Below, in pieces: positions 1 to 64,000 of a stretch of DNA of 64,000 nt. Where the stretch lies: NCBI GenBank assembly GCA_028709805.1, contig JAQUTL010000007.1, positions 1 to 64,000 of the forward strand, read 5' to 3'. The notes beneath the pieces are model-generated. The model made no database searches. It was given only the letters and a program-made list of their open reading frames with translations, and was not told the origin of the DNA. Position 1 is the stretch's first letter. Every line of letters begins with the position of its first letter. The stretch comes from Victivallaceae bacterium (GTDB lineage: Bacteria > Verrucomicrobiota > Lentisphaeria > Victivallales > Victivallaceae). The translations under genes and the position numbers were made by a program.

Positions 1-180
1 CTATTTTAGGTTCGTTGGCAAAATTGCATACAACGGTGTATGTGATTGATTGCCAAATTATTAAATTGAGAAAAGTGTCACGGTATTTTTCTGAACAATT
101 GAACTCAATAATGACCGCCTATGACAATACCCTTCATCTCAGTTGCCATTCCCCTTTTACCGCATTATTTGTGCATAGCC

Positions 181-530
181 CTCTTCAGCTGGAAAAGACA
201 AGTGTAAATGCCTTTTCTTTACTGTACCCTTTGTTTCTCCGATTGCAAGCCGTAAAATAGATTTCATTTTTCTTGTTGCGGTTCAATGCCCAAATACGGC
301 CTCACGAAATTAAGCACGGCATATATTAAAAATGGCGCAATATATTACCGGGTCCCAATTTTTATCGCAAAAATATACGGACGGCACCGTCTACTGTAAT
401 GGAATAATGCATAGTCCCTTGGTTGGACAGTTTTTTATTGAAAGATCGGTACAAAGACCTTTCTGTTACCTTAACTCGTTGTTTGCAGATTGCGCGTTCC
501 GAAATAGACTTCATACGATGTTTTGTATCG
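181..530 (-). mobile_element. Degenerate remnants of IS3-like transposase 3' ends (two diverged copies)
   Basis: Reverse-strand reading NEIYFTACNRRNKGYSKEKAFT (181-310) and the stretch around 410-530 resemble the remnant at 3180-3330 (shared accgatctttya.aaaaa..tgtcca..caaggg). No intact ORF. Confidence 0.3.
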
Positions 531-760
531 CAACATCGAGTGAATCCGTTTGGTGTTGTAGGTCCGATGTGATTTTGCATGCGAGAAGATAGCTCATCCT
601 GCACCCGATTTTTTATGTCCAAGGTGAAAGCATGCCTTTTTCATATACTTTAAATTGATGTCCATCGAAGTGGCAATGGAGTCACCTGACAAACAATATC
701 GCAACACAACGGGGCAAGGCGATAAAAAGATTTTATTCTACCAACTTTGGGAAACGGTGA

Positions 761-1963
761 CTATCTACGTGCTTTATCCGTGTCTTTTACCAATTTTATA
801 TACTCCAGCAACTCCCGCTTCGGGCGCATTAAGCCACGACACAGGCCGCCGAACTTCAAAGTAATGTCAACAATAAGCATCCATGTCAGTCGCAGGTACG
901 CTCCGGAGGCCGGAAGGCTGTATTTCGCTCGAATTACGGATGGCGTGATGCCGCGTAAATGCGCCAGCCACCATGAAGGGCTGAAAAAATTGGTTTCACT
1001 GCAGACCCAGTCGGCATGTTTTTGCGTCATAAGCTGACTGCTTTTTTCAAATATCAGACGATATAATTCGGCGGTCTCTGGGTTTGCTAAACATTCGGTC
1101 AAAAGTTTCGCTGAAAAAAATTCCGGAAAGGCCCCCATGATGTCCCCCGGATACGGCAGTTGCCAACGCTCGCACATTGCTTTCAGCTCAAGCCAGTCCA
1201 CTTTTTCTTTTTTGAGCAAAAATCCAATATCCAGCAGCAGTTTACCCCAGAAGACATGCTTGTAATTGTCTCCGGACGTATGACGGCAGAGCATCAGCAG
1301 GTTTAATTCCGGAGACAGCACATGGCGATATCTGGAATTTTCCGCCGGATAAATATAGTGCCACAATTCTCCGGCGTCAGTCGCATTGAATCGCGGCAGC
1401 GTAAAGTGCGGCTCTACTCCGAAAGCGTCCTGCCGCAGTCTGGTGCTGTGATGGGCGCCGGGGCGCATGATGTAGCGGGCGCGCCATTCAAGTTTATCAA
1501 GCAGGGTTACAGCGCGTTCAAAGTCGTCTGGATGAATGAACAGATCCCAGTCAACATGCGGACGCAGTTCCGGAGCTGGATATATCCGGAATGCCAGATC
1601 GGCGCCCTTGAACGGCGCAAAACGTATTCCGGCGTCTTCAAGCTGGTGATACAAGGTTTGCAGCCGATGTTCTTCAATCAAGGATATGGCCGAGGCGTTG
1701 ACGTATTCCGCCGCGAAGCGTTCACGCCATGCCTCCGGCAGCCGGTCTTTGCCGGTGAACAACAGGAACGCCCCCAGGTTATGGTTGGACGCCGTTCGGC
1801 AAAAGGCCTCCAGCTGATCGGCGTCCGGCCAACGTCGCATATGGGCGGAATCCGAGTTGAACAAAAATCCCAGCAATCCGGCGGTTGTTGCCACAAAGGA
1901 ATTGTCGTTCAATGATTCTGGTGCCTGATTCGTGATTTTACCGTCATATGCGTGCGTCATCAA
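761..1963 (-). CDS. Nucleotidyltransferase family protein (NTP_transf_5-like)
   Basis: 400-aa ORF with FAPFKGADLAFRIYPAPELRPHVDWDLFIHPDD, typical of the uncharacterised nucleotidyltransferase family. Confidence 0.75.
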   Translation of the reverse strand: MMTHAYDGKITNQAPESLNDNSFVATTAGLLGFLFNSDSAHMRRWPDADQLEAFCRTASNHNLGAFLLFTGKDRLPEAWRERFAAEYVNASAISLIEEHRLQTLYHQLEDAGIRFAPFKGADLAFRIYPAPELRPHVDWDLFIHPDDFERAVTLLDKLEWRARYIMRPGAHHSTRLRQDAFGVEPHFTLPRFNATDAGELWHYIYPAENSRYRHVLSPELNLLMLCRHTSGDNYKHVFWGKLLLDIGFLLKKEKVDWLELKAMCERWQLPYPGDIMGAFPEFFSAKLLTECLANPETAELYRLIFEKSSQLMTQKHADWVCSETNFFSPSWWLAHLRGITPSVIRAKYSLPASGAYLRLTWMLIVDITLKFGGLCRGLMRPKRELLEYIKLVKDTDKARR

Positions 1964-3179
1964 CTGCCCTTTCTATTGTTAATTTAGCAGGCATTTGATA
2001 AATATTCAAGTAATCCGAACTTGCGAGAGGACTTTATACTTGTAAGGCGTTATTTTCATGAGGTGGAATTCACTTCAACTTTTATTGAAAATATCGTGGT
2101 ATCAGCGTATCGTAGTGTGCTGATTAACCCTGTTCTGTATCCCTATTGAGCTGGTGTCAACCATACAGCAGAGTGCGTCAAGTTCAGGGGTGCGCGGCAA
2201 ATCTCCCGGCGTCATTGCTCCGGTTAAATAAAGCCTTGACCCGGCTTAGCATCGTGTATAGCTACTGGACTCAAAACCGGTACTACAGCGGGATCGATAA
2301 CATGAGTTAGTGCAAAACGCCTCCGAAAAAATTAAGTAGCGCTTCTTATCCGCCACCATCAGGAAGGCGCCCAGTTTTGCGAGAAATGCCTCAGCCGTTC
2401 TTGAATGTTTTTTAGTGCAAACCGCATTCTAAGAAGCATTCCTCCCCAAGTGGTTTGCATCTCTTTTACACACAGAATATGCGGAACGGCTGAATGCGAC
2501 ACGGTTAATCTCCGGAGTGATTGATGGGGGCCGTTGTGCGATTGATTGGAAATGTTCAAGCGTTGCTCAAATAACTGGCTCATTATCTTGACTCAGCAAT
2601 GGCTTTCCGTCTATTTTTCCACTTCTGTAGCCATATGCGAAGTGAGGCTTGATATTTTGTCTTCCGCGCTTGGTCTTTTGCCCAAGCGCATAACAGCGGT
2701 TGTGGACTTTCCGCAAGTTCTTGAAGGTCTTCATAAAAATATAATAGTGTACGGTCTTTCAATGCCTCAAGCAACACTTGATTAACAATCTGTTTTTGAT
2801 GTAACCTGAATTTTTGAATAAATCGGATCGTTTTTATACAATTGCTTAACCATAAAATAGATGTGGGCTACAACCGTAGCTCCCAACCCTTCTTCCCTCG
2901 ATCATCAACGGTTAGATATATCAGGACAATGCCTTGATGCGGTGAGTTCAGCGTTGAAAACGGAGAAAAAGCGCAAACTCTGAATTAAACAAAAAAGCGC
3001 AAAGTCGGTCGTCCGCGCACTTCTTTTTCATTGCTTTTTATATGCAAAAAATGGACAAGAGAATCGGTTAAAAAAAGCGTTCCAAGCGACCCCATTTTTT
3101 TGCCTGAAATTCTGAGTTTTCAGCTCAAGATCTTTCTTCCGTCCTTTTTCTCCCATTGTCTCCGAATCATTTCCTGCGC

Positions 3180-3330
3180 TTAGCCCCTTGACTGGACAAC
3201 TTTTTCTTAAAAGATCGGTGTAAATGCATGGGATGTGCTGTAATCTTTGTTTTATTGATTACAAGTTGGAAAGTAAATTTCATCCGGCGTTTTATATTCC
3301 AGCGCCTCAAGTGCAACTCAACTCTCAAGG
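3180..3330 (-). mobile_element. IS3-family transposase C-terminal remnant
   Basis: Reverse strand reads ALEALEYKTPDEIYFPTCNQ*, close to the IS3 rve C-terminal motif (..L.YKTPDEIYF). Stops and no full ORF. Confidence 0.4.
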
Positions 3331-3347
3331 TTGCAGACAAAAAGCAC

Positions 3348-3389
3348 CGCAGAACGCCCCGTTCCGACTAATTCGCGGGGCGTTCTGCG
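3348..3389 (-). terminator. Strong hairpin downstream of the 1775-aa surface protein gene
   Basis: Perfect 13-bp inverted repeat cgcagaacgcccc / ggggcgttctgcg, followed on the minus strand by a short T-rich stretch. Confidence 0.7.
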
Positions 3390-3420
3390 CTTGTTTGATC
3401 GGTTAATCTTTCGTCCGCCG

Positions 3421-6400
3421 TCATCCTTTCATCAGCGCAAGGATACCGTTGCTGTACGCCAGCGAATAACCGTCTTTGGTTTCGCCGTAATTGAACGAAC
3501 AGAGCAGCGCGTCATTCTTGAACAGCTCGACTTTCAGGCCGTCCAGCATGTATTCGTCCTCCACCGCCATCAGGTCATAGCTGCCGGAGGTCGCGCCAAG
3601 CTCGACTTGCAGCAGCTTGTCGCCGTCGGCAAAGGTGAACGCGGCGGCGTCCTGAATGAACGCGACACCCTGATAACTCGCGTCGCGCCCGGTCAGATCG
3701 AACTTGAACGTGTTGGCGCCGTAGCCCGGTCCGGCGGTGATCTCGCTGGTCCCGGCGAACTTCAGAAGGTCGAAGTTCTTGACGTTGGCCGAAAATTCGC
3801 CGTAAAAGTCGCGGAACTCCAGCGTCCGGACGCCGGAGACCATGCCGGCGATCATGCCGTCACCGGAAACCGTGCCGACGGTCAGTTTTTCACCGAGACC
3901 GGTGAAAGTGACCGTTGAACCGCCTTGGACCAGCGTGCTGCCGCCCTTGGAGTAATAGGACGGATTCGCGCCGCCGCTGTAGATGTTGCCCATAACCGTG
4001 ACGTTGGCGGCGGTGGTGTCGATGGTGACGGCCGTGCCGCCGTAAACGACCGAAGTTCCGCCGTTGTAGGCGTAGCCGCCGCCGAACAGGTCGCCGGCCA
4101 GCGTGGAGTTGCGGACGGTGATATTGACGGACGCCGCCGTCGCCGTTGAGCCGGCGTTCTGCGCCTGTGCGCCGCCGACTACCCGGACAATGTTTGCGCC
4201 GTCGAGCGTGATATTCACGGCTCCGACGGTCAGCGTCTGGCCGTTGTCGGCAATGCCGCCGCCGACGATCCAGGCCGAGTTGCCCTTTCCGGCGGCGATG
4301 AGTTTCTGATTGTCGGAATGGACGATCCCGCCGACGCTTACGGCGATGTCATGCACCGCGACGGTCTTTGCGTAAGCCCGCGAGCCGCCGTAAACTACGC
4401 CGGAGTAGCCGCCGCCGGTCAACGCCAGATCGATATTTCCGCCGACATTCACGTTATTTCCGCCGCCGTAAACATTGCACGGCGAAGCCGCCGCCAGCAG
4501 TCCGACACTGGCGTTCACATTGCCGGCAACGTCCACCTCCGCCCCCGCGATAATGCTCTTCACCCGGCTGGAATCCACCAGCAGTTCGGCGTTGCCGCCG
4601 TTTACCGAGCCATAGAGAGTTTCATATTTTCCGGGTGCGACGCTGGCGATGATAAAGTCGTCGCCGGCGACTTCGACGGAGGTGTTGCCGGCGTTGTCCA
4701 CCGCCTTTACCGTCCACGAGTAGAAGCCGATTCCGGCAATGGTCAGGGTCAGCGAATTGGTCGGGCTGAAAACACCAGACTTTTCAGTTCGTCCGTCGAG
4801 CGTTTCGCGCGTATAGGAGACCACATAGCCCTTGACGCCGGATTTACCGTCGGTCGAGGCGTTCCAGTTCAATACCACGGAGAGGCCGGATGGCGGAGTG
4901 GGCGGCTCAACCTCCGGATTGCCGACCACGAAATTCGAACTGGCAGACCACGCGGACTTATTGCCTGCGGCGTCCACCGCGCGAACCCTGGCATAGAACG
5001 TCGCATCTGTCAGCTCTGAAAAAGTGATCTCAGTGTTTGAAATGACGGATTCAGATTTTACCACGGTGACAAAATCGGCATCCAAGGCAAGTTCTATTTC
5101 GTATTTGGCAACGCCGCCGCCCAGTGCGTCATCGAGAGCGGAATCCCAGACGAACAGACAGGAGGTGCCGGTCACACGATAATCGAGGTTGGCCGGAGCG
5201 CCGGGCGCTACCGCATCAACGGGGGAGAATGACTGGCTCAGGCTCCAATCGCCGATATTGCCAGCCGTGTCGGTCGCGCGCACCTGAAAATAGTAGGTGC
5301 CGTACTGCAGCGGATAAAGCGTAACGCCGGTAGCGCCCATCAAACCGGAAGTGACGATGGTGGTAAAATTTGCGTCCGAAGCAACGCGGTATTCGTAGAA
5401 CGCCACGCCGGAAACGGAGTCGATTGCGGCGTTCCAGCTCAGGGTTGCCACATAACCGTCTACCGAGGCGCGCCCGCCGGTTGGACGCAACGGCGCGGTG
5501 GTGTCCACCGAGTAGGAGAGTGTCCGGCTCCATGCGCCGACGTTGCCGGTATAGTCTTCGGCGGAGACGCGGAGGAAATAGTTTCCGTCGGCCAGTCCCG
5601 ATAGGGCAATCCGAATATCTTCGGTGGTTGATGCAGTCACGGTTGCGGCAAACGAGCTGTCGGTCGCAATTTCCACCCTGTATTGTTTTACGCCGTTGCC
5701 GCCGAAATTGTCATGCGCGGCATTCCATGAGAGTTCGCCGTTGGCGACGGCCAGTCCGTCCACCTGCTCCGGCGCGACGGTGTCCGGCAACAGGCGCTGT
5801 TTCCATCCGTCCGCGTCCTGCGCCTGAAACTGAATGAAGTAGCCGTCCTGAGCGTTGATCGTAAACGACTTGGCGCCGTTGTGGAGCTCAAGGGCGAACT
5901 CAAAGGAGTTGAAGGTGATATCGGAGGAGACCAGTATCCGCACTTTGTCAAGGCCGGGAATTGAACTCCAGTTCAATGTGGCCGAGGAGGTTTGCGCCGC
6001 TTCATCGGCAATCACCGTAACGCTGTCGGATTTTGTGGTCGCGCCGCTCAGGATTACCAGATTGGTTTCGCCGCCGGCGGTCATCTTTACTTTTCCGGTG
6101 ATGTCGGCGGTTCCGCTGATGCTGATCTGATTTTTACCGCCGCCCAGATCGATCGCGCCGGCGAAAACGGCATCGGCCGAAAGGGTGATGGTGTCATCGC
6201 CGGCGCCGCCGGCTACAGCGTCGGAAAAAACGGCTTGCCCGGTGGCGGTCAGGGTGTTGTTGCCGTCACCGAGGTCAAGCCGTTTACCGAAGGTGGCTCG
6301 CGTAAAAGAGAAAGTATCATCGCCGCCGCCGAAGTCGAGCGCGCCGATTTCTTTATCAACAGTCATGATCACGGTATCGTTCAGCGAGCTGAGGCGCAGT

Positions 6401-8748
6401 TCGGCGCCGACGCCGATAGTCCAGTCGTTGAGCAGAATATTGCGGGCCCGCGAAGCAAGTTCAAGCACACCTTCGGAGACCGTCCACACCCCGTTAAAAC
6501 CGGAAACATCGGAGTTGACGCACATTAGACCGCTTCCGGCTTTGACGATGTTGCCCAGTCCGGCGATGGAATCGTAAGACTTTCCGGCGGCATCTGCATT
6601 ATTGACGGAACCAATGGTCAATACCGCGCCTTCAGCGACGTCGAACGTGGCTTTTGAGTCGGAATCCGCGATATAAAGCAAACCGCCGGACTCGGCGCAA
6701 TTCCCGGTCAGAGCCAGTTCTTTTCCGGAGGACACCGCGTAGTTCAAGGTGGTTTTCCCGCCCATGTAAATTGCGCCGCCGGCGGCGGCGGCGGCGGCGG
6801 TGGCGCGAGAGGTGGCGGTGGCGGAAGAGCAGGCGGTGGCGGTGGCGATGTTGCCGGAAAAAACGGCGTCCGTCAAACTTGCCGCCGCGCCCGCTAAATA
6901 GATCGCTCCGCCCAAGGCGGAGGAGTAGGTGTAGGCGTAGTCGGTGGCGGAGGCGAGGGCGGTGGCGGCGGCGGTGTTGCCGGAAAAGGCAGCGCCGGTC
7001 AAAGTAAGCGTACCGCCAGCCTGATAGATCGCACCGCCGAGGGCGGTGGCGGTGGCGAAGGACTTGGCTGTGTATTGGGTGATGGCGGTGGCGGTGGCGG
7101 AGGCGACGGCAGTGTTGCCGGAAAAGGTGCCGGCAGCCAAAGTCAGCGTGCCGCCCGCCTGATAGATCGCACCGCCAAGGGCGGAGGCGATGGCGATGCC
7201 GGAGGCGCTGTGGTTGTCGATGAATGTGCGGCCGGTGGCGGAGGCGGCGGCTGTGTTGCCGGAAAAGATGCCGGTGGTCAAAGTCAGCGTGCCGCCCGTC
7301 TGACAAATCGCACCGCCAAGGGCGGAAGCGGAGGCGGTGGCATAGCCATCATAGAGGCGGTCGAGGCTACTGGCGTAGGCGCGGGCGAAGGCGAAGGCGG
7401 TGTTGCCGGAAAAGGTGGCGGTGGTCAGGGTCAACATGCCGCCCGACTGATAAATCGCGCCGCCGCCGGCGGTGGCGGCGACGAGGGCGACGCGGGCGTT
7501 GTGATAGGCGGCGTGGCCCAAGGCGGCGGCTGTGTTGCCGGAAAAGGTGGCGTGGATCAAACTCATAGTGTCGGCACCATGATAAATCGCGCCGCCGCCG
7601 GCGGAAGAGCTGGAATAGAGGATGTCATAGGCGGTGCTGTACGCGTCGGCGGCTGATGCAGAGGCGGTGTTGCCGCTCCACTCAGATGACGCCAATGTCA
7701 CTTTCGCATGGGAGCGGAGCCCGCCGCCATAGGCGGAGGCGATGGCGATGCCGGAGGCGCCGCCGATGGAGTTCTTACGGAAAGAGACATCGCTGCCGGT
7801 CAGCGTTGTGCCGGTCAGTTGAAGCGCGGTTGCACTATGCTTGGAAATACCGACGCTGGTCAGCTTCAGTGAGCCGCCGGTAAGAACCGCCGCCGCCGTA
7901 TTGTTGGAAAAATTGCTTTTGGAAAAACTCCAGTCGGTTCTGCTGCCGGAAATCGCATAGCCGGCCGCGCTGATCACCCAGTCGTGCAGATCAACCGTCG
8001 AGTACTCCGCATAAACGCCGCTTCCGGAAAGCGCGATGGTTCCGCCCGCCGTCTGCCTGAAAATTCCGGCGGTGATCGAATACCCGACGGTGGACTGCAC
8101 ATTGTCGGCAATCGTCACCGTGGTTTCGCTGTCGCTGATATAAATGGTGCCTGAACCGTTCAATGTCCCGCCGAGCGTTACACGCGTAGTTGCTCCGGTC
8201 AACGTAATATCTCGTTTCAGCGCTCCGCCTTTTCCGGTGGTGGCCAGATTCGTAAGGGAGTATATGGCTCCGGTGGCGGACAAGGTTCCGCCGTCAAAGC
8301 GCAGCGTGTCGTTTCCGGTACCGAAGTCGATACTGCCGTCGCCGGTAAGAATCGCGGCTATCTCCAGAATATCGTCATTGTCGTCCAGCGAAAGCGTGCT
8401 ATCCCCGCTCTGCCCGAGCAGGGTAACTACGCTCTGCACGTCGCCGGCAATCCGCACCAGGTCGTTGCCGCTGCCGGTACGGGTCGGAGCGTTCAGCGTC
8501 GAATTGCTCAAGGTAAGAGCATCGTCGCCGTTCCCCAGAAAGAACGACAATCCGGCCGCCGTCGCGTTGACGGTGGAATTTGTCACCGTCACCGTGTCGT
8601 TCCCGCTGTTGGTGAACAGCTGGCCGTCACCCGGAGAAAGGTACAGCGTGGCGTTGACAATGTTCAGAATATCGTCATTCTGCGTCATTTCGTACTTATT
8701 GGTCAGCGTAAGACTCCCGGTGATCTCTTTGGTAATGCCCTCACTCAT
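3421..8748 (-). CDS. Giant repeat surface protein: RTX-like GNDT/GNGDD repeats, Pmp-like GGAI/FSGN repeats, FN3 domains, C-terminal strand-loop-strand repeats
   Basis: 1775-aa ORF. About 7 GGAIYQAGGTLTLTTGTFSGNTA units, four FN3-like segments (APEQVDGLAVANGELSWNAAHD.., YFLRVSAEDYTGNVGAWS), GGG-rich VNITLDGA..VVGG repeats. RBS ggaggg 8 nt before ATG. Confidence 0.85.
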   Translation of the reverse strand: MSEGITKEITGSLTLTNKYEMTQNDDILNIVNATLYLSPGDGQLFTNSGNDTVTVTNSTVNATAAGLSFFLGNGDDALTLSNSTLNAPTRTGSGNDLVRIAGDVQSVVTLLGQSGDSTLSLDDNDDILEIAAILTGDGSIDFGTGNDTLRFDGGTLSATGAIYSLTNLATTGKGGALKRDITLTGATTRVTLGGTLNGSGTIYISDSETTVTIADNVQSTVGYSITAGIFRQTAGGTIALSGSGVYAEYSTVDLHDWVISAAGYAISGSRTDWSFSKSNFSNNTAAAVLTGGSLKLTSVGISKHSATALQLTGTTLTGSDVSFRKNSIGGASGIAIASAYGGGLRSHAKVTLASSEWSGNTASASAADAYSTAYDILYSSSSAGGGAIYHGADTMSLIHATFSGNTAAALGHAAYHNARVALVAATAGGGAIYQSGGMLTLTTATFSGNTAFAFARAYASSLDRLYDGYATASASALGGAICQTGGTLTLTTGIFSGNTAAASATGRTFIDNHSASGIAIASALGGAIYQAGGTLTLAAGTFSGNTAVASATATAITQYTAKSFATATALGGAIYQAGGTLTLTGAAFSGNTAAATALASATDYAYTYSSALGGAIYLAGAAASLTDAVFSGNIATATACSSATATSRATAAAAAAGGAIYMGGKTTLNYAVSSGKELALTGNCAESGGLLYIADSDSKATFDVAEGAVLTIGSVNNADAAGKSYDSIAGLGNIVKAGSGLMCVNSDVSGFNGVWTVSEGVLELASRARNILLNDWTIGVGAELRLSSLNDTVIMTVDKEIGALDFGGGDDTFSFTRATFGKRLDLGDGNNTLTATGQAVFSDAVAGGAGDDTITLSADAVFAGAIDLGGGKNQISISGTADITGKVKMTAGGETNLVILSGATTKSDSVTVIADEAAQTSSATLNWSSIPGLDKVRILVSSDITFNSFEFALELHNGAKSFTINAQDGYFIQFQAQDADGWKQRLLPDTVAPEQVDGLAVANGELSWNAAHDNFGGNGVKQYRVEIATDSSFAATVTASTTEDIRIALSGLADGNYFLRVSAEDYTGNVGAWSRTLSYSVDTTAPLRPTGGRASVDGYVATLSWNAAIDSVSGVAFYEYRVASDANFTTIVTSGLMGATGVTLYPLQYGTYYFQVRATDTAGNIGDWSLSQSFSPVDAVAPGAPANLDYRVTGTSCLFVWDSALDDALGGGVAKYEIELALDADFVTVVKSESVISNTEITFSELTDATFYARVRAVDAAGNKSAWSASSNFVVGNPEVEPPTPPSGLSVVLNWNASTDGKSGVKGYVVSYTRETLDGRTEKSGVFSPTNSLTLTIAGIGFYSWTVKAVDNAGNTSVEVAGDDFIIASVAPGKYETLYGSVNGGNAELLVDSSRVKSIIAGAEVDVAGNVNASVGLLAAASPCNVYGGGNNVNVGGNIDLALTGGGYSGVVYGGSRAYAKTVAVHDIAVSVGGIVHSDNQKLIAAGKGNSAWIVGGGIADNGQTLTVGAVNITLDGANIVRVVGGAQAQNAGSTATAASVNITVRNSTLAGDLFGGGYAYNGGTSVVYGGTAVTIDTTAANVTVMGNIYSGGANPSYYSKGGSTLVQGGSTVTFTGLGEKLTVGTVSGDGMIAGMVSGVRTLEFRDFYGEFSANVKNFDLLKFAGTSEITAGPGYGANTFKFDLTGRDASYQGVAFIQDAAAFTFADGDKLLQVELGATSGSYDLMAVEDEYMLDGLKVELFKNDALLCSFNYGETKDGYSLAYSNGILALMKG
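6750..7700 (-). repeat. Tandem ~150-bp coding repeats (GGAIYQ.GGTLTL...FSGNTA) inside the surface protein gene
   Basis: Recurrent gccggaaaa...gtcaaagt.agcgt.ccgcc..ctgatagatcgcaccgcc blocks separated by variable Ala-rich inserts. Confidence 0.85.
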
Positions 8749-9983
8749 TTTTCTTTCCCTCCAATGGTTAAAAGAAACTGTTCAATATTCGCAATCACAT
8801 ATTCGGGCGTTATCATGGCGCCGCATTCAAATCGCCGCATGGTCCCGGCATGGCGCGGACACTGCCAGAAATCGCTCAGATCAAACTCCTTGAAATCGTT
8901 CCAGCAGCCGTTGCAGACGTTGCGGTTGATGATCCGGTACGGCGTGTAAAATTCATTTACCGGCTTGGTAAAACCGGAGATCATCACCACCGGTATCCGG
9001 CACCCCCACGCCAGCCAGCTCAAGCCGCTGGAAAGTCCGATGAAAAAATCGGCATCCTTCAATAAATCTATCCGCTCCTGAAGCGGCTTGTCGCCCGTGA
9101 AATCCTCGGCGCCGTCGGGAATCCGCACGTTGCCGCCGGGAACCCGGCAAAGGCGGTCGCGGTCGATGCACAGGACGCGATAGCCGCGCTTTTTCAAAAA
9201 CGCCACCACCTCCTCCCAGCCGCCGGGATGATTCCAGCACTTCGCCATATTGGTGCTTTGAACCGCGATGCACACATATTTTTCCTTGATCTTGCGCGGC
9301 GCGGAAAGGTCGAACCGCGGCGGGATGTCCGCGTCGTCCACGCCGAGAATGTGCGCCGCCAGCCGGTGCAGCCCCACATACCGGTGATCGACCGGCTGAC
9401 AGTCGGTGTCGCCTATTTCAAACAAGCCGATTTTGTAGCAGGCGTAGGGCGACTCTTTTTCACACTCCTCGCGGGTGATGAATCGCATGGACGGATACTG
9501 TTTTTTGACGATTTCCGAAAACCACGGGGCAACGACGCAGACGATTTTACAGCCGGTCTTTTCCTGAAAACGTTCGACATAGCTGAACCAGCCGATGCTG
9601 TCTCCGAGGGTGTGAACCGGAAACTGGATCATCACGGGTTGGTCTTTGGCGTTGAAGTCGTGCATAAAAAGCAGCTTGTCGGTCTCCGGCTCGGAGATGA
9701 CCAGCCGAAAGTTGACGTAATATTTTTTCAGGCTTACCACGGTGGCGTTGGGCGGAGCGACGATTTCGTAAAGCAGGGATTTGGTGTCGAGATCGTTAAA
9801 CCTCAACAGGTAGTTTTTTCCGTTGTCCGGAGTGAACACGCGCAAGCCGTCATTAAAGTCGAAACGGATGCCGTCCACAGCCTCCTGGGTTCCGGTCGCG
9901 GGAATTTTGCCAAAGAAAATCTGCATGCCGCCCGCCGGCGCTTTTTCGCCGGCGCCGGCCGGCCGCTCATTGTCTGTAATCAT
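8745..9983 (-). CDS. Autotransporter O-heptosyltransferase-like protein (TibC/Aah family, GT9-like)
   Basis: ORF 8745..10019; likely start at MITDNE (9983) with RBS gaggg. Motifs HPGGWEEVVAFLKKRGYRV, DFFIGLSSGLSWLAWGCRIPVVMISGFTKP, and a C-terminal CNGC..WQC..FEC cluster resembling the iron-finger of TibC. ATGA overlap with the surface protein gene. Confidence 0.8.
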   Translation of the reverse strand: MITDNERPAGAGEKAPAGGMQIFFGKIPATGTQEAVDGIRFDFNDGLRVFTPDNGKNYLLRFNDLDTKSLLYEIVAPPNATVVSLKKYYVNFRLVISEPETDKLLFMHDFNAKDQPVMIQFPVHTLGDSIGWFSYVERFQEKTGCKIVCVVAPWFSEIVKKQYPSMRFITREECEKESPYACYKIGLFEIGDTDCQPVDHRYVGLHRLAAHILGVDDADIPPRFDLSAPRKIKEKYVCIAVQSTNMAKCWNHPGGWEEVVAFLKKRGYRVLCIDRDRLCRVPGGNVRIPDGAEDFTGDKPLQERIDLLKDADFFIGLSSGLSWLAWGCRIPVVMISGFTKPVNEFYTPYRIINRNVCNGCWNDFKEFDLSDFWQCPRHAGTMRRFECGAMITPEYVIANIEQFLLTIGGKEK

Positions 9984-10439
9984 TGCGTTACCCTCTTTCA
10001 AATATGTTGGATGGCGCAAAAAAAAGGCACCTTGGTATACGCGGTATCAGCGTCACGCCAGTTCCCGAAAAATCTGCGCATACAGAAAACGCCCGATATA
10101 TGAGCGCCCCCCTTCAAGCGGCCCGATTTTCCGGTCCTTACTTTTGGCATTTTCTGATACCCGAAGTCCCGCTTAAAAAAGAAACCGATCCGCCTTTCAA
10201 CTTAAAGTTTTTTTCACTCTACCGAACCCGCACACGAAACACATTCACGGGGCGGTCTTTATAAAAACGCATAGAACAACCGTTGCGACTGTGAGGCCGC
10301 GACACCTTGTTCTTTGCGTTTTTCCCATCCCGCTCTTTTTTCCGTAAGCAGCAGCTCCGGATTCCCTCTCGCACGTCAACCCGAGAGGGAATCCGCCGGA
10401 TGGGACATATAATGCCCATCCCCCCTGAAATTCCGGATG

Positions 10440-10880
10440 TTACTTGACATCCTGCAGCACACCGGGGAAGCCGGTAGCCGTGCATTTGATGGTCTTGAAA
10501 ACAAAGAAATCGTTGGTGTCGACCACATACTTCGCACCGAGCAGCATGTCGGACTTTGCATTGGCACATGCGTTATAGGTGGCGCCGCGCTTGGCAACGT
10601 CAGCCGGATTGATCGACAAACTGAACGAATTGCTGCTCTGCTGCATGACAAAGGCGTCATCCGCAAAGTTGTTGACTCCCCAGGTGAAAATACCGAACAG
10701 GCAGTTGACCGTGGCTTCACCGGTGACAACGTTGTCCTGCTTCTGGATCACCGCTTCGTATTTTTTTTCAACTTTGACGTCCGGAGCATAGGCTCCCTGA
10801 CTGGTGTTCTGAGTGGCGCATCCAGACAGAATTGTCGATGCGACAAGCGCACCGCCGACAAGGAACATACTTTTCTTCAT
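10440..10880 (-). CDS. Small lipoprotein
   Basis: MKKSMFLVGGALVASTILSGCATQ lipobox signal peptide; ORF 10440..10943 with internal start preferred. Confidence 0.7.
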   Translation of the reverse strand: MKKSMFLVGGALVASTILSGCATQNTSQGAYAPDVKVEKKYEAVIQKQDNVVTGEATVNCLFGIFTWGVNNFADDAFVMQQSSNSFSLSINPADVAKRGATYNACANAKSDMLLGAKYVVDTNDFFVFKTIKCTATGFPGVLQDVK

Positions 10881-10939
10881 TTTAACGCTCCTTATGCGTT
10901 GGGTGATATATATTGAATTCAGGCGTTTCCCGAATCCAA

Positions 10940-11329
10940 TCATTTTACACTCGCTCCATATTGATTTGCCGCCTCATCTCCGGGCTTGGCACAGAGCACC
11001 AGAAGAATAATCACCCCGAACAGCGGGATCAACGAGATCAACTGAAGCCAGCCGGATTTGCCAATGTCATGCAGACGACGTGCCGTACACGCCAGACTCG
11101 GCAATAAAATTGCCAACAAAAACAACCCGGACAACACCCGTATGCCGATGACGGAATCCACGATTCCGAGCAAAAAATTGACGATAAATACCGCCAGCAC
11201 AAACTGCCAGAATTCCGCACGTCCGGCGCGTCCGTTAACGCATAAATATTTGTCCGTCACGATTTTTTTGGCATTGTCAACAAGCGATTGAACTGTCATT
11301 TTTTTGTCTTTCTTTTTTATTGGTTGCAT
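10940..11329 (-). CDS. DUF805-family membrane protein
   Basis: CVNGRAGRAEFWQF....ARRLHDIGKSGWLQLISLIPLFGVIILLVLCAKPGD is diagnostic of DUF805. Confidence 0.9.
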   Translation of the reverse strand: MQPIKKKDKKMTVQSLVDNAKKIVTDKYLCVNGRAGRAEFWQFVLAVFIVNFLLGIVDSVIGIRVLSGLFLLAILLPSLACTARRLHDIGKSGWLQLISLIPLFGVIILLVLCAKPGDEAANQYGASVK

Positions 11330-12684
11330 CGTGGAATTTGTGCGCCGGCATTTTCCATGACGCCAAAAAGTTTCAACGCATCTTCCATGGGATAACGGTT
11401 CGCATACATGTCACACTTCGTGGTGATTGTGCCTTGCCGGGGCAACCCGAGAGCACTGCGAAGCGCGTTGCATTTATCGTCATCAAGCTTCGTGCTTTCC
11501 GAATACTTCATCGAAAGAAAGGCGTTTAAATACCGCGCGTTGATGCGTCCGGCAAAAACAGAGGGATCGCCTAAATCAACATTGCCGCTGATCGACTCAA
11601 TGCCATCGGTTCCTTCCAAATCTTCAAAACCATCGACACGCACCTTGGCAATGGAGGGAGAAATGGTCATTTGCACATCCGATTCCCGGTTGAGGAAAAA
11701 GACGTTGTTATCCAGTTTGGTCTTTTTCTTCTTGGGGTCGCCCTTGGTGTTGTCGAATCCGGTCAGTACATTCAATCCGATAATATTGTCATGGATATTG
11801 GCATTGACTCCGGCATTGGTGCGCACCCCAAAGCCCATGTCCCCGAGATCGTTCAGCCGGCTCCACGTGAAAAGCACCGTATTGTTGGCGCATTCCCATT
11901 CCAGCGGCACATCGGGATGGGTGCAGCAGACATTCAGCGCAATCATCCGGTTGTTGCAAAAAACATTGTTAACCGTGGTAACTTTGCCTTTGTGCCAATT
12001 CAGACACAGCGCCATATTGGAGCCGTTGACAAAGGTGCAGTTGCGGATGGTGATATCGCCTTCGCCGCGCGAGGCTGTCGCGGAATAAATGGAGTAGCGC
12101 TTGGCGCTGACGCATTTATCCTTGGGGTTCTTGGCCGGACCCTCCAGCCACATGCCGGTGTCAAAGCCTTCCGGTTTGCCCTTTTCCGCATGGAAACTGG
12201 AAGCAAACCCGTCGTCAAAGATGATTCCGTCGATTGCGATGTCAAAGCCCTTCGGAGCCTTGGCCGGAGTTTTTTCAAATTCGATATGCAGCAGGCCGAG
12301 TCCCGATCCTTTTTTGTCATTGTTTTCATTGGCCGGCTGTAACATTGTTTTGTATATTAAAGGATCGCGTCGGGAAAAATCAGATGAATAACCGCCGATG
12401 AGAGAAACCGGATTGGACATCAAAAACCAGCCGCATTTCATTTTGCCGGGATAGTTTCCCTCGGCAATGTGGATGACATCACCGACTTGAGCGCTTTCAA
12501 GCGCCTTCCACAAGTTTTTGAACGGAGTTTCCCGGCTTCCTGCGTTCTTGTTGTTGCCCGCAGAGAGCGACACATACCAATCTCCCGCCACAACTTGAAA
12601 CGCGGCGCCAAGCAGAACAACTGCCGATAGGAGTAACGATATAGCGTACATTTCCGTCCCTTTCGTTTTTTGATAAGCATTCAT
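11317..12684 (-). CDS. Secreted parallel beta-helix repeat protein
   Basis: Signal peptide plus DWYVSLSAGNNKNAGSRETPFKNLWKALESAQVGDVIHIAEGNY, a typical beta-helix/DUF1565-like N-terminus. Confidence 0.75.
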   Translation of the reverse strand: MNAYQKTKGTEMYAISLLLSAVVLLGAAFQVVAGDWYVSLSAGNNKNAGSRETPFKNLWKALESAQVGDVIHIAEGNYPGKMKCGWFLMSNPVSLIGGYSSDFSRRDPLIYKTMLQPANENNDKKGSGLGLLHIEFEKTPAKAPKGFDIAIDGIIFDDGFASSFHAEKGKPEGFDTGMWLEGPAKNPKDKCVSAKRYSIYSATASRGEGDITIRNCTFVNGSNMALCLNWHKGKVTTVNNVFCNNRMIALNVCCTHPDVPLEWECANNTVLFTWSRLNDLGDMGFGVRTNAGVNANIHDNIIGLNVLTGFDNTKGDPKKKKTKLDNNVFFLNRESDVQMTISPSIAKVRVDGFEDLEGTDGIESISGNVDLGDPSVFAGRINARYLNAFLSMKYSESTKLDDDKCNALRSALGLPRQGTITTKCDMYANRYPMEDALKLFGVMENAGAQIPRCNQ

Positions 12685-12833
12685 TTCGCCCTTGCATAAA
12701 AAATATATCCTATAAAAAACAATATGTCAAGGGCATAAATATCCAAAATAGCTATTTTTGTATTATTGCCTTTTCGCTCTTGTATTTTTACGTTTAATGT
12801 GGTATATTTATTTCATGTCAAAAGGGACATTCT

Positions 12834-13895
12834 ATGAAGCAGGCACCGGCAAAGAGCAATCAGGATTTCCACGCGTTTCAACCGCTCTATAAGAGACTGG
12901 CCGAGCAGATTTCCGCCCAAATTTTGTCAGAAGAGCTGGAAGACGGAAAGTTTTTCTGCACGTTGAATGATTTGTGTGAAAAACATATCGCCTCCATCAC
13001 CACGGTGCGAAAAGCCGTCGCGTTGCTGACAGCCCAGGGAATTATTTCGTGCAAGGCCGGAGAAGGCATCATCATTGAAGATATTGAATCGTTGCGCCGT
13101 ATGACTTCGCTGCGCTGCCGGGTGCTTTTGCTGCATCACCACTACCGCAAAAAGGTGAATGATTTTTTTGAATTGCGTTTAAGTGCGCTCTGTCAAGGCT
13201 TTTCCTTGCACGATGTCGCAGCGCAGATGATTTACCGGGAGGCGCTTGATGATGAAAACACGCTGGCGTTCTATTGGAATTCCTGTGCCGGGATTGTCTG
13301 TGGCCGCACCATGGTCAAAGAGGTGTTGACCGCCTGTCAAACGCACGGGATGCGGCAGGTGATGGTGGTCAATCCACCGGCCAATATCATTCTGCCGGAA
13401 AATTTTCACCCCGTGTATTACGATTTTGATGGACTGGTCCGGCAGTCGGTGGAATTCCTCCGGCAAACCAGCTGCCGGAAAATCATCATGCTCAGGAATG
13501 ACCCCGTTATTGTTCCGCCGGCCGGCATTGAGGTGATTGATTTAAAGGAGTATCCTTCGGTGGCGGTGGGGCGGGCATACTCTGACCGATTGTTGAATGA
13601 ACCGGAAGACACCTGTTTCTGGGTGACGGACGACTTTGTCGGGATGGGAATGTATGACGGATTCCGCAGTCGCGGCATTGACTTGAATAGCTCCCGGCGA
13701 CTTCTGGTAAATTCGTCTCCCTCGCGGCTGTTGACGGAAGAACTCGGAATTGCCACAATCGGTTTTTGTCCCATGCGCATCGGAGAGGAGGCCGCGGCCT
13801 ATTTTTCCCGCATTTTGAAGTCGGCGGATGCGGATGATACTCCGCCGGTCATTGCCCCGACGGCGAACGCGCCGGCGGCGTCCGCGAGCCGGTAG
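12834..13895 (+). CDS. GntR/LacI-like transcriptional regulator with aberrant C-terminus
   Basis: N-terminal wHTH (PLYKRLAEQISAQIL..LNDLCEKHIASITTVRKAVALLTAQGIISCKAGEGI) plus sugar-binding-like domain. The last ~20 codons are antisense to a surface-protein remnant. Confidence 0.8.
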   Translation: MKQAPAKSNQDFHAFQPLYKRLAEQISAQILSEELEDGKFFCTLNDLCEKHIASITTVRKAVALLTAQGIISCKAGEGIIIEDIESLRRMTSLRCRVLLLHHHYRKKVNDFFELRLSALCQGFSLHDVAAQMIYREALDDENTLAFYWNSCAGIVCGRTMVKEVLTACQTHGMRQVMVVNPPANIILPENFHPVYYDFDGLVRQSVEFLRQTSCRKIIMLRNDPVIVPPAGIEVIDLKEYPSVAVGRAYSDRLLNEPEDTCFWVTDDFVGMGMYDGFRSRGIDLNSSRRLLVNSSPSRLLTEELGIATIGFCPMRIGEEAAAYFSRILKSADADDTPPVIAPTANAPAASASR

Positions 13896-14110
13896 TCCCC
13901 CTTGTCCTGATCGGTGTCAACGGTCACGGCATATGACAGCGCCGAACCCAGCGCCAAGTCGTTGAGAATCACCCCGTCTTCCGGCTTGAGACCGGAAAGG
14001 TCAAAATTCAACTTCGCTTCGTCCGCATCCACCGCTCCGGTCGCGGTCATGATGCAACCAACTTAATCGTTCCGGTCAAAATCGCGCCCGCCTCCACCTG
14101 CAAATACTGC
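13799..14110 (-). pseudogene. C-terminal remnant of a third surface-protein paralogue
   Basis: Frames QVEAGAILTGTIKLVA and TGAVDADEAKLNFDLSGLKPEDGVILNDLALGSALSYAVTVDTDQDKGDYRLADAAGAF (frameshift near 14048). Similar to KFDLTGRDASYQGVAFIQDAAAF..LLQVELGATSGSYDLMAV in the 1775-aa protein. Confidence 0.6.
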
Positions 14111-14111
14111 G

Positions 14112-14440
14112 CGGTGTGGATAGCACAAGCATAAAGGCACATCCAGATGGCACCGGGGCTTTAAAAAAGTGGAAAACAGGGGATTGGGCGTTCGCGCGGT
14201 GGACTTACAACAAAAATTCATATGGTCACCGCATCTGACCGTGCGGCTGTTTCGTTCTCGCTCCCGGCGGGAAATATCGGCGATGGGCCGGAAGGACGAA
14301 AATTGTTAATTTTTACGGCCGCGAATGCCGCGCACAAATTCGTTTTAATGGATCGGGCCTATGAGGGTGATGCAACCAGAAATACGGCAGTGGAATTGGG
14401 TTACATTCCGGTTGTCCCACCCAAGAAGAATCGAAAAAAG
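14112..14440 (+). pseudogene. IS5-family transposase fragment, frameshifted
   Basis: VDSTSIKAHPDGTGALKK (frame 1), then GIGRSRGGLTTKIHMVTASDRAAVSFSLPAGNIGDGPEG...LMDRAYEGDATRNTAVELGYIPVVPPKKNRK (shifted frame). Confidence 0.8.
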
Positions 14441-15305
14441 CTGGGGGAATATAGGGTGGAGATGTGCGATGTGCGATAATAACGTTATATATAAATTTAT
14501 ATATAGAGAGAGCAACCGGGCGGGGCGGTTTTTTAGGGTAATTTGGCACCCCGTGAAAAAAGCAACCGGGTAACCCGGTTTTAATGGGGTGTCCTTAAAG
14601 AAAATGGAGAACGCGCACATAGATATGGCTATCAAAGATAGCGATCTGTTACAGCCGTCCTCCAAATATAGAGTATCACAAGTTGTGGTCTTTGTCAAGG
14701 CCGAAGAAAACGCAAAGGATAAAAATAAAAGGCTCGGCTATACCGTTATCCGGCAAGCCGAGCAGGGCCAGTCACAGCTTGACGCAACACAGTCGCTGGT
14801 CGCTACCCCGGACACCCCTAATGATGTTGCAGGCCACATCCGGCTAACTGATTCTAAAATAGTGCGTGTTGCGGACAATGTCAAGAGCAAAATTGAAAAA
14901 AAGATGAAAAAATATCCGGAAGAGCACCAGTCCCGTCCGGAAAGCCCGCCGCCGGAGCGCCGCCCGCTTGCCGGAAAAGCACCCTTAGCCCCCACTTGAG
15001 CATAAAGTGATTGGCAAAACGCCAAACAGTCGGCGGCGAATGGCCAAGTAATGGTCAAGTAACGCCGCCGGAACGCAACGGCACAGCGGCGGTTTGCAGA
15101 ACGCGAACCGTCAAGCCGGGTATCGTCAATGCGGCGATACCTCCCCCGCCGCCGCCGAAAGCGTTTTCCGGCCCCCGCCCCCGGTAAAATGGTCCAGCAA
15201 GCCCCTTAGCCCACCCTCGGCTCACCCTCATAATTTTACTTGACCATTACTTGACCATTCGACCATTATGTAGTAGGAAAACAACGGAAAAAAAGGGTAA
15301 AAACA
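14440..15305 (+). mobile_element. Decayed copy of the tRNA-proximal end of the integrative element
   Basis: Near-identical inverted match to 19275..20220, including the ORF SSKYRVSQVVVFVK.EENAKDKNKRLGY..IRQAEQG.SQLDATQSLVATPDTPNDVAGHIRLTD. Confidence 0.85.
14589..14999 (+). CDS. Hypothetical protein, paralogue of ORF 19579..20064
   Basis: 136-aa ORF; the last ~113 residues nearly identical to the second copy. Confidence 0.5.
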   Translation: MSLKKMENAHIDMAIKDSDLLQPSSKYRVSQVVVFVKAEENAKDKNKRLGYTVIRQAEQGQSQLDATQSLVATPDTPNDVAGHIRLTDSKIVRVADNVKSKIEKKMKKYPEEHQSRPESPPPERRPLAGKAPLAPT

Positions 15306-15362
15306 GGACAGGACACCGAATGGCATTTTGAAGACAAATCCTTGATTGTCAACAGGCTAAAA

Positions 15363-15437
15363 TGGAGCCGGCTGTCGGAGTCGAACCGACGACCTGATGA
15401 TTACAAGTCAGCTGCTCTACCACTGAGCTAAGCCGGC
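15363..15437 (-). tRNA. tRNA-Thr(TGT)
   Basis: gccggcttagctcagtggtagagcagctgacttgtaatcatcaggtcgtcggttcgactccgacagccggctcca: cloverleaf, TGT anticodon, encoded CCA. Confidence 0.95.
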
Positions 15438-15440
15438 GGC

Positions 15441-15704
15441 TTAGTGCGGACGCCGGCCGTCCGGCCGGGTGTTGGTGAATACAGACATCCAATTCTGAAC
15501 CATCGGATCCACCACAAAATCGTCCAACTCGCTGTTCCGCTCCAACACAAAGTTGCAGTAGGGACAACTGTTGAAGGAGTCCAGATCGGCCGGCGACAAC
15601 AGCTCCCCGCACTTCGGACAGCGGACAAATCGCCCCTGAACCTCCTCATGCGTAGTGAATTTGTATTTTTTTGCCATGGTCTTTCGACACTCCTTTCTTT
15701 GCAC
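15441..15704 (-). CDS. Small zinc-ribbon protein
   Basis: MAKKYKFTTHEEVQGRFVRCPKCGELLSPADLDSFNSCPYCNFVLE: two CxxC knuckles. Confidence 0.65.
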   Translation of the reverse strand: MQRKECRKTMAKKYKFTTHEEVQGRFVRCPKCGELLSPADLDSFNSCPYCNFVLERNSELDDFVVDPMVQNWMSVFTNTRPDGRRPH

Positions 15705-15850
15705 TTGGTATTATTATAGCACTTTTTCTTAAAAAAACCAATCCTTTTTTCATTAAAAACCGTTTCTGCGGTGGAATCGGCGGCGTTGGCGGATTATATT
15801 ATTTCATATGCAGGTATGACAGAGTACTCAAAACCCAAAAGGAACCTATC

Positions 15851-16213
15851 ATGAAAAAGCGTTTGCGCAAGAAGCTCAAAATAGCCGAATTCAAGGAACT
15901 CGGATTCTTTGTCACCGGAACCTTCAATCCGGTCGAAGAAGTCGAACTGGATATTTTCTTCCAGAAACTGGTCGAATTCGCCGAATCGAAGGACATGCAG
16001 TGCGGCGGAGGATACAACACCGAAGAGTTTGAAATCTTCATCAACACCGGCAAGGCCGGTGATAACAACGAGGCGCTGCGCAAGGAGTTTGTCGCGCTGG
16101 TGGAAGCGGCCAAGAAGGAGATCAAGGAATTCGAGGCCACCGAGCTTATCGACGCCTATTACGAAGACGCCGACGGGCATGACGATGACGGCGAATGCGG
16201 TTGCTGTCACTAA
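15851..16213 (+). CDS. YggL-family protein (DUF469)
   Basis: MKKRLRKKLKIAEFKELGFFVTGTFNP..ELDIFFQKLVEFAESKDMQCGGGY matches YggL features. Confidence 0.85.
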   Translation: MKKRLRKKLKIAEFKELGFFVTGTFNPVEEVELDIFFQKLVEFAESKDMQCGGGYNTEEFEIFINTGKAGDNNEALRKEFVALVEAAKKEIKEFEATELIDAYYEDADGHDDDGECGCCH

Positions 16214-16304
16214 TATGTCTCTATTCCGCCGCCCGGCCGCATATATATCGCGGCCGCGCGGCGTTTTTGTCGTTTGAAAACTGTAAAAATGCGGAGGTGA
16301 AGCC

Positions 16305-16871
16305 ATGAGTCCGACTGTTTTATGGATCGTTGTAGGGGTGATCGTCATTGCTGTGCTTTGGTACATCGCAATCTATAACCGGCTGCGCCGGATGAAAGTT
16401 TTCATTCAGGAGGCGTGGAGCGGAATCGATGTGCAGCTGAAACGCAAAGCCAACATTCTGCCAAATCTGGTGGACACGTTGAAAATGCAGATGAACTTCG
16501 AGCAGGGCGTGCTGACAAAGCTGACCGAGGCCCGCGCCGGACTCACCGGCAGCGACCGCGCCGCCGCAATGAAGGCCAACGATGAAGTGACCAAACTGCT
16601 GCCCTCCATCAACGCGGTGGCGGAAGCGTATCCGGAACTTGGAACCAACAAGTCATTTCTCCAGATGATGGGCGACATCCGCGACTGCGAAGACAAGGTC
16701 GCCTATGCCCGCAACCGCTACAATATGGCGGTTTCGCGCTACAATATGGAAATCGTGTCGATACCGAGCAACCTTGTGGCCGGAATGATGGCGCTCTCCG
16801 CCGAGCAGATGTTCGATATTCCGAACGAGGCGAGAACCGACGCCGACAACATGCGGATCGGCAAACTTTAA
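16305..16871 (+). CDS. LemA family protein
   Basis: N-terminal TM, YNRLRRMKVFIQEAWSGIDVQLKRKANILPNLVDTLK, ARNRYNMAVSRYN. Confidence 0.93.
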   Translation: MSPTVLWIVVGVIVIAVLWYIAIYNRLRRMKVFIQEAWSGIDVQLKRKANILPNLVDTLKMQMNFEQGVLTKLTEARAGLTGSDRAAAMKANDEVTKLLPSINAVAEAYPELGTNKSFLQMMGDIRDCEDKVAYARNRYNMAVSRYNMEIVSIPSNLVAGMMALSAEQMFDIPNEARTDADNMRIGKL

Positions 16872-16896
16872 GTCTGCGGCGGGAGGAGTTTCAAGC

Positions 16897-17841
16897 ATGA
16901 GCGACGGCGAAACCGCACTTTTTTCCTACGAGGAAGTGCGAAAAAATTTCATCAAAAGTTTCTTTCTGGTGGCGATTCTGCTGGCGGTGGCTTTCGGCCT
17001 GTCCTACTGGATCGGCATGGCGCTGAACGACCCGAAAATGGGAATACTCATTGGCGTGGTGGTGTGCGCGGTGGTGATACCGATCCAGATATTGACCGCA
17101 AAGTGGGTCATTCTGGGCATGGCGCGCGGACGGCGCGCATCGCCGGACGATCTGCGGGAGCGGCGGGCGATTCAAATCGTCGAAGGACTGGCCGTTTCCG
17201 CCGGACTGAGAAAAACACCTGACCTTTATATCATACCAAGCGACGTTCCCAATGCGTTTGCATCAGGCTTGAGCGAAAATTCGGCGTTTGTGGCGGTCAC
17301 TGAAGGGCTGCTCGGCATGATGGACGACCAGGAGCTTGAAGGGGTGATCGGTCATGAGATAGGCCACGTTCTTCACCGCGACATCATGCTGAACCAGCTG
17401 GTGGTCGGTTTGATCAGCGTGATACTGATCCTGGCGATCATTCTTGAACGGGTACTCTGGATCCGCAGTCTGAGCGGCGACCGCCGGAGCAGCAACCGCG
17501 AAAACGGCGGCAATCTGGCGCTGTTGATGCTGGTGCTGATGCTGGCGGCCATCCTGGTACGGCCGATCGCCATGCTGATCGGGCAGTTGCTTCAGTTGGC
17601 GATATCGCGTCAGCGCGAGTATGCCGCCGACGCCTGTTCGGTCCGGCTGTGCAGCTATTCCGAGGGGCTGGCCAGAGCGCTGGAGAAGCTCGGCGGCGAG
17701 AAGCAGTACAGCAAAAAAGAGGTTGCTTCTCTGGGCGGCGGCGAACTTGCCTGCATGTATATCAATTTCCCCGGTGAAGGGCTTTTTTCAACCCATCCGC
17801 CGATTGCCGAAAGAGTCAGGCGGCTGCGCAGCATGTATTGA
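16897..17841 (+). CDS. M48-family (HtpX-like) membrane zinc metalloprotease
   Basis: HEIGHVLHRD zinc motif, QREYAADACSVRL, THPPIAERVRRL; adjacent to lemA as commonly found. Confidence 0.92.
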   Translation: MSDGETALFSYEEVRKNFIKSFFLVAILLAVAFGLSYWIGMALNDPKMGILIGVVVCAVVIPIQILTAKWVILGMARGRRASPDDLRERRAIQIVEGLAVSAGLRKTPDLYIIPSDVPNAFASGLSENSAFVAVTEGLLGMMDDQELEGVIGHEIGHVLHRDIMLNQLVVGLISVILILAIILERVLWIRSLSGDRRSSNRENGGNLALLMLVLMLAAILVRPIAMLIGQLLQLAISRQREYAADACSVRLCSYSEGLARALEKLGGEKQYSKKEVASLGGGELACMYINFPGEGLFSTHPPIAERVRRLRSMY

Positions 17842-17993
17842 TGCCGCCCCCCCGATTCTCCGGCAACACCGAGCCTGACCGATCATTGCGGCGCATGATT
17901 CACCGTGCGCCGCAATGCTTTCCAGACAGAGCCGCGGCCTTCGCCGTTCTTCTGCCGGTTGACGACTCCCTCCGACCACCCGGAAAGCTGACT

Positions 17994-18420
17994 TCAAAGG
18001 CAACACGCCCGGCGTTTTGCCGCCCGAAGCCCGCGGCCGCCGCCGCCGAAGAGCGCCATCGCCGCCAGCAGCAGAACGGTCGCCAGAGACACCAGACCGG
18101 AGACTTTTTGAATCCGGATGCCGGCGTAGAACACGCTGACCGTACCATCAGGCGTCCCGGACGGAATGACCACCTCGGCCAGACCGGTCTTTGACGGACC
18201 GATCCGCAGCGCGGCGCGGCTGACATACACCGGAAACTGACCGTTTCGCAGTCCGTCCGCGATGCCGCATATTCTGGCCAAGTGAAAGTGAATATCGTGA
18301 CCGTTCGGAATGCCCGGATAAAGCAGCGGGCAATCAACGTCAGAAGCGCCGCCGGATAAATACATGAGCTGGTTCGCGCGGCCGCGGTCAGGCGGTCAAA
18401 CGCCGTTTCAACGATTCCGA
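17994..18420 (-). pseudogene. Fragment of a polytopic membrane/glycosylation protein
   Basis: DCPLLYPGIPNGHDIHFHLARICGIADGLRNGQFPVYV..FYAGIRIQKVSGLVSLATVLLLAAMAL with no complete gene. Confidence 0.45.
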
Positions 18421-18435
18421 CCGGATTCATCGCCG

Positions 18436-19000
18436 CCCTCCTCCATAACCGACTCGATCGAATAGCGCGGACGCCGTTTGACCTCGGTGTATATTTTTCC
18501 GACATATTCCCCGATCACTCCCAGACAGAAAAGCTGAATGCCGCCGAGCAGAAGACAAACCGCGACCAGCGACGTCCACCCCCCGCACCGTGGAACCGAA
18601 ATATCTCTCCCACAGGAACAGCAGCAGCATTACAAAACTGGCCGCCATCATCAGAAATCCGGGCAGGCTGATCAGCCGGATCGGCTTTATAGTGAACGAA
18701 GTTATTCCGTCCCAGTCCAGCATCAGCATTTTGCCCGGCGGATATAATGCGTTTTTCGCGTCGCCGCCTGACGCTTGTAAGGCACGATCGCCTGATCGCA
18801 ACCCGAGCAGGGGAACGATGCCGCGCAAATAAAGATTGCATTCGTTGTATTCCGAAAGTTTTTCCAGCTCCCGGCGGCTCATCAGGCGATAGTCGGCATG
18901 GTTCTTTATCACTTTCACGCCAAGTTTGGACATCAGGAAATAGATAGAACATTTCGGCGCTGCCGCGCCGGACCGGAACCGTGTCGTCAGAGCGCGGCTC
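18436..19000 (-). pseudogene. GtrB-like glycosyltransferase family 2 C-terminal remnant, frameshifted
   Basis: KVIKNHADYRLMSRRELEKLSEYNECNLYLRGIVPLLG in one frame, [38 protein letters not shown] in another; catalytic N-terminus missing. Confidence 0.7.
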
Positions 19001-19140
19001 CATCCGCTCGATATCGCCGAAAAACAAAGTATGACCAAGTGAACGCAAAATCAGAAAACAAGGATTTTTCAAGAAAAATGCACACAAACAACGCATTTTA
19101 CTTGACAAATCGCCCGAACGGTGTACATTAAATGGTTGTT

Positions 19141-19216
19141 GCACTCGTAGCTCAGTTGGTAGAGCAAATGACTCTTAATCATTGGGTCCTCGGTTCGAGC
19201 CCGAGCGGGTGTACCA
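19141..19216 (+). tRNA. tRNA-Lys(CTT)
   Basis: gcactcgtagctcagttggtagagcaaatgactcttaatcattgggtcctcggttcgagcccgagcgggtgtacca: cloverleaf, CTT anticodon; hosts the element insertion. Confidence 0.93.
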
Positions 19217-19219
19217 TTT
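19175..19219 (+). repeat. attL (45-bp direct repeat, 3' part of tRNA-Lys)
   Basis: Identical to 27393..27437. Confidence 0.92.
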
Positions 19220-19228
19220 TAAGACTTT

Positions 19229-19271
19229 GACAGCCAGCGGGTTGGGTTAAAAATCCAATCAACTGGCTGTC
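19229..19271 (+). terminator. Hairpin terminator directly downstream of tRNA-Lys, supplied by the element
   Basis: gacagccag ... ctggctgtc 9-bp inverted repeat followed by ttattttta. Confidence 0.65.
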
Positions 19272-19578
19272 TTATTTTTACCCTTTTTTTCCGTTGTTTT
19301 CCTACTACATAATGGTCGAATGGTCAAGTAATGGTCAAGTAAAATTATGAGGGTGAGCCGAGGGTGGGCTAAGGGGCTTGCTGGACCATTTTACCGGGGG
19401 CGGGGGCCGGAAAACGCTTTCGGCGGCGGCGGGGGAGGTATCGCCGCATTGACGATACCCGGCTTGACGGTTCGCGTTCTGCAAAACGCCGCGGTGCCGT
19501 TGCGTTCCGGCGGCGTTACTTGACCATTACTTGACCATTCGCCGCCGACTGTTTGGCGTTTTGCCAATCACTTTACGC

Positions 19579-20064
19579 TCAAGTGGGGGCTAAGGGTGCT
19601 TTCCCGGCAAGCGGGCGGCGCTCCGGCGGCGGGCTTTCCGGACGGGACTGGTGCTCTTCCGGATATTTTTTCATCTTTTTTTCAATTTCGCTCTTGACAT
19701 TGTCCGCAACACGCACTATTTTAGAATCAGTTAGCCGGATGTGGCCTGCAACATCATTAGGGGTGTCCGGGGTAGCGACCAGCGACTGTGTTGCGTCAAG
19801 CTGTGAGTGTCCCTGCTCGGCTTGCCGGATAACGGCATAGCCGAGCCTTTTATTTTTATCCTTTGCGTTTTCTTCGGGCTTGACAAAGACCACAACTTGT
19901 GATACTCTATATTTGGAGGAAGCACGAAACGGACAACTTATAGGTTCTTTTTGAACCAGACCTGTGTACGTATCCTCCATTTTTTTATCGAAAGTTCCAA
20001 ACCCGTCAACTGGGCGGGTATGAACATGAACTCCACCCACCTTGTCAGCATTGCGGTTTCCCAA
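19579..20064 (-). CDS. Element-encoded hypothetical protein
   Basis: 161-aa ORF, paralogue of 14589..14999. Confidence 0.55.
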   Translation of the reverse strand: MGNRNADKVGGVHVHTRPVDGFGTFDKKMEDTYTGLVQKEPISCPFRASSKYRVSQVVVFVKPEENAKDKNKRLGYAVIRQAEQGHSQLDATQSLVATPDTPNDVAGHIRLTDSKIVRVADNVKSEIEKKMKKYPEEHQSRPESPPPERRPLAGKAPLAPT

Positions 20065-20167
20065 AAACCGGGTTACCCAGTTGTTTTTTTGCGGTTTGCC
20101 AGTTTACCCTCAAAAAACGCTCCACCCAGTTGCTCTATATATATAAATATATATATAACGTTAATAT

Positions 20168-20206
20168 CGCACAACGCACAACGCACAACGCACAACGCAC
20201 AACGCC
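20168..20206. repeat. Heptanucleotide tandem repeat (cgcacaa x5)
   Basis: cgcacaacgcacaacgcacaacgcacaacgcacaacgc; the sibling copy has about two related units (gatgtgc) at 14459. Confidence 0.8.
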
Positions 20207-20273
20207 ACTGCCACCCTATACCCCCCCACACCCTATATCCCGTAAAGGGTATGGAGGGCAACAGGGCACGAGG

Positions 20274-20996
20274 CTATTCGAGCGGTCCGGCTATTTCGCG
20301 GTGGAAGTGCCGGAACACTTCGCCGTTGTTTCCGTCGTCGTCCATATCGTCAAACGTAATGGCGGCGGAGACGACCGGGAAGATTGCGGCGATTTTGTCA
20401 AGGATACTCTTTGCCGCTGGACAGTCTCCGGCCTCAATGCAAATCTTTGCGGCGTTGTACAGCCGCCGAATATCCCCGGCGCGGCGGCTCTGTGCTTCGC
20501 GGTCGGCAATCAGCAACACACGGGCGGTCACTTCCAGACGGTGGCGCAATTTATTGGCGCGTTTCGGCACGGTATAATATTCAGCACAATAGAGACCGTT
20601 AAGCAGGCGGTATATATTGCTGATGTGAAGACGGCGCTGCTCCTCTTCGTCGAGCAGTGCGGCCCGCTCTCCGGCGGTCAGCGTGTCGGGTTCCGTCGGG
20701 TCGTCCGGGGCGGCCGGGTCTTGCACGTTGTAGAAGTGGGCGCCCCGCCGCAACCACTGCAGATAGCGGAGCTGTTCGCCGGAATGCGGCTTGCCGAAAA
20801 GGGGGAATCCCCCGGCGCATGGCGCTATGCGCGTTTTAGGTGGCATTGCGTGCGTTTTGGCGGCGATTGTCGTTTTGCTGATAATCTTTGGCTGGATTTG
20901 CCTATCGTCGCTCTGCGTTGGCGCAAATGACCTTTCTGTCGATTTTGCTTCACCCGTTGGGTTTGTGGCTCGGTTGTCAATTCTCACTTCGTTCAT
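20274..20996 (-). CDS. Element-encoded hypothetical protein
   Basis: 240-aa ORF (possible later start at MPPKTRIAPC); helical, HTH-like RRAGDIRRLYNAAKICIEAGD; no family recognised. Confidence 0.5.
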   Translation of the reverse strand: MNEVRIDNRATNPTGEAKSTERSFAPTQSDDRQIQPKIISKTTIAAKTHAMPPKTRIAPCAGGFPLFGKPHSGEQLRYLQWLRRGAHFYNVQDPAAPDDPTEPDTLTAGERAALLDEEEQRRLHISNIYRLLNGLYCAEYYTVPKRANKLRHRLEVTARVLLIADREAQSRRAGDIRRLYNAAKICIEAGDCPAAKSILDKIAAIFPVVSAAITFDDMDDDGNNGEVFRHFHREIAGPLE

Positions 20997-21549
20997 GGCT
21001 CAAGTCCTCCGGCCGTGGTCAACAAGAAAGCCGCTTCCGGTCGGTGTGTTCAGCACCTTGCGCCGGGTAGATTAAGTCCGGCGTTTCACGGAAACGGCTA
21101 AAAGCCCACGGGCCAATACAATAAGGTTTTCGGTTTAACGCCAGCGCCGGTATCTCCCCCGGTTTGAAAACTTCGGCGGTTGCGGCTGAACACTCGCAAC
21201 AGTTTTACAATACCGCCGCTGTCTGCTAATTGCAATGGGGCGGCGGCGGATTTGCCGTTATTTTATTGTTTTGCGGCAACGCGCTTTACTTCATCAAGGC
21301 AAAAATGAGAAACTATGCTTTGTTATGCGCTTTTACAAAGTATGCTATTATCTCCCGGCTGTCGTGTATTCCGGGCGGCTGAACGCATTGCGCCGCAACG
21401 TGTTGTATCTATATTGCAAAAAGCTGGTGACGTTTTGTCATTTCGCCTTAATAACAACTGGGTGAATATCTAACCTGCCTCCCTGTCTCGCTTCGCTTGA
21501 CAGGGACAGGGAGGATAGATAGATATATTGATACTATTTGTATATGGTG

Positions 21550-21675
21550 GTGGTGAAATTCATTTGTATATAGGAAAAAGAATTTCACCACATTGATAAA
21601 AATTGACATAACTAACTAATTGTAATGCTGTTATGACGCTACGGCGCAACTTGCCTAAAAAAAGAATTTCACCAC
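21550..21675. repeat. Three copies of a 12-bp inverted/direct repeat (gtggtgaaattc / gaatttcaccac)
   Basis: 21550..21561 inverted relative to 21580..21591 and 21664..21675, in an AT-rich noncoding zone. Confidence 0.8.
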
Positions 21676-21740
21676 ATCGACTTGGGGCAATAAAAAGCCG
21701 CCTTTTGCACACTGCATTCGGCGGCGTTTCCGTTCCGGCG

Positions 21741-24071
21741 TTAAGCCGATAACCCCCCGTTGTCCGGTAGTTTGTAAACTACTTGTCGGCTCCTCCCCGT
21801 TGTTTTTTCAATCTTCTTTTCACTTGTAAGTTGTTTTAAAGCCGTCCGCAATCCGCCGGTTTCTATCGGCGGGTCACTTGTGTTCAGCTGGTTTCTAATA
21901 TCCGTTTCGCCCATTCCGGCGCGATTGTCGGCAAGCACCTTGACAATTTCCGCGCCGAGTTCGTCCCGGTGTTCGGCCCTCTGCGCTGTTTCCACTTGGC
22001 TCCAGTCGCTTTCCGTTGCGGCCTTAAACCACCAGCCGCCGTACCATTCGAAGTAGAATGCTAGCCCCTCCGCTGCGCCGTTGACCTTTTCAACAACCAG
22101 CTTGTAGATTTTGTTTTTTCCGGTTCCCCTCGGCGTAATAATCATCCGGGCGCGTGAACTGTTATTCCAGTCCGTTGACCCGGAGTATGAGCCGCCCCGG
22201 TTTGTGTGCGCTAAAAGTATAACCATAACTCCCGCCCTCCACGCAAAGGCCGCTATTCGCTTGTTGAACTCTGATACCTGATTGCGGTCATTTTCTCCGC
22301 CGGGGAACAACCGGGCTAAGTTGTCGAGGAAAACAATATCTGCGCCGTCCCGCCGCAATTCATCCGCCAGCATTTCCCCAAAAGCAGATACATTGTATTC
22401 AAGCATCCGCGTTGCCGGGTTTATTCGAGCCTCGACAAGGACGCTATCGGGGGGAAGTACGATAAATTTCGTCGGGCTGTACGGAATGCTTGCGGGCAGA
22501 GTATCCGGGTTTGCCTCGAAGTCCGATTCTCCCGTCTCTATCACTCTGTCAATCGGCTTTTTTGCGTATTCTTCCGCTTTTTCGACCTGCCGGTAAACCC
22601 GGCGGTGAACGTCGGGTTTAGTTTCTTCCACGGTGATATAGACACACTTGTATCTTTTGCCGTCTGCCCTCAACGATATTTGACGGCCTAAGAAAGGCAG
22701 TCCGTGCGCCACCGCAAGGCAAAACTGCGTTGATATTGACGATTTACCGCCACCGCCGGGGGCAAATAGAGTTTGTAGGGTTCCTCTTTCAAAAGGCCAG
22801 CCGTCATTAACAACCCACTCTCCCGGCGGGGGTTCCGTCTCTCGGAACTCCGTTTCAGTAAAGGTACAAGCCCTGATTATGTTGAGGAGGCGCTGCCGTT
22901 CGGCGTTCTCTTTGTCCTTGAGTTTGTCCCGGCTGTATGCCTCGTTCACGTCAAACATCAGCGCCGACTTGTCCCCGGCCGGGATTGTCGGGCTGCTGTA
23001 AACGCTTCGCGCGACGGCTCCGGCGTTCTCGTTCGGGTCGGAACAATAGCCGCCATCCTTTCCGCTGTCTACGATTGCTTGAAGCGCCGCGTTTGCTTGG
23101 ATTCCTCGGCGCTTGGCTTCGCAAAGCCACCGGTTGACGCATTGGTTTCTCTCGCCCTCCTGCGCTTCCTCCTGCCGGTCAAGATAACGGTTAAATTCCG
23201 TTAGCGCTTCGCCGTGCATCGGGTCTTCTTCCGGTATCAATCCGGGGCCGGTTCCCGCGTTTGCGTTCGTGCTTTTTCCGTCCGCCGGTGCGTCGGACAG
23301 CAAGCCGCCCCATGTAAAAGCGGAGATTTGCGCCGGACAGTCCGGGGCGGAGATAACCGCCGCCATTCGGCGCGGTCTTTCCGGGCTGTCGTCCCCTTTG
23401 CTGTTGAGCGTTCCGGCAAGGCGCATGATTCGCGGCGCGTCCGTAACCTGCGCGTCTATTTTTGCGGCTTGGGTGCTGAACTTAGCCGCAAGCATCCCGG
23501 TTATTGTTCTCACCGCGCCGCCGTCGTCCGCCGGTATGCCGGACGGCAGTTTATACAACAGGTGGAAGCCGTTTCCGCTGTCGTTGAACAGGGGGGCCGG
23601 CAGTCCTCGCTTTTCGAGGAAAGCGGCCGCACAGTCAACAACCGCCCGCGCCGCCGCCCGTTCCTGCTCGGTTGCCGCTGTTCCGGTGTGGCGCTCCGGG
23701 TCAACGTCAATATACAGGTGTGCGCGCCCGGTGGTGGTTGTCTTGTTCTGACAAGTTCCGGTTTCGGCTGTCGTCGGATTGATTCCGACATACCACGCGC
23801 CGCCGCCCGGTTGCCGATTCATCCATTCGCGGCACTTGTCCAAATCCTCCCGTTTGCAGCTTTGCAAAGTATAGGTGGTTGTTAAGCCGCCGCCGATATG
23901 CCGGACTTGGTACTTTCCGCCGTCCGACATTAGGTATTTTAAGTGCCGCTCAATGTCCGTAAAGTTGAATTGCTCACTTGCATTTTTCGTGGCGAGTGCT
24001 ACATTATCAACAGTTTGAGTATTTGCTTCAGCCCCCGGGATGCTGGCCGGGGGCATTTTTTTATTTTCCAT
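21741..24071 (-). CDS. Primase-helicase replication protein (primase-like N-terminus, RepA-like AAA ATPase C-terminus)
   Basis: LYIDVDPERHTG..NDSGNGFHLLYKLP primase-like segment; RGTLQTLFAPGGGGKSSISTQFCLAVAHGLPFLGRQ Walker A; ADIVFLDNLARLFPG Walker B; VILLAHTNRGGSYSGSTDWNNSSRARM. Confidence 0.8.
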   Translation of the reverse strand: MENKKMPPASIPGAEANTQTVDNVALATKNASEQFNFTDIERHLKYLMSDGGKYQVRHIGGGLTTTYTLQSCKREDLDKCREWMNRQPGGGAWYVGINPTTAETGTCQNKTTTTGRAHLYIDVDPERHTGTAATEQERAAARAVVDCAAAFLEKRGLPAPLFNDSGNGFHLLYKLPSGIPADDGGAVRTITGMLAAKFSTQAAKIDAQVTDAPRIMRLAGTLNSKGDDSPERPRRMAAVISAPDCPAQISAFTWGGLLSDAPADGKSTNANAGTGPGLIPEEDPMHGEALTEFNRYLDRQEEAQEGERNQCVNRWLCEAKRRGIQANAALQAIVDSGKDGGYCSDPNENAGAVARSVYSSPTIPAGDKSALMFDVNEAYSRDKLKDKENAERQRLLNIIRACTFTETEFRETEPPPGEWVVNDGWPFERGTLQTLFAPGGGGKSSISTQFCLAVAHGLPFLGRQISLRADGKRYKCVYITVEETKPDVHRRVYRQVEKAEEYAKKPIDRVIETGESDFEANPDTLPASIPYSPTKFIVLPPDSVLVEARINPATRMLEYNVSAFGEMLADELRRDGADIVFLDNLARLFPGGENDRNQVSEFNKRIAAFAWRAGVMVILLAHTNRGGSYSGSTDWNNSSRARMIITPRGTGKNKIYKLVVEKVNGAAEGLAFYFEWYGGWWFKAATESDWSQVETAQRAEHRDELGAEIVKVLADNRAGMGETDIRNQLNTSDPPIETGGLRTALKQLTSEKKIEKTTGRSRQVVYKLPDNGGLSA

Positions 24072-24093
24072 GTTTTGTTGTCTCCGAGTGGGG

Positions 24094-24363
24094 TTATTCG
24101 TTCGCGGCCGGTTTTATCGGGCGGCGTGACGGCTGTAAGGGCTTGTACCACCAGCGGCCGCGCAAAGAGCCGTTCACTGTCTGTACCGGGCCGTGCGGCC
24201 GAAAGCCCCGCCGCTTTAACTCGGCTTCTCTTTCCATCAGTAAGTTTGGGTTGCGGTTTATTGCGACTTCCACCGCAATTCCCCGTGTACACCGCGCGCG
24301 GATTCGTTCCGACGCATTAGGCCACAACAATAACTTCCGGTATTCGGCGTAGGGTCGTTTCAT
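24094..24363 (-). CDS. Element-encoded small hypothetical protein
   Basis: 89-aa ORF overlapping the next gene by 4 bp. Confidence 0.5.
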   Translation of the reverse strand: MKRPYAEYRKLLLWPNASERIRARCTRGIAVEVAINRNPNLLMEREAELKRRGFRPHGPVQTVNGSLRGRWWYKPLQPSRRPIKPAANE

Positions 24364-24644
24364 CGGGTTGCCCTCCCGCAGTTGGCCAGCCGCTCAACTT
24401 CCAGCCGGTCAAACCTCACCCGGCGCGGTGACGTGGCAATTTGCCGGAGCGCTCCGCAGGAAGCATACCGCCGGAGCGTCGGGCGGCTTATTTCAAGTAT
24501 ACGCATTGCTTCCCGCGCCGTGATCCTATCAACTCTTGGGATTGTCTGTCTGCAAGCCGCCTTAATTGCGGCGAGCTGTTCCGGTGTCGTCTCTCTGTCC
24601 GCCGAGGCTACGGAGATAATAGCCGTTACCGTTTCATCTTTCAT
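24360..24644 (-). CDS. HTH (excisionase/MerR-like) DNA-binding protein
   Basis: RITAREAMRILEISRPTLRRYASCGALRQIATSPRRVRFDRLEVERL, typical HTH_17/excisionase. Confidence 0.75.
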   Translation of the reverse strand: MKDETVTAIISVASADRETTPEQLAAIKAACRQTIPRVDRITAREAMRILEISRPTLRRYASCGALRQIATSPRRVRFDRLEVERLANCGRATR

Positions 24645-24821
24645 TTTTCCTGTTCTTTCCGCTATTTAGCGTCGGGGTGCTTTATTGCACTCCCATATAC
24701 AGGCAAAATGTCCGATTTTTGCATACTTTTTGAGCTTAAAAGCGTGCATTTTACTGCATACCCTCAATCGGGTACAAAAAGCGCTTTGTGCTGTCATTTC
24801 GGTACTCTAATTCTTGGCTGT

Positions 24822-25889
24822 TCAGCTCCTGTTTGCGTCGGGTTTCTCGTCAAAATAAATATTGGCGGGTTCCGTGGCTTCCTTTTCGCATTCGGGGTCT
24901 TCCTTTTCGCATTCGGGGTCTTCCTCGGCTGGTCTTTTGTACTCGAGGACTGCGGCCGGCAACACGGCGCCACTTCTGCGGATTTCGCGATTTCCCACAC
25001 TGTTGGTGTTGTTTTTGTCTGCCAGCCGCTTAGCTCTGGCCCTTTCTTTTTCGTTGTGGTATCTTTTCGCCCACCGCTTAAGCCCGGCCATCGAGGTAAC
25101 GTTCCACAATCCACAAGGGCCTCCGTCTCTAATCCATCGGCTTACTGCTCTGGTGCTTGGCTTATTCTCCCCGGCGCGTTCGACCGCACCGGCGATAAGG
25201 CTCTGCTCGAGTGACAGTATAAAGGCGCTTGCTCCGGTTCGATGTGTCCGCGCGGCGGCGGCAAGTTCTTGGGCTAATAGCGTAGCGTTCAGCCGCCATT
25301 CGGCTATTGGCCGCGCTGACCAATTCGCGCCGTTTGCAATCCATGAAAAAGCCAGTACCACCCGGTCCATCAGCCGGAGCGCGTTTTTTACCAGTTCGCA
25401 CTCTCCGGCTTCCGGCTCCGGGGAGGATGCGCCATTTGCTTTTTGCCAATAATCCGGTGTCATAACCGGCTGTTCTGCGGTTGATTCAAAAACACCCACT
25501 TTCATAAGGTTTTTCAATCCGCTTTGCGGGCTTGCGTAGCACTGGACTATCCCGGCGGCGAAAAGCCATAAATGCCAAACACGGATTGTATCTATGTCGC
25601 TTCCTGTACGGTGGCCGGAATAACGCAAACGGGCGGGGGCTATTTTGCTTATCCTGTGCGCCGCGCCGCTGATTGCTTTTATATCTTGCTTCGACAGCCG
25701 CGCGGCCGGAAGCCCCCCCGTTGCAAGCCGGGTTATGACCGGCGGCGTATCGTCGCCTAATAGCATCCGGTAAGCCGCCCACCGGGAAAGATAATTGAAC
25801 TCGGGCTGGGGCGGCGGGTAGTTACACTCTTTTCCGATATTGGCAAGCCCCCGCATATATTCATCACCGTTGAATTTATCCTTACTCAT
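24822..25889 (-). CDS. Element-encoded hypothetical protein
   Basis: 355-aa ORF, start overlaps the integrase stop by 8 bp; 21-bp tandem repeat encodes DPECEKE x2. Confidence 0.6.
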   Translation of the reverse strand: MSKDKFNGDEYMRGLANIGKECNYPPPQPEFNYLSRWAAYRMLLGDDTPPVITRLATGGLPAARLSKQDIKAISGAAHRISKIAPARLRYSGHRTGSDIDTIRVWHLWLFAAGIVQCYASPQSGLKNLMKVGVFESTAEQPVMTPDYWQKANGASSPEPEAGECELVKNALRLMDRVVLAFSWIANGANWSARPIAEWRLNATLLAQELAAAARTHRTGASAFILSLEQSLIAGAVERAGENKPSTRAVSRWIRDGGPCGLWNVTSMAGLKRWAKRYHNEKERARAKRLADKNNTNSVGNREIRRSGAVLPAAVLEYKRPAEEDPECEKEDPECEKEATEPANIYFDEKPDANRS

Positions 25890-27324
25890 GTTCAGACCTC
25901 GCGATATTTAGCAGTTTGCGAACCGCCGCAATGTCAAGAGAGCGGGCCAGTGTTGCCAGCTCTGCGCGTTCCGGCTCGTCCGCCGGAGTGACCGCCGCCG
26001 TTCCGCCGATTTGCGGTAAAGCGCCGATTGCCTTTTGCTTGGCCTCGGTTGAAATGTGCGTATAGTGCCGGGTCATGGCCGGGCTTCCGTGCCCGACGAT
26101 AGCGGCAATTACTTCTTCCGGTACTCCCGCATTGGCGCAAAGAGATACAAAGGTGTGCCGGAAGCTGTGCAAGCTGTAAACATTGGCGGCCAATTTCCGC
26201 CGGGCGGTGGTTTCGTCCTTGGTCGCGGTTGTCTGGACACCGAGCGCACACCGTATAATTTTCATAACGTCTTTTTGCAATCCTGTCGGGTTGTAAAAAT
26301 AGCGTTTTGCAACGTGGGGGAGAATATAGGGGACTTGGTCGGTTTGCCATTCCAGCGCGTCCCGCAACGCCGCTCGAAGCGGCGGAAACAACGGAATGAC
26401 AACTGGGCGGCCGCCGGTTTTGCGCTCGGTCTTCTTGGGGGTGTAGGTGATTGTATTTGCGTCAAAGTCCACCGCGTTCCAGCGCATTAAAGCGCCGTCC
26501 TGCCCCCTTGCTCCGGTAAAGCAGCAGAGATACAGCAACACGCGCATTTCTGCGGCATACAGCGGCTTGTATTCTCGTTGCACGGTGCGGCCGTCGGCAA
26601 CCGTATCGTAGAAAAAACCGTTGTTGAACCCGTCAAATATTGTTTGCACCTGCTCCGCCGAAAAGTCTTTCCTTACGGCGGTTTCATTGGTCTTTTTGCC
26701 TATCCCGTCAAAGGGGTTGCCGTCCAGAGCGGCCGGGGCCTCAAGGTGTTTGAAAATCAGCCGCAGAGCTTGTAAATAGGCGTTGAACGTGCGGCCGGAT
26801 ATTCCCGATTTCCAAAGATAACCGAAGTATTCCGCCGCGGTGTCTCCGTCCACTTCCGCCACGCGCTGAATGTCTGGACGTTCATTTAGAAGCCATTTGA
26901 GGAACAGGTCAAAGATGTTTCGATAAGTTGACAGCGTGCGTTGTCCGCTGTCCGGCCGGTTCGGTTGGTCAAGGTACGCTTCCCATGCGTCCGCCAGTCG
27001 CAGGCCGGAACGCCGTTTCAACTTTTTGGCTTCGGCAACATGTACGGCGATTTCCTCCCGGTTGTCGGCCAGTAATATTTTCCGGTATCCGGCGGCGGCG
27101 CGTTCAGCCTCCGGGCGGGTGGTGCATGGCACACCGTCCGCGTTCCTTAACATGGCGGTTTTTACTTTGCCGCCGATACGGGTTTTCAGATACCATCTTT
27201 TGCCGTCAAGGTAAATCGTCCCCGCGCCCTTTTCTCTGGTCTTTAACTGCGTTTTACTGGCCATCGTTCCCACTCCGTTTCCATTGTGATACATTGTTTT
27301 TCGTTCTGATACCAAATTTATCAC
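25882..27324 (-). CDS. Tyrosine recombinase/integrase
   Basis: TGARGQDGALMRW, SLHSFRHTFVSLCANAGVPEEVIAAIVGHGSPAMTRHYTHIS (R..HxxR..H..Y); adjacent to attR. Confidence 0.93.
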   Translation of the reverse strand: MINLVSERKTMYHNGNGVGTMASKTQLKTREKGAGTIYLDGKRWYLKTRIGGKVKTAMLRNADGVPCTTRPEAERAAAGYRKILLADNREEIAVHVAEAKKLKRRSGLRLADAWEAYLDQPNRPDSGQRTLSTYRNIFDLFLKWLLNERPDIQRVAEVDGDTAAEYFGYLWKSGISGRTFNAYLQALRLIFKHLEAPAALDGNPFDGIGKKTNETAVRKDFSAEQVQTIFDGFNNGFFYDTVADGRTVQREYKPLYAAEMRVLLYLCCFTGARGQDGALMRWNAVDFDANTITYTPKKTERKTGGRPVVIPLFPPLRAALRDALEWQTDQVPYILPHVAKRYFYNPTGLQKDVMKIIRCALGVQTTATKDETTARRKLAANVYSLHSFRHTFVSLCANAGVPEEVIAAIVGHGSPAMTRHYTHISTEAKQKAIGALPQIGGTAAVTPADEPERAELATLARSLDIAAVRKLLNIARSEHE

Positions 27325-27392
27325 ATAATGGCCTAATAGTCAAGTAATGGTCAAGTAAAAGGCAACGATATGAGCTTAATTGCTGATGACTA

Positions 27393-27437
27393 TTAATCAT
27401 TGGGTCCTCGGTTCGAGCCCGAGCGGGTGTACCATTT
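27393..27437 (+). repeat. attR (45-bp direct repeat of tRNA-Lys 3' end)
   Basis: Identical to 19175..19219. Confidence 0.92.
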
Positions 27438-27446
27438 CCGCTTCAG

Positions 27447-27481
27447 ACGGCCGGCGAAAACATTCCGCCGGCCGTTTTTTA
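27447..27481 (+). terminator. Probable original tRNA-Lys terminator, now right of attR
   Basis: acggccggcg ... cgccggccgt followed by tttttatt. Confidence 0.7.
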
Positions 27482-27689
27482 TTCTCTCCGGGTCGAGGCC
27501 GCTCCATCCCGAAACGCCGGGCGCCGCATCTTGCGGTCAACATCATAATTCATAAGCGCCGGCGATACTTGATTTTTTTTATTGCAATGATAATTTATTG
27601 ACAAGTTTCAGAAGGCGGCGTCTTAACCGGTTTTGGCCTCGCCTTTCAGTTGCACTGTTGCAGTTTATCTCACAAAAAGGGGGCACGGG

Positions 27690-30647
27690 ATGAAATGGAA
27701 TTATCGACGGCTGCTGGACAATGTAACCGATCCTCAGAAGCTGGTGTTGAACAACTATTCAACCTTTATCACCGGAACGAAACTGCCCGACGCAGACATA
27801 CTGGCGGAGGCGGCTTCCCCAAAAATCGTCAGGGAAGACGACGCGGTTTCAACTGCAAAGAAAATATCCTCGGCTATCGACGTCGGGCTGTCCGGCTGCT
27901 CGGTAAATCGCGTTTTAAGCGGAAACAGCTCCGTTCTCACCGTGGAGACCGATGCCGGCGGCGAAGCGAAGAAACTCGCGGCGATAAGCTACAGCGTCTC
28001 CTCCAAACGGGACTTTTCCGCAATGAGATCAACCATTAACGGAATGGTGGCCGGCTTTTCCACCGTTGCCCTGTCCGGAGTGGAGTGCAAACAGCGTGTG
28101 ATCGGCGGCAGCGGAAAATTCACCGCCTCCGGCCGCTACGCCGGAATATGGGACAAAAGCGCAGTCATTGACGCCGAAGCCGAACAGAGCGTGATGGGAA
28201 TCGACGTCACTCCGGGCGGCTCGCTCAGCGCAGTCAACGGAACCTTTGACGACAATGTCCGCGGATTCAAGAATGTTCGACTCTCCGGCGGAAGCACCAC
28301 CGGCTCCATAATCGGAGGGCGGGAAAACACCGCTGCGGAGATGACGGTCAAGAAAGAGCTGGCCGGAGTGGAAATCGTCTTCGGCAAGAAACTTTCCGCC
28401 GCCGGAACGTGTTCGCTGGACAACGGCACGATGGCCGAGACAATTTCCGGATATAAGACACTTCTGCTGTCCGGCGGAAGCCTCATCGACCGCGCTATGG
28501 CCATGACGACCAAGCTCTCCTTCAGCGTGACCCGCCGGCCGGCCGGCACCTCGGCCACGGACAAACAGTTCGCGGCAACGACCGTCAACGGCGAAATCAT
28601 CGCCGACTCGGCCGGAAAAGCCGAGCTGAACGCCGCCACGGCCGATTCACTCATGGGTTACACCGATGTTTCCGTCAACGCCGGAAATCTGAGCACGGCG
28701 ATCGGCGGCAAATACCGGATCGGCGTCAACATCGCGCTGACACAGGAGAACACCGCGGAGAACGAAGCGACTTTTATTGAACTTATGACGGCACAGGATC
28801 TCTACGCGATATCCGTAACACTGATAATCCGCGCAATAGAACAGAAAATCCAGAAGCTCGAACTGGACTATGATTCACTCGCGGCCGGATCGTTCACCGG
28901 CCGGAAGTTTTCCGACCCGGCAATGATAGTCAACTATAAGAATCTTGAGCTATCAACCGTTTCCGGCAAGTTCAGCGCCGACGGCGGCGCAAAGTCGTGT
29001 TCGCTGTCCGCCACGGCGTTTCAGGAAAACAACTATACGGTCTCTTTTTCGGCAAGCATATTTACAAGAAGCCTCGGAACGGCAAAACTGTCCGCCGTCA
29101 CCATGGACCGGCTGTCCGGATACGACCGGGTTTCCGTGCGGGATCAAAGCAATGTGATCCGGCTGTTCGGCGGAGATGTCAATTTCACGCTGAATTACGG
29201 ATACTTTGCTGTAAACGCGGCCGATTCCACCTGGGACGCCTCCGGAAATATTTCCATGACCTACCGCGCCCGGGCGACATGCGAACTTTCATCCTCGAAG
29301 GCCGGCTTCTCCGCCGGAATCCGCAATCTGACGATCGGACCGAACGCGACCTCGGAATTTTCGCTGGGCGGAAATATTGGATTTACCGGCGTCGTCGCCG
29401 TCGATAAAGCAAAAACCTCCGTCACCGAACTGGCGATGACCATCAAGTCCACCGGAAAGCTGACCGGCTCCGCCGGAGAAGGCGATCTGGCGGCCGGTTA
29501 TCTTAACGTGAAAATCGCCGCAACCACCGTTTATGCGATCTTCGGCGGCAATATGTCGTTAAGCGGGACTTCGGAATTTGACACCAGCGAATTTGAACCC
29601 GTGAGTTTGAGTTCGCTCACCGTTCCGGATATTCTGCGACTCGTTATAGGCGGCCTCACCCCGAAAAGCGTCAAATGGGATATCCACTCCGCCGGAGCGG
29701 CGGAAATAACCGGTGCGTCAAAAGTGTTAAATATTCTCGGCTACAAAAGTATAACCGTCAAAAATTCATCGATTGACTCCGCTATCGGCGGAACGATCAC
29801 CGGCGCCGGCGGGTTGCCGGTTTCCTCGCTTGCGCGCCGCCGCCTTAGCCTCACCGCCGTCGCCACCGACGGATGGTTCAAGGCGGAAAATTCGACGATC
29901 GGCGTGGTTCTCGGATACAAAAAGGTGACGCTGAACGGCGGTGTGGCCGCCAACGTCCATCTCTCACGCGTAAGCCCGTCCGACGCTCCAGCCGCGCTGA
30001 AGGGCTCGTCCCTGACGATCAACGGCACGAAACTGGACAATTCCTCACTCACCGGATTCAATCAGATGACTTTCTCCGACCTGAAAGGTGAAATCGTTAA
30101 ACTCAGCTGCAGCTCCCTCAACGACACGGTAAAGGTGAAGAACGGTACGGTAAAAATCACCGATATGGTGGATTTCGGCGACGGCGTCGATACGCTTTCG
30201 CTCGCCAAAGGCGGAGTTTTTGCCGCCTCGGTGACAAAGATCAGCGGACTGGACCGGGTTGAAGGCGGCGGCACGCTGCTGATCCGTCAGGGTGCGCTCC
30301 CGGAAAACATCAAGATCGCGTCATCGGTAAAAGTGGTGGAGCTTCCAGACGACGCATTCGCAACGAAGGACGATTCGGCAGCGACCGCCGTAAAATATTC
30401 CGGCGGCACCGCCGAAGGCCGGCTCAGCCTGTTCGACACCGCCGACTGGGTTGAATTCTCGCTGCAGAACGCCGGACGGCTCGACCTCGGCGAACTTGAG
30501 GACGTCGCCTGCGCGCTGTATTCCGTTGGAGAAAACGGCGAACTGACGCTCCGTTCCGGCACGGATCTGTCGGCCGGAGATTACAAGCTTGAGTTCACGC
30601 TTTCCGGCGACGCTCTCAGCGGAAAATACGGCTTCAGCATCGCCTGA
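27690..30647 (+). CDS. Large repetitive surface-like protein with ~9 GY(K/D)xVxL..GG motifs
   Basis: ORF 27633..30647; likely start MKWNYRR at 27690 (upstream aaaggggg). Repeats such as ISGYKTLLLSGGS, LMGYTDVSVNAGNLSTAIGG, LSGYDRVSV...LFGG, ILGYKSITVKNSSIDSAIGG. Confidence 0.75.
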   Translation: MKWNYRRLLDNVTDPQKLVLNNYSTFITGTKLPDADILAEAASPKIVREDDAVSTAKKISSAIDVGLSGCSVNRVLSGNSSVLTVETDAGGEAKKLAAISYSVSSKRDFSAMRSTINGMVAGFSTVALSGVECKQRVIGGSGKFTASGRYAGIWDKSAVIDAEAEQSVMGIDVTPGGSLSAVNGTFDDNVRGFKNVRLSGGSTTGSIIGGRENTAAEMTVKKELAGVEIVFGKKLSAAGTCSLDNGTMAETISGYKTLLLSGGSLIDRAMAMTTKLSFSVTRRPAGTSATDKQFAATTVNGEIIADSAGKAELNAATADSLMGYTDVSVNAGNLSTAIGGKYRIGVNIALTQENTAENEATFIELMTAQDLYAISVTLIIRAIEQKIQKLELDYDSLAAGSFTGRKFSDPAMIVNYKNLELSTVSGKFSADGGAKSCSLSATAFQENNYTVSFSASIFTRSLGTAKLSAVTMDRLSGYDRVSVRDQSNVIRLFGGDVNFTLNYGYFAVNAADSTWDASGNISMTYRARATCELSSSKAGFSAGIRNLTIGPNATSEFSLGGNIGFTGVVAVDKAKTSVTELAMTIKSTGKLTGSAGEGDLAAGYLNVKIAATTVYAIFGGNMSLSGTSEFDTSEFEPVSLSSLTVPDILRLVIGGLTPKSVKWDIHSAGAAEITGASKVLNILGYKSITVKNSSIDSAIGGTITGAGGLPVSSLARRRLSLTAVATDGWFKAENSTIGVVLGYKKVTLNGGVAANVHLSRVSPSDAPAALKGSSLTINGTKLDNSSLTGFNQMTFSDLKGEIVKLSCSSLNDTVKVKNGTVKITDMVDFGDGVDTLSLAKGGVFAASVTKISGLDRVEGGGTLLIRQGALPENIKIASSVKVVELPDDAFATKDDSAATAVKYSGGTAEGRLSLFDTADWVEFSLQNAGRLDLGELEDVACALYSVGENGELTLRSGTDLSAGDYKLEFTLSGDALSGKYGFSIA

Positions 30648-30929
30648 CGCCGCCCCGCGCCGCGGCGGAGCAAATTACGACCGCCGCGGCCGCGCTTTTT
30701 TCCACATGTAAACCGCCGCGACCGCAATCCGGCGGCGGTTTTTATTTGCTTTTCACACAAAGCGTGTTATATTATATATTTACGTATTCTGGAAAGAAGC
30801 GTTGGGTTTTATAGTGGAATTATGGCGGTATCAGCCGCCGGGACTCCGGCGTCTGATACCGCGATTCCGCGACACGACACAGCGTTTCTTTTCAGCCGCA
30901 ACCAAAAGCCTAAATAAAAGGAAAATCAA

Positions 30930-33047
30930 ATGGCTGAACACAAAATCGTCATAAATCTCGACGAAAACCGCACAATGGAAATTTCCACCGGCAAGGTCGC
31001 CGGACTCGCCAACGGCTCCTGCCTGGTCCGCATGAACGACACCATCGTTCTGGTCGCCGCCTGCTCCGGCCCCGCCCGCGAGGACGCCGACTTCTTCCCG
31101 CTTCAGGTGGACTACCGCGAAAAGTACAGCGCCGCCGGCAAATTCCCCGGCGGATACATCAAGCGCGAAGGACGCCCCTCCACCCGCGAAATTCTGACCT
31201 GCCGCGTCACCGACCGTCCGCTGCGTCCGCTTTTCCCGGAAGGGTTCTACGATGAAGTCCAGATCCAGTCGCTCCTGCTCTCCGCCGAGGGCGAGACCGA
31301 GCCGGATGTGCTGGTCATCCTCGGAGCGTCGGTCGCGCTCACGCTGAGCGACCTGCCGTTTCAGGGACCGATCGGCGCGGTGCGGGTCGGGAAAATCAAC
31401 GGCCAGTACGTTGCCAACCCCTCCAACGCCCAGATGCGCGAAAGCACCATCGATCTGATCTACGCCGGTTCGCCGGACAAGGTCATCATGATCGAAGGAT
31501 CCGCCGAATTCTGCTCCGAACAGGAAATGAAGGAGGCCATGTATTTCGCCAATGAGATCGTCAAGATTCAGGTCGCCGCGCAGCTCGAACTGCAGAAGGC
31601 CGCCGGAAAAGCCAAGAAGACGCCGAAACTTTACCTCGTTCCGCCGGAACTCGACAAAAAACTGATCGAGTTCTGCACCGGTCGAATCGAGGACATGTGC
31701 CTCATCCCCGGCAAAAACGACCGGATCGAAGCCCTCAACGCGCTGCAGGATGAAGTCACCGGGTTTCTCACTCCCGAATTCGGCGAGATCAAGAATTTCA
31801 AGATCGAGATCCGCAAGGGGTTCGACAATCTGGTGCGCGCCTGCACCCGCCGCGCGATCCTCGAAAAGCACTACCGTCCCGACGGGCGCGGCATTGAAGA
31901 CATCCGGCCGCTGTCGGCCGAGGTGGCGGTGCTGCCGGTGGTTCACGGCTCGGCGCTGTTCTCGCGCGGCGAGACCCAGGCTATGGTGATCGCCACGCTC
32001 GGCAATGAAAAGGACGCGCAGGAGGCCGACTGCATCTCCGACGGCGCGTTCCCGAGCAAGGTTGACCGCTTCTATCTGCATTACAACTTCCCGAACTTCA
32101 GCGTCGGTGAAGTCGGCCGCATCACCGGTCCCGGCCGTCGTGAGATCGGGCACGGCGACTTGGCCGAGCGTTCGGTCTCCAAGGTGGTTCCGAAGGACTT
32201 CCCCTATGTTGTCCGCTGCGTTTCCGAGATCATGTCCTCCAACGGTTCCACCAGCATGGCCACGGTCTGCGGCGCCACGCTGGCGCTGATGGACGCCGGC
32301 GTGCCGATCAAGGAGCCGGTGGCCGGCATCTCCTGCGGTCTGGTGACCGATGAAAATCAGGCGCTTCTGCTTACCGACATCATCGGCGCGGAAGACCATT
32401 TCGGCGATATGGACTTCAAGGTCTGCGGAACCCGCACCGGCATCACCGGATTCCAGCTCGACCTCAAACTTCCCGGCATTCCGATCGACCTGCTCTGCGA
32501 AGGCATGGAGCGCGACCGGGTGGCCCGTCTCAAGATTCTTGATGTGATCGAAAACTGCATCAATAAGCCGCGTGAAGAGATCAGTCCGCGCGCGCCGCGG
32601 ATCGAGGTCATCCACATCAATCCGTCCAAGATCGGCGCGCTGATCGGCCCCGGCGGCAAAAACATCAAGGCGATCACCGAGGAAACCCAGAGCTCGATCG
32701 ATGTGAACGACGAAGGCGAAGTCAAGATCATGGCTCCGAATATGGAGTTCCTGAAAATGGCGCGCGACCGGGTGCAGTCCTGCACCGCCGAGGCCGAGAT
32801 CGGCCAGACCTACCGCGGCAAGGTGGTCAGCGTGCGCGACTTCGGCGCATTTGTGGAAATTCTGCCCGGCCTTGAGGGGCTGCTCCACATCTCCGAAATG
32901 GCCGACTACCGCGTCCGTCAGGTCTCCGACATCTGCAATGAAGGCGACTATGTGACGGTAAAAGTCATCGACATCGCCCAAGACGGCAAGGTCCGGCTCA
33001 GCCGCAAGGCCGCGCTGAAAGACATGGAAGAGTCCGAAGCGAAATAA
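30930..33047 (+). CDS. pnp: Polyribonucleotide nucleotidyltransferase
   Basis: RPLRPLFPEGFYDEVQIQ, FPSKVDRFYLHYNFPNFSVGEVGRITGPGRREIGHG, KH domain (IGALIGPGGKNIKAI), S1 domain. Confidence 0.98.
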   Translation: MAEHKIVINLDENRTMEISTGKVAGLANGSCLVRMNDTIVLVAACSGPAREDADFFPLQVDYREKYSAAGKFPGGYIKREGRPSTREILTCRVTDRPLRPLFPEGFYDEVQIQSLLLSAEGETEPDVLVILGASVALTLSDLPFQGPIGAVRVGKINGQYVANPSNAQMRESTIDLIYAGSPDKVIMIEGSAEFCSEQEMKEAMYFANEIVKIQVAAQLELQKAAGKAKKTPKLYLVPPELDKKLIEFCTGRIEDMCLIPGKNDRIEALNALQDEVTGFLTPEFGEIKNFKIEIRKGFDNLVRACTRRAILEKHYRPDGRGIEDIRPLSAEVAVLPVVHGSALFSRGETQAMVIATLGNEKDAQEADCISDGAFPSKVDRFYLHYNFPNFSVGEVGRITGPGRREIGHGDLAERSVSKVVPKDFPYVVRCVSEIMSSNGSTSMATVCGATLALMDAGVPIKEPVAGISCGLVTDENQALLLTDIIGAEDHFGDMDFKVCGTRTGITGFQLDLKLPGIPIDLLCEGMERDRVARLKILDVIENCINKPREEISPRAPRIEVIHINPSKIGALIGPGGKNIKAITEETQSSIDVNDEGEVKIMAPNMEFLKMARDRVQSCTAEAEIGQTYRGKVVSVRDFGAFVEILPGLEGLLHISEMADYRVRQVSDICNEGDYVTVKVIDIAQDGKVRLSRKAALKDMEESEAK

Positions 33048-33111
33048 TCCGGCTGCCGACGCCGGGGGCGGTGAAATGGCCGGAGTCGGCCGTTCGCCGC
33101 TGCTGTATGAA

Positions 33112-33154
33112 AAATAAAAAGCGTCTGTCGTTTTTTTACGACGGGCGCTTTTTT
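33112..33154 (+). terminator. Rho-independent terminator after pnp
   Basis: aaaaagcgtctgtcgtttttttacgacgggcgctttttt. Confidence 0.75.
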
Positions 33155-33172
33155 TATGCCGCAGACCGGCGG

Positions 33173-34306
33173 CTACGGAAGTTTGTCGGCCTTGAACGCG
33201 GCGGCGATTTTGCCCAGTTCGTCGGGAATGGCGATCTTCTGCGGGCATTTCTCCACGCATGCGCCGCAGTTGACGCACTGCGACGCCGGTCCGGAAATAA
33301 CGCCGTAGCTCTGCCGCGCCGCCCACTCTCCGCCGCTCACGCAATACTCGTTCCACACCGCGAAGTTTTCCGGAATGGCAACACCGTTGGGACAATCGCA
33401 ATAACGGCAGCCGGTGCATTTGACGGTTCCGGCTCTGAGATAGGCGCGCACCACGCGGTTCAGCAGTTTGTTTTCCTCGCCGGACACCGGACGGAATCCG
33501 GTGAATGTGGCAAGGTTGTCCGCCAGCTGTTCCGGGGTGGACATGCCGCTCAGCACGGTAAGCACCCGGTCGAATGTGGCGGCGTATCTCAGCCCCCACG
33601 ACGCCGGTGACGCCTCCGGGTCGGCGGCGGCCAGCATCTTCACCGTATCGGGCGTGAGTTTTGCCAGCGCTCCGCCGCGCAGCGGCTCCATCACAATCAC
33701 CGGCAGATCGAATTCGGCCAGCACTTCGTACTGCTCGCGCGAGCGGTAAAGCTCCCAGTCCAGATAATTAAGCTGGATCTGGGCGAAATCCCACGGGCGG
33801 GCGGCGGCGATCATGCGCAGGACCTCCGGCGAATCATGAAATGAAAAGCCGAGAAACCGGATTTTCCCCTCCTGTTTCATCCGGGAAAGGAAATCAAACG
33901 CGTGAAGTTTTTCGGCTTTTTCAAACAGTTCGCGGCCCATTGCGTGAAACAGATAGAAATCGAAGTATTCCGTGCCGCATTTCTCAAGCTGACGACGGAA
34001 CATCGGTTCAAGGTCGGCCTCGGTCTCCACGTTCCAGAACGGCATTTTATCGGCCAGAAAATAGGAGTCGCGCGGATATTTTCCCAGCGCTTTGCCGGCA
34101 AAAATCTCGCTTTCACCCTCATGATACGGCCATGCGGTATCAAAATAATTTATGCCGGCGGCATAAGCCGCGTCGATCAGTTTTTCCGCCGCGTCAAAGT
34201 CGATCTTCGCCTTGCCGGGTTCGACCGCGGGCAGCCGCATCAGCCCGAATCCTAAAAGTGAAACGTCTATTCCGAGTTTTCGATTGCTTCGTCTGCTTAC
34301 GCTCAT
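33173..34306 (-). CDS. Aldo/keto reductase with C-terminal 4Fe-4S domain
   Basis: LGFGLMRLP..FDTAWPYHEGESE..; CTGCRYCDCPNG, CVNCGACVEKCPQKI. Confidence 0.93.
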   Translation of the reverse strand: MSVSRRSNRKLGIDVSLLGFGLMRLPAVEPGKAKIDFDAAEKLIDAAYAAGINYFDTAWPYHEGESEIFAGKALGKYPRDSYFLADKMPFWNVETEADLEPMFRRQLEKCGTEYFDFYLFHAMGRELFEKAEKLHAFDFLSRMKQEGKIRFLGFSFHDSPEVLRMIAAARPWDFAQIQLNYLDWELYRSREQYEVLAEFDLPVIVMEPLRGGALAKLTPDTVKMLAAADPEASPASWGLRYAATFDRVLTVLSGMSTPEQLADNLATFTGFRPVSGEENKLLNRVVRAYLRAGTVKCTGCRYCDCPNGVAIPENFAVWNEYCVSGGEWAARQSYGVISGPASQCVNCGACVEKCPQKIAIPDELGKIAAAFKADKLP

Positions 34307-34357
34307 ATTTTCTCCGAGGCCGCCGGAAGCGGCGCGTGACGGGGTTGATATTGGAAT

Positions 34358-35668
34358 TCAGATGTCCTTGCTTACCCGCATCGAGCAAAGTTTGGGGCCG
34401 CACATGGTGCAGAAGTGGTCGCCCGACGCGGAAGCGCCGGATTCTCCGGTGCGGCTGCGTTCGTTCAGCGCCTCGTCGCGCAACTCGCGGGCCTTGGCCG
34501 GGTCAAGCGCAAGGTTGAACTGCGCCTCCCAGTCAAATGCGGCGCGGGCGTCACTGATCGCATCGTCGCGCTCGCGGGCGCCGGGAACGCCTTTGGCGAT
34601 ATCGCCGGCGTGGGCGGCGATCTTATAGGCGATCACGCCGTCACGCACGTCGCGGGCGTTGGGCAGGCCGAGATGCTCCTTCGGCGTGACATAGCAAAGC
34701 ATGGCGGCGCCGTGCATGGCGGCGACCGCCGCGCCGATTGCGCTGGAAATATGGTCGTACCCGGGGGAGCAGTCGATCACCACCGGACCGAGGACATAGA
34801 ACGGCGCGTCGCCGCACCAGACACGTTCGATTTCCATGTTGAAACCGACCTGGTCAAGCGGAATGTGTCCGGGACCCTCGATCATCACCTGCACTCCGGC
34901 GGCGCGGCAGCGGGCGGCCAGAATACCGAGTTCGCGGAGTTCGGCCAGCTGTGCCGGATCGGACGCGTCGGCCAGACAGCCCGGACGCATGCCGTCTCCC
35001 AGCGACAGCGTGACGTCAAATTCCCGGCAGATGTCGAGAATCCGGTCAAAACAACTGTAAAACGGGTTGTCGCATTTATTTTCGGACATGTGGCGGGCGA
35101 TCAGCGCTCCGCCGCGGCTGACGATCCGCAGTTTACGAGCTCTTGCCGCCGGAAGCTGATCCGGGCGCAGACCGGCGTGAACCGTCATATAGTCCACCCC
35201 CTGCTCGGCCTGACGGCGAATGACCGCCAGAATGGCATCCTCGGAAAGGTCGACGCCGTCACCCTCGCCGCAGGCCAATTCGTAGATCGGAACCGTGCCG
35301 ATCGGTACCGGCGACGCGTCGATGATCGTCCGCCGGGTGAAGTCAAGATTGTCGCCGGTGCTAAGATCCATCACCGTGTCGGCGCCGAACTCGATCGCCG
35401 CTTTCAGTTTTACGACTTCGGCCTGCGGACAGCTCGATAAACTCGACGTTCCGATGTTGGCGTTTATCTTTGTTTTCAGCTGACGGCCGATGCCCATCGG
35501 TTTCAGATTTTTGTGGTTGACGTTGGCCGGTATCACCACGCGGCCGACCGCCACCTCGTCCCGCAGATATTCCGGATTCAACCGTTCCGCCGCCGCCACT
35601 ATCATCATTTCCTGAGTGATTTCGCCAACTTGCGCCCGGGCGATCTGAGTCTTGACCTTGCCTTCCAT
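34358..35668 (-). CDS. thiC: Phosphomethylpyrimidine synthase
   Basis: VNHKNLKPMGIGRQLKTKINANIGTSS, MIEGPGHIPLDQV, CTMCGPKLCSMRV. Confidence 0.98.
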   Translation of the reverse strand: MEGKVKTQIARAQVGEITQEMMIVAAAERLNPEYLRDEVAVGRVVIPANVNHKNLKPMGIGRQLKTKINANIGTSSLSSCPQAEVVKLKAAIEFGADTVMDLSTGDNLDFTRRTIIDASPVPIGTVPIYELACGEGDGVDLSEDAILAVIRRQAEQGVDYMTVHAGLRPDQLPAARARKLRIVSRGGALIARHMSENKCDNPFYSCFDRILDICREFDVTLSLGDGMRPGCLADASDPAQLAELRELGILAARCRAAGVQVMIEGPGHIPLDQVGFNMEIERVWCGDAPFYVLGPVVIDCSPGYDHISSAIGAAVAAMHGAAMLCYVTPKEHLGLPNARDVRDGVIAYKIAAHAGDIAKGVPGARERDDAISDARAAFDWEAQFNLALDPAKARELRDEALNERSRTGESGASASGDHFCTMCGPKLCSMRVSKDI

Positions 35669-35700
35669 AATCTATCAACAGCTCCTTTTTAGAGGTACAA

Positions 35701-35731
35701 GAAGCCGATGAAAACTCCCTGCGCCGACATT
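35701..35731 (-). repeat. 31-bp second copy of the TPP riboswitch 3' segment
   Basis: gaagccgatgaaaactccctgcgccgacatt identical to 35771..35801 (70-bp offset). Confidence 0.9.
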
Positions 35732-35773
35732 ACGCCAGTATATTATTCAAGCGATGTTCATCCGCCGCCGGAA

Positions 35774-35878
35774 GCCGATGAAAACTCCCTGCGCCGACAT
35801 TGCTCGTTCAGGTTCTAAGGGTATGATCTCAGCCGTTTACGCCGATCCGGCGGCGGCACCCCCGCAAATCTTTTCATA
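35774..35878 (-). ncRNA. TPP riboswitch (THI element) upstream of thiC
   Basis: Minus strand: atgaaaagatttgcgggggtgccgccg...ggctgagatcatacccttagaacctgaacgagcaatgtcggcgcagggagttttcat; canonical CTGAGA, ACCCTT, GAACCTGA and AGGGA blocks. Confidence 0.92.
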
Positions 35879-36017
35879 TAATATAGCAGAAAATGCGTCG
35901 ATTGCAATCCGCGACGAAAAATACGGAACCGGATATGCCGTCAGTAAACGCTGACCCAAAAAACAGAAAAGGCCGAAACACGAAGACGGCAAAGCCAAAA
36001 TCCAATGCCGAATATTT

Positions 36018-39000
36018 TTACGGCAATGCTTTTTCGCCGGCAGACGGTATTGCGCTCTTCACCACATAGATCAGGTTGCCGTCGGCATCGAACACCGGAT
36101 CGGCCGTCACGGTGAATCGGCCGCCGCGGAACGTCACCTCGCGGATTACCTTTTTCCCGGTGCGGACGGCCTCCGCCACCGGCAGTTCGCCGGCGGCGAT
36201 AAAGTCGGCGCAGAATATTTTCCGATTGCTGACGGTGTTCAGCTCGGTCCCGGAAACTCCGGCGAGCTGCGCAACCCTTGTGTTTAAGCTGATCAGTTCG
36301 CCGGCGCTGTCATATATCCATACCGGAATATTGATGTGATTGATTATCCGCCGCCGCTCGTCGCCGGCCTGGCCGATCTTCGCCAGCTGCCGCGACCGGA
36401 TCATCGCCAACGCAACAATGTTGGCCACCGCCTCCAGCGCCCGCTCGTCGCCGCCGGTGACCCGTTTCCAATCCGCGGCGAACGCCACCGAGAACGCCCC
36501 CCAGATCCGTCCGCCCGCCATGACCGGAGTGATGATTATTGACTTCATCGGATAATTGCCGGTGCAAGCCTCCAGCTCACAGAACTCCCGGCTGTTTTTA
36601 AATCTGTTATAAATCTTCTGTTCTCCGCGGCAAAGCGCCTCCATGTCTCCGGCGCAGATGCGGAAAAACGCATTGACCCCGGCCGAACCGAGTTCGGGAA
36701 TGTTCGGACCGCGCCACTCCCGGTGAAGCCGCATCCCCTTTCCTTCGTCAAAAACGATGACCATTATCCGGTCGCAGTGCATCTGTTCAACAATTGTATT
36801 CATCAGCGTGGCGAGATTTTTTTCAAAGTCCGGCTCCACCGCCACCGCCTTCAATATCCGGTTGACAAGCTGTTCATTGTCCAGCAGCGTCTTCAGTTCG
36901 GTGATATCGATGGCCGCCCCCAGAAGCAGTTTGGCGCCGTCGCCACCGATGTATTTGCGTTTGACCGTCTTCAGGCAATGGCGCACTTTCGAGCCGTCGA
37001 AGACCACCTGCATAAATTCGTTCATGATGCCGCGCGAAGCCATTGTCTCCTCGTCATGCTTCTGAAACTGCTCGATGTCTCCGCTTCCCGCAAAAAGCTC
37101 GGCGTTGTTCCGTCCGACAATTTCAGAGCGCGACATTCCGGCGAACCGTTCAAAGGCCTCGTTGACCATGACATAGCGGAAGTCTTTGCCGGCGTCTTTC
37201 GCAAAAAACAGAAACGGCAGCGAATTGACCACCGTGTTCCACAACTCCATGTTTGACTGAAGCTTGCCGGCTCCGCGAATCACCTCGGTCACCTCCTGGA
37301 TCGCCCCGAAAACCATCATGGCCTTTGACGGCCGGCTCCGGTCCACGCTGCCGATGGAGCGGAAATAACGCAGCTCGCCGTTGTAGTCGGAGCGGTAGAC
37401 GATGGACACCTGGTCCGCCTGACCGGAGAGCAGCCGGCTGAACTGGCCGCCGAAAAGTTCAATGTCCTCTTTGAATATCCACCGGTTCCACGGCACCGGA
37501 ACGCCGTCCTCAAACGCCCACATCTCCGGAAAAAGTTTTGATCCGGTTATCTCTCCGGTGTCGATATTATATTCTATGGTGGCGGTACGGGTAAAATCGG
37601 CGCAGTAATCAAAGAGCCGCTTCAAGCGCTCGGAGTCGCAGCCGCCGCTGTCCGGAAGGTGACGGCAAACCAGAATGACGCCGAGCATCACCCCGGCCTT
37701 GTCGCGTATCGGAGCCGCGCCGCAGGAGACCCGGCGGCGATGGCCGTCAAGTGAAATCAGATCGCCGTCGAACTTGGTTTCGGCGGCGGCGCCGGACTTC
37801 AGCGCGGTAGAGACCGGCGAGGGCAGCGGACTGTCGTTCTCATGATCGACAAGTCGCAGTATGGAATCGGCCGCGGTTCCCTTCACATCACCCATCCGGC
37901 AGCCGACCAGTTCTTCAGCCGCGCTGTTCATTACAGTTATCCGGCCGTCGCGGTCGGTGGCGATGACCGCGTCGCCGATGCTGCGCAGAATAAGCTGAAA
38001 ACGTTCGGAGGAGTCCTGAGCCGACTGTATGGCTGCTTCAAGCTCGGAAACATCGATCGCGGCTCCCAGCAGGAGGCGGGTGCCGTCGCAGTCGAGAAAT
38101 GGACGCCGGATTATTTTGCACACCACCGGAGCGCCGTCGTCGCGGCGGAACCTGAACATTTTTTCCAGCGCGGCGCCCGGCGAGGTCATAGCCTCCTCGT
38201 CGTCGCGGCGCAGGGCGGACGCCACATTTTTCGGGAAAATCTGGAAATCATCCGAACCGACCACACCACCCTCCGAGCGCCGGAAGAAACTGTGCGTATT
38301 GCGGTTGGCGAAAACATAACGGTAATTATTGTCGACGTCTTTAGCGTAAATGCAGATCGGCAGCGAATTTATGACTATATCCCACATCCGGGTGTTTTTG
38401 CGCAGCTGTGCGGTCAGCTCTTCGGCCTTGCGCCGGGCATCCTGAAGCTCGGTATTGTCGTTGGCGGACCAAATGACGGAGTTTTCTCCGAACAATCCGG
38501 CATCAAGCGGCGAAAAAGTCACCGACCGTTTGACTCCGTTGCATTCATAATCAATGGTGCGTTCACGGCCGTCGGCCAGTACCGCGTCCACGGCTGCACG
38601 GAATTTTACCGCATCCACATCCGGCAGCTCTTCAATCCTGCGGTAATCCTCCACCCGGCCGTCACTCTGCGAGAAGAGAATTTCACCGCGCCGGCCGCAG
38701 ACGCCGATGCGCCCCGGCAGCGCGCGGTAAAACCGCATCGCCCGCCGCGCCGCACGGCGAACCGCAAGCGTGTAGCCACCGAAAATCCCGGCCAGCAATA
38801 GAACCACGAGGCCGAGCAGCAGCAAATCGTCCCTATGGCCATGCCACAACGCAACCGGATCAAGCGAAATAAGGCTGCCGCCGGAGATTTTTTCCCGACC
38901 GTCCTCCGGTCGGCATCGGCGGTCAGCCACGGACCGGTCGATTGCTGCCGCCGACACAGCCTGACCGGCGGCGCCGTTCATGATTTGTGTTGTTTCGGGC

Positions 39001-39170
39001 GCGGCGGCGCTCCGCCCGTCCGGCGGCAGCAGCACCTGACCCGCCGCAACCGCGGAGACACTCAGCAGCAAACAGCATAACAGCTTGCGGACGTCATTCA
39101 TTTTCCACGCTCCTCCTCCCGGATGCCGGCAGCGCAGCGCCGTCTCCGCGGAAAAAATCAAAGACAACAA
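36018..39170 (-). CDS. Membrane-anchored multi-PAS/GAF sensory protein lacking a recognisable output domain
   Basis: Signal/TM N-terminus; several PAS segments (NSLPICIYAKDVDNNYRYVFANRNTHSFF, VIATDRDGRITVMNSAAEELVG), GAF segment; ends in a PAS. Confidence 0.8.
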   Translation of the reverse strand: MLSLIFSAETALRCRHPGGGAWKMNDVRKLLCCLLLSVSAVAAGQVLLPPDGRSAAAPETTQIMNGAAGQAVSAAAIDRSVADRRCRPEDGREKISGGSLISLDPVALWHGHRDDLLLLGLVVLLLAGIFGGYTLAVRRAARRAMRFYRALPGRIGVCGRRGEILFSQSDGRVEDYRRIEELPDVDAVKFRAAVDAVLADGRERTIDYECNGVKRSVTFSPLDAGLFGENSVIWSANDNTELQDARRKAEELTAQLRKNTRMWDIVINSLPICIYAKDVDNNYRYVFANRNTHSFFRRSEGGVVGSDDFQIFPKNVASALRRDDEEAMTSPGAALEKMFRFRRDDGAPVVCKIIRRPFLDCDGTRLLLGAAIDVSELEAAIQSAQDSSERFQLILRSIGDAVIATDRDGRITVMNSAAEELVGCRMGDVKGTAADSILRLVDHENDSPLPSPVSTALKSGAAAETKFDGDLISLDGHRRRVSCGAAPIRDKAGVMLGVILVCRHLPDSGGCDSERLKRLFDYCADFTRTATIEYNIDTGEITGSKLFPEMWAFEDGVPVPWNRWIFKEDIELFGGQFSRLLSGQADQVSIVYRSDYNGELRYFRSIGSVDRSRPSKAMMVFGAIQEVTEVIRGAGKLQSNMELWNTVVNSLPFLFFAKDAGKDFRYVMVNEAFERFAGMSRSEIVGRNNAELFAGSGDIEQFQKHDEETMASRGIMNEFMQVVFDGSKVRHCLKTVKRKYIGGDGAKLLLGAAIDITELKTLLDNEQLVNRILKAVAVEPDFEKNLATLMNTIVEQMHCDRIMVIVFDEGKGMRLHREWRGPNIPELGSAGVNAFFRICAGDMEALCRGEQKIYNRFKNSREFCELEACTGNYPMKSIIITPVMAGGRIWGAFSVAFAADWKRVTGGDERALEAVANIVALAMIRSRQLAKIGQAGDERRRIINHINIPVWIYDSAGELISLNTRVAQLAGVSGTELNTVSNRKIFCADFIAAGELPVAEAVRTGKKVIREVTFRGGRFTVTADPVFDADGNLIYVVKSAIPSAGEKALP

Positions 39171-39226
39171 TACCGCTTAAAACATGCGGCGATAATTTAA
39201 CGCCGACCAATATAATTTACAACCCG

Positions 39227-39466
39227 TCAGTTCCGGTGCTTGCGCAAAATACACATCGAATTGCAGCGCGGACAGCGGGCAACGTTCATCTGATCCTTGA
39301 CAATAAAGGAATGATGACAATTATCGCAGGTGAAAAGTTTTCCTTTGCTTAATTCCCAGTCGGCGCGCCGCTTGCGCCCGGCCTCCCGCAGCCAGAGAAA
39401 AACCAGTACGGCCAGCCATATCGCTGAATAAAACAGCAGTGCTTCCGCCAGCGTAAGTTTCAGCAT
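39227..39466 (-). CDS. Small TM plus zinc-ribbon protein
   Basis: LLFYSAIWLAVLVFLWLREA and CDNCHHSFIV..ARCPRCNSMC. Confidence 0.6.
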   Translation of the reverse strand: MLKLTLAEALLFYSAIWLAVLVFLWLREAGRKRRADWELSKGKLFTCDNCHHSFIVKDQMNVARCPRCNSMCILRKHRN

Positions 39467-39472
39467 TCCCGG

Positions 39473-40186
39473 TCACTCCTTCCGCCAGCGGACATTGATC
39501 TGGCGGCGTCCGTCGCGCTTGGTGGAACGCAGCACCGCGCCCACCGCCCAGTTCTCCAGTTCCGGAATGCCGCAGCCGCGCAGCACGGTTATCCGCGGCA
39601 GTCCGCCGTCCGCTCCGAAGGAAATCATAATATTCGACTCGGCCGCCGTTATTTTCTCCAGCAACGGACGCAGCGCGGCCGGAAATTCGCACTTTTCCGG
39701 AACGCCGTCCACATCGATCAGCGGAAATTCGACCTTCCCGTCGGGTTGCCTCCTTAACAACGCCGCGCTGCAGAGCGGCAGCGGCGACCGGTCAGAAACC
39801 GGCGCGACAAGTTTCAAATCAACTCCGGTTTCCAGCGGCGGCGGTTGCGGCACGTTTTCCGCCGCCCGGTATTCCGGCGGCGGCAGCGCGGCGCGAAAAT
39901 CAGGAGTTCGCATCACATAACTGAACCCGATATTCTGCGAACCGGCGGCAAAGGCGGACGGATCGTTTCCGGCCAGATATCCGGCCAGCTCCTGACTCCA
40001 AGCCTCCGGCATCGCGTCAAAATCCCACAGTCTCACCGGCGGCAGCGCCGCCTCCGACGCCTTGACCACCGGCCGGTCGGCCTTGAATCCGCACAACAGC
40101 AACCCGTGAAACGCCAACGCGACAAGCAGCGCGGCAATCACTTCATTCCGGCGGAAATGCCGGTCGCTGTAATGACTTTCGATCAT
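39473..40186 (-). CDS. TonB-like energy transducer protein
   Basis: N-terminal TM; ITVLRGCGIPELENWAVGAVLRSTKRDGRRQINVRWR; follows exbBD in the operon. Confidence 0.55.
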   Translation of the reverse strand: MIESHYSDRHFRRNEVIAALLVALAFHGLLLCGFKADRPVVKASEAALPPVRLWDFDAMPEAWSQELAGYLAGNDPSAFAAGSQNIGFSYVMRTPDFRAALPPPEYRAAENVPQPPPLETGVDLKLVAPVSDRSPLPLCSAALLRRQPDGKVEFPLIDVDGVPEKCEFPAALRPLLEKITAAESNIMISFGADGGLPRITVLRGCGIPELENWAVGAVLRSTKRDGRRQINVRWRKE

Positions 40187-40650
40187 TGAAACACTGTCTG
40201 TCTGGTTCCGGGCCGCGGCATTGAAGCGCGAATCACCGGCAGGTTGGCCCGCAGCGCAAGCGCCTCGATCTCAAACGCATCGCCGTACGGCACGCGACGG
40301 TCGCAGTAAATCACGATCCCCGCATTGGAATGGTTCAGGCCAAGCCCGGCCAGCTCGGCTTTCAACGTGTCCAGCGTAACCTGCTTGTTGTTGAAATAGA
40401 TCAGATTGCCGCGCGGCGACCACGCCACCGTGATGATGTGCCGCTCCAGCATTCCGGAGGAATAACCGCCGTCCGACCGGGGAAGCTCCACCTGAACTCC
40501 GGAAATCTGGATGAACGAACTCGACAGCAGGAAAAACAGCAGCAGAATAAAGAACACGTCCACCATCGGAGTCAGATCCGGTCGGCCGTGAAACATTTTA
40601 AGCGACGAGCGTATTTTGCGCTCATGAATCGCAGTTCCGTCGAGTTTCAC
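40183..40650 (-). CDS. exbD: ExbD/TolR biopolymer transport protein
   Basis: PDLTPMVDVFFILLLFFLLSSSFIQISGVQVELPRSD. Confidence 0.92.
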   Translation of the reverse strand: MKLDGTAIHERKIRSSLKMFHGRPDLTPMVDVFFILLLFFLLSSSFIQISGVQVELPRSDGGYSSGMLERHIITVAWSPRGNLIYFNNKQVTLDTLKAELAGLGLNHSNAGIVIYCDRRVPYGDAFEIEALALRANLPVIRASMPRPGTRQTVFQ

Positions 40651-41319
40651 TTACTCTTCCCCGTTGTTTACGGCGATTGTCGTCGTACGATTGTCGCTTC
40701 CGGTGGCGTGCTGCTCAAAAAACTTCTTCATCTCGCGCGCCGCCTTTTCCATGTCCAGCGTCATCGCGTCCACCCTGGACACCAGATAATTGTATGCCAC
40801 ATAGCAGGGAATCGCCACCGCCAGACCGGCCGCCGTGGTCAGCAGCGCCATGTTGAGCGAGCCGGAAAGCACCGTGCTGGTCAGATGGGTCGATTCGGCT
40901 GCGGCCACCGTCTGAAACAGCCGGATCATCGCCAGCACCGTGCCGAAAAGCCCGAGCAGCGGGGCGACATAGCCGATCGTGCCCAGCACCGGGAGGTTGC
41001 GCTCCAGCTTGGGGACTTCGGTCAACGCCGCCTCTTCCGCCGCAACATCAAGTTCGCGGTCACCGCGCTCGCAGGCCAGAATCATCGCGGTCAACACCCG
41101 CGCCGCCGGACCGGGCGTATGGTCGCACAGACTGATCGCTTCGATGAAGCCGTCGCGCCGCAGAACGTTGGTCAACCCCTTCATCAGCTCGTCCACCTTG
41201 ATCTGGTCGCGGTGAAACTGAAACCACTTTTCCAGAAAGACATACACCGCGATCAAACTGGACAGCAGTATCAGCCACATCACCGGCCCGCCGTCACGCA
41301 TTAATTCAAAAAACAACAT
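40651..41319 (-). CDS. exbB: ExbB/TolQ/MotA proton channel protein
   Basis: GTIGYVAPLLGLFGTVLAMIRLFQ ... ALLTTAAGLAVAIPCYVAYNYL. Confidence 0.93.
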   Translation of the reverse strand: MLFFELMRDGGPVMWLILLSSLIAVYVFLEKWFQFHRDQIKVDELMKGLTNVLRRDGFIEAISLCDHTPGPAARVLTAMILACERGDRELDVAAEEAALTEVPKLERNLPVLGTIGYVAPLLGLFGTVLAMIRLFQTVAAAESTHLTSTVLSGSLNMALLTTAAGLAVAIPCYVAYNYLVSRVDAMTLDMEKAAREMKKFFEQHATGSDNRTTTIAVNNGEE

Positions 41320-41414
41320 GCTTTATCTCCTGTAGTATAATTTCATCCGTCAAGCGGACGCCTCCCACTCCGCCGCGGCGGTTCCGGGCGGACGGCGACA
41401 CCGCGTTTACCAAA

Positions 41415-44033
41415 TCAGCGTTTTTCCTTGTCTTCCCCGGTCTCTTCGGGATTTTTCACACCTTCCGCCTCCGGCGCGGCAAGTTTTGCCGCCGCCCGGA
41501 TAAGACTTTTCTGCTCCTCAAAATCATTCGGCGGCGGCAGCGCAAGCTTCCCGGCCGCTTCAACTGTTTTCCCGGCCGCCTCCAGATCGTCCGCCGTGCC
41601 GCCGGACAGTTGAAGACTCACCAGCAGCCGCACCGCCTCGCGCACCCACACCGCCTCTTCCGATGTCATTGCCGGCCACGCCGCCGCTTCGGTAAGCAGC
41701 TCGCGACAGAGCTTTTCCGCCGCCGCGCGGTCGCCGCGTTCGGCCTGCGCCGCGGCAAGTTTGAAGGTACTCTGACAATATACCAAACCACTTTTCGGCG
41801 AACGTTCCAACACCTGTTGATAATACACCGCCGCGCCCTCAAGTTTACGGGCATCGTGTTCCAGCATTCCGGCATTATAATAGCTGTCGGCCACCCGGCC
41901 GAGCGCGGCCACGGCGAATTCGCCGTCCGGAGCCTGTTCGCCGGCGAGTTTGAAACAACGCTCGGCGGCCGGATAGTCGCCGAATTTCATATTGATATCG
42001 CCCAGCGCAAAATTGCTTTTGGCGCGCAGCTGCACCGGAGCGTCGGACTCCGCGACCTGGGTATACAGCGGAACCGCCGCTTCGTCGTCTCCCAGCAGCG
42101 AAAACAGCACGGCCCGCTCAAACCTGATCTGCTCCACCACCTTGGCCGGAAATTTTCCATATTTTTCCATCATTTCGTCCAGCAGCGCCGCCGCCGCCGG
42201 ATAGTCCTGCGCCAGCTTCAGAAGGTCGACCCGCCACAGCAATGCGCCGATGGTATATTCCGAGTCCGGATAATCCCGCCGCAACCGGGCGATCAATTTG
42301 TCCATTTCCGCCGAATGGTTCTGGAGATATTCCGCGTAGACCGCCAGATAGAGCGCGTGCGTGGCATACTGATTCCGCGGATAACGGTCGGCCAGCAGTT
42401 GAAAAAGCTCGGCGGCGCGGGCGCAGTCGGAGGAGTTGAACGCCAGATTGCCGGCCGAATAAAGCGCGTCCGGCGCCGCGTCGGAAAAACTCCACAGATT
42501 GGCAAACGCAGCATAGGCGTTGACGGCGTTCTGAATGTCTCCTGACGTTTCAAGCAGCCGAGCCTCCGCGAAGGCGCCTTTCGGCCGCCATTCGTCCACC
42601 CCCTGATTCTTCAATATAGCGGCGGTGGCGAGCGCCGAACGGTAATCCTTCAGCTCCTGCTGCGCCAGCATCAGCACATGCAGCGCCGGAAAACGGCAGG
42701 CCGTATTGTCACGCGCGGCGGCGCCGGCAAACTGCGCACAGCGCTCATAGTCGCCGGCGCGGTACAGATATTCGGCCATCAGCAGATTGCCGTCCGCCTT
42801 GGCAACGGCGTCCTGACCGTTGGCGATGACGAAATTAAGCAGCGCTTCCACTTCGGATGAATTGCCGGCGCGTCCGTTGACCGCGGCGCCTTCGCGGGCG
42901 GCGGCCAGCCTAACCGTCATCGGCGCGGAACCGTCGTCCGCCAGACTGCGATAGATCGCGGCGGCGCCGGAATAGCGCTCCGAACGGTTGAGCAGATGGG
43001 CAAGCTGAAGTTTATTGTCAAATCTGGCGGCGTCATCGGGAAAATAAGCTAAATAGCGATTCATCGCCTCCGCCGCCTCGTCGGTCAATCCGGCCGCCGA
43101 GCATCCGTCGATCAGCAGCATCAGCGCGTATTTGCGCTCGGCCATTCCGGGCGCCGCGGCAAACGCTTCGCGCCAGAAGTGAATGACCTCATCCGGCTTG
43201 CCGGCCGAACCTGAATAGCGGCCGAGCGCCAGCGCCAGATCGTAGCGCAGCCGGTCGGGACCGGTCGCCTCCGGCAGTTTTGCAAACTGGGCCGCCGCTT
43301 CGCTGAACCGCTTTTCGCCAACTGCCTGACGTATCTTCAGCAGCTCAAGCCGGCTGCCATCCGCCGCGCTAAGTTTTTCCGAAGCGGCAAATTCGGATAT
43401 TTTTTTCTGACTGTCAATCAGTTCATCCGCACTCTGAAGCGCATAAATCTCACGGAATTTCGCCTCGCCGTCCTGTTTCCCGTCCGCGAGAAGCCGATAG
43501 ACGCCAACCGCGTCGATATATTTTCCCTGCCGCATCAGCGCCTCGCCCAAGGCAAAAGCCACCGGAGTATAAAGCGACTCCGGTAGTCCGGCGTTGGCCA
43601 GCAGCCCGGAAAGCATTTCCGCCGCACCGGTAAAATCGCCGCGCACCATCATGATGTCGGCCTCAAGCAGCTTGCCGGTCAGCGGATCGGCGCCGCCGTT
43701 GCCGGCGATAAACTGCCGCCACTCCAGTTCAGCGCCGGCGGCGTCACCCTGCTGAAGCCGCAGATTTACCAGCCGGACGGCGCCGTCCAGAATCGCATTG
43801 CCGTCGCCTCTGGCCTGCGCCGCGCTGATGTATGCCCGGTAGTCCTTTTCAGCAACGGTAAAATCACCAAGCGCCAGCGCCATATCGGCACGCTGCCGCA
43901 TCGGATAACTCCCCGCGTCCACCACCGCCTCCGGCAGTGATGCCGCCGGAGCGTCGCCGGACTCCGCCGCATACCCGACGGCCGCCGCAACACAAACCGC
44001 TCCCGCCGCCGCGATTTTATACCAGCTTCCCAT
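41415..44033 (-). CDS. Tetratricopeptide repeat protein
   Basis: 872-aa Ala-rich TPR-like repeats (ALYSAGNLAFNSSDCARAAELFQLLADRYPRNQYATHALYLAVYAEY) with signal peptide. Confidence 0.85.
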   Translation of the reverse strand: MGSWYKIAAAGAVCVAAAVGYAAESGDAPAASLPEAVVDAGSYPMRQRADMALALGDFTVAEKDYRAYISAAQARGDGNAILDGAVRLVNLRLQQGDAAGAELEWRQFIAGNGGADPLTGKLLEADIMMVRGDFTGAAEMLSGLLANAGLPESLYTPVAFALGEALMRQGKYIDAVGVYRLLADGKQDGEAKFREIYALQSADELIDSQKKISEFAASEKLSAADGSRLELLKIRQAVGEKRFSEAAAQFAKLPEATGPDRLRYDLALALGRYSGSAGKPDEVIHFWREAFAAAPGMAERKYALMLLIDGCSAAGLTDEAAEAMNRYLAYFPDDAARFDNKLQLAHLLNRSERYSGAAAIYRSLADDGSAPMTVRLAAAREGAAVNGRAGNSSEVEALLNFVIANGQDAVAKADGNLLMAEYLYRAGDYERCAQFAGAAARDNTACRFPALHVLMLAQQELKDYRSALATAAILKNQGVDEWRPKGAFAEARLLETSGDIQNAVNAYAAFANLWSFSDAAPDALYSAGNLAFNSSDCARAAELFQLLADRYPRNQYATHALYLAVYAEYLQNHSAEMDKLIARLRRDYPDSEYTIGALLWRVDLLKLAQDYPAAAALLDEMMEKYGKFPAKVVEQIRFERAVLFSLLGDDEAAVPLYTQVAESDAPVQLRAKSNFALGDINMKFGDYPAAERCFKLAGEQAPDGEFAVAALGRVADSYYNAGMLEHDARKLEGAAVYYQQVLERSPKSGLVYCQSTFKLAAAQAERGDRAAAEKLCRELLTEAAAWPAMTSEEAVWVREAVRLLVSLQLSGGTADDLEAAGKTVEAAGKLALPPPNDFEEQKSLIRAAAKLAAPEAEGVKNPEETGEDKEKR

Positions 44034-44107
44034 GATCCGCCTCCGCGTCCCCCGCTTATAAAGTGGTCCGGACGGCCGACGGCCGATCCCGGACGCTTTC
44101 GCCTGCC

Positions 44108-45217
44108 CTACTCGACGTCTCCGGCCGGAAGCGCGGTCTCATCCACCGCCGCCGCCGTATCCGCGGCCGCCGACGAAGGCTCCGCCACCGCCATTTTTTC
44201 CGCCAGCTTTTCTCTTATCCGCGTCAGGATGCGCTCCTGAAGCTCACGGTCCGTCTCAAGCAGCGTCTTGGTGGCTTCGCGCCCCTGGGCAAGCTGTTCG
44301 CCGTCAAACGAGAACCACGAACCGCGCTTTTCGACTATGTTCATGTCGCACCCAACGTCCAATATACTGCCGGCACGGGAAATACCCTGCGCGTAAGTGA
44401 TGTCGAATTCCGCGGTCCGGAACGGCGGCGCCATCTTGTTTTTCACCACCTTGACCCGGCAGCGGTTGCCGTTGGCCTCGCCGGAGGGATCCTTGAGTAC
44501 CGCGATTTTCCGGATGTCAAGCCGGATCGACGCATAAAATTTCAGCGCGTTGCCGCCGGTGGTGGTCTCCGGATTGCCGAACATCACCCCGATCTTTTCA
44601 CGTATCTGATTGGTGAAAATGACGCAGGTGCGGCTCTTAGCCGCCGCTCCGGTGATCTTGCGCAGCGCCTGAGACATCAGCCGAGCCTGCAACCCCATAT
44701 GGGAGTCGCCCATCTGCCCTTCAATTTCGGCCCGCGGCACCAGCGCCGCCACCGAGTCAACCACCAGCACGTCGATCGCGTTGCTGCGGATCAGCGAGTC
44801 GGCAATATTCAGCGCGTCTTCGCCGCAGTCCGGCTGCGAGATCAGCAGATCGTCGGTATTCACTCCGATCTTTTTGGCGTAAACCGGATCAACCGCGTGC
44901 TCCGCGTCGATAATCGCGCAGCTGCCGCCGGCCCGCTGGGCGTTGGCTATGACGTGAAGGCACAGCGTGGTCTTGCCGCTTGACTCCGGCCCGAATATTT
45001 CAATGATCCGGCCGCGCGGCAGACCGCCGATGCCCAGCGCCAGATCCAGCGACAGCGCTCCGGTGGAGATGATGGCCACTTCGCCGTAGCGTCCGGTGTC
45101 GCCCAGCCGCATGATCGCGCCTTTGCCGAATTCCTTTTCGATCTGACTTATCGTGATGGCCAAACTGCGCGCCCGGCTTTCAGCGGTCGGGTCGAGATTT
45201 TCCTTTTCCTTTGCCAT
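44108..45217 (-). CDS. recA: Recombinase A
   Basis: [61 protein letters not shown]. Confidence 0.99.
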
Positions 45218-45237
45218 GTTTTGCTGCTCCTCAGAGT

Positions 45238-47742
<2,505 letters not shown>

Positions 47743-47833
47743 TTAATATATATTAATACCATCTGTACTAATCAATAAGATACACGCAAACCGTTTTTTT
47801 ACAAGTCCGCGGCGGACTTTAGCGCGGCTTTTT

Positions 47834-48421
47834 TCACGCCAGAATAACAGCGGACGGAATTGCGCCCTCGCGCAGGATTTTCGGCGCATCGCCGGTGGCG
47901 TCGACCACCGTGGAAGCCAGAGAATCCGCCGGCAGCGCGCCGCCGTCGATTGCCAGTTCGACCTCGCCGTCCAGCCCGGCCAATCCGGTCGCGCAGTCCA
48001 GCGCCGCCGGGGTTCCGGACAGATTGGCACTGGTGCTGGCCAAGGGCTCGCCGAGCAGCTTAAGAACCGCGAGTACCAGCGGGTGATCCGGCACCCGGAC
48101 GCCGACGGTTCCGCCGGAGCGGTCGCGGCAAATCACAGTAATACCTCCCGGCGTGAACCGCTCGAACAGGCGCCGCCCCAGATCGCTGACCACGGCGCCG
48201 TAGCGTTCAGCGGAAGCCATGTCGGGAGCGAACATGGCCAGCAGTTTGTTTTTGCAGCGGTGCTTCAAAGCGTAGATGCGTTCGCGGGCGGCGGCGTCAT
48301 CCCAGCGGCAGACCAGTCCGTAAACGGTTTCGGTGGGCAGAAGCACCACCGCGCCGGGCCGCTTCAGCGCGTCCGCGCAGGCAGCGGCGACGTCGGAATG
48401 TGTTTGTGAAGAATATTTCAT
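47834..48421 (-). CDS. Threonylcarbamoyl-AMP synthase (Sua5/YciO/YrdC)
   Basis: VVLLPTETVYGLVCRWDDAAARERIYALKHRCKNKLLAMF; STSANLSG. Confidence 0.92.
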   Translation of the reverse strand: MKYSSQTHSDVAAACADALKRPGAVVLLPTETVYGLVCRWDDAAARERIYALKHRCKNKLLAMFAPDMASAERYGAVVSDLGRRLFERFTPGGITVICRDRSGGTVGVRVPDHPLVLAVLKLLGEPLASTSANLSGTPAALDCATGLAGLDGEVELAIDGGALPADSLASTVVDATGDAPKILREGAIPSAVILA

Positions 48422-48446
48422 AAAGCCGGAATATGTTTAAAAAAAA

Positions 48447-48520
48447 TGGAGCGGGTGACCGGAGTCGAACCGGCGTCGCCAGCTTGGGAAGCTGGAGCAT
48501 GACCGTTTTGCTACGCCCGC
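48447..48520 (-). tRNA. tRNA-Gly(CCC)
   Basis: gcgggcgtagcaaaacggtcatgctccagcttcccaagctggcgacgccggttcgactccggtcacccgctcca: CCC anticodon. Confidence 0.93.
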
Positions 48521-48657
48521 ACAAATGCTACTGCGTTTATAATATATCGCCGGTTTGTCAAAAATCAAATAAAAAGCCGGCTTTTTTATTTTCACAACCA
48601 AACAAATAAAAAACGCGCCGGATTTCCGGCGCGCCGCAGTTTTATTCTGAGAATCGG

Positions 48658-49416
48658 TCAGTCGTTGCCGTATTCTTCTTCAAGATCGATATAGTCAAAT
48701 CCGCCGTCCGTCATCACGTTACGCAAGAATGACTGCTTATAAAGGCCGACCAGATCGCTGCTGTCCCCGACGTGCCCGTCGCCGTATGCAATGTTGGCAA
48801 TGCCGTTGTGACGGCGATACAAGCCTCCCCACGACGACTGCCCCTTCCGCATATACCAATAACACTGGTTTCCGGTCGTCGGATTGGTTTTGTCGGCAAA
48901 ATCGCTGCCGTACGCCGAATCCACCAGCATTATATAGGTCGAAGCCGGCGCATTGTGCAGATTTACTATGCTGCAAGAGCCGCGGGATGACTCCGTGTAT
49001 TTGGAGACAATCTTCTCACAGTTGTATTCCTCGTAATCCGGGAACGACTCATTATTAACATATACCGCCCCGTAACACGCCTGCGCGGTATTGACGTTGT
49101 CGGAATCAATCCCTGACGGACAATATGTTATTTCCCGCCCCGCCAGCGCGTAAGTGCTGCTGATGCCCAGATATTGCGGCATGGATGAGAAACGGAACCA
49201 TGGATCAACATATCCCGGACACGCAACCAGCATCACCGCGCCCTTGTTGTCCTCACCGTACATCATCATCGCCTGCGTACTCTGCCGCAGATTGCCGACA
49301 CAGGCTATGCGGTTCGCCATTTCCCGCGCCCGAGCCAGACTCGGCAGCAGCATCGCCGCCAGAATTGCAATAATGGCAATAACCACCAGCAATTCAATCA
49401 ACGTAAACTTTTTCAT
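48658..49416 (-). CDS. Prepilin-type N-terminal cleavage/methylation domain protein
   Basis: [45 protein letters not shown] ... NIAYGDGHV. Confidence 0.93.
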
Positions 49417-49497
49417 TGTTTGCCAATCCCCTTTGAATCGTGTTAAAACAACAATAATAAAAAAGCACATACCACCCGCATGTGCTTTTCAAACCAA

Positions 49498-50304
49498 TCA
49501 ATCCTCGGTATCGAAGACCTCGCCCAGTTGATACCCTTCTTTGTCCGCGACGGCGCTGATCTTGGACTGATGCCAGATCCCGGCGCGGTCGACCGTGTCG
49601 CCGACATGCCCGTCGGCATAAGCCAGATTGCCAACGCCGTTGTGGTATGCCGCCACACTGAAAGAAGGAAAGTCGCTGCTGCGGGTGTTCCGGTAGAAAA
49701 TATGAACCGGAGCACCGATCTTGCGGTGTTCGTCTTCGGGAAACGTTTCGCTGTAACAGCTGTCGGCGATCAGCACGAACGTTGTGGCGGAGGGCACCAA
49801 GTCCAGCTTGTCCATGTACAGCGAGTGGGCATTGCCGGGCAGGCCGTCCCAGTATTTCTCGCACCCGATGTCCTCATAATCGCTGACCGCATCGTACATC
49901 ATCGCGCCGCCGTAACTGGCGAACGGTGTCCAATCCCCGTCCGAATAGATGGCGGACGGGCACATCGTCACCTTGCGCTTTTCCGGAGACAGATCAAGAA
50001 AATAAACCCAGTTGTTCAAATTCCCGTCCGCGCCGTACGGCGTCATTTCAAATCCGAGATTGCTGTGCATCTCCTTGCAGAATCGCCACCAGCCCTGATA
50101 GTTGGCGTCCTGAATACATATCCATGAATTGTTGTTGGCGCCGTACTGGTGCACCGCCTGCATGCTCTGGCGCAAATTGCCGGTACATAAGGCCTTGTTC
50201 GCCATCTCTCTTGCCCGCGCCAAACTCGGCAGCAGCATCGAAGCCAGAATTGCAATAATCGCAATCACCACCAACAGTTCGATCAACGTGAAACGCCGCA
50301 TCAT
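49498..50304 (-). CDS. Prepilin-type N-terminal cleavage/methylation domain protein (tandem paralogue)
   Basis: [46 protein letters not shown] ... [10 protein letters not shown]. Confidence 0.93.
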
Positions 50305-50471
50305 ATTGAGCCACCCTTTCTCAATCATTCTATATTATTCTGCGTTATAATAGCACACATGTCGCCGCATTTCCAGCCGCAATTCGTTTTTTCTGTGATT
50401 TTCATAAAAAAATATCGCGCACCCCGCCTAAAAAGCAGAGTTCGCGATATTGCAAACAACGCCGTATGTTA

Positions 50472-50891
50472 CTACTCGGCCTTGGGCGCCTCGGCAACCG
50501 GGTCAGCCGCCTTCGGAGCGTCAGCTTCAACCCACTGAAGAATAGCCATCTCAGTAGCGTCGCCAATGCGCTTTCCAAGCTTGAGAATCCGGGTGTAGCC
50601 GCCGGCGCGGCCGGCAAACTTCGGGGCGATTTCCTCGACCAGTTTGCGAACCAGAGCCTTACGCTCTTCGCCGCGGGTCTGAAGCCGGGCAATGAGCAAA
50701 CGGCGATGATGAAGCGAATCACTCTTCGCCATGGTGACCGCCTTGTCCGCCACGCGGCGGGCCTCCTTCGCCTTGACCAGCGAAGTGGTGATCTGTCCGT
50801 GTTCGATCAAACTGCAAATCATGTTGGCCAGCATCGCGGAACGATGAGCGCCGGAGCGGCCGATTTTGAATGTGTGTACGCGATGACGCAT
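50472..50891 (-). CDS. rplQ: 50S ribosomal protein L17
   Basis: MRHRVHTFKIGRSGAHRSAMLANMICSLIEHGQITTSLVKAKEARRVADK. Confidence 0.98.
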   Translation of the reverse strand: MRHRVHTFKIGRSGAHRSAMLANMICSLIEHGQITTSLVKAKEARRVADKAVTMAKSDSLHHRRLLIARLQTRGEERKALVRKLVEEIAPKFAGRAGGYTRILKLGKRIGDATEMAILQWVEADAPKAADPVAEAPKAE

Positions 50892-51926
50892 TTATTTTTC
50901 CTCCTGCTGCGGCTTCTGCTCTTCACGCACCCGGGCGGACTCCCGCTCCAGGGCGTTGGCAAGGTTTTCAGAAAGCTGCATTCCCAGCTCCAAGCCGAGT
51001 TTTTCGATTTTTTCTTTGATTTCGTCGAGTGATTTCTTGCCGAAGTTGCGATATCTGAGCATCCTGGTTTCGGTCTTGGTGCAGAGTTCTCCGATCAGTT
51101 TGATCTCCGCATTGTTCAGGCAGTTCATGGCGCGCACCGAAAGGTCGAGCACGTCAACATCCTGACCCAGAAGCTTGAAAAGGCGAAGTTCCTCTTCGTT
51201 CATCAGTTCCTTCACATCCTTCTCGGCGGTCTGCCCGCCGATGAAGACCTGAAGATGATCGCGAAGAATCCGGGCGGCCTGCTCAACAGCGGCCAGCGGC
51301 GCGATGCGCCCGTCGGTCCACACTTCCAGCTCCAGCGAATCCATCTCGGTCTCTTCGCCGACTCGCGCGGCTCCGACCTGATAGTTCACGCGGGTGACCG
51401 GACTGAACAGACAGTCCACCGGAAGCGTTCCGATTACCTGAGACGGCATCACTTTTTCGGCGGGAAGATAGCCCTTGCCCTTCATGATGTCGATCTCGGC
51501 CCGGAACGGAAAGTCCTTGTCGAGCGTGCAGATGACCTGGTCGGGATTCAGTATCTCCACCGTCCCGTCGGTGACGATGTCTCCGGCGGTGACGGCTCCG
51601 GCCTTGTCCTTCCGAATTTCAAGCGTCTTGACGCTGTCGCTGAACAGATTCAGCCGCACGCACTTCAAATTCAGAATGATCTCCGCAACATCCTCGACCA
51701 CATGGGGCAGCGTCTGGAATTCATTGGTGGCGCCTTCAATGCGCACCGCGCAGATCGCCGCTCCTTCCAAACTCGAAAGCAGTACCCGGCGCAAGCTGTT
51801 GCCCAGCGTGTGACCGAACCCGCTCTGGAATGGTGCTGCGATAAACTTCGCATAAGTATTGCTGTTTTCTCCCCCGTCGCCGACAATAATGGAGTTGGGC
51901 ATCGGGAATCCGGTTGCAGCAGTCAT
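50892..51926 (-). CDS. rpoA: RNA polymerase alpha subunit
   Basis: FGHTLGNSLRRVLLSSLEGAAICAVRIEG; C-terminal domain LSVRAMNCLNNAEIKLIGEL. Confidence 0.99.
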   Translation of the reverse strand: MTAATGFPMPNSIIVGDGGENSNTYAKFIAAPFQSGFGHTLGNSLRRVLLSSLEGAAICAVRIEGATNEFQTLPHVVEDVAEIILNLKCVRLNLFSDSVKTLEIRKDKAGAVTAGDIVTDGTVEILNPDQVICTLDKDFPFRAEIDIMKGKGYLPAEKVMPSQVIGTLPVDCLFSPVTRVNYQVGAARVGEETEMDSLELEVWTDGRIAPLAAVEQAARILRDHLQVFIGGQTAEKDVKELMNEEELRLFKLLGQDVDVLDLSVRAMNCLNNAEIKLIGELCTKTETRMLRYRNFGKKSLDEIKEKIEKLGLELGMQLSENLANALERESARVREEQKPQQEEK

Positions 51927-52015
51927 TGTATTACCTCCAGAAATGGTTTATAATCAAAAATTTCCGACTCTGGCACATAAAATGCCGGTCCTCTCTCCTC
52001 GCAACAGATGAAGTG

Positions 52016-52468
52016 TTACACTCTCCGTCTTTTCGGAGGGCGGCAGCCGTTGTGCGGAACCGGGGTAATATCTTTGATCGCAATGACTTCAATGCCGCTG
52101 GCGGCAATACCGCGAACCGCGGATTCACGACCGGCGCCCGGCCCCTTGATCCGCACTTCGACTTCCTTCATGCCAAGCACCTGAGCCTTCTTCGCGGCGT
52201 CTCCGGCAATCACCTGCGCGGCATAAGCCGTGCTTTTGCGCGATCCCTTGAAGCCGTTCTTGCCGCCCGTGCTCCAGCAAAGAACATTGCCGTGCAGATC
52301 GGTGAAGGTCACCTTGGTGTTGTTGAAAGTGGCAAGCACATAGGCGATGCCGGACGGAATGTTGCGGCCGCTCTTTGAGCGCTGCTTCATTTCGCGGGAC
52401 TCGACCGCGGCGCCTTCGGCGGGCGCGGCGGGCGCGGCCTGTACGTTCTGATTCAATTCTTCAGCCAT
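52016..52468 (-). CDS. rpsK: 30S ribosomal protein S11
   Basis: [46 protein letters not shown] ... [15 protein letters not shown]. Confidence 0.98.
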
Positions 52469-52523
52469 ATTAAAATCCTTGAGTTTTATCTTTTTTCACG
52501 CTGCTGTTAGCGACCGTCCGCAA

Positions 52524-52925
52524 CTATTCAGTCTTGGAGGCCAGACGGCGCTGGGTTTTATCGCGGATGGCGCCGATCGTGATCTTCTTGCCCTTGCGGG
52601 TACGGGCGTTAGTCTTGGTGCGCTGGCCGCGGACCGGCAGTCCGCGACGATGACGCACGCCGCGATAGCAGCTGATCTGCTGCAGCCGGCGGATGTCGGC
52701 GGCGATGACGCGGCGAAGGTCGCCTTCCACCAGGATTTCGTTCTGAAGATATTTGGTAATGGCGGCGGTCTGCTCGGGGGTCAGCGCGCTGGCCTTGAGG
52801 CCCACGGGAATCCCGAGTTTCGTAATGATTTCCATGGCCCTGGACGGCCCGATCCCGTAGATGTAGCGCAGGGAGTATTCGATGCGCTTGTTGCCGGGGA
52901 TGTCAACACCGATGATTCGCGGCAT
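52524..52925 (-). CDS. rpsM: 30S ribosomal protein S13
   Basis: MPRIIGVDIPGNKRIEYSLRYIYGIGPSRA ... GQRTKTNARTRKG. Confidence 0.98.
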   Translation of the reverse strand: MPRIIGVDIPGNKRIEYSLRYIYGIGPSRAMEIITKLGIPVGLKASALTPEQTAAITKYLQNEILVEGDLRRVIAADIRRLQQISCYRGVRHRRGLPVRGQRTKTNARTRKGKKITIGAIRDKTQRRLASKTE

Positions 52926-52955
52926 AGTATATTATCCTCTTATTCTGTTATTGGG

Positions 52956-53072
52956 TTATCCCTGTCTCTGCTTGTGGCGGGCATTGCGCGAGCAAATAAC
53001 GCGCACGACTCCCTTACGCTTGATGATTTGGCAAAATTCGCATCTGCGTTTTACCGAGGCTCTCACTTTCAT
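52956..53072 (-). CDS. rpmJ: 50S ribosomal protein L36 (zinc-binding type)
   Basis: Short ORF not in the track: [38 protein letters not shown]. Confidence 0.97.
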
Positions 53073-53124
53073 GGCGACTTCTCCTAAATTTTTACCCGCC
53101 GGATGTCCGGCATATTAAATAAAA

Positions 53125-53450
53125 ACGACTCTTAAAACCCGTTCCGCCGCCGACCAAGTATTCACCCTCCGTCCGTTTCCGCTTTCGCGCTCCGGACGCC
53201 CCGGTGACACTATCCGGTGCAAGTCGAAACAACTTGCCCCCGTTCCGGTCAGCCCCGATCTAAATGTGAACAATGTGCTGTGCGGACTTCGCCGCCTGAC
53301 TGACACCGCTCATATTTAAAACGAACAAAAGCCACTGCCGCCTCCGCCGGTTTTTCTTTCAAAAATCCGCGGCCGCAGCACAGCTTTTCTGCGTCGTCCT
53401 CCCCACGAGCGGTGGAATAGCGATATGGGGAAGACTGCTTAAGTGCATAT
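53125..53450 (-). ncRNA. Candidate structured 5' leader (or independent ncRNA) upstream of rpmJ
   Basis: At least four local hairpins: 53396..53435 (9-bp stem with one G-U), 53374..53393, 53219..53237, 53170..53198 (GAAA tetraloop); no credible ORF. Confidence 0.45.
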
Positions 53451-53512
53451 AATCTACACTCTTGAAACGCAAATGCAAATTTTTTTTAAATTTTTTTTAA
53501 TTTTTTTCCGCC
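53450..53512 (-). promoter_or_regulatory. Probable strong promoter with UP element for the rpmJ-rpoA operon
   Basis: Minus strand aaaaaaattaaaaaaaatttaaaaaaaatttgcatttgcgtttcaagagtgtagattatatgc: phased A/T tracts, TTGCAT-like -35, TAGATT/TATAT-like -10. Confidence 0.5.
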
Positions 53513-53523
53513 GGCCGGCCGCG

Positions 53524-54183
53524 TCACCCGAAAAATACCGTTGACAACACCATCACGGCGCCGAACGCCGCCGGTATTGAAAAATTATCGTTCACCCGCA
53601 GCTGCGCGGCGAACAATTCGACCGCCGCGGCGAACATCACCGCCGGCAGCGCCGTCAAATAATGCAAAAATCCGCCGCCAGATAGCGCCAGAAAAAGCGC
53701 TGCTCCGGCATAACCGAACACGACGAACGCCGCCGTTCCCTCCCATGATTTGCCATTTATCCGGTGCCGCCCGAACCGGCGGCCGACCAACGCGGCGGCG
53801 GTGTCGCCAAGCAGCATCACCGCCATTGCCGCTGCGGCGACGGACACCGGAAACAACAGCAGAGAAAAAGCCGAAGCGGCCAAAACGTGCGGACCGCCGC
53901 TGACAAGCCACTGCCGCGGGGACGGACGGCGGCGCAGCATGCCGCCAAAAACAAGACCGTACAGCGGAGCGATGACCGGGACGTTCAGAACATACATCCG
54001 CTCCACCGCCATGCTGACGACAAACAGCAACGCAAATCCGGCGCACATGACCCGCCGCCGGTCTTCCCCCGCCGCCACCATGACCAGCGGCATCCAGAGC
54101 GAACTCAAATGCACCAGTTTGCGCCGGACCTCTCCGCCGTATGAAATTACGCCGGAATCGCCGGAGTCGCCGGAAAAGTTCAC
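53524..54183 (-). CDS. Diacylglycerol/polyprenol kinase-like membrane protein
   Basis: RRKLVHLSSLWMPLVMV; MLLGDTAAALVGRRFGRHRINGKSWEGTAAFVVFGYAG. Confidence 0.8.
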   Translation of the reverse strand: MNFSGDSGDSGVISYGGEVRRKLVHLSSLWMPLVMVAAGEDRRRVMCAGFALLFVVSMAVERMYVLNVPVIAPLYGLVFGGMLRRRPSPRQWLVSGGPHVLAASAFSLLLFPVSVAAAAMAVMLLGDTAAALVGRRFGRHRINGKSWEGTAAFVVFGYAGAALFLALSGGGFLHYLTALPAVMFAAAVELFAAQLRVNDNFSIPAAFGAVMVLSTVFFG

Positions 54184-54707
54184 AGTTCCTCCGCCCGCTT
54201 AAAAATGGTCTCCACCGAGGCCATGCGGCCCTTGCCGGGAGCACCGCAGGCGACATGGCCGAAGTCCGGCTCGACCACAATCACGCCCCATTCGCGAAGC
54301 AGCGCGAGATTGCGGACAAATGCCGGCGACTCGTACATCGCCGGATTCATCGCCGGAGCCGCCAGCACCGGCTTGCGGAAAGTGATGAGGAAGGTTGACA
54401 ACGCGTCGTCCGCGATGCCGCTGGCCCATTTTCCGATGATATTGCAGGTTGCCGGCGCAATGATGGCAAGGTCGGCGGACTCGGCCAGCGCCACATGCTC
54501 CGGCCGCCAGTCCGAAACGTTGAAGCAGTCCACCGTCACCGGATTGCGCGACAGCGTCATAAAGGTCAGCGGCGTCACCAGTTTGCAGGCGTTTTCCGTC
54601 ATTATGACATGGACGCAGCATCCCGCCTGAGTGAGTTTGCTGCACAGGTCGGCCGCCTTGTAAGCGGCGATTCCGCCGGTGACGCCGAGGACGATGTTTT
54701 TCTTCAT
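54180..54707 (-). CDS. Flavoprotein, phosphopantothenoylcysteine decarboxylase-like (CoaC domain only)
   Basis: KNIVLGVTGGIAAYKAADLCSKLTQAGCCVHVIMTENA; APATCNIIGKWASGIADDALST; APAMNPAMYE. Confidence 0.88.
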   Translation of the reverse strand: MKKNIVLGVTGGIAAYKAADLCSKLTQAGCCVHVIMTENACKLVTPLTFMTLSRNPVTVDCFNVSDWRPEHVALAESADLAIIAPATCNIIGKWASGIADDALSTFLITFRKPVLAAPAMNPAMYESPAFVRNLALLREWGVIVVEPDFGHVACGAPGKGRMASVETIFKRAEEL

Positions 54708-54723
54708 TTGCGGAATATTCCCT

Positions 54724-55644
54724 TCATATCTTGCGCCGTCGCGTGCTTAGCTTGAATGATGCGATCAGGCCGCGCATTTCGCCGGCGGCCGTTTCAAGAT
54801 CGTCGTTCACCACGATATAATCGTATTTGTCCGCAAACGAAAGCTCATACCTCGCCTTGCCGATGCGCTGTTCGATCTGCTCGGCGGAATCCGTCGCCCG
54901 ACCGCGAAGCCGCCCCTCCAGCACCGCGAATGACGGCGGCGCGATGAACACAAATTCGCAAACCGCAGCCAGCATCGGATCGCTCTCGCAGGCGCGGCGT
55001 ATCTGCATGGCTCCCTGAACGTCAATATCCAGAAACACGTCGTCGCCGCGCATTACGGGGTCCAGCAGCTGACTTTTCAGCGTGCCGTAAAAGTTGCTGA
55101 ACACTTCGGCGTATTCGACAAATTCGCCGCCGGCGATCCGACGTTCAAATTCCGGACGTTCAAGAAAGAAATACTCCACGCCGTCGCGTTCGCCGCCGCG
55201 CGGCCCGCGGGTGGTGCAGGAGATCGAAAAACCCATATCCGGCAGCGACTTCCGAACCAGATTGCACAGTGTGGACTTGCCCACGCCGCTCGGTCCGGAA
55301 ACAATAACGGCGGTACCGTAAAGCTGTTTCATTGTTTTTGCTCCCAAGCATTCGTTTTCCCATCCGGGAAAATTCCATTCCAGCGGAAATCCGGCGCACT
55401 GCCGCGGTTTGACCGTCTGCAGCATACAGCGGTTGTTTTCCGTCAGCCAGGCGCAGGAACCGTCCGGCCGCTCAAGCAGAGTGAGACCGCGCCGGTCGCG
55501 GGTCAACGCGGTGTGGCGCTCGATGAACGCCGGCACGTCAAGACCGAGAAACGCCGCGATCGCGTCCGCCTCGTTTGCGGTGATCCTCACCGGGCCGGGC
55601 CAGCGGCAGCACCGCCCGCACCCGGCGCAGACAAAACCGGACAT
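54724..55644 (-). CDS. gmk: YkgJ-like cysteine-cluster domain fused to guanylate kinase
   Basis: N-terminus CAGCGRCCRWPGPVRIT...CMLQTVKPRQCAGFPLEWNFPGWENEC, then MKQLYGTAVIVSGPSGVGKSTLCNLVRKSLPDMGFSISCTTRGPRGGERDGVEYFF. Confidence 0.88.
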   Translation of the reverse strand: MSGFVCAGCGRCCRWPGPVRITANEADAIAAFLGLDVPAFIERHTALTRDRRGLTLLERPDGSCAWLTENNRCMLQTVKPRQCAGFPLEWNFPGWENECLGAKTMKQLYGTAVIVSGPSGVGKSTLCNLVRKSLPDMGFSISCTTRGPRGGERDGVEYFFLERPEFERRIAGGEFVEYAEVFSNFYGTLKSQLLDPVMRGDDVFLDIDVQGAMQIRRACESDPMLAAVCEFVFIAPPSFAVLEGRLRGRATDSAEQIEQRIGKARYELSFADKYDYIVVNDDLETAAGEMRGLIASFKLSTRRRKI

Positions 55645-55650
55645 TATATC

Positions 55651-56214
55651 CTACTGAAAATCCTCAATCGTGTAGTCGTCGCCGCGCAGGTCGACGAAGA
55701 ACACTCCGGTGATCAGGTCGGCGACTTCGACCGGATGCAGATAGACTTCGCCCTCGACCATCAGGCCGAGCGCTCCGCCGATCCGCCAGAAGTCGCGTTC
55801 GCCGTCATAAAAATCGTACACCACATCGTCGGTCGGGCTGGGGATGCCGATGAAGTCCTGCTGATAGCTTTTGACCGAGCCGAGCACGCCGATGCGTTCG
55901 ACCGCCTCCTGCTGGGTTGAGATCAGCGCCCAGTACCAGCCGTTGCGCACGCCGACGCCGTACTGCCGGTTGTAGTCTTTGACCAGACTGCCGACCCAGC
56001 CGATGCCGCCGCCGCCTTTGCAGTATTCCGAACCCATCAGTTCGATGCGCACCGTGTTGCCCAGTCCGGCGGAGATGCTGAACACGTCGAGCGCGTCCAT
56101 TATGCGGTTGGCCGGCCAAAGCATGATCTTGCTGCCAACGCTGTCGGCCATCGCCGAAGCGCCGAACCCCAGTGACGCGACAAACGCCGCGACCGCCAGA
56201 AATCTTTTCATCAT
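55651..56214 (-). CDS. Exported hypothetical protein
   Basis: Signal peptide MMKRFLAVAAFVASLGFGASAMA; no family recognised. Confidence 0.6.
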   Translation of the reverse strand: MMKRFLAVAAFVASLGFGASAMADSVGSKIMLWPANRIMDALDVFSISAGLGNTVRIELMGSEYCKGGGGIGWVGSLVKDYNRQYGVGVRNGWYWALISTQQEAVERIGVLGSVKSYQQDFIGIPSPTDDVVYDFYDGERDFWRIGGALGLMVEGEVYLHPVEVADLITGVFFVDLRGDDYTIEDFQ

Positions 56215-56258
56215 ATCACCTCTGTTTTATGGTTATACAGGATAAATTAACCGTGTTT

Positions 56259-56990
56259 TCAACGCTTTTCAAGTTCCGGAGCGTTATTTTCAAGCAAATA
56301 GCGGATTGCCGCCGCCGCGCAAAAGCCGCCGAAAGCCGCCGGCAGATACGAGATCGAGCCGGGTGCCGAACGCATTCCGGCCGACGGGTCGGAAAACCGT
56401 TCGACGCCGCCGCGCGGCTCCTCCGCCGAAAACACCACCGGAAACCGGCAGTCGCCGCCCGCCTCGCGCACGGAATGACGGACCGCTCTGGCCAGCGGAC
56501 AGTGATGACTTTTCTCCAGCATCGCAAGCTCGATTTTCGACGGGTCGAGTTTGCCGGCCGCTCCCATGCTGGAGACCAGGCCGCAATGCCGCTCCAGCGC
56601 CCCCATGATCAGCGCGGTCTTGGCGCGCACCGTGTCGATCGCGTCAATGACAAAGTCGAACCCTGCGTCCAGAATTCCGCCGATACTGCCGGCGTCAACG
56701 AACATGTCAAACACGGTGATTTCAAGTTCCGGGTTGATGTCAAGCAGCCGGTCGCGCATCACGGCAACCTTGCTGCGGCCGACGGTCGAATGCAGCGCCG
56801 GAAGCTGACGGTTCAGGTTGCTGTCGCTCACCATGTCGCCGTCGACCAGCGTGATCGCGCCGACGCCGGAACGCACCACAAACTCGGCGGCAAACGCTCC
56901 AACGCCGCCGATGCCCACCACCAGCACCCGCGACTTCCTCAATTTTTCAAGACCGTCATTTCCGATCAACAGTTCCGTGCGTTCAAACAT
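56259..56990 (-). CDS. ThiF-family (TcdA-like tRNA threonylcarbamoyladenosine dehydratase)
   Basis: RTELLIGNDGLEKLRKSRVLVVGIGGVGAFAAEFVVRSGVGAITLVDGDMVSDSNLNRQLPAL. Confidence 0.88.
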   Translation of the reverse strand: MFERTELLIGNDGLEKLRKSRVLVVGIGGVGAFAAEFVVRSGVGAITLVDGDMVSDSNLNRQLPALHSTVGRSKVAVMRDRLLDINPELEITVFDMFVDAGSIGGILDAGFDFVIDAIDTVRAKTALIMGALERHCGLVSSMGAAGKLDPSKIELAMLEKSHHCPLARAVRHSVREAGGDCRFPVVFSAEEPRGGVERFSDPSAGMRSAPGSISYLPAAFGGFCAAAAIRYLLENNAPELEKR

Positions 56991-56993
56991 TTC

Positions 56994-57608
56994 TCACTTT
57001 TTCACTCCGATAAATTCGTCAAACCGGCGGTTCATCCGTTCCGCCAGCAGTTCAGCTTCCACTCCGAGCCGCTCGGCTGCCATAAGATAAAACGCGGCAT
57101 AATCGAAAAAAGCATCGGTTTCCGCGTCACTCTCCAAAACAAAATCCTCGAAATTCCGCGTCGCCAATTCATGCGGACTCTGCGAGATCAGCCGCCCGGC
57201 GTCACGCTGACGGCGATATTCTTCCGGCGACCCGTTGAAGCGATGCAGCAATATGCGGTTACGCCGGCTCTTCAGCACGGCGTTCAGCTCTGGATAGGCG
57301 CGAACGCAGTGGATCACCACCGGCAGATCGCCGCCGGCCCGGTCCAGCAGCGCCTCAAGCAGCTCGATCTGCCGCGCCATCGGCACGGCCAGCCGGCGGT
57401 CCAGCCCGACTTCGCCAAGAGCGGCGGCGCCGGAAACGTCCAAGCCGGCGGCCGCGGCAAGAACATCTTCCGCCGCCGCGTCGGGAAGACGCTGGATCGA
57501 AAAGAACGGAACCGCAATCCGCGCCGGCGACGATACCAGTCCCCGCACTCCGTCCGGCGGTGCGCAATGCAAATGAAAATCGACATACATCATGGTTGAT
57601 CCCGTCAC
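56994..57608 (-). CDS. TatD-like metal-dependent hydrolase
   Basis: YVDFHLHCAPPDG; GEVGLDRR; VVIHCVRAYPELNAVLK; LLHRFNGSPEE; LESDAETDAFFD. Confidence 0.8.
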   Translation of the reverse strand: MTGSTMMYVDFHLHCAPPDGVRGLVSSPARIAVPFFSIQRLPDAAAEDVLAAAAGLDVSGAAALGEVGLDRRLAVPMARQIELLEALLDRAGGDLPVVIHCVRAYPELNAVLKSRRNRILLHRFNGSPEEYRRQRDAGRLISQSPHELATRNFEDFVLESDAETDAFFDYAAFYLMAAERLGVEAELLAERMNRRFDEFIGVKK

Positions 57609-57655
57609 TTTTATCCGTCAAAAAATCGCCCGTCAAATAAATGACGGACGTTCCG

Positions 57656-58561
57656 TCACTTTTCCGTCAAATTTTTATCTCGTTTATCATCAGCGCCATC
57701 CGGCAAAATTTCCGGCGGCGTTGCGGACGGCTGACCGGAGTTGTCCAACTCCGGATGCAGCATCCCGCGCAATGTGACGACCGCCTCCGGCCAGCGCGGC
57801 GTGAGCCGGAAAATCAGATCGGCATCCTCAACCGCGTACATTCTTCCCCCGGCAACGGCTGGAATCGACAGATGTTTTTTCAATGACGCCACCGTCATTC
57901 CGCCGTTTGCCGGATACACCACCGCCTCCGGAGCGGCGGCCGCGACGACTTCCGGCGACGGATAAAAATACCCGGCGTCGATCTCTCCGGTGACGCTCAC
58001 GCCGCCGGCCAGCGCCAGCAGATCGTTGAAAAACGCCCGCCGGCCGCACGACATCGGCGGATCGTCCCAGAACAGCAGCAGGGTCTTAACCGGCGCGACG
58101 CCGGAAATCCGCGACGCCAGATCACGCCTGGCCTGACGACTGGCGGCCTTAAGTCCGGCCGCCGCGGTCTCCAAGTTGAGCAGACCGCCGAGCGAAGTCA
58201 GCGCCGCTTCGTAGTCGTCCAGCGAATTCAGCGGCAGCACCTCAACCCGCACGCCAAGATCGCCGAGCGCCTGTTTCACCGTCGGGTCCTGCAGCGTGTC
58301 GGCCACCACCAGTTCGGCGTTCAGCGACACGATCACTTCAAGGTTCGGCGTGGCAAAGTCGCCGGCAACCGGAAGTTTCGCCGCCGCCGCCGGACGGTTG
58401 CAGGCGGCGCTGCGCCCGACCAGCAGCGGTCCGCCGCCCAGCGCAAAAATCGTCTCGGTCAGCGCCGGGGACAGCGACACCACCCGGACGGCAAACGCCG
58501 GCGCCGGACCCCAAACCGCGGCCGCGCAAAGCAGCAAAAAAATTATACGCCGCATCGTCAT
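57656..58561 (-). CDS. Periplasmic BtuF-like (cobalamin/metal ABC) substrate-binding protein
   Basis: VRVVSLSPALTETIFALGGGPLLVGRSAACNRPAAAAKLPVAGDFATPNLEVIVSLNAELVV. Confidence 0.88.
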   Translation of the reverse strand: MTMRRIIFLLLCAAAVWGPAPAFAVRVVSLSPALTETIFALGGGPLLVGRSAACNRPAAAAKLPVAGDFATPNLEVIVSLNAELVVADTLQDPTVKQALGDLGVRVEVLPLNSLDDYEAALTSLGGLLNLETAAAGLKAASRQARRDLASRISGVAPVKTLLLFWDDPPMSCGRRAFFNDLLALAGGVSVTGEIDAGYFYPSPEVVAAAAPEAVVYPANGGMTVASLKKHLSIPAVAGGRMYAVEDADLIFRLTPRWPEAVVTLRGMLHPELDNSGQPSATPPEILPDGADDKRDKNLTEK

Positions 58562-59907
58562 AATCCGTATTTCTCAAGCCGGCGGTAAAAGGTCCGACGC
58601 GGGATTCCGAGTTTCTTTGCCGCCAGCGTCCGGTTGCCGCCGCAGTCGGCCAGCGTGCGCTCAATCAAAGCCCGCTCGTGCGCGTCGATTGTTGAGCCGC
58701 CGGAAACGGCCAGCCCCGGAAACGCGCCGTCGCCGCCGGAACGGACTGAGGGCGGCACATCGGCCAGCGAAATCTCCCCGCCGCGTCCCAGCACCACCAT
58801 GCGTTCCACGGCGTTGCGCAGTTCGCGGATGTTGCCCGGCCATGAATAGCGGCAGAGCGCGTCCATCGCCTCCGGCGAAACGGTCATTTCGCCGCGGTTG
58901 TTTTCGGCGGCAAACCCGTCAAGAAATCTCCGCACCAGCAGCGGAATGTCCTCCGGGCGGTTGCGCAGCGGCGGAAGTTCGATCGACACCACGTCCAGCC
59001 GGTAGAACAAATCTTCGCGGAATTTTCCCTCCGCCACCAGTTTGCGCAGGTCGCGGTTGGTAGCAGCGATCAGTCTGGCGTTGCTGTGGATTACCTCATT
59101 GCCGCCCAAACGTTCAAAACTGCGGGTTTCCAGCACCCGCAGCAGCTTGACCTGAACCGGAAGATCGATTTCGCCGATCTCGTCAAGAAACAGCGTTCCG
59201 TCGCCGGCCAGCTCAAACCGGCCCTTCTTCTGCTCCACCGCTCCGGTGAACGCGCCGCGCTCGTGGCCGAAAAGCTCACTTTCCAACAGCGTCGCCGGCA
59301 GCGCCGCGCAGTGCACGGCCACAAACGGACCGCTGCGCCCGCTCAACTCATGAATCGCGTTGGCGGCCACCTCCTTGCCGGTTCCCGACTCGCCGGTCAA
59401 CAGCACCGTGGTGCGCGACGGCGCAATCTGACGGATCAGTGCATATACTTCGCTCATCGCCGGCGAAGCGGCGACCATTTTTGCCGCATCTCCGCCGCCG
59501 GCGAGCTGGGTGCGCAGCCGGCGGTTTTCCGCCTTAAGGTCGCGAGCCTCGCCAGCCCGCTTCAACACCAGGTCAAGATGATTGAGATTGACCGGCTTTT
59601 CCACAAAATCGAACGCGCCGGTCTTCAACGCCTCCACCGCCGACTCAATGGTTCCATACGCGGAAAAAACAATACAGGTCGGCGGCGTCTCGTGAGCCAG
59701 CGCCGCTTTGAGAACGTCCAATCCGTCGGCTCCCGGCATGCGCAGGTCGGTCAACACATAATCATAGTTGTTTCGTTTCAAGAGATTGAGCGCGATGGCG
59801 CCGTCCTCGGCGCTGGTCACTTCGTAGCGGCGCGACAGATAACGGGCCATCGCGTCGCGGGTTGAGCGTTCGTCATCCGCAAGCAGCAAAGTGGGTTTGT
59901 CAGACAT
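58558..59907 (-). CDS. Sigma-54-dependent response regulator (NtrC family)
   Basis: REC domain, [55 protein letters not shown]-terminal FIS HTH; ORF starts at 59937, MSDKP start preferred. Confidence 0.95.
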
Positions 59908-61072
59908 CCTTCTCGGTCCTTTCCGGCAGCTGGGCAAAACTGCTCCGGCGGTCGCGACGCGGGAATTTGACCTGAAAACTGAGGCCGCTGCCCGTCGCGC
60001 TCGACACGCCGAACAGTGCGCCGTGCTCCTTGAATATCCGTTGTATTATCATCATTCCGAGTCCGGTTCCGCCCGGCTTGAAGGTTTTGAACGGCTCAAA
60101 CATCTCGTTGAGCTGTTCGGGCGTCACGCCGCTTCCGGAGTCTGAAACAACCAGAATCAGAAAACTTTCATCGTATGAAAAAGTGATGTCAACGCTGCCG
60201 CCGCCGCTCATTGCCTGCAGCGAATTTTTCAGAATGTTGTAAAAAGCCTGTTTCAGCTGCGCGGCGTCGCCCATAACCTCGGGGACATGTTCCGGCGCGT
60301 TGAAGCCGACCTTGATCCGCTTCAGCTCAAATTCCCGGCGCATAAAATTCAGCGTCTCCATCACCACCGCCGGCAGATTGAGCGGCGCAAGCTGCGGACG
60401 ACCGGGACGGACGGCGTGGAGAAACTGGTGTATAATATTGTCCAGCCGCTCCACCTCTCCAACGCAGTCCCGAACCATCTCCGCGGTTTCGGACATGCCG
60501 GAAATTCCGGCAATGTCCCGCTCTATCAACTGCAGATTCAGATAAATGCTGTTCAGCGGATTGCCGATTTCATGCGCCACGCCGGCGGCGAGAAGCGAAA
60601 CCGCCTCCGCGGTGCTGGCGTTCAGTTCATCGTTGCTTTTGCGCCGCTCCTCGGTCACGTCATGCAGAATAGCGATTGCGCAGGACTCGCCGTTGAGTTC
60701 CTGCGGAACCAGATACAGCCGCAGAAAGCGATGCGCGGGATAGGAGATTTCCAGCTCTTCACGCAACAGCCGCGTCCACTCTTCAACGTCAAGTTGCAGA
60801 ACCTGTTTCCAGTCCACCCCGCGGATGAAGTGGGACAGCCGGACTTTGGACAGATCCGCCGGCAGCCCCAGCAGTTCGCGCGCCGCCTTGTTGTGATAGC
60901 GGATGCGCAATGTACGGTCAATCACCAGAATACCGTCATTCACCGCGTTGAGAATTGTGGCGAAAAATCCTTTGTCCTTGCTCAGACGCAGCAGATATGC
61001 CTGAAGACTTCCGCCATCAATGGCATCCACCCGTTCGATAAAACGGTCGGTAAAACTCTTTTTTTCCACCAT
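59900..61072 (-). CDS. PAS sensor histidine kinase
   Basis: GVAHEIGNPLNSIYLNLQLIE; DSGSGVTPEQLNEMFEPFKTFKPGGTGLGMMIIQRIFKEHG. Confidence 0.95.
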   Translation of the reverse strand: MVEKKSFTDRFIERVDAIDGGSLQAYLLRLSKDKGFFATILNAVNDGILVIDRTLRIRYHNKAARELLGLPADLSKVRLSHFIRGVDWKQVLQLDVEEWTRLLREELEISYPAHRFLRLYLVPQELNGESCAIAILHDVTEERRKSNDELNASTAEAVSLLAAGVAHEIGNPLNSIYLNLQLIERDIAGISGMSETAEMVRDCVGEVERLDNIIHQFLHAVRPGRPQLAPLNLPAVVMETLNFMRREFELKRIKVGFNAPEHVPEVMGDAAQLKQAFYNILKNSLQAMSGGGSVDITFSYDESFLILVVSDSGSGVTPEQLNEMFEPFKTFKPGGTGLGMMIIQRIFKEHGALFGVSSATGSGLSFQVKFPRRDRRSSFAQLPERTEKDV

Positions 61073-61189
61073 GTGTCAAATCCTCCATGTCAGTGTCAAT
61101 TTGACACACTTTTGAAAAAAATCAAGTCGAAAAACAAAAAAAACGCCGGACGGCATCATAGCCGGACGGCGTTGAAGCGGATTGTCCCG

Positions 61190-63223
61190 CTATTTATTCT
61201 TCAGGTCAAGCGCTCCGGTCGGGCACTCGGTGACGCAGGCCAGACACTCCGCGCAGGAAAGCGGCAGCCCCTTGTCGAACGCGGTGCCGACGCAGGTGGA
61301 AAAGCCGCGCCGTTTCGCGGAAAGCAGCGACTTGTTGATCACTTCCCTGCACACCTTGACGCAGGTGCCGCACTTGATGCACTTGCCGCGATCCTGAATG
61401 ATGACCGGATGGCGGGTGTCGTAAACGACCTCAAGTTTGCCGCCCTTGATCGCACACGGCGACGCGCCGCACTTCGCCGCCTGACTGCGCAGCCGGCAGT
61501 CCGCCTTGTCGGTGCAGGAACATTCGATGCAGCGTTCCCCCTCGTGCCGGATGGTCTCCACTCTCATGGTGCCGGCGACCTCCTTAAAGGTGGTCTTGCG
61601 CTCGTCGAGGCCGATCATCGGCAATTTGGCGCGCGGCGAATTGCTGACCTTGTCGGAGACAAAGACCACATCCTTTTCCGCCATCGACGCCCAGTGTCCG
61701 CGCGAAACGTTCACCTGCCGCTCCGGCTTGTATTTGATCCCGGTCAGAAGACCGAGCACGCCGAGCGCCGCACGGCGGCCGCCGGCCACCGCTTCAACCA
61801 CCGTGGCCGCGCCGGAAACGCAGTCGCCGGCCGCAAAAACCTTGCCGCCAAGCTGCATATTGTCCTCATCAACCTCGGGATAGCCGTACTTGTTCACCGG
61901 GATTCCGGACGGCATCTTCGCGCCTTGACCGATCGCCGCGATGATCGTGTCGGCCACCGTGTCAAACTCGCTGCCGGGAACCGGAACCGGACGGCGGCGG
62001 CCGGAAGCGTCCGGTTCGCCCAGCGCCATGCGCTGACAGGTCAGCACCTTGCGCCCGTCGGCGCCGACGCTCACCCGGACCGGAGCCACCAGAAACTCAA
62101 ACTTCACGCCCTCTTCGCGCGCCTCGGCGATTTCCAGCTTCTCCGCCGGCATCTCCGCCTCGGTGCGCCGGTAGAAGCAGACGACATCGGGAGAACCGAG
62201 CCGGACGCTGGTGCGCAGACAGTCCATCGCGGTGTTGCCGCCGCCGACCACGATCACCTTGCCGGGATTCGTCCACTTGTAGTCCGCTTCCGAAATATCG
62301 CGCAGATAATCGATTCCCTGAATCGCCAGATCGTCGCCTTCGCAGCGCATACTGCCGGCTTTCCAGCAGCCAAGCGCCAACACAACGGCGTCATATTCCG
62401 CCTCAAGTTCGGCCAGACTGAGATTGTCGCCCAGCTTTTTGCCGAACTCGAATTTGATGCCGAGCCGGGTGTAATGCGCCAGCTCCTTGTCCAGCACCGC
62501 GTGTTTCGGCAGCCGGTATTCCGGAATGCCGTAGCGGAGCATGCCGCCGGCCGCGCCCATCTGGTCGAAAACCACCGATTTCACGCCGGCCATCCGCAGA
62601 TAATAAGCCGCCGCCAAACCGGCCGGTCCGGCGCCGACAATCGCAACTTTGTACGGTTTCTCCGGCTCGGTTTCCTCCAGATATTCGGAGTAGCACATGT
62701 CGGCCGCCAGCCGCTTGAAGTCGTTTATGGACACCGCCTGACCGAAGATGTTCTTCCGGCAGTCCTTCTCGCAGAAGCGCGGGCAGACCCGGCCGATCGA
62801 CATCGGCAGCGGAATGCGCTTCTTGATTATTTTCAGCGATTCCATGAAGTCGCCGTTTTTGCCGGCGCGCACATATTCTTCAACACTGGCATGCGCGGGA
62901 CAGGCCATCGTGCAGGGAGCCTCGCAGTCGCCGGTATGTTCGGAAAGCAGCAGCTCGAAAGCGGTTCTGCGCATCTCTTTCACCGCGTCGCTCGAAGCCT
63001 CGACCACCTGCCCCGGGGCGGGACAGGCGGCGCAGCTCGGCAGAAACTTGCCGGTCTTCGCGTCACGCACCACGCAGACGAAACAGCTCGTGGTTTTGCT
63101 TATTTTGTCGTTGTAGCACAGCGACGGTATATCGATGCCGTTGGCGCGGGCGACCTGAAGAATGGTCTGCCCCGGCTCCGCGACAACAGTCTTTCCATCA
63201 AGGGTGAATTCAATCTTGCTCAT
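61190..63223 (-). CDS. FAD-dependent Fe-S oxidoreductase (N-terminal 2Fe-2S, GltD-like FAD domain, C-terminal 4Fe-4S)
   Basis: MSKIEFTLDGKTVVAEPGQTILQVARANGIDIPSLCYND; KVAIVGAGPAGLAAAYYLRMAG; CIKCGTCVKVC, CAECLACVTECPTGAL. Confidence 0.92.
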   Translation of the reverse strand: MSKIEFTLDGKTVVAEPGQTILQVARANGIDIPSLCYNDKISKTTSCFVCVVRDAKTGKFLPSCAACPAPGQVVEASSDAVKEMRRTAFELLLSEHTGDCEAPCTMACPAHASVEEYVRAGKNGDFMESLKIIKKRIPLPMSIGRVCPRFCEKDCRKNIFGQAVSINDFKRLAADMCYSEYLEETEPEKPYKVAIVGAGPAGLAAAYYLRMAGVKSVVFDQMGAAGGMLRYGIPEYRLPKHAVLDKELAHYTRLGIKFEFGKKLGDNLSLAELEAEYDAVVLALGCWKAGSMRCEGDDLAIQGIDYLRDISEADYKWTNPGKVIVVGGGNTAMDCLRTSVRLGSPDVVCFYRRTEAEMPAEKLEIAEAREEGVKFEFLVAPVRVSVGADGRKVLTCQRMALGEPDASGRRRPVPVPGSEFDTVADTIIAAIGQGAKMPSGIPVNKYGYPEVDEDNMQLGGKVFAAGDCVSGAATVVEAVAGGRRAALGVLGLLTGIKYKPERQVNVSRGHWASMAEKDVVFVSDKVSNSPRAKLPMIGLDERKTTFKEVAGTMRVETIRHEGERCIECSCTDKADCRLRSQAAKCGASPCAIKGGKLEVVYDTRHPVIIQDRGKCIKCGTCVKVCREVINKSLLSAKRRGFSTCVGTAFDKGLPLSCAECLACVTECPTGALDLKNK

Positions 63224-64000
63224 TTGCGCACCCCTTCTCCTTTTTTGACCCGGCTGATCGCCTTTTTCGGACAAACCTCGATACAGCTGTTGCAGCGGGT
63301 GCATTTGTTGTTGTCAACCACGATGTCATCGGCGGAAATCGCCCCGACCGGGCAGGTCTTCACGCACAGCTTGCATTTGATGCACTTGTCGTGATCGACC
63401 TTCACGTCCACCAGCGCGCCGCACTGAAGCGCTCCGCACTGATGGTCGCGAACATGGGCCAGATACTCGTGGCGGAAATAGCGCAGCGTGGCCAGCACCG
63501 GATTCGGCGCGGTCTGACCGAGGCCGCAGAGCGACCCCATGCGGATCTTGTTGCCGAGCGACTCCAGCAGATCAAGGTCGCTCTCCTCGCCCCGGCCGGC
63601 CACGATCCGTTCGAGCGTCTCGAACATGCGGGTGGTGCCGACCCGGCAGAACGTGCATTTTCCGCAGGATTCGCGATGGGTGAAGTCAAGGAAATAGCGC
63701 GCAGTCTCGACCATGCAGCGCTTCTTGCTGATGACAATCATGCCGCCAGAACCCATGATCGCGCCAAGACTGCGCAGCGAATCATAGTCAACCGGCGTGT
63801 TGAACAGCTCAACCGGGATGCAGCCGCCGGACGGTCCGCCGCACTGGACCGCCTTGACCCCGTCCGGATCGGCGCCGCCGATGTCGAACACGATCTCGCC
63901 CAGTGTGATACCCATCGGCACCTCGACCAGTCCGGGATTCCGGAGGTCGCCGGCCAGCGCGAACAGCTTGGTGCCGCGGCCGCCGGCGGTGCCGATCTTC
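63220..64000 (-). CDS. NuoF-like NADH dehydrogenase/hydrogenase flavoprotein subunit, 5' end beyond window
   Basis: VQCGGPSGGCIP, GSGGMIVISKKRCMVETARYFLDFTHRESCGKCTFCRVGT, C-terminal 2x4Fe-4S; frame open to the window edge. Confidence 0.93.
   Translation of the reverse strand, partial: KIGTAGGRGTKLFALAGDLRNPGLVEVPMGITLGEIVFDIGGADPDGVKAVQCGGPSGGCIPVELFNTPVDYDSLRSLGAIMGSGGMIVISKKRCMVETARYFLDFTHRESCGKCTFCRVGTTRMFETLERIVAGRGEESDLDLLESLGNKIRMGSLCGLGQTAPNPVLATLRYFRHEYLAHVRDHQCGALQCGALVDVKVDHDKCIKCKLCVKTCPVGAISADDIVVDNNKCTRCNSCIEVCPKKAISRVKKGEGVRK

Follow-up and report, generated by a model that had tools for sequence, protein, structure and literature searches.

An 8.2-kb element in tRNA-Lys of a gut Victivallales bacterium as a candidate PICMI-like minimalist phage satellite

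Introduction

Among described mobile elements, the PICMIs of Vibrio, or phage-inducible chromosomal minimalist islands, are the closest in organization to the locus studied here. In the parts of the PICMI report considered in this work (PMC10803314), their genes are ordered int, iolg, alpA, up1, prim and up2, with iolg overlapping int by 1, 4 or 13 nt and the int-overlapping gene absent from some subfamilies. As portrayed there, PICMIs have neither packaging nor capsid genes, and a virulent helper phage packages them as concatemers; integration at fis is called their hallmark, their HTH gene is modelled with Pfam PF12728, the same HTH_17 family that is found in our element, and the authors themselves report no complete PICMI outside Vibrio (PMC10803314).

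In this work, we analyse an integrated element of 8.2 kb in a gut bacterium of the order Victivallales, within a 64,000-nucleotide stretch of its genome (the window). With slightly better than even confidence, we read it as a minimalist phage satellite that resembles PICMIs, represents a new lineage and is integrated in tRNA-Lys. In full-text literature searches we came across no account of phage satellites from Victivallales or Lentisphaeria, and a minimal satellite architecture in such a distant gut lineage would offer a defined gene set for asking how few genes suffice.

Results

An integrative element bounded by exact att repeats

The integration target is an intact tRNA-Lys(CTT) gene (19141–19216, plus strand, ARAGORN). 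A 45-bp attL core inside it (19175–19219, plus strand) is identical to the attR core at 27393–27437 (plus strand), just as a preliminary description of this DNA had claimed. The repeat extends to 52 nt with one mismatch (19168–19219 versus 27386–27437) and corresponds to the 3′ part of the tRNA from the anticodon onward; because the two copies differ solely at the first base of the anticodon (C19174 versus A27392), strand exchange probably takes place 3′ of that base. The chance that such a repeat arose randomly in an 11-kb region is negligible. With an integrase, direct att repeats and the probable arm-type sites described below, the locus is a tyrosine-recombinase integrative element, and every supported gene between the att copies lies on the minus strand, in agreement with the preliminary description.

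No unoccupied integration site was found within the species; the one other genome in the genus loses synteny at the M48/LemA locus, where a tRNA-Leu comes next. Elsewhere in the window, two very large repetitive open reading frames (ORFs) of 1775 and 1004 aa (3421–8748 and 27633–30647) lie near elements and resemble, by eye, surface or autotransporter-type proteins.

Integrase, excisionase-like protein and replication gene

Pfam and PHROG matches substantiate the three functions that had been proposed for the element: a tyrosine integrase, an HTH/excisionase-like protein and a primase-helicase. The integrase (25882–27264, minus strand) matches Phage_integrase (3e-13) and phrog_1 (2e-53). It probably starts at the ATG at 27264 (MASKTQLK..., 460 aa) rather than at the GTG at 27324 (480 aa), as its relatives begin likewise and the GTG adjoins an arm-type site. 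The 94-aa HTH protein (24360–24644, minus strand), assigned an AlpA/Xis role, matches HTH_17 (9e-6; bit score 26.3, slightly below the Pfam cut-off of 27) and the ‘excisionase’ family phrog_66 (3e-6), and its homologues occur close to related integrases.

The HTH gene heads a block that continues with an 89-aa protein in the position of PICMI up1 (24094–24363, minus strand, overlapping the HTH gene by 4 nt) and ends with the 776-aa primase/helicase (21741–24071, minus strand). The latter combines a primase domain, which from a reading of its motifs is of the archaeo-eukaryotic type, with a RecA-fold helicase part akin to plasmid RepA and a weak C-terminal winged helix, and matches AAA_25 (6e-24) and the primase/helicase family phrog_239 (6e-16). 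No full-length relative was found in viral contigs, 100 related genomes, GTDB contigs, phages or plasmids. Elsewhere the protein is matched only in parts, mostly over the primase domain, which is about 40% identical to primase-like proteins of relatives, and the sole plasmid match spans 16% of its length. These results support the earlier view that the integrative element is minimal and carries a replication gene of its own.

Downstream of the primase/helicase gene, a palindrome/repeat cluster (21550–21675, plus strand) could be a replication origin. It comprises the palindrome GTGGTGAAATTC/GAATTTCACCAC at 21550–21561 and 21580–21591 and a third copy of the arm at 21664–21675, with a folding z of −3.3.

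Orphan genes and a probable non-coding end

The remaining ORFs are a 355-aa orphan in the position of PICMI iolg (24822–25889, minus strand), which overlaps int by 8 nt, a 240-aa orphan in the position of up2 (20274–20996, minus strand) and a 161-aa ORF at the tRNA end (19579–20064, minus strand). The int-overlapping gene is missing beside most close relatives of the integrase. Four ORFs had been listed as unrecognised, and it holds that those of 355, 240, 161 and 89 aa cannot be assigned convincingly to any family in Pfam, PHROG or NCBIfam; the PHROG search gave the 240-aa ORF a tail-fibre match with an E value of 0.017, which we judged to be chance. Neither the 355-aa nor the 240-aa protein had relatives in sequence searches, PADLOC found no defence family among the orphans, and the predicted structures are unusable (pLDDT of 38 and 44 for the 355- and 240-aa proteins, respectively).

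The count of four proteins itself probably does not stand, as the 161-aa ORF is unlikely to encode a protein. Compared with a relic at a tRNA-Thr gene (below), it has accumulated 7 synonymous and 21 nonsynonymous changes, a pattern without purifying selection; a further copy on contig C25 is interrupted by stops, and the third-position GC of the 161-aa ORF is 0.48, compared to 0.58–0.66 in the other ORFs of the element.

Pfam, PHROG and NCBIfam searches recognised no virion structural or terminase gene in the element, and terS, a capsid-remodelling gene, cos and pac were likewise not found. Relaxase, T4SS and capsid families are absent from the ORFs, so the absence of recognisable transfer or virion genes, also claimed previously, persists under these searches. 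We abandoned the idea of an integrated conjugative element as no relaxase was found.

Paired arm-type sites mark several tRNA genes

The 13-mer AATGGTCAAGTAA is present at both ends of the element in pairs with 11-bp spacing: two copies, 11 bp apart and 102 bp from the tRNA 3′ end (19319–19342, plus strand), two further, inverted copies (19516–19541, minus strand) and two on the integrase side, upstream of int (27335–27358, plus strand). The paired motif looks like integrase arm-type sites, an interpretation based on its spacing and orientation to tRNAs, which follow the expected layout.

We scanned 100 related genomes for the 22-bp double site, allowing 2 mismatches and using the reversed pattern as a control. 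The double site occurs in 6 of the 100 genomes, compared to none for the control, and the tRNA-side pair lies 91–105 bp 3′ of ten tRNA genes in the same orientation (four tRNA-Thr, three tRNA-Arg, and tRNA-Lys, tRNA-His and tRNA-Met), a count that takes in the window element and its sister L093. At six loci (L201–L205 and L207), an arm array stands 91–105 bp beyond a tRNA 3′ end but has no integrase of this family in its vicinity, which suggests scars or unrecognised islands; the double sites at L200 and L206 have no tRNA close by. Recognisable at several tRNAs, such scars provide a simple sequence test for finding elements of this kind.

Decayed copies in the same genome

Next to a tRNA-Thr(TGT) gene (15363–15437) lies a one-ended relic of a sister element (14463–15362, minus strand); this relic reproduces the tRNA end of the complete element in truncated and inverted form. 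It is roughly 93% identical to 19227–19986 over 761 bp, and 98% identical over 654 bp to the end with the 161-aa ORF, and has four arm sites spaced as in the complete element. Its far side adjoins an IS transposase-like fragment (by eye), and there is no second att within about 5 kb on the left. A third copy of the same end, on contig C25 (L200, G000:C25, 9207–9827; 76–91% identity), aligns as far as the last codons of the 240-aa gene and has no tRNA detected close by; it is followed by a BrnT-like toxin and BrnA-like antitoxin pair (by eye). Together with the integrase-free arm arrays beside tRNAs, these relics point to repeated insertion and frequent decay of such elements. The arm-type sites, the tRNA-Thr relic and the palindrome/repeat cluster are new beyond the preliminary description.

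Relatives share the integrase and differ in replication and cargo genes

The close relatives belong to Lentisphaeria/Victivallales, mostly from rumen and gut. Four of them, of 3.6–8.9 kb, lie between exact att repeats in tRNAs, which answers the question of whether att-flanked relatives exist in other genomes. Their integrases are of the same family (43–61% identity) and each has an HTH gene, but they differ in replication and cargo genes: L093 (tRNA-Thr, att of 45 bp, 8.8 kb) encodes DUF6291, an ERCC4 nuclease and TerS; L108 (tRNA-Thr, 53 bp, 4.9 kb) a RepA_N/replication-initiator-like gene; L107 (tRNA-Met(CAT), 46 bp, 3.6 kb) a reverse transcriptase, with the HTH gene on the opposite strand; and L109 (tRNA-Thr, 45 bp, 8.9 kb) a primase with AAA_25, its HTH gene seen by eye only.

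The closest relative is L093, with 61% integrase identity and arm sites of the same sequence. Its terminase small subunit matches phrog_309 (4e-30) and is similar to 403 phage records, and it also has a weak tape-measure match; phage-like by its DUF6291 and ERCC4 genes, L093 could be a prophage remnant. At a tRNA-Asn, L091 has the arrangement int, 8-nt-overlapping orphan, HTH_17 and primase, and its far att was not found. DUF5906 and DUF3987-like genes occur near relatives of the integrase at L058 and L095. Separately, sister integrases at L060, L063, L095 and L107 lie near reverse transcriptase genes, with weakly DnaN-clamp-like, DUF932 or PD-(D/E)XK genes also nearby at L060 and L063; these four neighbourhoods suggest a distinct and possibly larger kind of element.

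Discussion

Judging from its genes, the element is probably able to excise and replicate itself, and it most likely travels in helper-phage particles, since it has no known means of its own to leave the cell. Infection by, or induction of, a helper phage would lead the HTH protein to switch the integrase to excision, perhaps aided by the 355-aa int-overlapping protein, as iolg does in PICMI; the primase-helicase would replicate the circle from the palindrome/repeat cluster, and the DNA would be packaged in unmodified helper capsids and reintegrate at tRNA-Lys in a new cell. Possible helpers are two prophage regions in the same genome, one with a terminase large subunit and scaffold (L213, G000:C24) and one with a terminase large subunit and portal (L215, G000:C36); two more terminase genes occur in this genome.

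An integrase, excisionase and primase also fit an integrated plasmid or a decayed prophage, and the preliminary description had left the choice between a satellite and an integrative mobilizable element (IME). The minimal element stands, and the choice narrows towards a satellite because L093, which has the same arm sites, encodes TerS, and because the gene order is PICMI-like. As a small plasmid-like IME, the element would move by conjugation or transformation with a relaxase of the host or a helper, and its primase-helicase would be a plasmid replication protein. The similarity of the helicase part to plasmid RepA, the RepA_N/replication-initiator-like gene that L108 has instead and three ORFs with no assigned function all agree with this; we nevertheless consider it unlikely, as Pfam, PHROG and NCBIfam place relaxase, MobC or T4SS families in no ORF, the replication protein has a single plasmid match, the short one noted above, and a conjugative element would have no need of the terminase small subunit of its nearest relative.

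Less probable still is a reduced or defective prophage, in which the int-xis-replication end of a once temperate phage persists after loss of the virion genes. Integrase and primase are indeed phage-like, and L093 pairs TerS with a tape-measure-like protein, but the 8.2-kb element keeps both att sites intact and shows no recognised trace of virion genes, exact att repeats bound each of the four small relatives, and no viral contig has a close integrase (best 28% identity). Finally, an inert island that rarely excises and spreads solely by general DNA uptake is the least probable of these alternatives: the one-ended relics and integrase-free arm arrays show that many copies die, but repeated insertion and a relic roughly 93% identical at another tRNA point to fairly recent mobility.

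Extending the satellite reading to the relatives, we tentatively propose, at a little under an even chance, that Victivallales have their own radiation of helper-dependent minimal satellites. Their common feature would be an integrase/arm-site module whose first arm site lies about 105 bp away from the tRNA 3′ end, combined with freely swapped replication modules (AEP-RepA helicase, D5/DUF5906, primase with AAA_25, RepA_N) and cargo (TerS, reverse transcriptase). If true, a PICMI-like organization arose twice or extends far beyond Vibrio.

Comparison with known systems

Bacteroides NBU elements are IMEs with int, a xis-like gene and a primase; the element has all three, but no relaxase was recognised in it. 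With PICIs it shares int, an excisionase or regulator and a replication gene, with TerS in the sister L093, whereas terS and capsid-interference genes are absent from the element itself when compared through the Pfam, PHROG and NCBIfam libraries. It resembles P4-like satellites in tRNA integration and in having, close to a repeat cluster, a primase-helicase that may carry a winged helix, but no P4 morphogenesis or anti-terminator family was found in it, and its helicase part is RepA-like, whereas that of P4 is SF3.

The likeness to PICMIs, as far as the parts of their report considered here describe them, is greater. Both are small att-bounded elements (roughly 6.7 kb in PICMI) with co-located integrase, AlpA/HTH_17 and primase genes, no packaging or capsid genes and a non-coding stretch with small ORFs. 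The order int, overlapping orphan, HTH_17, small gene, primase and orphan is that of PICMI115 (PMC10803314), although the likeness of the 355-aa ORF to the gene between int and alpA is positional. Unlike the single PICMI per genome described there, elements of the present type have left relics of several copies in one genome. Our element sits in tRNA-Lys and not at fis, its host belongs to Victivallales and not to Vibrionaceae, and its primase/helicase is AEP-like with AAA_25, the only family that Pfam gives, and not DUF3987/DUF5906. We thus reject membership of the PICMI family on integration site, host and primase type; by analogy, the element plausibly works like a PICMI.
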